Below are positions 1 through 37,320 of a DNA stretch of 37,320 nt, piece after piece. Position 1 is the first letter of the stretch. Each line of letters opens with the position of its first letter. The notes below the pieces were generated by a model, which saw only the letters and a list, made by a program, of their open reading frames with translations, did not search any database and was not told the origin of the DNA. The position numbers and the translations under genes were made by a program. The DNA lies in the NCBI GenBank assembly GCA_002707745.1, contig PANU01000057.1, forward strand, positions 1 to 37,320, given 5' to 3'. Source of the DNA: Flavobacteriaceae bacterium (lineage in GTDB: Bacteria; Bacteroidota; Bacteroidia; Flavobacteriales; Flavobacteriaceae).

Positions 1-1
1 A

Positions 2-1597
2 AAAGGGGGCAACGATGCACAATGGTGGACCATAGGCTTAAGTGTAATGGCAACACAAGCAAGTGCCATTACGTTTCTTTCTACCCCTGGACAGGCATTT
101 CATAGCGGGATGGGGTTTGTTCAGTTTTATTTTGGACTGCCCATTGCCATGGTAGTCATATGCCTGGTTTTTATTCCTATTTACCATAGGTTAAACGTTT
201 TTACAGCCTATGAGTACCTGGAAACCCGTTTCGATTTAAAGACCAGGACATTAACGGCAATCCTGTTTCTTATCCAGCGCGGTCTGGCAGCTGGAATTAC
301 CATCTTTGCTCCTGCTATTATCCTTTCGGCAGTACTGGGATGGAATCTTATTTATTTAAATATTATTATTGGCTTTCTGGTAATTATTTACACAGTAAGT
401 GGTGGCACAAAAGCAGTAAGCGTTACCCAAAAGCAACAAATGGCAATTATTTTTTTAGGAATGTTACTTGCTTTTTTAATTATCCTAAATTATCTACCAC
501 TAGATATTACCTTCAACAAAGCCCTGGAAATTGCCGGGGCGAGTGGCAAAATGGAAGTGCTGGACTTTTCTTTCGATTTTGAAAACAGATATACTTTCTG
601 GAGTGGAATGATTGGTGGAACCTTTCTGGCATTGTCCTATTTTGGAACCGACCAAAGTCAGGTACAACGATATCTTTCAGGTAAATCGGTAAAACAAAGT
701 CAAATGGGACTCATTATGAACGGTTTACTGAAAGTTCCTATGCAGTTCTTCATTTTATTAGTGGGGGTCATGGTGTTTGTATTTTATCAGTTTAATACTT
801 CCCCTTTACATTTCAACCCAGCAGCTGTAAAAGACGTGATGGATAGTGAATTTGCTTCGGAGTATGTGGCATTAGAGGAAGAAAAGAAAGGTATAGATTC
901 TCAATTGAGAGAAGCACAAATGACCTATTCGGTTGCTGAAAGTGATTCAGAAAAAAATGCGTTGAGCACAGAAATTGTAACCCTTCAGAAACAAGAAGAA
1001 GCCCTGCGTGAACAATCAAAAACTGTGATAAAAAAGGCGAATCCAAATGCCGAAACCAACGATAAAGATTACGTGTTTATCCATTTCATCTTAAATAACC
1101 TACCCCGCGGTTTAATTGGCTTACTTCTGGCAATGATTTTAAGCGCTGCCATGTCCTCTACTGCATCTGAATTGAACGCTCTGGGCTCCACCACTTCTGT
1201 AGATTTATACAAGAGAAATAAACCCGGAAAAAGCGACAAGCATTATGTAAATGCCAGCCGTATGTTCACCATGCTTTGGGGTGTTATTGCTATTTTAATT
1301 GCTTGTGTAGCCAATTTATTTGAAAACTTAATTGAGCTGGTGAATATTATAGGATCTATTTTTTACGGAAATGTATTAGGGGTCTTTTTATTGGCTTTCT
1401 TTATTAAGTACGTAAAAAGCAATGCTACTTTTATAGCTGCGCTTATTACCCAAGCTATAGTAGTTGTAGTATGGTGGCTGGATATAATGCCTTATTTGTG
1501 GCTTAATTTGCTGGGATGTGCACTAGTAATGGGTATCGCTATGGTATTGCAAGTGCTTTTGGGAAATACAACAAAACCAAATACTGAAAATACGTAG
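2..1597 (+). CDS. Sodium/solute symporter (SSS family), 5'-truncated
   Basis: This is an integral inner-membrane transporter of the sodium:solute symporter family; the substrate cannot be read from sequence. The ORF track starts at an internal ATG (47), but the frame stays open to the window edge and encodes DAQWWTIGLSVMATQ, a typical first-helix motif of SSS proteins, so the real start lies upstream of the window. Many hydrophobic segments follow, with the SSS-like stretch GGTFLALSYFGTDQSQVQRYLSGKS around residues 190-215 of the ORF. A hydrophilic, Glu/Lys/Gln-rich segment of about 55 residues (ORF residues ~275-330) interrupts the membrane part and looks like a coiled coil. The gene ends three bases before a convergent small ORF. 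Family assignment is firm; substrate is unknown. Confidence 0.88.
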   Translation, partial: KGGNDAQWWTIGLSVMATQASAITFLSTPGQAFHSGMGFVQFYFGLPIAMVVICLVFIPIYHRLNVFTAYEYLETRFDLKTRTLTAILFLIQRGLAAGITIFAPAIILSAVLGWNLIYLNIIIGFLVIIYTVSGGTKAVSVTQKQQMAIIFLGMLLAFLIILNYLPLDITFNKALEIAGASGKMEVLDFSFDFENRYTFWSGMIGGTFLALSYFGTDQSQVQRYLSGKSVKQSQMGLIMNGLLKVPMQFFILLVGVMVFVFYQFNTSPLHFNPAAVKDVMDSEFASEYVALEEEKKGIDSQLREAQMTYSVAESDSEKNALSTEIVTLQKQEEALREQSKTVIKKANPNAETNDKDYVFIHFILNNLPRGLIGLLLAMILSAAMSSTASELNALGSTTSVDLYKRNKPGKSDKHYVNASRMFTMLWGVIAILIACVANLFENLIELVNIIGSIFYGNVLGVFLLAFFIKYVKSNATFIAALITQAIVVVVWWLDIMPYLWLNLLGCALVMGIAMVLQVLLGNTTKPNTENT

Positions 1598-1599
1598 GG

Positions 1600-1785
1600 T
1601 TAATCTGGTAAATCCTTCATAAAAACTTTTGCAACAAACGCATAGTACAAGTTTTTTTTTGGAAGGTTTTTTCCTCTATGACGTGCTGTATGTATTTTTT
1701 GCACTGTATAGATAACAAGTACTAATAAGGAAATTATTATAAAAAAGATAATGTAGTATGCCACTGTTTCGGGGATTGGAGACAA
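1600..1785 (-). CDS. Small single-pass membrane protein, hypothetical
   Basis: A 61-codon ORF with one strongly hydrophobic segment (residues ~9-28) followed by a basic stretch (KIHTARHRGKNLPKK), which suggests a small inner-membrane protein with a positively charged cytoplasmic tail. I do not recognise the family. It lies 45 bp downstream of the monooxygenase gene on the same strand and could be the last gene of that transcript. The track start is TTG; a GTG at codon 8 is an alternative. It ends only 3 bp from the convergent symporter stop. The tight packing and membrane-protein composition support it, but it may not be a real gene. Confidence 0.45.
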   Translation of the reverse strand: MSPIPETVAYYIIFFIIISLLVLVIYTVQKIHTARHRGKNLPKKNLYYAFVAKVFMKDLPD

Positions 1786-1829
1786 TATAAAAAATAAAAT
1801 CGAAATAGTTGTTTTTTTAACTTCGCACG

Positions 1830-2771
1830 CTATAATTTTTGAACATTACTTTTAGCTTCTTCAAACTCCGCGATCATTTCGGCAACAATCTGTGCTGCGG
1901 GTTTAATATCGTGTATTAATCCGGAAATTTGCCCTATTTCCAGCTCACCATCTTCCAAATCTCCTTCAAACATGCCTCGCTTGGCTCTTGCCCTTCCCAG
2001 AAGTTCTATAAGTTGTTCTTTGGTTGGGTTTTGAGTATAGAGTTCCATGACTTCGCTAAAAAACTTGTTTTTTAACATTCGAACAGGAGCTAATTCTTTT
2101 AGGGTTAACAGCGTATCTCCCTCTTTGGCTTCAACCACCATTTTTTTGAAATTTCTGTGAGCACTACTTTCTTCAGAAGCTACAAAACGGCTTCCTACCT
2201 GTACACCATCGGCTCCTAAAACCATAGCAGCTAACATTCCTTTTCCGTTAGCAATACCTCCGGCAGCAATTAATGGTACCTCTATTTGTTCCTTTACCAT
2301 TGGAATTAGCGTAAAAGTGGTTGTTTCTTCACGACCGTTGTGGCCTCCTGCTTCAAAACCTTCAGCTACCACAGCGTCTACACCGGCTTCTTGAGCTTTT
2401 AATGCAAATTTCACACTGCTTACCACGTGTACCACGGTAATCCCATGTTCTTTTAAATGCGCAGTATAAGTTTTTGGGTTTCCAGCAGAGGTAAAAACAA
2501 TCTTGACCTTCTCTTCTATTATAATCTGAATAATTTCCTCCAGATTGGGATACAACATAGGTACGTTTACTCCAAAGGGTTTATTGGTTGCTTTCTTGCA
2601 CTTTACAATGTGTTCTCTTAACACATCAGGATACATAGAGCCAGCTCCTAAAATACCCAGGCCGCCAGCATTGGAAACTGCACTTGCCAGACGCCATCCA
2701 CTATTCCAGATCATTCCCGCCTGGATTACTGGATATTTAATATGAAAAAGTTCTGTAATCCTGTTTTGCAC
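1830..2771 (-). CDS. Nitronate monooxygenase / FabK-like FMN oxidoreductase
   Basis: This is a 313-aa TIM-barrel flavoprotein of the 2-nitropropane dioxygenase (nitronate monooxygenase) family, which also includes the enoyl-ACP reductase FabK. The family signatures are visible: IQAGMIWNSGWRLASAVSNAG near the N-terminus, the EAGGHNG motif with the conserved His near the middle, and GGIANGKGMLAAMVLGADG followed by VQVGSRF for the FMN phosphate site. The start is GTG; it overlaps the stop of the upstream S8 protease by one base (TAGTG), so translation may be coupled. Whether it detoxifies nitronates or acts in lipid metabolism cannot be told from sequence. Confidence 0.88.
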   Translation of the reverse strand: MQNRITELFHIKYPVIQAGMIWNSGWRLASAVSNAGGLGILGAGSMYPDVLREHIVKCKKATNKPFGVNVPMLYPNLEEIIQIIIEEKVKIVFTSAGNPKTYTAHLKEHGITVVHVVSSVKFALKAQEAGVDAVVAEGFEAGGHNGREETTTFTLIPMVKEQIEVPLIAAGGIANGKGMLAAMVLGADGVQVGSRFVASEESSAHRNFKKMVVEAKEGDTLLTLKELAPVRMLKNKFFSEVMELYTQNPTKEQLIELLGRARAKRGMFEGDLEDGELEIGQISGLIHDIKPAAQIVAEMIAEFEEAKSNVQKL

Positions 2772-4393
2772 TATTTTTTCAGGATTTTGAAATTATTTAC
2801 AATACCTTCAGCACTAATACTTGCTATGTAAACTCCACCGGATAACTCAGAAATAGATACCTTGTTTTCCAGAACAGAAATTTCTTTTACAAAAACCTGT
2901 TTTCCGAGTACGTCAAAAATAGTTACTGTAGCTCTTTCGGTTTGCTGTGGAAAAGACACGTTAAACACATCGGTCACAGGGTTAGGATAAATTGCAAATG
3001 TTTCCTTTAGCAACTGGTCTTCAACACCTAATACCTGCAGGGCATTGTAAGCTTCCTGAAAATTAGGAATTCCGTAGCCCATTTCATCGGTAGGATTGTT
3101 AAACAAATGCGCAGATTCCCGTACCAATTGCATGATAGTACTGTTTTTAACCTCGGGTCTGGATTGCCACAAACTTGTTACGGCACCAGCCATAATTGGT
3201 GAGCTGAACGACGTTCCGTTATTAAAATCTACATTTCCGTTCTGATTTATAACTGCGGCATCACGACCTTGTGCCATCACATCTGGCTTAATACGACCGT
3301 CCACGGTAGGACCAAAAGAGCTAAAATCTACATAATCCCCATCATCATCTACTGCCCCAACCGTTAATATGCCTTTAGAATCTCCCGGGGTTGCCACAAA
3401 GCCAAATCCATTACCATCATTCCCTGCCGAAGTTACCAGCAACATGCCCTTTGCAAACGCAAAATTACCACCCCGTGCGGCAATGGTAGTTTCACCATCC
3501 AGATCCTGATAGGTATGGTCATAATTTGAATTGTCGTAGTCCTGATATCCCAACGATGTATTTACAACATCTACACCCAGGCTATCTGCACGTTCCAGCG
3601 CTTCTACCCACCAGGCTTCTTCAACAGGATTTTCGGTTGGACCAAATTCGGTTCTGAATAAATAGAAAGAGGCATCTGGTGCGGTACCTACAAATTTTTG
3701 ATTACCGTCTAAAAAAGCACCAATATCACTAAAAGTTTGTGTTCCATGAGAGCCTGTACCATCTACATTTGTTTGTCTCTCGGCAAAATCGTACGTTCCA
3801 AGAAGACGTCCTTCTGAAACCACTTCAGAAAAAGCAGGATTGGTCATTACGCCAGGAAAGCCACTATCCATAACGGCTACAATCATTCCTTCTCCTGTAA
3901 AATCCTGTTCGTGAAGAAAATCTACTGCCAGCATTTCGGTTTGGTTAGCGGCAGCACCATAATCGTACAGTATCCTATTTTCTTCATTTTCAATTATAAA
4001 TTTATCTTCAGTATCTTTTTGAAATGGCTCTCTGTTTAGTCCTTTATCTGCAAATTCAATGTCTATTACCGAGCTAAGATCCATTAAATTGGTAATGCTT
4101 TGTTGAGATCCTCTTACAAAAACAGCATTCATCCATTTACTCTTTGCGAGTACCGTAATTCCGGCTGTATTTTTAATTTGAGTAACATACGCTTCATTTA
4201 CAGGAACATCCAGCTCGTCTATCGCAATATTATGCAATGCTTTTCTGTCAATAGCTTCCTGGGTTAAAATTGAAATAGGATTGGCTATAGAAGCTTCCAC
4301 ATTTTCTTTATCGGCAAAAAACACCAAAGCATCCTGCTGTGCTTTGGCGATGGTAACAGACACTAATGCTGCTACTAAGAGTAATTTTTTCAT
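2771..4393 (-). CDS. Secreted S8 (subtilisin-like) serine protease with T9SS sorting domain
   Basis: This is a secreted subtilase of 540 aa. An N-terminal signal peptide (MKKLLLVAALVSVTIAKAQ) is followed by a propeptide-like region to about residue 150. The peptidase domain carries the Asp of VMDSG (D176), the His of GSHGT (H216), the oxyanion Asn of TSAGN (N325) and the nucleophile in GTSFSSP (S395). The last ~75 residues (from about YPNPVTDVF) are a type A T9SS C-terminal sorting domain, so the mature enzyme should be exported across the outer membrane and released or anchored on the cell surface. It sits between mnmA (56 bp upstream) and the monooxygenase (1-bp overlap) on the same strand. 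Confidence 0.93.
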   Translation of the reverse strand: MKKLLLVAALVSVTIAKAQQDALVFFADKENVEASIANPISILTQEAIDRKALHNIAIDELDVPVNEAYVTQIKNTAGITVLAKSKWMNAVFVRGSQQSITNLMDLSSVIDIEFADKGLNREPFQKDTEDKFIIENEENRILYDYGAAANQTEMLAVDFLHEQDFTGEGMIVAVMDSGFPGVMTNPAFSEVVSEGRLLGTYDFAERQTNVDGTGSHGTQTFSDIGAFLDGNQKFVGTAPDASFYLFRTEFGPTENPVEEAWWVEALERADSLGVDVVNTSLGYQDYDNSNYDHTYQDLDGETTIAARGGNFAFAKGMLLVTSAGNDGNGFGFVATPGDSKGILTVGAVDDDGDYVDFSSFGPTVDGRIKPDVMAQGRDAAVINQNGNVDFNNGTSFSSPIMAGAVTSLWQSRPEVKNSTIMQLVRESAHLFNNPTDEMGYGIPNFQEAYNALQVLGVEDQLLKETFAIYPNPVTDVFNVSFPQQTERATVTIFDVLGKQVFVKEISVLENKVSISELSGGVYIASISAEGIVNNFKILKK

Positions 4394-4449
4394 ATCATTT
4401 TATTTTTTGAAGTTATACCCTATACGTATAACTGAAATAGTTTTTCATT

Positions 4450-5640
4450 TTAAGAAATCACACCGCTGCCAATTAATTCTTCTCCCTGATACCAGGCTAC
4501 AAACTGACCTTCAGTTATGGCAGCTTGCGGATTGGTAAATATAATATAAAGCCCCGAAACTGTACGATGTAAGGTGGCACTTTCTAAAGGTTGACGGTAT
4601 CTAATTCTTGCCATTACATCCATAGTTTTATCTATGTCAATTTGCAGGTCTTCACGAACCCAGTGAATTTCGTCTTCCTGCACAAACAAACCTCTTCTGT
4701 ACAATCCCGGATGACTTTTCCCCTGGCCGGTATAAATTATATTTTCTTCTACATCCGTTGCTATTACAAATAGTGGTTCCTGTGTTCCACCTACTGCCAG
4801 GCCTTTGCGTTGCCCATTGGTAAAATAATGTGCTCCTTGGTGTGTTCCCACTACGTTTCCGTCAGATTTTTTGTACTTAATTTTTTCTGAAAGTACTTTC
4901 AATTCATTTTCTGCTGAAATTTTATCATCTTTAGTATAGCCTTCAAAATTGGCAGCTACCTCAATAATGGCTCCTTCTTTGGGAGCTAATTGCTGTTGTA
5001 AAAACTCTGGTAAACGTACTTTTCCTATAAAACATAGTCCCTGAGAGTCACGCTTTTCAGCAGTAATCAAATTTTGTGCCGCTGCTAATTTACGCACTTC
5101 GGGTTTTAGCAATTCCCCAATAGGAAACAAGGTTTTGGAAAGCTGTTTTTGTGAGAGTTGACATAAAAAATACGATTGGTCTTTATTGGGATCTTTTCCT
5201 GCTAACAATTGATGAATTGTTTCTCCATTTTTCTCAAAACTCGATTTTCTGCAGTAATGACCCGTCGCTACAAAATCGGCTCCCAAATTGAGGGCAATTT
5301 TCATAAAGACGTCAAATTTTATCTCTCTGTTACAAAGTACATCCGGATTTGGAGTGCGTCCCATTTCATACTCTCTAAACATATAGTCTACAATGCGCTC
5401 TTTGTACTGCTCACTTAAATCTACAGTTTGAAAAGGAATATTGAGCTTCTGGGCAACTAACATAGCATCGTTACTATCTTCCAGCCAGGGACATTCGTTA
5501 GAGATTGTAACGGTATCGTCGTGCCAGTTTTTCATAAAAAGCCCAATTACCTCATATCCCTGCTCTTTAAGCAAATATGCGGCTACGCTGGAGTCTACTC
5601 CTCCACTTAATCCTACTACAACACGTTTTTTCTTTTTCAT
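4450..5640 (-). CDS. mnmA: tRNA-specific 2-thiouridylase MnmA
   Basis: MnmA adds sulfur to uridine 34 of the tRNAs for Lys, Glu and Gln, using ATP and a persulfide relay. The 396-aa protein has the PP-loop SGGVDSS at residues 12-18, the two catalytic cysteines in [10 protein letters not shown] (C103) and GLCFIGK (C203), the ATGHYCR segment, and the family's C-terminal barrel ([11 protein letters not shown]). Length is slightly above the E. coli enzyme (about 370 aa). The ATG start at 5640 directly precedes the PP-loop, as in orthologues. A TAATTTTG box lies just 7 bases upstream of the start codon, which would give an extremely short leader. Confidence 0.96.
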
Positions 5641-5647
5641 CAGGCTG

Positions 5648-5679
5648 CAAAATTACATAAAATGTACGTTTATAATAAA
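5648..5679 (-). promoter_or_regulatory. Candidate promoter of mnmA (Bacteroidota type)
   Basis: Read on the minus strand, TAATTTTG (5655-5648) matches the Bacteroidota -7 consensus TAnnTTTG exactly. A TTTA (one mismatch to TTTG) lies 20 bases further upstream (5679-5676). The -7 box ends 7 bases before the mnmA ATG, so the transcript would start at or within a few bases of the start codon. Such boxes also occur by chance in AT-rich DNA. Confidence 0.38.
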
Positions 5680-5708
5680 CATTTTAGAGTAAGACGACAC
5701 GTTTACTT

Positions 5709-5750
5709 AAAAATGACAAAGCCCTAACCAAAAAACAGGATTAGAGCCTT
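5709..5750 (-). terminator. Candidate terminator of the beta-helix protein gene
   Basis: On the minus strand, downstream of the beta-helix gene stop, an imperfect 12-bp stem (AAGGCTCTAA-T-CC with GGTTAGGGCTTT, two G-U pairs, one bulged base) closes an 8-base loop. It is followed after four bases by TTTTT. The T tract is slightly displaced and short, so termination strength is uncertain. Confidence 0.5.
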
Positions 5751-5777
5751 GTACCTTACTTAACTAACAACTAAATC

Positions 5778-8723
5778 TTACTTATTTACAAGCATTTTGT
5801 GGGTGGTTGTTGCACCATCAACTTCAATATTCACTAAATACATTCCTGTAGGTAATGAAATAGTAAGGGTATTTGTTCCCGGGATAAGAGTTGCATTTTT
5901 TACAACACGACCCGAAATAGACGTAATTTGATAGTTTATTCTTCCGGTTACAGATGCGGCAATTTCAATAGTAAACGTACCATTATTAGGGTTAGGATAT
6001 AAGGTGCTTATAGTATTTAATGTTGCATCATTTATTCCTAATACGCCTCCTCTTTCGTAGGCTCCTATATCACGAATATTAACGATAGAGAAGCTTCTCT
6101 GATCAGAAAAAGTATCGGTAGGGTCTCCAGCGTCTATTCCTGGGCTGCCTTCTAAAATTTCGTGAGTAAAGGTATCTCCTCCATTGTATTCCAGAGGGCC
6201 TAACAGCGGTGTTACTCCTTCTAAATCGTTTGCTACTTCCGGGAACGAATTTGTGTCGTCTATACCAATTAAATTGTAATCATTAGAGACAAATAATCCA
6301 TCTACATCGATACCTGCACCGGCTGCGTTATTGGCTATTATGGAATTTTTAACCTGGGTATTTGCAACTCCACTAATTCCACCACCATTAACTATGGCTG
6401 TATTTAACGTGATAGTTACAGCGTTTACAGTAGCCGTAGCATTATTTAAGAGGCCTCCACCATCTGTAGCAGCAGTATTTGCAGACAAGGTACTTCTGCT
6501 TAGGTCTAGTATTCCTGTGTCGTTTAAAATACCACCACCTGTAGCAGTTGTAGCATTATTACCAGAAAGTACACTTTGATCTATGTTGGTGTCTCCTCCA
6601 TTGTTATACACTCCTCCACCTCCGGCACCATTGGCGGTATTCCCGTCTACTGTGGTTCTGGTAATGTTCATTATAGTTCCGGCTTGGTTCCAAAGCCCCC
6701 CACCTTCATTCGCTGCACTATTTCCCTGAACAGTTGCTCTTGTAATATTAATGGTACTATTCATACCTGTTACGTGTAATCCGCCACCATTTCCTGGGTT
6801 TGCAGTACCGGCTAGATCATTTACATCGTTATTGATCATTTCTGAAGTGACAAAATCCAATGTTCCATCTACAATTTCGATAGCTCCTCCTGCTCTATTA
6901 GCAGCATTACCTTCAAAAGAGGTGTCGGTTATAGTAATGGCACCGTCAATACTTAATAATCCACCTCCAGAAGCCGAAATTCCTGTAGCTGTATTGTTAC
7001 TAATAACAGAATCGTCTGAAATATTTAACGTACCGCCATTATTAAAAACACCGGCTCCTCCATCGTGGGCTTCATCGCCTAAGGCTATGTTTCCATCAAT
7101 TTCACTATTGGTGATGGTCATAATTCCAACACTGTTCCAAAGGCCTCCACCTTCTTGTCCGGCAGTATTATCTGCTATTAAACTATCGTCTATAGTTATA
7201 TTTCCATCTCCAGAAATATGCAATCCTCCCCCGTTTCCTGGCGAGGTCATTGTTTCATTATTTGTAATTTCTACGTCTGTTAGAGTTACTTCAGAAGCTA
7301 CACCAGAGTTGTCTTCAATTCCTCCTCCTGCACGGTTAGAAGTGTTTCCATCTATTGTAGTGTTGTCTATAGAAAGAGTTGCACCTGCATCATTCAGAAT
7401 TCCACCTCCAGAACCTGAAGCGCCATCGGCAACGTTATTTGAAATAACCGTTTCGTCCGAAATTGTTACCGTACCGCTCAAGTTGTAGATTCCTCCACCA
7501 CCTTGATCAGCTTCGTCTCCACTTGCGGTGTTTCCGTCTATAGTTACCCCTTCAATAGTCATGAGTCCAGCCCCATTCCAGAGACCACCACCTTCGGCAC
7601 CTGCACTGTTTCCTGAAACTGTACCATTTACAATTTCTATCGTTCCATCGCCTGTAACATGTAATCCACCACCGTTTCCTGGTGCGTTCATGGTTTGGTT
7701 ATCACTTAGGGTAACATTGGTAAGGGTTACAGTTGTTCCCATTGCAGAATTGTCTTCAATTCCTCCTCCTGCTCTGTTGGAGGTATTTGCGTTAATTTCA
7801 GAATCTTCAATAGAAAGTGTAGCCCCGGTATCATTTAAAATTCCACCTCCAGAACCTGAAGTTCCGTCAGCCACATTATTCGAAATAACTGTTCCGTTTG
7901 TAATGGAAAGCATTCCACTTAAGTTGTAGATTCCTCCACCTCCTTGATCGGCTTCATCTCCGCTTGCGGTATTTCCATCAACGGTTGTACCATCTATGGT
8001 CATTTCTCCAGCGCCGTTCCAAAGTCCGCCCCCTTCGGCAGCAGCTACATTGTCATTTACAGTACCGTCTGTAATACTTACATCTCCTGGTCCTGTTACG
8101 TGCAAACCACCACCATTTCCAGGCATTGCGGTTGCAGGGGCTACTCCTGCATTATTGTTATCGAGATTTACATTGTTTAGGATTATATCCAGCCCTGCTC
8201 CAGAGTTATCTTCAATTCCTCCACCAGCGCGATTGGCCTGGTTTCCTGAAATTTCAGAATCTGAAACCGTGATACTACCTCCTGTATCTACAAAAATACC
8301 GCCACCTGAACCTGACGCTCCGTTAGCAGTACTGTTGCTAATTGTACTATTCATAATAGTAACGGCTGCATTTGTTATAAACAATGCTCCGCCATCTTCT
8401 GCAGTACCGTTTGTTATTGTAAGTCCATCCAAAGTTACGGGACCAGCCGTTATATTAAATATCCTGCTGTTGTTATCTGCATCTATGGTTACTCCTATTA
8501 AAGGACCAGTAATGCTAAGTTCTTTATCGATAACAATTTCGCTGGTAAGGTCTACATTAGTGACCAAAACTCCGAATGTAATTTCATCTCCAGCTGTTGC
8601 GTTTGCAATTTCATCTCGCAAAGAGCCAGGCCCACTATCATTTCCGTTTGTTACCTGGGCAAGTAATGGTGTGGTTAAGCACAATGCTACAAGCACAGTG
8701 ATCAATCTTGTAAAATTTTTCAT
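5778..8723 (-). CDS. Large secreted beta-helix repeat protein with T9SS sorting domain
   Basis: This is a 981-aa surface or secreted protein. The signal peptide (MKNFTRLITVLVALCLTTPLLAQ) is followed by a right-handed parallel beta-helix region made of short turns rich in GGG, N and T (for example GNGGGLH, EGGGLWN, GGGGIYN), as in chlamydial polymorphic outer-membrane-like and choice-of-anchor-Q proteins. A super-repeat of about 147 aa is evident: GNGGGLH recurs at residues ~202, 349, 496 and 644, and RAGGGIEDNS-type motifs at ~165, 317 and 464. Residues ~800-895 (NNAAGAGIDVDG to DIGAYERGG) form the typical end of such proteins. The last ~75 residues (TLYPNPNNGTF onward) are a T9SS sorting domain. 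Likely roles are adhesion or polysaccharide binding, but no catalytic motif is visible. Confidence 0.9.
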   Translation of the reverse strand: MKNFTRLITVLVALCLTTPLLAQVTNGNDSGPGSLRDEIANATAGDEITFGVLVTNVDLTSEIVIDKELSITGPLIGVTIDADNNSRIFNITAGPVTLDGLTITNGTAEDGGALFITNAAVTIMNSTISNSTANGASGSGGGIFVDTGGSITVSDSEISGNQANRAGGGIEDNSGAGLDIILNNVNLDNNNAGVAPATAMPGNGGGLHVTGPGDVSITDGTVNDNVAAAEGGGLWNGAGEMTIDGTTVDGNTASGDEADQGGGGIYNLSGMLSITNGTVISNNVADGTSGSGGGILNDTGATLSIEDSEINANTSNRAGGGIEDNSAMGTTVTLTNVTLSDNQTMNAPGNGGGLHVTGDGTIEIVNGTVSGNSAGAEGGGLWNGAGLMTIEGVTIDGNTASGDEADQGGGGIYNLSGTVTISDETVISNNVADGASGSGGGILNDAGATLSIDNTTIDGNTSNRAGGGIEDNSGVASEVTLTDVEITNNETMTSPGNGGGLHISGDGNITIDDSLIADNTAGQEGGGLWNSVGIMTITNSEIDGNIALGDEAHDGGAGVFNNGGTLNISDDSVISNNTATGISASGGGLLSIDGAITITDTSFEGNAANRAGGAIEIVDGTLDFVTSEMINNDVNDLAGTANPGNGGGLHVTGMNSTINITRATVQGNSAANEGGGLWNQAGTIMNITRTTVDGNTANGAGGGGVYNNGGDTNIDQSVLSGNNATTATGGGILNDTGILDLSRSTLSANTAATDGGGLLNNATATVNAVTITLNTAIVNGGGISGVANTQVKNSIIANNAAGAGIDVDGLFVSNDYNLIGIDDTNSFPEVANDLEGVTPLLGPLEYNGGDTFTHEILEGSPGIDAGDPTDTFSDQRSFSIVNIRDIGAYERGGVLGINDATLNTISTLYPNPNNGTFTIEIAASVTGRINYQITSISGRVVKNATLIPGTNTLTISLPTGMYLVNIEVDGATTTHKMLVNK

Positions 8724-8891
8724 AGATCTTTTTTTTAGTTAATAAATTCGTATTGTTCTTCTTCTTGAAAAATGTACGAACTCAATAAAAAAAAAGATGT
8801 TGAAAATATTAGGTTTAACCCAAGATTAACAGGTTTGTTAATACGGTATTAAAAAATGCCTGTTTTGAAAAAAGTATGTTAAAAATGTTTG

Positions 8892-9581
8892 TTACCCTCT
8901 CTTTTGAGGCTTTGGGTAAGTTTCTTCCAGTTCAACTTTACCGTCTTTGAAATATTGCCATAGCCCATGTTTTTTACCATTTTTATAATACCCTTTAATG
9001 GTAACATTGCCATTGGCATCGTAATACTCGGCCGGACCATGAAGCTGATCGTTGTGGTAAATTAATTTTTTAAGCAATACGCCTTCTGGAGAATAGTAGT
9101 TATTTTCTCCTTGTTTTATTCCTTTTGTATAGGTGATTTCTTCGGTTATTTTACCGTTGGGATAATACGTGGTTTGTATGCCGTCCATTTCACCGGCTAC
9201 ATACACTTCCTTGCTCATGATGTTGTTTGAATTCTTTTGAAAATAAACCCACTCGCCAATCCGGTCTTTTCCCTTCATCTGCCCTTCACTTACCACCTTT
9301 CCTTTTATGGTGTAGTATTTTACGTTGGCAATATCACTATTGGCTTTAAAGTCTTTGGTCGTGGTGGGTTTATCACCACATTCCTCGCAGTAAAACTTAA
9401 AGGTTCCGATTTCTTTCCCGTGGTTAAACTCGCCTTCGTACCTAAGTTGTTTGGAATTAGGGTAGTATTTCTTCCAAACCCCGTGACGTTTGCCAGTCTC
9501 ATCAAATTTATTGACTTCCTGGGCACTCAAAGCAGTTACTGAAATGATTGCAATAAGAAATAAGATATAAGGTCGTTTCAT
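8892..9581 (-). CDS. MORN-repeat protein (YwqK-type), exported
   Basis: This protein of about 229 aa has a signal peptide (MKRPYILFLIAIISVTALSA) and tandem MORN-like repeats throughout, such as GEFNHGKEIGTFKFY, YYPNGKITEEITY, NDQLHGPAEYYDANGN and GYYKNGKKHGLWQYF. It matches the proteins annotated as YwqK-family antitoxins, although in Bacteroidota these are usually secreted repeat proteins with no toxin next to them, and none is seen here. The track start is a GTG at 9590; I prefer the ATG three codons later (9581), which begins directly at the signal peptide. Confidence 0.82.
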   Translation of the reverse strand: MKRPYILFLIAIISVTALSAQEVNKFDETGKRHGVWKKYYPNSKQLRYEGEFNHGKEIGTFKFYCEECGDKPTTTKDFKANSDIANVKYYTIKGKVVSEGQMKGKDRIGEWVYFQKNSNNIMSKEVYVAGEMDGIQTTYYPNGKITEEITYTKGIKQGENNYYSPEGVLLKKLIYHNDQLHGPAEYYDANGNVTIKGYYKNGKKHGLWQYFKDGKVELEETYPKPQKRG

Positions 9582-9750
9582 AAAATACACTATTTTAAAC
9601 TAACGTGAATTTAAAAGTTCTATTGAATTCTATGGATTATTTTTCAAAAAGAATGCCAAAAAAGAAGTAAGAAAAAATATTACTTTCCTGAAAGGGGAAA
9701 AAATTTCTCTACTACATAAACAAGACTTGTCAAAATCTTTCAAAACTCAG

Positions 9751-9767
9751 CCTCTAGCCTCTAGCCT
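9751..9767. repeat. Short tandem repeat (CCTCTAG unit)
   Basis: The seven-base unit CCTCTAG occurs twice in tandem plus a partial third copy, immediately downstream of the yidC stop codon. Similar GGCTAGAGGCT tracts are, to my recollection, scattered in flavobacterial intergenic regions. No function can be assigned. Confidence 0.6.
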
Positions 9768-9775
9768 GAAAAAAA

Positions 9776-11650
9776 CTACTTCTTCTTATTCTGTGCTTTT
9801 TTCTGTGCTTCGGCCTGCTCCATCATATCGGCCATTTTGCGCTGAAAACGATTTTGCTTTTTTGGTTTCTTTTTGTTTACCTGTATTTGTGCGTGAATTT
9901 TATCTTCGTCTATAATATAATTTTTAATCACCAACATAATACCAATGGTAATAAGGTTGGAGGTAAGATAATATAAAGACAGTCCACTTGCGTAGTTGTT
10001 AAAGAACACCAACATAAAAATAGGCGATAAGTACATCAGGAATTTCATATTAGGCATTCCTGGCTGTTGTTGTGCCTGCATACTTTGTCCCGTACTCATA
10101 ATCATATACGCTCCAATGGCAACAGACGCCAAAATTGGAAATAAACTTACATGATCTCCATAAAACGGAATGTGAAACGGGAGCTCTGCAATAGTATCAT
10201 AACTTGATAAATCTTCAGCCCAAAGAAAGCTTTTTTGTCTTAAATCGAATGCGGTTGGGAAAAACGTAAACAACGCATAAAACACTGGTATTTGTAACAA
10301 GGCAGGTAAACAACCCTTCAGTGGACTCGCACCTGCTATGTTTTGAAGTTTCATCGTTTCCTGCTGAATCTTCATGCTATTTCCTTCGTGCTTCTTGCGT
10401 ATCTCATCTATTTCCGGCTTTAAAACCTTCATTTTTGCCTGCGATAAATACTGCTTGTATTGCACTGGCGACAGCGCCAATTTTATGAGCACCGTTAACA
10501 TAATAATGGCGATACCTGCAGGTAAGAAACCACTTAACAGTCCAAATAATGGAATTACCACATACTTATTAATCATCCCGAAAATACCCCAGCCCAATGG
10601 CATAGCTTCGTCCAGGTTTCTGTCGTAGTCGTTAAATATCTGGTAATCGGTTGGGCCGTAGTACATATTCATGTTTTCTGCCAAGGCTCCACCTTTGGGT
10701 TCAATCAATATTTTAGCACCGTATTTTTTGGTAAAAACCGTGTCTACTTCTTCGTCGATGACATAGTCTTTTGAAGAGAATGCTACTTCCTTAAACGGCG
10801 TGTCTGTTAACAACATAGAGCTAAAAAAGTGTTGTCGGAAATTCATCCAGTTCACCCCTGTTTCTACTTCAGCATCTTCTCCTGTAGGGTCTAGTTTGCT
10901 GAAATCTTCATCCTCATGCTCATAGGTTAACCTTGAATACCGATTCTCATACGAAATACTCTTGGCATGGCGATACCCTTTTAAGGTCCAATCCAAGTAA
11001 ATAGGAGAAGATGTATCCATTACCCCTTGTAACCCTTGCGATTTTATGCTGAAATCTAACATATAATCGCCAGGCTTTAGGGCGTAGCGGTATTCAATAA
11101 AAGAGTTTTCACCCGATTTTAAGCGCATGGTGAGTACATTGTTCTCGCCATTTTTAGTCAAAGAAGGTTCAAAATACAGATCGCGGGTGTTCAGCAATCT
11201 GTTTTCTGCATTAAACTGAAGGTTAAAATCGTTGTTACCATCCTTAATTAAGTATACCTGTTCACCAGTATACGTAGTGTGCTCTTTTAGCATCGCTTCC
11301 ACAATATAGCCACCCTTGTTACTTACTTTTAAAAACAGTACGTCATTTTCTAGTGTAGTAACAGCATCGGTTGCTGAAGGCAGAGTTCCAGAATAGGCAA
11401 AAGAACCTAATCTGTTTTTAAGCCCTTCTACGGCAACAGAATCTGTAGCCGAAGCAGTATTTATTTCGGCAGGAGTAATTTGTTTTGTTGTGGTAGTATC
11501 CTGAAGGTTTTTAGTTTCTTCTGCTACTTCTTCGGTAGTAACTTCGTCCTTTGCTTCTTCGTTTTTGTTCATATACAGCATCCAAAGAAGGATAGCTCCA
11601 ATTATTAAAAAACCAATCAGTGAATTTTTATCAAACTTTTTTTCTTCCAT
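9776..11650 (-). CDS. yidC: Membrane protein insertase YidC
   Basis: YidC inserts and folds inner-membrane proteins, alone or with SecYEG. The protein has an N-terminal membrane anchor (SLIGFLIIGAILLWMLY), a large periplasmic beta-domain (residues ~60-340) and the conserved C-terminal insertase core (YKQYLSQAKMKVLKPEIDEI, GASPLKGCLPALLQIPVF), ending in a basic KKPKKQNRF/QKKAQNKKK tail. Length (624 aa) is normal for Bacteroidota. The track begins at a TTG at 11656; the ATG two codons later (11650, MEEKKFDKN) is the better start. It follows pyrG on the same strand, with a 162-bp gap containing a flavobacterial-type repeat. Confidence 0.96.
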   Translation of the reverse strand: MEEKKFDKNSLIGFLIIGAILLWMLYMNKNEEAKDEVTTEEVAEETKNLQDTTTTKQITPAEINTASATDSVAVEGLKNRLGSFAYSGTLPSATDAVTTLENDVLFLKVSNKGGYIVEAMLKEHTTYTGEQVYLIKDGNNDFNLQFNAENRLLNTRDLYFEPSLTKNGENNVLTMRLKSGENSFIEYRYALKPGDYMLDFSIKSQGLQGVMDTSSPIYLDWTLKGYRHAKSISYENRYSRLTYEHEDEDFSKLDPTGEDAEVETGVNWMNFRQHFFSSMLLTDTPFKEVAFSSKDYVIDEEVDTVFTKKYGAKILIEPKGGALAENMNMYYGPTDYQIFNDYDRNLDEAMPLGWGIFGMINKYVVIPLFGLLSGFLPAGIAIIMLTVLIKLALSPVQYKQYLSQAKMKVLKPEIDEIRKKHEGNSMKIQQETMKLQNIAGASPLKGCLPALLQIPVFYALFTFFPTAFDLRQKSFLWAEDLSSYDTIAELPFHIPFYGDHVSLFPILASVAIGAYMIMSTGQSMQAQQQPGMPNMKFLMYLSPIFMLVFFNNYASGLSLYYLTSNLITIGIMLVIKNYIIDEDKIHAQIQVNKKKPKKQNRFQRKMADMMEQAEAQKKAQNKKK

Positions 11651-11731
11651 TTTCAATGTCCGCGGAGGCGGGTAAGTTTAAGATTTTTCAGAATTACTCT
11701 GAAAATTATTACTTTTTCACGGTTAAGTAGG

Positions 11732-11746
11732 TTTCGACTGCGCTCA
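11732..11746. repeat. Flavobacterial short repeat, intergenic copy
   Basis: TTTCGACTGCGCTCA in the yidC-pyrG gap is the same element, with one change, as TTTCGACTCCGCTCA inside bshC at 26071-26085. To my knowledge this TTTCGACTnCGCTCA core recurs many times in flavobacterial genomes. The nearby TCCGCGGAGGCGGG at about 11659-11672 is also GC-rich and unlike the surrounding DNA. Confidence 0.6.
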
Positions 11747-11812
11747 ACCAGACACAGCTCAATAATTAGGTCAACAATCTCACCTTTCTATTAAAAGCGA
11801 CATATTGTCTTG

Positions 11813-13543
<1,731 letters not shown>

Positions 13544-13567
13544 CTGAAAAATTACTACTTTGGTCGT

Positions 13568-14017
13568 ATGGTTTTAGACACTCTAAACAATTGGAAAACA
13601 TATAAAGCATTACATAAACATATAGCCAGTGCTTTTCAGTTTATAGTAGAAAAAGATTTGCAAACATTAGCCGAAGGCACCTACGAGCTGGACGGTACCA
13701 ATTGTTTTGCTATTGTTATGAGCTACACCACCAAACCAAAAGCCGAGGGTTTTTCTGAGTCCCATTTCAGCTATATCGATATACAATATATTATTTCAGG
13801 AACCGAAAAAATTGGGACTGCCATTCTGAAAGATCAGCAGCCGTTTGAAGTCAACAAAGAAAAAGACTACGCATTTTACAATTCGCCAACCGAAAATTTT
13901 ACGCTACAGGAAGGTTCCTTTGTTATATTTTTTCCGCAGGATATTCATCAAACGGGAATAGTTACAGACACTCCGGAACCTTTAAAGAAAGTTGTTTTTA
14001 AATTAAAAATAACTTGA
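13568..14017 (+). CDS. YhcH/YjgK/YiaL family protein (DUF386)
   Basis: This cupin-like protein of 149 aa belongs to the YhcH/YjgK/YiaL family, whose members are often found in sugar (sialic acid, xylulose) catabolic loci, where some act as anomerases. Visible signatures are MVLDTLNNWKTYKALHKHI at the start, the LAEGTYELDG segment, ESHFSYIDIQYIISGTEKI, and the C-terminal FVIFFPQDIHQTGI with conserved metal-type Asp/His residues. The track starts at TTG 13541, but that codon lies in the promoter -7 box and family members start at M-x-LDTL, so ATG 13568 is chosen. No sugar genes are next to it here. Confidence 0.85.
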   Translation: MVLDTLNNWKTYKALHKHIASAFQFIVEKDLQTLAEGTYELDGTNCFAIVMSYTTKPKAEGFSESHFSYIDIQYIISGTEKIGTAILKDQQPFEVNKEKDYAFYNSPTENFTLQEGSFVIFFPQDIHQTGIVTDTPEPLKKVVFKLKIT

Positions 14018-14108
14018 TAAAAAGACGAGCTGCATCTGGAAATAAAAACACTTGTTTTTCAATATTCCTATCTCTTACCTAACGTTAAACTTACGTTAAC
14101 TAGACCGC

Positions 14109-14129
14109 ATACCTCAACCAAATAGGTAT
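14109..14129. promoter_or_regulatory. Operator-like dyad upstream of the ABM operon
   Basis: ATACCT-N9-AGGTAT is a perfect 6-bp inverted repeat 24 bases before the ABM start codon. A TATCTTAG box (one mismatch to TAnnTTTG) overlaps its right arm at 14127-14134. Two copies of ACGTTAA (14082-14088 and 14093-14099) lie a little upstream. The arrangement resembles a repressor site over a promoter, but no regulator is encoded nearby. Confidence 0.35.
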
Positions 14130-14153
14130 CTTAGAGCTATAAAAATAATAACT

Positions 14154-14447
14154 ATGAAAAATTTAGGATTATTGGCAACGTTAAAAGCCAAACCAGGAAA
14201 AGAAAACGAAGTGCAGGAATTTATAAAAGGCGCTGTAGAACTTGCCCGTAAAGAGGATAAAACCCTAACGTGGTACAGTTTTAAAATAGACTCTAACACG
14301 TTTGGGATTTTTGACACTTTTGAATCAGAAGAAGGACGCGATGCACATTTAAACGGGGATATTGCACAAGCACTTATGGCAAATGCAGATAGGTTACTGT
14401 CTCAAGCACCAGATATCAAAAAAATTGATATCCTATCTAATAAATAA
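14154..14447 (+). CDS. Antibiotic biosynthesis monooxygenase (ABM) domain protein
   Basis: This is a 97-aa single-domain protein of the ABM (dimeric alpha+beta barrel) superfamily. It shows the family pattern [19 protein letters not shown] at the N-terminus, then [37 protein letters not shown]. Such proteins act as small quinone or haem-related monooxygenases or as stress proteins; the substrate is not deducible. It is 14 bp upstream of the GlcG/HbpS-family gene and likely shares its transcript, which ends at the terminator at 14885. Confidence 0.86.
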
Positions 14448-14461
14448 TAAAATACTTTTTA

Positions 14462-14863
14462 ATGAATACAGTAAATTTAAAAACAGCGGAAAAAATAATT
14501 CAAGCTGCCAAAGAAAAAGCAAAAGAGATTGACACAAAAATGAATATTTGCGTCGTCGACGCAGGTGCCAATCAAGTAGCATTCGTGAGAATGGACGGAG
14601 CCTGGTTAGGCTCTGCAGATATTGCGCTCAAGAAAGCAAAAACAGCTCGCTATTTTGATATGAACTCTGGAGAAATTGGCAAACTATCACAACCCGGTAA
14701 ACCACTCTTTAATATTGAGCATTCTAATGGGGGGCTCATTACTTTTCCTGGAGGCGTGGTGCTTAAAAACAAAGACGGTGAGGTAATAGGCGCGGTTGGA
14801 GTTAGTGGCAGTACGGTAGAAAACGATCACGCAGTTGCTACAGCAGGTGCAAAAGCAATGTAA
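14462..14863 (+). CDS. GlcG/HbpS family haem-binding-like protein (DUF336)
   Basis: This 133-aa protein matches the GlcG/HbpS family (DUF336, now called haem-degrading or haem-binding domain). Typical features are [53 protein letters not shown], the FPGGVVLK segment and the terminal [24 protein letters not shown]. HbpS of Streptomyces binds haem and senses redox stress, and GlcG lies in glycolate loci. Pairing with an ABM protein suggests a small redox or haem-linked function, which is inference. It is followed by a strong terminator. Confidence 0.87.
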
Positions 14864-14884
14864 TTACAAAACAATATTAATTTT

Positions 14885-14915
14885 AAAAGCCGCGTAATCA
14901 GCGCTGCTTTTTTTT
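14885..14915 (+). terminator. Rho-independent terminator of the ABM-GlcG operon
   Basis: AAAAGC-C-GCG / CGC-T-GCTTTT forms a stem of nine pairs with one mismatch and a short loop, followed by a run of Ts ending at 14915. It lies 21 bases after the stop codon. The A-tract on the left side means it could also work for the DUF3820 gene arriving from the other strand. Confidence 0.8.
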
Positions 14916-14933
14916 ATACGACCTTAAAATAAA

Positions 14934-15182
14934 TCACCGCTCTACAAAAGGTTTCAACAAACCTTCCAGGCCGTTTACCTTTATTTCAAACATTTCCTGC
15001 ATCATACGGCCCAGCTTTCCTTGTGGAAACCCTTTTTGCTGAAACCACACAAAGTATGCTTCAGGTAAATTTAACAACCGCTGATTTTTATATTTGCCAA
15101 AAGGCATTTTGTAATTGGCAAGCTCCTTTAAATGATTGGGGTTTGGGAAAGGATTGGTATCACTCAGATTTCCAGCGCTCAT
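14934..15182 (-). CDS. DUF3820 family protein
   Basis: This is a small protein of about 82 aa with the DUF3820 core: NHLKELANYKMPFGKYKNQ followed by LLNLPEAYFVWFQQKGFPQGKLG. Some family members are described as quorum-sensing-regulated virulence factors in Pseudomonas, but no role is established here. The track start at 15257 would overlap the upstream protease gene by 98 bases; the internal ATG at 15182 (MSAGNLSDTNPF) reduces this to 23 bases and matches the usual family length of 70-80 aa. It is co-transcribed with the DUF922 gene. Confidence 0.78.
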   Translation of the reverse strand: MSAGNLSDTNPFPNPNHLKELANYKMPFGKYKNQRLLNLPEAYFVWFQQKGFPQGKLGRMMQEMFEIKVNGLEGLLKPFVER

Positions 15183-15693
15183 ATTTTTTAAGTTCTTTGG
15201 CCACAAAGCGTCTCCATTGTATTTCAACGGGTTCATTTTTTGAGTGATCGGTTTCAAAATCGTATTTTATTTGAAGTTGCTGGCGCGCACTTTCCAGTTT
15301 TTGATACAGTTTATTTACTTCTTCTTTAGGATCGTTCGAAAACGACGTTTCTTCCATGGCCTTGCGTAGTTTTCTTGTATAAAGTTCAGAAATATCAAAA
15401 TGGGTTTGCTCGTGCTTCAGTATATAATCGGTTACCAGATCAGGTTTGTACCAGGATAGTTCGGGATAAAAATTACACTCAACTTCATAATCCATTGTCA
15501 TTTTACCTCCTGTCACTTTGTAAGAAAAAGAAAAAGACATGCCACTATTGGTGCTCGCCACAAAACTATCTCCCGCATCAGGTTTTCCTTTAAAATCGCG
15601 CCATGTAAGTTGGCGATGTTCCCTCCATTGTATTTGTACAGCATCATTTATTGGGAGCGAACTTATTAAAAACAGAAAAAGTATTATTTTCAT
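15160..15693 (-). CDS. DUF922 family putative Zn-dependent protease, exported
   Basis: This 177-aa protein starts with a short hydrophobic signal (MKIILFLFLISSLPINDA) and contains IQWREHRQLTWRDFKGKPDAG and the zinc motif HEQTH (HExxH) in LKHEQTHFDISELYTRKL. This combination is characteristic of DUF922 secreted putative metalloproteases. It is probably periplasmic or membrane-associated. The C-terminus overlaps the DUF3820 gene slightly. Confidence 0.82.
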   Translation of the reverse strand: MKIILFLFLISSLPINDAVQIQWREHRQLTWRDFKGKPDAGDSFVASTNSGMSFSFSYKVTGGKMTMDYEVECNFYPELSWYKPDLVTDYILKHEQTHFDISELYTRKLRKAMEETSFSNDPKEEVNKLYQKLESARQQLQIKYDFETDHSKNEPVEIQWRRFVAKELKKYERWKSE

Positions 15694-15740
15694 GATATAA
15701 TTAACGTATAAATTTGAATTTTATTGAAATTTCATAAATA

Positions 15741-16151
15741 TTAGTTCCTGTCTTGAGAGGGGTTAGGGGTGTTTGCTTCATATGTTTTAATATAATCCTC
15801 AATCGCCAACAACACATTAAACGTATCTTTCAGCACTTGATTATCTGTGAAACGTAATACGAAAATTCCTAATTCAATCATTTTCTTTTCTTTAATTACA
15901 TCTTTTTTATAAACTTCTACAAGCTCATGTGAATAACCATCTACTTCAATCCCTAGCATTAATTCATGACAGAAAAAATCTAATATATAATTATCAATGG
16001 GCTTTTGTCTATGAAAATCGTAACCAAAATATTGCTTTCCTTTTAGTTTAGTCCATAAAATTATTTCAGCTTTGATGCTAGTATTGCGCAATTCTCTTGC
16101 TAATAATTTGAGTTTAGGATTATATGGAATAATTTTTCTTCTAGAAGACAT
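15741..16151 (-). CDS. DUF559 (Vsr-like) endonuclease domain protein
   Basis: This 136-aa protein of the DUF559 family is related in fold to Vsr and restriction endonucleases. It shows the family pattern KLLARELRNTSIKAEIILW, KQYFGYDFHRQKPIDNYILDFFCHELMLGIEVDG (acidic ExD-type active site region) and FVLRFTDNQVL. Target and biological role are unknown. Its last ~10 codons (ANTPNPSQDRN) are encoded by a copy of the CTTGAGAGGGG-TTAGGGGTG repeat that also occurs, as an inverted pair, just upstream of the gene. This suggests that the C-terminus was formed by repeat insertion. Confidence 0.85.
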   Translation of the reverse strand: MSSRRKIIPYNPKLKLLARELRNTSIKAEIILWTKLKGKQYFGYDFHRQKPIDNYILDFFCHELMLGIEVDGYSHELVEVYKKDVIKEKKMIELGIFVLRFTDNQVLKDTFNVLLAIEDYIKTYEANTPNPSQDRN

Positions 16152-16203
16152 TAAAAAAGTTAAAAAAATAAAATTTAGAAATTTAATTTAAACATTGGGC
16201 TAT

Positions 16204-16324
16204 ACACACCCCAATTTTTAGCAAGCCAAAAATTTTCCCCTCTCCAGAGGGGAACTCCACTTTCACAGTTTAAAATTTCAGATAAATTAGCTCCCCTTTT
16301 GAGAGGGGCTAGGGGTGTGTTTAG
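16204..16324. repeat. REP-like inverted repeat element
   Basis: Two related units face each other. The outer arms are ACACACCCC (16204-16212) and GGGGTGTGT (16312-16320). Inside lie CCCCTCT-cc-AGAGGGG (16237-16252) and CCCCttttgagAGGGG (from 16293). The right unit, TTTTGAGAGGGGCTAGGGGTG, closely matches the sequence that encodes the end of the DUF559 protein (15752-15775). It fills most of the osmC-DUF559 gap and resembles a REP or small MITE. Confidence 0.7.
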
Positions 16325-16346
16325 CCAATTTTTGAAATAACAATAG

Positions 16347-16751
16347 CTATTTCCAATTAAAGGAAATCACTTTTTCAATATTTGGATGCAAACTATGAAG
16401 TACAGGACAAGTATTCCCTGTGTTTTCCAGTATGGTTTTATTTTTTTCTGAAACATTTTCGGGCAAAAAAAACTCAAGTTCAATTTTGGAAATTCGTCTT
16501 GGATTTGCAGCCATGGTTTTAGTAACAAGCGCTGTACTTCCTGTTAAGTCTACCCCAGTATCTTTTGCTTTAATTGCCATTACGGTAAGCATACAGTTGG
16601 CAAGACCAGTCGCCACGGTATCGGTGGGTGAAAAGGCTTCCCCTTTACCATTATTATCGGTTGGGGCGTCTGTGATATAGGTGCATCCCGATTTTAAATG
16701 CTCACATTCGGTGCGTAAATTTCCCAGGTATGTTACTTTAGATGTACTCAT
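16347..16751 (-). CDS. OsmC family peroxiredoxin-like protein
   Basis: This 134-aa protein belongs to the OsmC/Ohr superfamily, dimeric thiol-dependent enzymes that reduce organic hydroperoxides. Two cysteines lie in the expected contexts: GLANCMLTVMAIKA in the central helix and TCPVLHSL near the C-terminus. The segment GKGEAFSPTDTVATGLANC is typical. The start ATG overlaps the stop of the LysM/PBP1 gene (ATGA), so the two are translationally coupled. General peroxide defence is likely; the natural substrate is not known. Confidence 0.88.
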   Translation of the reverse strand: MSTSKVTYLGNLRTECEHLKSGCTYITDAPTDNNGKGEAFSPTDTVATGLANCMLTVMAIKAKDTGVDLTGSTALVTKTMAANPRRISKIELEFFLPENVSEKNKTILENTGNTCPVLHSLHPNIEKVISFNWK

Positions 16752-18670
16752 TTTACCACATCAAATGTTAGTTCTTTGTTGTACTGCAAAATATACATGG
16801 CTTTATTGGCATAGCCAGAACCTGTTTGAGGCTCGTACCTAAACTTACTTTCAATATATTCGGTTTCAAAAGCTCCCATGGTTTCGGCATATATATCTTC
16901 GGAAGATGCTAACCGCAATAAAACATCGTAGGTAACATCAAAGCCTCTCACTGCATATTTGTTGGGCAATACGCCATATTTATTTTTATAGCTAATTAAA
17001 AAGGGAGTTTTATCATCGTACGCATATCCTTTGCTTACCGAAGGAAATGTTAAGCCCAGTCTCGCCAGATTCAGATTGCTGATATCATCAAAATCGTAGG
17101 CATCGTTTTTGTCCAACGTAAACATGCGTACATTATAATCTTTTGGCATCCCATTTAAAATAGTTACTACGTTACTTAAAATTACGGGATCTACTGTTTC
17201 CACGATTACCCAGTTGTCTGCGGTCCCTCTTGCCATATATGTATCTATATCGCCAACATATAAAAAACCTTTGTCTCTGGGAGTGATTATTTTTACAGAG
17301 GGTATTGCAGCTACAATTTTACTTTTTTGTTTTGCTCGTTTTGAATCTGAAATAAGCACTATATTTTTTCCTGCACTGTTGTTTTTAAGCCATTGTAGCA
17401 TTCCATTTTCAAGCATCTCTTCTGAAGGTAACGTCTGGAATACATTACCGGAAGCTTTAATGTTTCTGTTGCTTAAGGGTGAAAAAACAGGGATTTTGCT
17501 ATTACCTAATGCTGAAGAAGCCTTTGTAATATTGGCACTTAGCAGAGGGCCAATCATAGCATCCATTTGTTCCACATTGTTATTTGAGATTAATGTGGCT
17601 ACTTTAGAAGCACTTGCCTCCGTATCAAACACATTTAATGTTACCGAGATCCCCTGATCCTTAGCAAACTCTGCTGCCATTAGTGCTCCGCTGTAAAAAT
17701 CCAACGCAATGCGCATAGTACGCTCTTTTTGTAATACATTCTCATTACTTACGGAGTCTATAGATGCCCGGTTCAGTAAAAAAGGAAGCATTAATGCAAT
17801 TTTCTTTTCATTTTTGTTACTTAGTATATCCTCTAAGTTGACTTCAGAAATATCCTCTGCCGAAATAAGGTCACCATCCTTGGGTAGTTTTAGAATCATT
17901 CCCTCTTTCAATCCGTCTTTTGCATAGGGATTTAAACGTACTATTTCTTCTTCGGTCAATCCGAATTTTACTTTTAGACGGTAAAAACCTTCTTTAGACT
18001 GTACTTCGTATAAGGTATATTTTTCGGGATCTACAGTTTCAGAAGTTACTTTTTGAGCAGGTACATTCAGCTTTGTATTTATAGGCAGGTTTTCTCCAAG
18101 GTCTGGGTTTAGCGCATCCAATTCGGCTACGGTAATCCCATACATTCTTGCGATACCAAATTTGGTTTCTTTTGGTTTTACAATGTGTATAGCGCCAGGA
18201 TTTTCTTCCTGGGAAGTTTCAGAAGTTATAACAGGGTTTTGAGAAGATCCGGTTTTCAGAATTGGAATTTTTAATTTCTCTCCCTTTTTTACCTGTTGGG
18301 CATACAACTGCTTGTTATACTTTTTAAGATCGTCTATAGAAACCCCATATTGTTGCGAAATACTAAATAGTGTTTCCTTGCGCTTTACTTTATGTGTCTT
18401 AAAAGTAACGTCGCCCGAAGTATTAATAACGTCTGCAGCGGGAATAACCAGCACCGAATTTACCTTTACTCCATCTCTGGCGTCAGGATTTAAGGCAAAA
18501 ATAGCTTCTTTGGTTGTGTTGTACTTTTTTGCGATACTAAAAACGGTTTCGCCTTTGGCCACTTTATGGCTTTTGTACGTCTCTTGTGCTGGGGATGATA
18601 TGGCGTCGCAACTCACAATTAAGAAGCCTACGACGGCAATAAAGAGGAAATATTTCAATGTTTGAATCAA
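16748..18670 (-). CDS. LysM-repeat lipoprotein with PBP1-like substrate-binding domain
   Basis: This is a 640-aa lipoprotein. The signal ends in a lipobox (GFLIVSC, Cys21). Four LysM-type modules follow: YKSHKVAKGETVFSIAKKY, FKTHKVKRKETLFSISQQY, IHIVKPKETKFGIARMY and the more divergent YTLYEVQSKEGFYRLKVKF, spanning residues ~32-270. From ~290 to the end it resembles periplasmic type 1 binding proteins (KIALMLPFLLNRAS, then DAMIGPLLSANITKASSAL and NKYAVRGFDVTYD). LysM modules bind peptidoglycan, so this is likely a cell-wall-tethered sensor or scaffold, an architecture common in Flavobacteria. It lies between guaA and osmC, overlapping osmC by 4 bases. Confidence 0.87.
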   Translation of the reverse strand: MIQTLKYFLFIAVVGFLIVSCDAISSPAQETYKSHKVAKGETVFSIAKKYNTTKEAIFALNPDARDGVKVNSVLVIPAADVINTSGDVTFKTHKVKRKETLFSISQQYGVSIDDLKKYNKQLYAQQVKKGEKLKIPILKTGSSQNPVITSETSQEENPGAIHIVKPKETKFGIARMYGITVAELDALNPDLGENLPINTKLNVPAQKVTSETVDPEKYTLYEVQSKEGFYRLKVKFGLTEEEIVRLNPYAKDGLKEGMILKLPKDGDLISAEDISEVNLEDILSNKNEKKIALMLPFLLNRASIDSVSNENVLQKERTMRIALDFYSGALMAAEFAKDQGISVTLNVFDTEASASKVATLISNNNVEQMDAMIGPLLSANITKASSALGNSKIPVFSPLSNRNIKASGNVFQTLPSEEMLENGMLQWLKNNSAGKNIVLISDSKRAKQKSKIVAAIPSVKIITPRDKGFLYVGDIDTYMARGTADNWVIVETVDPVILSNVVTILNGMPKDYNVRMFTLDKNDAYDFDDISNLNLARLGLTFPSVSKGYAYDDKTPFLISYKNKYGVLPNKYAVRGFDVTYDVLLRLASSEDIYAETMGAFETEYIESKFRYEPQTGSGYANKAMYILQYNKELTFDVVK

Positions 18671-18755
18671 GGTTTTTTCTTTTTCCTAAAAATACGGATA
18701 AAGCAGGTTTGTACTTCTTAAAATAAGTTTAAAGTTACAAGCGGCGTGCCAAAAT

Positions 18756-20285
18756 TTATTCCCACTCAATGGTGGCGGGTGGTTTGCTACTTATATCATA
18801 CACTACTCTATTAACGCCTTTTACTCTGTTTATTATATGATTGCTGGTTTCTTGCAGGAATTCGTAGGGTAAATTCACCCAATCTGCAGTCATTCCATCG
18901 GTACTTTCCACGGCTCTCAGAGCAACTACTTTTTCATAGGTACGTTCATCACCCATTACGCCTACGCTCTGCACAGGAAGTAAAATGGCACCCGCCTGCC
19001 ATACTTTATCGTATAAATCCCACTTGCGTAGCCCTTCAATAAAGATAGCATCTACTTCTTGTAATACACGTACTTTTTCGGCAGTAATATCGCCTAAGAT
19101 TCTAATTGCCAGTCCAGGTCCCGGGAAAGGGTGACGTCCCAGTAATTTTTTATCGATACCTAATTGTGCTCCCACACGTCGTACTTCATCCTTAAAAAGC
19201 ATTCGTAATGGCTCTACAATCTTTAGTTTCATAAAATCTGGCAAACCACCTACGTTGTGGTGACTTTTAATAGTTACCGAAGGTCCGTTTACCGAAACGC
19301 TTTCAATCACATCGGGGTAAATAGTTCCTTGAGCCAAATAAGTTACATCGGTAATTTCGTGGGCTTCATCATCAAAAACTTCAATAAAAGTTCCTCCAAT
19401 AGCTTTACGTTTTTCCTCAGGATCGCTTTTCCCTTTTAATGCTGAAAGAAAACGCTCACTGGAATCTACTCCTTTTACGTTTAGCCCCATGTCTTTATAT
19501 TGCTCTAAAACGCTGTCAAATTCATTTTTGCGAAGCAAGCCGTTATTTACAAAAATACAGTACAGGTTTTTCCCAATTGCTTTGTGCAACAAGACAGCTG
19601 CTACGGTAGAGTCTACACCTCCGCTTAATCCTAACACTACTTTGTCCAACCCAATTTTTGTCTTTAGCTCTGCAACCGTGGTATCTACAAAAGCTGCGGG
19701 TGTCCAGCTTTGCTCCACACCGGCCATTTTTACCAGGAAGTTTTCCAGCAACATTTTGCCGTGTGTAGAATGATATACTTCCGGGTGAAACTGTATGGCA
19801 TAGGTTTCTTCTCCTTCAATTTTATAGGCGGCGTTAATTACATCGGCAGTACTGGCCAGCCGCACTCCGTTTTCAGGAAGCTTTGCAATGGTATCGCTAT
19901 GGCTCATCCATACCTGGGTTCCTTCCGGAATGCCTTCAAAAAGGGCTTCGCCGTCTTTAAGCATGGCCAATTTTGCACGCCCGTACTCCCTAAGGTTGGA
20001 AGGCTCGACGCTCCCTCCGTGAAAATGTGCCAGATACTGTGCGCCATAACAAACTCCCAACAAAGGCAATTTTCCTTTTATGTTGGAAAGATCCGGATGG
20101 GCTGCATCGTCATTCCTAACCGAGAGCGGACTTCCGGAGAGGATAACTGCCTTAAAGCTGGAAAGGTCTTTTGGAATGTTATGGTATGGGTATATTTCGC
20201 AGTATATGTTGAGTTCTCTTACACGTCTTGCGATAAGCTGTGTGTACTGCGAGCCGAAATCGAGGATAAGGACATTGTTTTGCAT
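18756..20285 (-). CDS. guaA: GMP synthase (glutamine-hydrolysing) GuaA
   Basis: GuaA converts XMP to GMP with glutamine and ATP. The 509-aa protein has an N-terminal class I amidotransferase (LLGVCYGAQ with nucleophile C79; FHPEV with H167 and E169), an ATP pyrophosphatase domain with the PP-loop SGGVDST at 221-227, and the dimerisation domain ending in [16 protein letters not shown]. The track extends 31 codons upstream to 20378; orthologues start at M[21 protein letters not shown], so the ATG at 20285 is chosen. A TATTTTTG box sits only three bases upstream of that ATG, too close for a normal leader, so it may be fortuitous. Confidence 0.96.
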
Positions 20286-20543
20286 CCGCAAAAATACTAT
20301 TTCGATACAATTTTTCATACAAAATGTCTTGCTTTTTATATGAAATAGAACTCTGTAGTTTATTTGCTTTACACTCAATATGATTTGAAAAATAAATTTT
20401 ATAAAAAGGCGACTAAGGGAATGATGATGCCATACAGTTTATTTTCATCTATTCAAAACAGTAATCAAATGCACGTTAAACATATCCTAATCTATTCGTA
20501 AAACAGGTAATGGCATTCAATTTTTGGGTAATTTTAAAGCTCT

Positions 20544-22367
20544 ATGCTAGACCAAAAACTATTACAAACGCTTAGCGAAAATTTAGAAAACGAACTTCCT
20601 ATAAACGAAGTCCTTCCAGAAGGGGGTAAACTTCATATTGATAAAATATTACCCTACATCTGTGTGTATCGGTACAAAAAAACTGACAGCTACTTTTCAG
20701 GTTTGCTAAAAACACAGGCATCGTATATTATTGTAAAGGACACGGTAGCTATTTCAGAATTAATAAAAACGCTTGCCATTGCCATTTCAAAAAAACTGAA
20801 TTCGTTTCTTATACTTGAAATGTGGCCCCTGCGAAAAAACCACGAAGCCGAGTTTGAGATCTCTTGCCCTGCAGGCAAAGCACCTGCAACCATTAAAGCC
20901 TTACAGGATGGCATTAATGAAATGCGCCTTATTTATCCTGAAGTTTCAGCAATAGTATCCGACACGCACAACAGACATCCCGACCGGCTGGAGCCACTGT
21001 TAAATCTGGACCAGACAAAAGAATCGGGAAGTTTAATTATTGGGTTGGCCGTTCCTACAATTTACCAAAGGCCAGAAGAAAACCAGATGTTTTCCATTTT
21101 TTATAGAAAATTTGCAACACATTTTTCAGAAATAATAAAACGCGCAGTATACGAATTTATAAGAGTACAAACATCCAATCCGTTTGCACATTACTTAATG
21201 CTTGGAAAAACAAATCTGGACCGGATTACCATGGAAGCAGACGAAGCCCTGGCTGAAATAAGCGAAGGAATGTCATTTTTAATGCGAACCACACCGGTAA
21301 ACAGTTCTCAGGAGTGGGAAAAATTTAAAGCCTCTAATTTTACCGAAAAACCAGCATTTAATTATAGGTTAGTTGCCCTGGATCCCGAGCAGCAAAAAAG
21401 AAAACTGTATAAAATTCCGTTGGAAAAAGTAGACGATCCAACCCTGGCCTATATCTTACGCGACAAACGGCTGGAAATTGAAAAACAACTTACTATGCTG
21501 GAAGAACGCGGAACCAATAGCTTTCGGTTTGTGGGGGAAAGTTTATACGGTGCTATTGAAGACAATGTACTGGTTGGAGCGCAGGAAATTTTAAAAACAT
21601 TTCCCGAAGGGGATAGCCCTTCCGAAAAAGAAAAATTTAGTTGTTACGACTTTGCCAAACACGCACAAAAAGAAATAGATTATTACCAGGAGAAATTTCC
21701 GCAGTTGCAATTATCCCTTGAAATAAGAAAAGATATTGCAGGCATCATGGTTTCTGAAACCAAGCTTTTAATAAGCAATCAAATAATGATGGATTCTCAA
21801 CGGTGCGACGCTTTAATACAACATGAGGTAGCTACCCATATTTTAACGTATTGCAACGGTAAAAAACAACCTATAAGGCAAATGTATGCAGGCTTTGCAG
21901 GCTACGATCAATTGCAGGAAGGTCTTGCTGTGCTAGCCGAATACCTGGTTAACGGACTTACAGTAAACAGACTGCGGTTACTGGCGGGACGTGTTATCGC
22001 TGCACATAGTCTGGTAATGGGGGCTTCTTTTATTGAAACATTTAACCTTTTAAAGAATTTCCATAGTTTCCCGGCACGTACCAGTTATTACATTAGCATG
22101 CGTATTTACAGGGGTGGCGGACTTATAAAAGACGCTGTTTATCTTGCTGGTTTAATGAATGTACTGGATTACATTAAAAAAGGTGGAAACTTAGAAACCT
22201 TATACGCTGGAAAATTTAACACCAACCATGTGCCGCTCATAGAAGAACTTATGCACCGGAACGTACTTAAAAAACCTGTTCTTCCAAGATTTTTGGAACG
22301 CGAAAACGTACAGGAACGTCTCAAAAACTTAAGAAACGGAATACAACTTACAGAATTACTTAACTAA
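20544..22367 (+). CDS. DUF1704 (QEGLA motif) putative metallopeptidase
   Basis: This 607-aa protein belongs to the family annotated as flavohemoglobin expression-modulating QEGLA-motif proteins (DUF1704). It contains HEVATH (H427, E428, H432), an HExxxH zinc-type motif, and the family signature QEGLA, whose glutamate (E459) sits where a third zinc ligand is expected. Eukaryotic DUF1704 members are the MATCAP enzymes, which remove C-terminal tyrosine from tubulin, so a carboxypeptidase-like activity is plausible but unproven in bacteria. No signal peptide is seen, so it is probably cytoplasmic. The ATP-grasp gene starts 10 bp downstream, and the pair is very likely one operon. Confidence 0.85.
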   Translation: MLDQKLLQTLSENLENELPINEVLPEGGKLHIDKILPYICVYRYKKTDSYFSGLLKTQASYIIVKDTVAISELIKTLAIAISKKLNSFLILEMWPLRKNHEAEFEISCPAGKAPATIKALQDGINEMRLIYPEVSAIVSDTHNRHPDRLEPLLNLDQTKESGSLIIGLAVPTIYQRPEENQMFSIFYRKFATHFSEIIKRAVYEFIRVQTSNPFAHYLMLGKTNLDRITMEADEALAEISEGMSFLMRTTPVNSSQEWEKFKASNFTEKPAFNYRLVALDPEQQKRKLYKIPLEKVDDPTLAYILRDKRLEIEKQLTMLEERGTNSFRFVGESLYGAIEDNVLVGAQEILKTFPEGDSPSEKEKFSCYDFAKHAQKEIDYYQEKFPQLQLSLEIRKDIAGIMVSETKLLISNQIMMDSQRCDALIQHEVATHILTYCNGKKQPIRQMYAGFAGYDQLQEGLAVLAEYLVNGLTVNRLRLLAGRVIAAHSLVMGASFIETFNLLKNFHSFPARTSYYISMRIYRGGGLIKDAVYLAGLMNVLDYIKKGGNLETLYAGKFNTNHVPLIEELMHRNVLKKPVLPRFLERENVQERLKNLRNGIQLTELLN

Positions 22368-22377
22368 AGAAAAATAT

Positions 22378-23418
22378 ATGAAAATTGCTTTTATTATTAA
22401 CGATCACGCAACCGAAAAACCTAATTATACTACACCAGCATTAGGGTATGCGGCTTACAAACGAGACCATGAGGTCTATTTTATTGGGGTTGGAGAATTA
22501 GCATATGCTAGTGACGGTCATTTGTCTGCCCGTTGTAAAACAACTTCTGGAAAAAAATTTAAAACTCAGGAAACATATTTTAAGACAGTACAAAAAGAAA
22601 AATTTTCTAGAATCAGTTCGAAAGATTTAGATGTATTATTTCTTAGAAATGACCCCAGCGATGAAATTGGCGAGCGCGAATGGGCACAAAATGCTGCCTT
22701 TATTTTTGGTGAAATTGCTACACGGGATAATGTAATTGTACTAAACCATCCAAAAACACTGGCGAGCGCGGTAAACAAAATGTACTTTCAACATTTTCCT
22801 GAAATATTGCGCCCCAAAACGATTATTTCCAGGGATCACGAAGAAATTAGAGCCTTCTTTAAAGAGCAGAAACAAAAAATGATTTTAAAACCACTACAAG
22901 GCTCTGGCGGCACGAATGTTTTCATGATAGACAAAAAGAATGAACAGAACTTAACTCAAACTATAGATGCTATTAGCCGCGATGGCTACGTAATTGCACA
23001 AGAATACCTTCCGGATGCCAAAAATGGCGATACCCGATTATTTTTAATGAACGGAGAACCACTGGCGGTAGATGGAAAATATGCCATTATGCAACGTGTA
23101 AATGCAAAAGGTGAAATACGTAGTAATATACACGCAGGAGGAAAACCCCAAAAAGTAAAAATGACCGATCAAATTATGAAACTTGCAGAAATAGTACGCC
23201 CTAAATTAGTCCAAGATGGTATGTTTTTGGTAGGAATTGATATTGTTGGAGATAAGTTGATGGAAATAAATGTGTTTAGTCCCGGAGGATTAAATGTTAT
23301 GGGACAAATGTATGAAGCAGATTTTTCCACAGAAGTAATTAAGTCTATCGAAAAAAAGGTATACTATAATAAAACGTATGAAGATTACCTCTTCAATAGC
23401 CGCTTAGCCACTTTATAA
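22378..23418 (+). CDS. GshB-like ATP-grasp ligase (glutathione synthetase family)
   Basis: This 346-aa ATP-grasp enzyme resembles prokaryotic glutathione synthetase. It has the GshB-like lid and ATP-binding segments NHPKTLASAVNKMYFQ, MILKPLQGSGGTNVFMI, VIAQEYLPDAKNGDTRLFL and the Mg/phosphate loop SNIHAGGKP, then FLVGIDIVGDKLMEINVFSPGG. It should couple ATP hydrolysis to formation of a peptide or amide bond. No gshA is present nearby, and the partner gene encodes a putative peptidase, so the true substrate may be a peptide or protein tail rather than gamma-Glu-Cys. It is followed 17 bp later by the cbpA-like gene. Confidence 0.85.
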   Translation: MKIAFIINDHATEKPNYTTPALGYAAYKRDHEVYFIGVGELAYASDGHLSARCKTTSGKKFKTQETYFKTVQKEKFSRISSKDLDVLFLRNDPSDEIGEREWAQNAAFIFGEIATRDNVIVLNHPKTLASAVNKMYFQHFPEILRPKTIISRDHEEIRAFFKEQKQKMILKPLQGSGGTNVFMIDKKNEQNLTQTIDAISRDGYVIAQEYLPDAKNGDTRLFLMNGEPLAVDGKYAIMQRVNAKGEIRSNIHAGGKPQKVKMTDQIMKLAEIVRPKLVQDGMFLVGIDIVGDKLMEINVFSPGGLNVMGQMYEADFSTEVIKSIEKKVYYNKTYEDYLFNSRLATL

Positions 23419-23435
23419 AATAAAAACTGAAATTC

Positions 23436-24332
23436 ATGGCATTTTTAGATTATTATAAAATTTTAGGCATCAATCAAAACGCTACGGAACAGGAAATAAA
23501 AAAAGCCTACCGTAAACAAGCCAGGAAATACCATCCCGATGTAAACCCCAACGATCCCGAAGCGCAGCGGAAATTTCAAGAAATAAACGAAGCCAATGAG
23601 GTCCTGAGTAATCCGGAAAATCGTAAAAAATACGATCAATACGGAAAAGACTGGAAACATGCAGACGATATTGAACGCGCAAAACAACAACAGCAATACC
23701 AACGACAAGCAGGGCAACAGGATTTTGGCGGATTTGGCGGGGAGGCCTCAGGGTATTCCGATTTTTTTGAGTCTATGTTTGGAGGCGGTCGCGGCGGCTT
23801 TGGGCGTTCGGCACAATTTAAAGGCCAGGACTACAACGCCAGCCTGCAAATTAACCTGACCGATGTGTACACCTCCCAAAAGCAAACCCTGACTGTAAAC
23901 GGTAAAAATATCCGGCTCACAATTCCCGCAGGTGTGGAAGATGGTCAGACCATAAAAATAAAAGGCTATGGCGGCGAAGGTGTTGGCGGAGGTCCTAAAG
24001 GAGATCTTTACATTACCTTCAAAATTAATAACAATACCAAGTTTAAAAGAGATAAAGCCGATCTACACCATACGGTTACACTGGATCTGTACACGGCTGT
24101 TTTGGGCGGCGATATTACAGTGGACACCTTTAAAAGCAAAGTAAAACTAAAGGTAAAACCTGGCACCCAGAACAATACAAAGGTAAAATTGAAAGGTAAA
24201 GGCTTTCCAAAATATAAAAAAGAAGACACTTTTGGCGATTTTTATATTACCTATCAGGTAACCATTCCTGAAAAGCTTTCCGCTAAAGAAAAAGAATTAT
24301 TTGAAGAACTTGCTAAACTACAAACATCATGA
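23436..24332 (+). CDS. cbpA: DnaJ-type co-chaperone, CbpA-like
   Basis: This 298-aa class B J-protein stimulates DnaK ATPase and delivers unfolded substrates. The J domain carries the HPD motif (YHPDVNPND, residues 33-35). A Gly/Phe-rich linker (GGFGG to GGGRGGFGR, ~95-125) and a C-terminal substrate-binding region (LTIPAGVEDGQTIKIKGYG, DLYTAVLGGDITVDT, GTQNNTKVKLKGKGFP) follow. There is no zinc-finger cysteine cluster, which separates it from DnaJ. Its stop overlaps the start of the CbpM gene (ATGA), matching the E. coli cbpA-cbpM arrangement. Confidence 0.92.
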   Translation: MAFLDYYKILGINQNATEQEIKKAYRKQARKYHPDVNPNDPEAQRKFQEINEANEVLSNPENRKKYDQYGKDWKHADDIERAKQQQQYQRQAGQQDFGGFGGEASGYSDFFESMFGGGRGGFGRSAQFKGQDYNASLQINLTDVYTSQKQTLTVNGKNIRLTIPAGVEDGQTIKIKGYGGEGVGGGPKGDLYITFKINNNTKFKRDKADLHHTVTLDLYTAVLGGDITVDTFKSKVKLKVKPGTQNNTKVKLKGKGFPKYKKEDTFGDFYITYQVTIPEKLSAKEKELFEELAKLQTS

Positions 24333-24622
24333 GCACCACAGAATACATCACGGTAACCCATCTTTGTAGCCAATACAAAGTGACATCACAGTTGTTTCAG
24401 CAATTACACGAAACGGGGTTAATACAGGTTATAACTGTAGAAGAAGAGCCTTGCGTACATATAGAAACTGTCCATCAGGTAGATAAAATTATGCGGCTTC
24501 ACCAGGATTTGAACGTAAACCCTGAAGGAATTGACATTATCCTAAATCTCCTGGAGAAAATCGACACCCTGCAAACCGAGATGAACTCTCTGGAACGAAA
24601 GCTTCGGCTATATAAAGAATAA
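24329..24622 (+). CDS. cbpM: Chaperone modulator CbpM
   Basis: This 97-aa protein matches CbpM, a MerR-like helix-turn-helix protein that binds the J domain of CbpA and inhibits its co-chaperone action. Visible are the YITVTHLCSQYKV start, an HETGLIQVITVEEEPCVHIE segment and the heptad-rich C-terminal helix (INLLEKIDTLQTEMNSLERKL). The overlap with cbpA by 4 bases allows coupled translation and balanced amounts of both. It ends 4 bp from the convergent bshC stop. Confidence 0.9.
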   Translation: MSTTEYITVTHLCSQYKVTSQLFQQLHETGLIQVITVEEEPCVHIETVHQVDKIMRLHQDLNVNPEGIDIILNLLEKIDTLQTEMNSLERKLRLYKE

Positions 24623-24626
24623 AAAC

Positions 24627-26219
24627 CTATAACGTTAACACGGTAAATTTTAAATCCAGGGGATCGAGTGTATCTTTTAAAGTTTGGAGTAAATCATCTC
24701 CATAAACGAGGTAATATTCAGAAAAATTGGTGTTGCGCTCCTGCAAACTCTGCTTTGGGAAGAGCCGGTCTTGTAGTGCTGTTAAGCGCGCTAACTGATC
24801 TGCTAGTTTTCTTTTTTGGGCTTTTAACAGTCTTTTTTCCAGGTTGTCCAAGCCATTTAATTGTTTCTTTTCCTGTGCTCCCACAGCTCCTACAAAAGAA
24901 GCATCGGTTTTTTTCGCTAACTCATACAAGTCTTTAAATTGCTGCTGCAAATGTTCCCGTTGGGGAGAAAGATCTATTTTTATTGCTGAAATTTGATGCG
25001 TAAAAGCTGTTCTTAAGTCGGTTTGCTTCTGGAATAACCGTTCCACCGAGACTTCCAGATTCTGAAGTTTTTCTGAAAGTTTTTCGGGCACCAACAACAC
25101 CGAGTTTCGCAATAAAAGTATTGGGAACGGCACCTCAACCGCTTCAAAGTACTCTTTTAACTGAAACCAATACGCCAGCTCACCGCCGCCGCCAACATAA
25201 CAAAGGTTTGGTAAAATCACTTCCTGATATAGGGGGCGTAACAAAGCATTGGGGGAGAAACGCTCGGGATGGGTTTGCAGTTCGTTGAAAATTTCATCCT
25301 TGGTGAATATAAGTTCGGTTTCGTTTACATAGAATTTTCCATCCCGTTCTATGATGCGCTCGCGAACACCTTCAGCCAAATAAAATAAATTGATTTCCCG
25401 CGGATGTACTTGTTCCCCGTAGCCCAAGTCCACTAGTTTTTCGGTAGTTTGAGTTACTTTTTTAAAGGATAGGTTTTCGATGAGTTCCTTTTCAGCATAC
25501 GGGATAAATTGTTTTTTAAGCTCCGCATCGTTTCCGTCTATGATTACCAGGCCGTATGCTTTAAACAGCTCATTCCCTAAATAGCGGGTGGCATCTGCCA
25601 GATTTTTATGTTTTGTATAAGCTTCGGTAAATAACTCCTGCAAGCGTTTTCCATTTTCACTCTCGCCAAAGGCTTTTGCAGTTTCTTTAGCGACCTCTGC
25701 TAACCCTTCTGTAGAAAATTCACCCACTGCCCCACCGTCCGGTCGTTCCCAAACCATCTTTTTTCCTTCAACATTAAAATAATTAATCTCCTCAAAATCG
25801 TGGTCTTCGGTTGCCATCCAGTATACGGGTACAAAATGGTTGGTAGGATATTCAGCAATCAGTTGTTCTGAAAGATTAATCACCGAAAAAATTTTATATA
25901 AAAAATACAATGGCCCGGTAAAAAGATTCAGTTGGTGGCCGGTGGTAATGGTAAACGTGTTTTCTTGTGAAAGGGATGCGATGTTCTTTTGAGTTGCTTC
26001 TGAAATTTCAAAACCTTCGTATTGTTTTTGAAGTTGATTCACTAAAGTTTGGCGGTCCAAATTGCGTACATTTCGACTCCGCTCAGTGTGCTCCTTAAAA
26101 TTTTGAAGTTTCGGAAACCTTCCGTAGAACTCTTTTAGTTCGGGTTTTTCAGCCAAATAATCACACATCAATTTGGAAAAATAGCCGGTTTCGCTGTACG
26201 GAATGGTAGATTTTGACAT
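24627..26219 (-). CDS. bshC: Bacillithiol biosynthesis cysteine-adding enzyme BshC
   Basis: BshC adds cysteine to GlcN-malate in the last step of bacillithiol synthesis. The 530-aa protein shows family segments ENTFTITTGHQLNLFTGPLYF, VPVYWMATEDHDFEEINYF, LFKAYGLVIIDGNDAELK and VILPNLCYVGGGGELAYWFQLK, with a coiled-coil-like C-terminal region. The track starts at 26243; the ATG at 26219 (MSKSTIPYSETGYF) matches the normal start better. Residues ~43-52 (EHTERSRNVR) are encoded by the TTTCGACTCCGCTCA repeat, which also occurs between yidC and pyrG, so the gene seems to have taken up this element in frame. Convergent with cbpM. Confidence 0.92.
   Translation of the reverse strand: MSKSTIPYSETGYFSKLMCDYLAEKPELKEFYGRFPKLQNFKEHTERSRNVRNLDRQTLVNQLQKQYEGFEISEATQKNIASLSQENTFTITTGHQLNLFTGPLYFLYKIFSVINLSEQLIAEYPTNHFVPVYWMATEDHDFEEINYFNVEGKKMVWERPDGGAVGEFSTEGLAEVAKETAKAFGESENGKRLQELFTEAYTKHKNLADATRYLGNELFKAYGLVIIDGNDAELKKQFIPYAEKELIENLSFKKVTQTTEKLVDLGYGEQVHPREINLFYLAEGVRERIIERDGKFYVNETELIFTKDEIFNELQTHPERFSPNALLRPLYQEVILPNLCYVGGGGELAYWFQLKEYFEAVEVPFPILLLRNSVLLVPEKLSEKLQNLEVSVERLFQKQTDLRTAFTHQISAIKIDLSPQREHLQQQFKDLYELAKKTDASFVGAVGAQEKKQLNGLDNLEKRLLKAQKRKLADQLARLTALQDRLFPKQSLQERNTNFSEYYLVYGDDLLQTLKDTLDPLDLKFTVLTL
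26071..26085. repeat. Flavobacterial short repeat, copy inside bshC
   Basis: TTTCGACTCCGCTCA lies inside the bshC reading frame and differs by one base from the intergenic copy at 11732-11746. On the coding strand it gives the residues TERSR. The frame is kept, so the gene remains open. Confidence 0.6.
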
Positions 26220-26384
26220 AAAATTTTCAGAAGGTTTGTTCAAAAATACAGGATAATTAAGAATTCAGAATTTAGAATTTAGAATTTGTGAGAACTTTAA
26301 GTAGGTTTCATTATTTTAAAATTTCAGCATAGCCTGTTAAAAATGGAAAATCTAGTATCTTAGCGACCCTTAAACAACCATACC

Positions 26385-28874
26385 ATGTTGAAACACCTTA
26401 CGCTTACTTTTCTTTTTATTTCAGTAACACTTACTGCGCAACTACAATCTCCAGCCGATTTCCTGGGCTACGAAATAGGCACCCAATTTTCCCGTCATGC
26501 CGATGTGGTGCGTTATTTTGAACACGTAGCAGCCAATAGCGATATGGTAACCTACGATACCTACGGAAAAACATACGAGCGCAGACCCCTTACCTATGCA
26601 GTAGTTTCAACAGCGCAAAACATTGCAAATATTGAGCAGATTAGAAAAGATAATCTAAAAAACATAGGCCTGGAAAACGGTACTGCGAGTCCGCAAACCG
26701 CCATTGTCTGGCTAAGCTATAATGTACATGGAAACGAAGCGTCCAGCACCGAAGCTGCGATGAATACCCTCTACAAACTCATAACCGAAAAACAAGCCTG
26801 GTTGCAAAACACCGTAGTTATAATTGACCCTTGCGTAAACCCGGATGGGCGCGATCGCTACGCTAACTGGTACAATCAGGTAAAAGCTACGCCGTACAAT
26901 GCAAAACAGGCAGCCATAGAGCATAATGAGCCCTGGCCTGGAGGAAGACCCAACCATTATTTATTTGATCTCAACCGTGATTGGGCGTGGGCAACGCAGG
27001 TAGAAACACAGCAACGATTAGAAGTTTACAACCAATGGATGCCACATATTCACGTAGATTTTCACGAGCAGGGCATAAATGAGCCGTATTACTTTGCCCC
27101 GGCGGCAGAGCCTTACCATGAGATTATTAGTGAGTTTCAGCGCGATTTCCAGACTGAAATAGGTAAAAATCACGCCAGATATTTTGATGCCGAAGGGTGG
27201 TTATTTTTTACCCGAGAACGTTTCGATTTATTGTATCCCAGTTATGGCGACACCTACCCTACTTTTATGGGGGCTATTGGAATGACCTACGAACAAGCAG
27301 GCCACGGTAGAGCTGGACTAGGAATTAACACCGACGAAGGTTTTGAGTTAACATTGGTAGACCGGGTAGCGCACCACACCACCACAGGACTTTCTACTAT
27401 TGAAATGGGAAGTAAAAATGCTGTAAAACTAAATTCAGAGTTTAAAAAATTCTTTAAAAATGACAACCTTACCTATAAAAGCTACGTCTTAAAAGGACAT
27501 CCGGACAAACTGAATGCACTAGCCAAGTTACTGGATAAACACCAGATTACCTACGGAATAAAAAGCAACGGTACCGTAAATGGCTTTAGGTATGCTGAAA
27601 ATAAAAATGGTAAAATGGATGTCACCAACGCACTTTTGGTAAGTACCAACCAGCCAAAAGGAAAAATGGTCAAGGTGTTGATGGAACCCAACGCAGTACT
27701 AACCGAACCGTTAACCTACGATATTACCGCATGGAGCATCCCACATGCGTACGGGCTGGAAGCAGTGGCTTCTACCGGTTTTGTTGCAGTAGATAAAGAA
27801 ATGTCGGCTTTAAAAACAACAAATACAGCTTCTCCGAACTCAGCTGGATACCTTGTTTCCTGGAATAGCATGTACGATGCACAGTTTTTAGCCGAGCTAT
27901 TGCAAAACGATATTCGCGTACGCTTTTCTGAAAAAGATCTTAAATTTAATGACAAAGATTTCGGTAAAGGAACCCTTGTCATTACCAAAAGTGATAATAA
28001 AACAAATGACCATTTCAACGAAAAAGTAGTTGAAATCGCCAACAAGCACAACCGACAATTATATGCATCCAACACCAGCTTTGGAGATACCAGAACCGAT
28101 TTTGGGTCGCCAGACATAAAATTAATTAACAACCAGCGCATTGCTGTTTTACGTGGCAATGGCGTTTCTTCGTTAAACTATGGCGCTATCTGGCATTTCT
28201 TTGAACAACAACTTAACTACCCTATTACTTCAATTGATACGGGCGATTTTAAAGCAGCTACGCTCCATAGTTTTGATGTGTTGGTTCTGCCTAGTGGTTG
28301 GTATTCCAGTTTAAAAGGTGATACTATGGATGCTGTGAAAACCTGGGTACAACGCGGGGGAAAAATTATAGCCATTGGGAGTGCCATAAACAGCTTTACA
28401 GACCTGGATGGTTTTGATCTTAAAAACAATGTTTCAACAGATACAACGAACGACACCGGGGAAACCAATAAAAGTGAAGGAAACCTTACTCCCTACGATC
28501 AACGCGAACGTACCCATGTAAAAAATCTTATTACAGGAAGTATTTATAAAGTAAAAATAGACCCCAGCCACCCAATGGCTTTTGGATATAGTGATACGTA
28601 TTATAGCTTAAAATTAGGGAGTGCTTCGTATTCATTTTTAGAAAACGGCTACAACGTTGGGTATATTGAAACTCCAATGTCGGTAGCTGGATTTTCTGGG
28701 GAAGACGCCAAAAATAAACTTACAAATTCATTGGTTTTTGGAGAAGCAAGAGTAGGCAGTGGTAGCGTTATCTATATGGTAGACGATGTACTATTTAGAA
28801 GCTTCTGGGAAAACGGAAAGCTGTTTTTTGTGAACGCACTGTTTTTTGTAAATAATAATAAGTTTACGTTGTAG
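26385..28874 (+). CDS. Exported M14-family zinc metallopeptidase
   Basis: This 829-aa exported protein has an N-terminal signal peptide (MLKHLTLTFLFISVTLTAQ) and a zinc carboxypeptidase (M14) domain. The metal ligands H115 and E118 lie in SYNVHGNEASS, the third ligand is H227 in VDFHEQG, and substrate-binding residues appear in NPDGRDR and DLNRDW. The C-terminal part (from ~590) resembles a class I amidotransferase-like fold (IAVLRGNGVSSLNYGAIWHFF, FDVLVLPSGWYSSL, GGKIIAIGSAI). This layout is common in Bacteroidota, where such enzymes digest peptides outside the cytoplasm. A good terminator follows 31 bases after the stop. It is the last gene before the CRISPR locus. Confidence 0.9.
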   Translation: MLKHLTLTFLFISVTLTAQLQSPADFLGYEIGTQFSRHADVVRYFEHVAANSDMVTYDTYGKTYERRPLTYAVVSTAQNIANIEQIRKDNLKNIGLENGTASPQTAIVWLSYNVHGNEASSTEAAMNTLYKLITEKQAWLQNTVVIIDPCVNPDGRDRYANWYNQVKATPYNAKQAAIEHNEPWPGGRPNHYLFDLNRDWAWATQVETQQRLEVYNQWMPHIHVDFHEQGINEPYYFAPAAEPYHEIISEFQRDFQTEIGKNHARYFDAEGWLFFTRERFDLLYPSYGDTYPTFMGAIGMTYEQAGHGRAGLGINTDEGFELTLVDRVAHHTTTGLSTIEMGSKNAVKLNSEFKKFFKNDNLTYKSYVLKGHPDKLNALAKLLDKHQITYGIKSNGTVNGFRYAENKNGKMDVTNALLVSTNQPKGKMVKVLMEPNAVLTEPLTYDITAWSIPHAYGLEAVASTGFVAVDKEMSALKTTNTASPNSAGYLVSWNSMYDAQFLAELLQNDIRVRFSEKDLKFNDKDFGKGTLVITKSDNKTNDHFNEKVVEIANKHNRQLYASNTSFGDTRTDFGSPDIKLINNQRIAVLRGNGVSSLNYGAIWHFFEQQLNYPITSIDTGDFKAATLHSFDVLVLPSGWYSSLKGDTMDAVKTWVQRGGKIIAIGSAINSFTDLDGFDLKNNVSTDTTNDTGETNKSEGNLTPYDQRERTHVKNLITGSIYKVKIDPSHPMAFGYSDTYYSLKLGSASYSFLENGYNVGYIETPMSVAGFSGEDAKNKLTNSLVFGEARVGSGSVIYMVDDVLFRSFWENGKLFFVNALFFVNNNKFTL

Positions 28875-28905
28875 AAATCTTTAACGCTTAAAATCAAAAC
28901 GTTAT

Positions 28906-28934
28906 AAACCGAAGCATTTGTTTCGGTTTTTTTT
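28906..28934 (+). terminator. Rho-independent terminator of the M14 peptidase gene
   Basis: AAACCGAA (28906-28913) and TTCGGTTT (28922-28929) form a perfect 8-bp stem with an 8-base loop, followed by more Ts to 28934. It separates the peptidase transcript from the CRISPR region. Confidence 0.82.
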
Positions 28935-29073
28935 ATATAAAGATTTTTCTTACTTTGTGTGTCTTCCCCACAAAATTTGTTAAAAATTAAAAATAAGATT
29001 GAAAAGGTATTGCACTATTTATTATGCAAAACCTCAAACTTTTTAATTTTATAAAAAGTAATCGAAAACATTT

Positions 29074-29109
29074 AAAAAAGAAAGGTGATAGATATAAATC
29101 TACCACCTT
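29074..29109 (-). terminator. Terminator hairpin at the 3' end of the tracrRNA
   Basis: A 12-bp stem with a 4-base loop (29082-29109) is followed on the minus strand by TCTTTTTT. It doubles as the 3' hairpin of the tracrRNA that Cas9 is expected to contact. Confidence 0.88.
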
Positions 29110-29160
29110 GAATGTTTTCACAACGGAATAGTCCTTATTGTGAATTGCTTTCAGATTGTA
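29074..29160 (-). ncRNA. tracrRNA of the type II-C CRISPR system
   Basis: The tracrRNA pairs with the crRNA repeat and holds it in Cas9. On the minus strand the anti-repeat CTGAAAGCAATTCACAA (29154-29138) is the exact complement of repeat bases 2-18, with one more G-U pair possible at base 1. It is followed by a nexus-like hairpin (GGA-CTAT-TCC), a linker GTTGTGAAAACATT, and a 12-bp terminator hairpin (AAGGTGGTAGAT/ATCTATCACCTT, one G-U pair) with TCTTTTTT. A weak promoter (TTTG-N23-TATAAATTTTG) would start the RNA near 29160, just before the anti-repeat, giving about 87 nt. The 5' end is inferred; the anti-repeat and terminator are seen directly. It is divergent from cas9, about 90 bp from its start codon. 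Confidence 0.88.
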
Positions 29161-29246
29161 AATCTACAAAATTTATAGTTACTAAAAATGAGGATAACCT
29201 CAAAAGAAAAAAAATGAAATAATAGTTTTATAAAAAATATATTATT

Positions 29247-32200
29247 ATGAAAAGAATATTAGGATTGGATTTGGGCACCACCTCAATAGGTTGGGCATTT
29301 GTTAATGAAGCAGAAAACGAGACAGAGATGTCATTTATAGTGAAAACAGGTGTTCGAGTGGTTCCACTTTCAACAGATGAACAAATTAGTTTTGAAAAAG
29401 GACAGAGTATTACTATTAATGCAGATCGAACTTTAAAAAGGGGAATGCGAAGAAACCTGCATCGCTATAAAATGAGAAGGGCTGCCGTGATCGACACTTT
29501 AAAGTCTATTGGTTTTATTACAGATGAAACGCCACTTTCTGAAAACGGAAATGATACACACAGCACATATAAGTTGCGAGCGAAAGCAGTATCAGAAAAG
29601 TTGTCCAAACAAGATTTCGCTCGTGTTCTTTTAATGATAAATAAAAAACGAGGTTATAAAAGCAGTAGAAAAGCAAAAAACCAAGAAGAGGGACAACTTA
29701 TTGACGGTATGGCAGTTGCGAAACGCCTTGAAAATGAAAAGCTATTACCTGGGCAACTTTCATTTATTTTATTAAATGAAGGTAAAAAAATGCTACCAAC
29801 TTATTACAGGTCAGATTTGCAAAATGAGTTTAATGCTATATGGGACTTTCAAAAACAATTTTATGAGGAACACTTGACTGAAAAACATAAAGAAGCTCTT
29901 GAAGGTCTAAACAAAACAGCAACAGGACAGTATTTTGAAAAGACTATTAAAACTCAGAGAGCAGAGAACAAAGGGAAAAACAAAAAGCTGCAAGAGTATG
30001 AATGGCGGAACAAGGCAATAACAGAGCAACTTACCTTACCGCAAGTAGCATATATTTTAACTGAAATAAACAATCAAATCAATCAGTCAAGTGGTTATTT
30101 GGGTGCTATAAGCGACCGTAGTAAAGAGTTGTGTTTTAATGATCTTACTGTTGGACAATTTCAATACAACCAACTAAAACAAAACCCCCTTGCATCCTTA
30201 AAAAATCAAGTTTTTTATAGACAGGACTATATGGATGAATTTGATGCTATCTGGAAAGAACAATCGAAACATTATTCAGAATTAAATAAGAAAATTAAAG
30301 ATAAACTTAGAAACATTACGATTTTTTACCAGCGCAAGCTAAAATCACAAAAGGGACTTATAAACATTTGTGAACTAGAAGGTGTGGAACGCAAAGTAAT
30401 GACAGATGGAGAGCTAAAGAAAAAGCTAATAGGCCCAAGGGTTGCGCCTAAATCTTCACCTGTTTTTCAGCACTCTAAAATTTGGCAAAATATCAATAAT
30501 ATTATTTTAAAAAACGAAAAGACAAAAGAAATTGTTGAATTAGGTGAAGATTTAAGGGAATTGCTGTTTCAGTATCTTAATTGGAAAGATAATATTTCGG
30601 CAAGCCAGCTCATAAATTTTTTAATAAAAAATTCAGATATACCAAAAGGAAAGTGGAAAGTAAATCTTGAAAAGGTAGAAGGTAATAGTACCAATGCTGT
30701 ACTATTAAGTGTTTATGAAAAAATTACTGAAATTGAAGGGTATGATAAACTCAAATTCAGTAACCCCAATGAAGAACTCATTAAAAGTTTAAAGGTTTGC
30801 TTTACTGAAATAGGAGTTGAACCACAAATCCTGGAAATGGATTATACTTTAACGGGTAATGATTTTAGCAAACAACCGGCTTACGAGTTGTGGCATTTGT
30901 TATATTCTTATGAAGATGATTGCTCAATAACGGGAACAGAAAGCCTAGAACAAAAACTACAAGAAAACTTCGGCTTTAAAAAGGAGCACGCCAAATTACT
31001 TGTAGGTGTCAACTTTCAACAGGATTATGGAAATTTAAGTGTGCGGGCATTACGTAAAATATATCCCTATTTAGAGGAAGGCAAAGTTTATAGTGAGGCG
31101 TGTGCTTTGGCGGGATACAATCACTCCAAGTCCTTAACTGCCGAAGAAAACAACAAGAGAATATTACTTGATAAATTAGAGCTTTTAAAGAAAAATTCAC
31201 TACGAAACCCCGTGGTCGAAAAGATTCTAAACCAAATGATACACGTGGTAAATGCTGTGATTGAGAATCCAGAAATGGGTAAACCCGATGAAATTAGAGT
31301 CGAACTTGCAAGAGAACTCAAAAAGACAGCAAAGCAAAGAAATGAATTGATCAAGGTAATTACCAAAGCTACCACAGACCATATCGCATTTAGAGATAAA
31401 ATCAAAAAGGAATTTGGCTTACCCTATGTTAGTAGAAAAGATTTAATAAAATACAAATTATATCTCGAGTTAAAATCCAATGGATTTCGTACACTCTATT
31501 CTAACACTTACATAAAACCTGAAGAGCTTTTTACCAAGAAATTTGATGTAGAACACATAATCCCACAATCAGTATTATTTGATGATTCGTTTTCCAACAA
31601 AACCTTAGAATTGAGAGATGTAAACCTCGAAAAAGGAAATGAGACCGCTATTGAATATTGCAGACGTAAAGGTTGGGGAGATGATTTTAAATCTCGAACT
31701 GATGAAATTTTTAAAGCTAATGGCATAAAATACGGAAAGCGCAAAAAACTGTTGATGACCAAGACAGAAATTCCCGAAGGCTTTTTAAATCGGGATTTGG
31801 GAAATACCGCATATATTTCTCGCAAAGCAACTGAAATACTGCAACAATTAACGAGAAAAAAAGTGGTCTCCACATCTGGGAAGATTACTAGTAAACTGCG
31901 TAGCGATTGGGAACTTATAAACGTTTTACAAGAACTCAATTGGGATAAATACGAAGTCTTAGGACTTACATATTATGATTATAATAAAGAAGGAAAGGCA
32001 TTGGCAAGGATAAAAGATTGGACTAAAAGAAATGATCATCGCCACCATGCTATGGATGCAATCGCCGTTGCATTTACAAAGCCTGCTTTTATTCAATATT
32101 TAAACAATATGCACGCTAAAAGTGAAAAAGCAGGAGATATATATGGCATAGAAAAAAAATACACCTATCGAGATAAGGAAGGTGGGCGTAAATTTCACAA

Positions 32201-33353
32201 ACCTTTTGAGAACATAAGAGAAGAATCAAAAAACCACTTAGCTTCTATTTTAGTTTCCCACAAAGCAAAAAACAAAGTGGTAACTCGCAATAAAAATAAG
32301 ATTAAGATAAAGGGTAACAATAGTTTCAAGACTAAAACTGAACTCACACCAAGAGGGCAACTTCATAAAGAAACCATCTATGGAAAATCATTTTACCCAG
32401 AAGTAAAAGAAGAAAAAATAAACGGTTCTTTTTCAAAAGAAAAAATAAAAACAGTTACAAAACCAATTTATCGAGAAGCACTTTTAAAACGACTTTCAGA
32501 AAATAACCATGATGCCAAAAAGGCATTTACTGGAAAAAATTCATTGACCAAAAACCCCATTTTTATTAATGAAAAAACAAACGTACCTGACAAAGTAAAA
32601 ACGCAACAACTGCAACATCAATTTACAATACGAAAGGTAATTACCCCAGACCTTAAAATTGATAAAGTAACAGATGAAGGCATTAAAAGAATACTGGAGG
32701 AACGTCTAAAAGAATACAACGGCAAGAAAAAAGCAGCCTTTTCAAATTTAGATGAAAACCCCATTTGGCTCAATAAAGAAAAAGGTATTTCAATTAAACG
32801 AGTTACAATTTCGGGAGTCAGCAATGCAGAACCACTCCATATTGCCAAAGACCATTTGGGTAATGATGTCTTGGATGAAAAAGGCAATACAGTTCCCACG
32901 GATTATGTGAGCACTGGGAATAATCATCACGTTGCTATTTATAAAGACGAGAAAGGAAATTTGCAAGAAGAGGTTGTTTCCTTTTATGAAGCTGTCATAA
33001 GAAAAAACAATGGTTTGCCAATTGTTGAAAAAAATCATCCCAAGGGTTGGGAATTTCTTTTCACTTTAAAACAAAATGAAATGTTTGTCTTCCCAAATGA
33101 AGATTTTGACCCTTTAAATATAGATTTATATGATGATGCAAATAGAGAGTTAATCAGTAGAAATCTATTTAGAGTTCAGAAAATAGGTTCAAAAGATTAT
33201 TGGTTCAGGCGTCATTTAGAAACCACATTAGTTACCACTAAAGAATTAAATGAAGTCGTTTATCATAGAAAGCGTAATCCTAATTCGATTAGTAAAATCA
33301 TCAAAGTTAGACTAAATCATATAGGCGAAATAGTGCAAATAGGAGAATATTAA
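29247..33353 (+). CDS. cas9: Type II-C CRISPR effector nuclease Cas9
   Basis: Cas9 is the RNA-guided DNA endonuclease of the system. The 1368-aa protein has RuvC-I (ILGLDLGTTSIGWA, D8), an Arg-rich bridge helix (~60-90, RTLKRGMRRNLHRYKMRR), a recognition lobe (~90-670), RuvC-II (IRVELAREL, E686), the HNH domain (FDVEHIIPQS, D767 and H770; N793 in DVNLEKGN) and RuvC-III (HRHHAMDA, H934 and D937), then a long C-terminal PAM-interacting part containing TPRGQLHKETIYGK. All catalytic residues are present, so it should be active. It is large for II-C but in the range of Bacteroidota proteins. cas1 starts 4 bp downstream; no csn2 or cas4 is present. The ATG is preceded by an A/T-rich leader without Shine-Dalgarno. 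Confidence 0.98.
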   Translation: MKRILGLDLGTTSIGWAFVNEAENETEMSFIVKTGVRVVPLSTDEQISFEKGQSITINADRTLKRGMRRNLHRYKMRRAAVIDTLKSIGFITDETPLSENGNDTHSTYKLRAKAVSEKLSKQDFARVLLMINKKRGYKSSRKAKNQEEGQLIDGMAVAKRLENEKLLPGQLSFILLNEGKKMLPTYYRSDLQNEFNAIWDFQKQFYEEHLTEKHKEALEGLNKTATGQYFEKTIKTQRAENKGKNKKLQEYEWRNKAITEQLTLPQVAYILTEINNQINQSSGYLGAISDRSKELCFNDLTVGQFQYNQLKQNPLASLKNQVFYRQDYMDEFDAIWKEQSKHYSELNKKIKDKLRNITIFYQRKLKSQKGLINICELEGVERKVMTDGELKKKLIGPRVAPKSSPVFQHSKIWQNINNIILKNEKTKEIVELGEDLRELLFQYLNWKDNISASQLINFLIKNSDIPKGKWKVNLEKVEGNSTNAVLLSVYEKITEIEGYDKLKFSNPNEELIKSLKVCFTEIGVEPQILEMDYTLTGNDFSKQPAYELWHLLYSYEDDCSITGTESLEQKLQENFGFKKEHAKLLVGVNFQQDYGNLSVRALRKIYPYLEEGKVYSEACALAGYNHSKSLTAEENNKRILLDKLELLKKNSLRNPVVEKILNQMIHVVNAVIENPEMGKPDEIRVELARELKKTAKQRNELIKVITKATTDHIAFRDKIKKEFGLPYVSRKDLIKYKLYLELKSNGFRTLYSNTYIKPEELFTKKFDVEHIIPQSVLFDDSFSNKTLELRDVNLEKGNETAIEYCRRKGWGDDFKSRTDEIFKANGIKYGKRKKLLMTKTEIPEGFLNRDLGNTAYISRKATEILQQLTRKKVVSTSGKITSKLRSDWELINVLQELNWDKYEVLGLTYYDYNKEGKALARIKDWTKRNDHRHHAMDAIAVAFTKPAFIQYLNNMHAKSEKAGDIYGIEKKYTYRDKEGGRKFHKPFENIREESKNHLASILVSHKAKNKVVTRNKNKIKIKGNNSFKTKTELTPRGQLHKETIYGKSFYPEVKEEKINGSFSKEKIKTVTKPIYREALLKRLSENNHDAKKAFTGKNSLTKNPIFINEKTNVPDKVKTQQLQHQFTIRKVITPDLKIDKVTDEGIKRILEERLKEYNGKKKAAFSNLDENPIWLNKEKGISIKRVTISGVSNAEPLHIAKDHLGNDVLDEKGNTVPTDYVSTGNNHHVAIYKDEKGNLQEEVVSFYEAVIRKNNGLPIVEKNHPKGWEFLFTLKQNEMFVFPNEDFDPLNIDLYDDANRELISRNLFRVQKIGSKDYWFRRHLETTLVTTKELNEVVYHRKRNPNSISKIIKVRLNHIGEIVQIGEY

Positions 33354-33357
33354 AGTC

Positions 33358-34624
<1,267 letters not shown>

Positions 34625-34729
34625 AATTCAAATTGTCTGGTCGAGCGTCCATCAGAATGAAAATTCCTTTCGGGCTGACAGTCGCAATCTAATATAACAG
34701 ATTCAAATTTTAATCCTATGATTGTATTT

Positions 34730-34767
34730 AAAAAACAGTATACCAGCCAATTACGGCGGGTATACTG
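34730..34767 (-). terminator. Terminator of the CRISPR array transcript
   Basis: On the minus strand CAGTATACC and GGTATACTG form a perfect 9-bp stem, extended by GCC/GGC across one mismatch around a 6-base loop, and are followed directly by TTTTTT (34735-34730). The first four bases of the hairpin are the last four bases of the terminal CRISPR repeat. It shows that the array is read towards the cas genes. Confidence 0.85.
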
Positions 34768-35797
34768 CGAATTATCTCTAAAATTAAAGAACTGAAAGCA
34801 ATTCACAACAAAAGCATCTAATTGTCTAACGTCTTTCTTACTGCGAATTATCTCTAAAATTAAAGAACTGAAAGCAATTCACAACTCGACCCCATTCAAG
34901 ATACTTTATCTTTTGACTGCGAATTATCTCTAAAATTAAAGAACTGAAAGCAATTCACAACATCCTTTGTTGTGGTGAGTTACCATAAGGCACTGCGAAT
35001 TATCTCTAAAATTAAAGAACTGAAAGCAATTCACAACTAAAGCCAATCTATTAGAAGCGGCCACGGTACTGCGAATTATCTCTAAAATTAAAGAACTGAA
35101 AGCAATTCACAACCACTGGAATACCTTGTACCTGGATGCAAGCACTGCGAATTATCTCTAAAATTAAAGAACTGAAAGCAATTCACAACAAGAAGAAATA
35201 GAAAAAGGTGCTTTCGACGACTGCGAATTATCTCTAAAATTAAAGAACTGAAAGCAATTCACAACGGGCACAGGTTTATTGTAACCGCAGTGCAAACTGC
35301 GAATTATCTCTAAAATTAAAGAACTGAAAGCAATTCACAACCATCTTCCAGGTCTTTTGCATACCCACGGTACTGCGAATTATCTCTAAAATTAAAGAAC
35401 TGAAAGCAATTCACAACCGGAAAATTGGATACCACTACGCGAAAGCGACTGCGAATTATCTCTAAAATTAAAGAACTGAAAGCAATTCACAACTATCACA
35501 CTACCGTTTGCATTGTAAATGTCACTGCGAATTATCTCTAAAATTAAAGAACTGAAAGCAATTCACAACAGGTTGCAAAGAAAACCTTTCTACCCTCTCA
35601 CTGCGAATTATCTCTAAAATTAAAGAACTGAAAGCAATTCACAACTGCCTCACCGACTTTAACAATTTTATACATACTGCGAATTATCTCTAAAATTAAA
35701 GAACTGAAAGCAATTCACAACTGCTGAAGTAACCAAAATAAAACGGGTGCCACTGCGAATTATCTCTAAAATTAAAGAACTGAAAGCAATTCACAAA
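34764..35797 (-). CRISPR. CRISPR array, 14 repeats of 46 bp, 13 spacers of 30 bp
   Basis: The repeat units start at 34764, 34840, 34916, 34992, 35068, 35144, 35220, 35296, 35372, 35448, 35524, 35600, 35676 and 35752, exactly every 76 bp. All copies are identical except that the one at 35752-35797 differs at its outermost base (C to A on the plus strand). In the minus (crRNA) direction the repeat starts GTTGTGAATTGCTTTCAG, typical of Bacteroidota type II-C arrays, and bases 2-18 match the tracrRNA anti-repeat. Orientation is further supported by the terminator at 34730. The mature guide should be spacer followed by the repeat's 5' part. I found no match of a spacer within this window by eye. 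Confidence 0.97.
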
Positions 35798-35968
35798 AAA
35801 AAATAAACCCTGCTTTGTGAAGTTTCTAATCTGTGATTAAACGGCTGTTGTGTTACACACAGGTATCATAAATTTTAAATAGCTGCCTGGCTCAATTGCT
35901 TTGAAATATTTATAAAAATGGCAGAATTCAAAAAACTGAAGGAACCCTTGCATTAAAATTCTCTTACA
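35798..35968. other. A/T-rich flank of the array (possible leader)
   Basis: This 171-bp gap between the array and the FtsX permease gene lies upstream of the array in the direction of crRNA transcription. It begins with an A8 tract next to the variant repeat and contains only weak dyads (such as TGTG-TTA-CACA near 35849). I see no full TTG/TAnnTTTG promoter and no ORF. It may be a leader, or simply the old junction of the locus. Confidence 0.4.
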
Positions 35969-37207
35969 TCACTCAAACCGAATTGCCTTCACAGGAGAAA
36001 TTTTCGATATAATATAACTGGGCAGCAATAACATGACCAGACACAATACAAACGTGCCAAGGTTTAATGCCAGAATATAACTAATATCAAGGTAAACGGG
36101 GGCTTTGGTCACATAATAGGTGTCTGGGTTTAAGGGAAAAAGTCCAAAATATTTTTGTGTGAAGAGTAATCCCAAACCAATTACATTTCCCCAAAAAAGC
36201 CCTACTAGTATTAAATACATGGCATTGTATAAAAACACTTTTCGCACACTCCAATTACTACTACCCAGGGCTTTTAAAATTCCTATCATCTGTGTGCGTT
36301 CTAAAATAAGTACCAACAAAGCAGTAATCATATTAATACCCGCAACCAGAATCATAATCCCTATAATTAGATACGTGTTAAAGTCGAATAAATCGATCCA
36401 TTCAAAAATAGACCCGTACTTTTGCCTAATGGTCACTGCATCCAGATCGCTGTCTATAGCTTTATACACCTTGCCACCTACCGCATCTATAGCATCAAAA
36501 TCCTCTACAAACACTTCAAAAGAGCCAATCTGGTCATCTTCCCATTTATTAAGGAATTGTATGTGCCTAATATCTGCAATGAGGTATTGCTCATCAAATT
36601 GCTGAAAACCGCTGTTATAAATTCCTACAATGTCAAATCCTCTGGTACGTGCTTTTTGTGTTTTCCCTTCCTGCATAAAAAAGGTGATCACTTTATCGTT
36701 TAACTGGAGTCCCAGACGCTTGGCAAGGTATTCTGAAATTAGTATTTCTTCGTTTAAATCGCCTTTCGTATATTTTGGAAGACGTCCTTCCCGAAGAAAC
36801 TCTTCAAAATACTGCCAGTTATAATCGGTACCCACGCCTTTTACAACCACCCCTTCAAAATTGGTTTCAGTTCTAATTACAGCTCCTTTTTGAGCAGTAA
36901 CCTGAATATGCTTTATACCTTCCACCAGATTAAAAACCGGGTAAAACGCTTGCTTTTTGCTTATTGGAATTTGCGATTGGTTACTCTGGTTGGTATCGTA
37001 GTTGGTAATTATAATATCTCCGTTAAAAGCCGATACCTTTTCACGAATCTTTTTTTGAAGTCCCATACTGGTAGCAACACTTACTAACATCATAATTATC
37101 CCAAGTGCAATTGCAGTGATCGCAATTTTTATAATTGGCCCCGAAATACTACTTTTATAGTCTTTGGCAGCAATGATGCGTCGAGCGATGAAAAATTCGA
37201 AATTCAC
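35969..37207 (-). CDS. ABC transporter permease, FtsX/LolC-E type
   Basis: This 413-codon ORF encodes an inner-membrane permease of the FtsX (MacB/LolCE) superfamily. It has one N-terminal membrane helix (IIKIAITAIALGIIMMLVSVA), a large periplasmic domain (~50-260), three C-terminal helices (YLIIGIMILVAGINMITALLV, AMYLILVGLFWGNVIGLGLLF, NLGTFVLCLVMLLLPSYII) and the characteristic ending ISPVKAIRFE. Such proteins move lipoproteins or act as mechanotransducers. The track start at 37291 runs back through a divergent lipoprotein gene; the GTG at 37207 (product begins MNFEFFIARRIIAAKDYKSS) matches common flavobacterial homologues better. No ATPase gene is in view. Confidence 0.87.
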   Translation of the reverse strand: MNFEFFIARRIIAAKDYKSSISGPIIKIAITAIALGIIMMLVSVATSMGLQKKIREKVSAFNGDIIITNYDTNQSNQSQIPISKKQAFYPVFNLVEGIKHIQVTAQKGAVIRTETNFEGVVVKGVGTDYNWQYFEEFLREGRLPKYTKGDLNEEILISEYLAKRLGLQLNDKVITFFMQEGKTQKARTRGFDIVGIYNSGFQQFDEQYLIADIRHIQFLNKWEDDQIGSFEVFVEDFDAIDAVGGKVYKAIDSDLDAVTIRQKYGSIFEWIDLFDFNTYLIIGIMILVAGINMITALLVLILERTQMIGILKALGSSNWSVRKVFLYNAMYLILVGLFWGNVIGLGLLFTQKYFGLFPLNPDTYYVTKAPVYLDISYILALNLGTFVLCLVMLLLPSYIISKISPVKAIRFE

Positions 37208-37217
37208 AAAAATAATT

Positions 37218-37320
37218 ATGCGGTTATTATTCTTCAAAAATACCATTTTAATAGTTTCTCTCGCGATTTTTTCCTGCGGAAGTACCCACAATGAAACAAA
37301 CGAAGGTGATGATGGTGCTA
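37218..37320 (+). CDS. Putative lipoprotein, 3' end outside window
   Basis: An ATG at 37218 opens a reading frame to the window end (34 codons) that is not in the ORF track. It encodes MRLLFFKNTILIVSLAIFSCGS followed by a polar, Asn/Glu/Asp-rich stretch: a classical lipoprotein signal peptide with lipobox (AIFSC). This also explains why the permease ORF should not extend past 37207. The body of the protein is not visible, so function is unknown. Confidence 0.75.
   Translation, partial: MRLLFFKNTILIVSLAIFSCGSTHNETNEGDDGA

Follow-up and report, generated by a model that had tools for sequence, protein, structure and literature searches.

A conserved Bacteroidota promoter box inside long type II-C CRISPR repeats, a probable promoter for each following spacer

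In the type II-C arrays of Campylobacter jejuni and Neisseria meningitidis a promoter lies in every repeat (PMC3656092, which cites Zhang et al. 2013, as does PMC8092290). In these species the 36-nt repeat finishes with an extended sigma-70 -10 box and the start falls inside the spacer; in C. jejuni it is at spacer position five, and RNase III is still needed there for the crRNA 3′ end (PMC3656092). Repeat promoters do not, therefore, mean RNase III independence, and the processing without RNase III claimed in a preliminary description of the array studied here does not follow from the Campylobacter case. Repeat-encoded transcription has been stated for type II-C in general (PMC12080349), and for Flavobacterium columnare and F. 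psychrophilum it was proposed from a TTG near -33 alone (PMC8092290, PMC10309648). The study of Riemerella anatipestifer CRISPR1 reported that its repeats contain no potential promoters and preferred promoters in the leader (PMC5006608). Published promoter maps of the phylum place TAnnTTTG at -12 to -5 in F. psychrophilum (PMC9723704); in Bacteroides thetaiotaomicron they show a -33 element whose distance varies (PMC7366714).

We analysed a stretch of 37,320 nt from a Flavobacteriaceae bacterium (GCA_002707745.1, contig PANU01000057.1), hereafter the window. It contains an ordinary type II-C CRISPR-Cas9 locus, with cas9, cas1 and cas2 only, an array and a tracrRNA, and without csn2 or cas4. 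Its nearest Cas9 relatives are those of Flavobacteriaceae, e.g. Arenibacter and Aquimarina, and a search of Rfam gave no match within the window. The anti-repeat at 29138-29154, upstream of cas9, sets the minus strand as the crRNA strand. The features are the following:

29074-29154, minus: predicted tracrRNA, with the anti-repeat at 29138-29154 and a terminator hairpin at 29074-29109
29159-29166, minus: TAGATTTA, candidate -7 box of the tracrRNA, with the TTTA ending of the window repeat box
29247-33353, plus: cas9, 1368 aa (TIGR01865)
33358-34272, plus: cas1, type II (TIGR03639)
34274-34624, plus: cas2 (TIGR01573)
34625-34763, strand not assigned: leader, from cas2 to the array, 139 nt, inferred adaptation end
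34730-34768, minus: hairpin of leader and repeat (34735-34768) with T6 behind it (34730-34735), which probably terminates transcription of the array
34764-35797, minus (crRNA strand): CRISPR array, 14 repeats of 46 nt and 13 spacers of 30 nt
34774, minus: predicted transcription start of the leader-proximal repeat (crRNA base 36, 5 nt past the box), with the geometry of PMC9723704; recurs every 76 bases
34779-34786, minus: TAATTTTA, candidate -7 box (crRNA bases 24-31) of the leader-proximal repeat, conserved in relatives
34806-34808, minus: TTG (crRNA bases 2-4) of the leader-proximal repeat, possible -33 element; recurs every 76 bases
35752-35797, minus: leader-distal terminal repeat, first in the crRNA direction; base 1 alone changed, box intact

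The repeats start at 34764 + 76k (k = 0-13) and every spacer is exactly 30 nt long. The 14 copies are identical except for plus-strand base 35797 (crRNA base 1, G to T) in the right-most one. On the crRNA strand the repeat reads GTTGTGAATTGCTTTCAGTTCTTTAATTTTAGAGATAATTCGCAGT, with TTG at bases 2-4, 19 nt, and TAATTTTA at bases 24-31, exactly the layout given in the preliminary description; the box recurs every 76 bases up to 35767-35774. It differs from TAnnTTTG by one mismatch, the last base being A instead of G.

A single AT-rich repeat is little proof alone, and the comparative set goes far beyond chance. Arrays were extracted by one script from 80 named Cas9 loci and 120 loci from species genomes of the phylum, yielding 132 distinct repeats. 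Among the 92 distinct 44-49-nt type II-C repeats of the class Bacteroidia, 72 carry TAnnTTT[G/A] starting at bases 23-27. The ending is TTTG in 35 and TTTA in 37; a further 11 have a partial box (e.g. TAnnTTAG), 7 have nnnnTTTG only and 2 have none, and the final base of the 72 exact boxes is never C or T. With dinucleotide shuffles of repeat bases 17 to the end as control, clustering at 80% left the box in 42/58 repeats against 0.96 ± 0.99 in shuffled ones and 0 antisense, and an excess was found at every clustering level (72 vs 1.6, 42 vs 1.0 and 26 vs 0.7). The TA and TTT positions hold 1.2-2.0 bits, and bases 8-14 past the box start 0.03-0.16 bits, the sequence past the box being nearly random between species. 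An uncultured Bacteroides (L043) and Caecibacteroides (L044) have TATCTTTG at 24-31 after TTG-N19; the 47-base length given earlier for the Bacteroides fragilis repeat agrees with the published 47 bp (PMC5704556). As a conserved sequence, the promoter element of the host's main sigma factor recurs in the repeats and reads in the crRNA direction; the copy in the window has the TTTA form. Long repeats from other classes of the phylum (L108, L109, L110, L111, L112, L119, L121, L122) have TTnTTTG near bases 23-29, without the TA.

The host promoter was measured in the intergenic DNA of the same loci, arrays left out, where TTG upstream of TAnnTTTG is over-represented when about 19-20 nt separate the two. 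With tracrRNA-bearing regions removed, TTG-N19/20-TAnnTTTG occurs 59 times against 22.2 expected (2.66-fold over other spacings, p = 7e-11) and the TTAG ending 16 times against 8.1 (p = 0.009), while the TTTA ending shows no significant enrichment (25 against 22.2, 1.13-fold). TTTA was consequently rejected as a general host promoter variant, its initial 1.61-fold enrichment falling to the latter value once these regions were removed; in the window's own genome it stands at 0.7-fold. Antisense counts in upstream regions are confounded by divergent genes, and the spacing curve was used as control instead. A de novo search for the word after TTG was swamped by tracrRNA sequence and recovered TAnnTTTG in the G-type set only. 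The enrichment of TTTG in host DNA indicates that the host consensus is the one assumed in the preliminary description and that the window's own TTTA ending departs from it. The earlier view of the window repeat as a Bacteroidota promoter therefore stands in part: the -7 box is conserved, has the host spacing, lies outside the pairing region and runs deep in the Cas9 tree, but the ending in the window is off-consensus.

The TTG cannot be counted in the same way. TTG or CTG is found at bases 2-4 in 132/132 repeats, among them 29 of 36-37 nt, most of which have no box, and a rebuilding of TTG in eroded terminal repeats was not clear. Being universal in these type II-C repeats and not clearly re-created, it is no evidence of a promoter and was ruled out as such; the TTG part of the sigma-A promoter pattern is uninformative here.

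The idea that the promoter explains the ten extra bases of the repeat was likewise ruled out. The box ends at base 30-34, which leaves room for it within 36 nt, and several 36-nt relatives keep it, namely L082, L148, L165 and L116 (TAnnTTAG) and L144 (GATCTTTG); TAnnTTTG is also found in some 36-nt repeats of other classes (L098, L101, L104, L105). The lengths of the 132 distinct repeats are 36-37, 44-49 and, in one case, 57 nt. These steps of about one helical turn make an integrase ruler a better fit to the extra length than a promoter.

The arrays are polar. Leader-distal repeats have on average 6.86 mismatches and leader-proximal ones 0.13 (46 against 0 loci in the paired comparison): spacers are added at the last repeat and transcription runs toward the leader. 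In the leader-distal repeat the box is kept in 59/63 cases and bases 2-17 are intact in 21/63, the look expected of a repeat that would have promoter work alone left. However, the tail of this repeat is likewise spared, and in the box-less 36-nt clade the terminal repeat erodes from the same outer edge; the erosion, once taken as proof of a promoter, was therefore downgraded and counts as support only. Promoters upstream of the arrays showed no clear enrichment in the comparative loci. In the window, a minus-strand gene (35969-37291) is directed into the array from its crRNA 5′ side, and read-through is possible; no strong terminator was seen between this gene and the array, and a sigma-70 consensus scan is ill-suited to this phylum. 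A T9 run lies directly before the first repeat, within 35798-35968.

At the leader end, the crRNA strand of the window forms a stem that takes in 29 nt of the leader together with the final 5 nt of the leader-proximal repeat, with T6 directly after it (34710-34774: MFE -21.7, z -4.71). Since a first terminator scan with an opposite-strand control was blurred by bidirectional hairpins between cas2 and the array, a junction-specific test was used instead. It found a hairpin with a T run at 22/91 distinct leaders, the 21 besides the window including L086, L063, L018 and L206, against 0 in shuffled leaders and likewise 0 when the junction was read on the opposite strand. Within one family of 13 hairpins the ten outer pairs are always kept and two-sided changes occur at six helix pairs, some of which join the last bases of the repeat to the leader. 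These features support transcription toward the leader that would stop before an antisense reading of cas2; the hairpin may also act at the DNA level in integration. It would be formed anew by every repeat that is newly duplicated. No terminator-like leader-repeat hairpin with covariation was found in the literature searched.

Altogether, these data point to a type II-C repeat that probably carries a -7 element recognized by the housekeeping sigma factor of Bacteroidota, so that each repeat would be the promoter for the next spacer. The analysis shows the sequence and its conservation, its place outside the duplex, its match to host and tracrRNA promoters, the polarity of the arrays and the covarying leader hairpin; from these we infer that sigma binds, where transcription starts and ends, and that crRNAs are produced. 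RNA polymerase would start close to repeat base 36, some 5 nt beyond the box, which the geometry of PMC9723704 favours over the base 37-38 proposed earlier. The predicted transcript would begin with about 11 nt of repeat, continue through the spacer and take in the following repeat, whose bases 1 to about 18 would pair with a tracrRNA that is itself transcribed from a promoter of this type. Transcription would head to the leader and cas2, and the last repeat and the leader would fold into a terminator. New spacers would enter at the leader end, i.e. the 3′ end of transcription, so that a promoter in each repeat would express the newest spacers without a distant upstream promoter. The TTTG boxes are very likely to be active; as the window box has the TTTA form, its activity is less sure, and we only lean towards it.

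A different origin of the conservation would be that bases 24-31 are held by pairing with the tracrRNA or as part of the mature crRNA. The anti-repeat does constrain the first half of type II repeats, and a duplex program predicts some pairing of the box in many loci. However, an anti-repeat is present in the own locus for 92/92 long repeats, and ungapped pairing is at least 0.9 over most of bases 1-17, down to tail background by base 23, and tail-like (0.35-0.55) at bases 23-31, which confines the crRNA:tracrRNA duplex to about bases 1-18. Moreover, a TAnnTTT box lies just before the anti-repeat on the tracrRNA strand in 73/92 loci (59 ending in G, 12 in A and 2 in T), with TTG at N16-23 in 41 loci, mostly N19-20. 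The tracrRNA's own box thus stands opposite the repeat box region, and the tracrRNA would begin about opposite repeat base 18-24, leaving the repeat box beyond the duplex. A lack of conservation of bases 24-31 outside the pairing region had been named earlier as the result that would speak against a promoter; the box, kept in 72/92 repeats, is conserved there, and we regard the pairing explanation as highly improbable. Separately, the closeness of the tracrRNA promoter box to the anti-repeat (92 loci, e.g. 29159-29166 minus in the window) probably limits the extent of crRNA-tracrRNA pairing.

It could also be that TAnnTTT[G/A] is a recognition or bending site of the Cas1-Cas2 integrase, with an incidental promoter likeness and the array read from outside. 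The length of type II repeats is set by signals within them (Kim et al. 2019, as cited in PMC8092290), repeat lengths of 36, 44-49 and 57 nt step by about one helical turn, and the boxed clade is a Cas9 lineage of its own. In a quick FastTree tree of 143 Cas9 rows the box is present through a clade of 114 rows, in which its ending changed between G and A at least 11 times; outside this clade lies a lineage with a Cas9 of about 1130 aa and 36-nt repeats (GTTGTGGTTTGATTAAAG...) that have TTG and lack the box. Against the integrase site, the box shifts relative to the repeat 5′ end, starting at 23-27 among long repeats and at 36 in the 57-nt repeat of L161; it lies 14-18 nt from the spacer in long repeats, L161 included, and about 5-6 nt from the repeat 3′ end in 36-nt ones. 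Such a shifting start with a steady spacer distance is not obviously predicted by a fixed integrase ruler. The box also has the word and spacing of the host promoter, matches the tracrRNA promoter, which is not a Cas1 site, and survives in leader-distal repeats, which are not integration sites. The integrase explanation therefore appears improbable. Less remote, although still unlikely, is that the TTTG box is or was a promoter and that the TTTA form of the window and other lineages is too weak, these arrays being read mainly from outside, e.g. by read-through from the minus-strand gene at 35969-37291. The absence of TTTA enrichment in host promoters outside CRISPR loci agrees with this, as does the upstream gene pointing into the array with no strong terminator seen between. 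Yet TTTA is kept in 37 distinct repeats and precedes the tracrRNA in 11/29 loci with TTTA repeats against 0/30 with TTTG repeats (Fisher p = 0.0001), so the ending looks selected rather than decayed, and upstream promoters show no clear enrichment.

Taking the box as a promoter, the arrays are probably of the repeat-borne promoter kind known from Campylobacter and Neisseria, with a different sigma box further from the spacer. They are alike in the type II-C setting, in an element inside each repeat that would drive the next spacer and in the entry of new spacers at the last repeat (PMC12080349); they differ in that the Bacteroidota box is TAnnTTT[G/A], 14-18 nt before the spacer, with a predicted start within the repeat. 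The F. columnare and F. psychrophilum arrays belong to the same phylum and are likewise transcribed within the array toward the leader, but their papers name the TTG only and no -7 box, and the F. columnare repeats are 36 nt long; the eight reads, no more, that mapped to the F. columnare II-C array (PMC8092290) were counted against an active promoter. A second II-C lineage of the same family (L169-L175, L124, L126; 36-nt repeats, Cas9 of about 1130 aa) has TTG at 2-4 and no -7 box. The R. anatipestifer CRISPR1 array shares a 47-bp Bacteroidota II-C repeat, a 107-bp leader with a palindrome and the anti-repeat TGAAAGCAATTCACAA (PMC5006608). In type II-A and type VI systems leader and adjacent repeat also fold together, there at the crRNA 5′ end, blocking use of the extra repeat (PMC13187072), whereas the window hairpin is at the 3′ end and is followed by T6, with the look of an intrinsic terminator. 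No report of a -7 box in such repeats was found in the literature searched, which took in only a minority of subscription papers and preprints.

More tentatively, and at somewhat less than even chance, long-repeat Bacteroidota II-C arrays may be strings of individually promoted crRNA units that use the sigma box of the phylum, start inside the repeat and are closed at the leader by a terminator that no repeat but the newest is able to form. This arrangement would have an origin of its own, apart from that of the sigma-70 repeat promoters in Neisseria and Campylobacter. With the start inside the repeat, initiation in such units would be independent of the spacer sequence.

Should the box prove active, separate expression of each spacer would be the rule in most long-repeat II-C arrays of a phylum that is common in gut and sea. 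A leader promoter would then be the wrong model for these arrays, and published statements of promoter-less repeats of this kind would have to be revised. Campylobacter and Neisseria would share this solution, although their version relies on another sigma factor. Because the promoter would be of the Bacteroidota kind, crRNAs may not be made when such arrays are transferred to E. coli.
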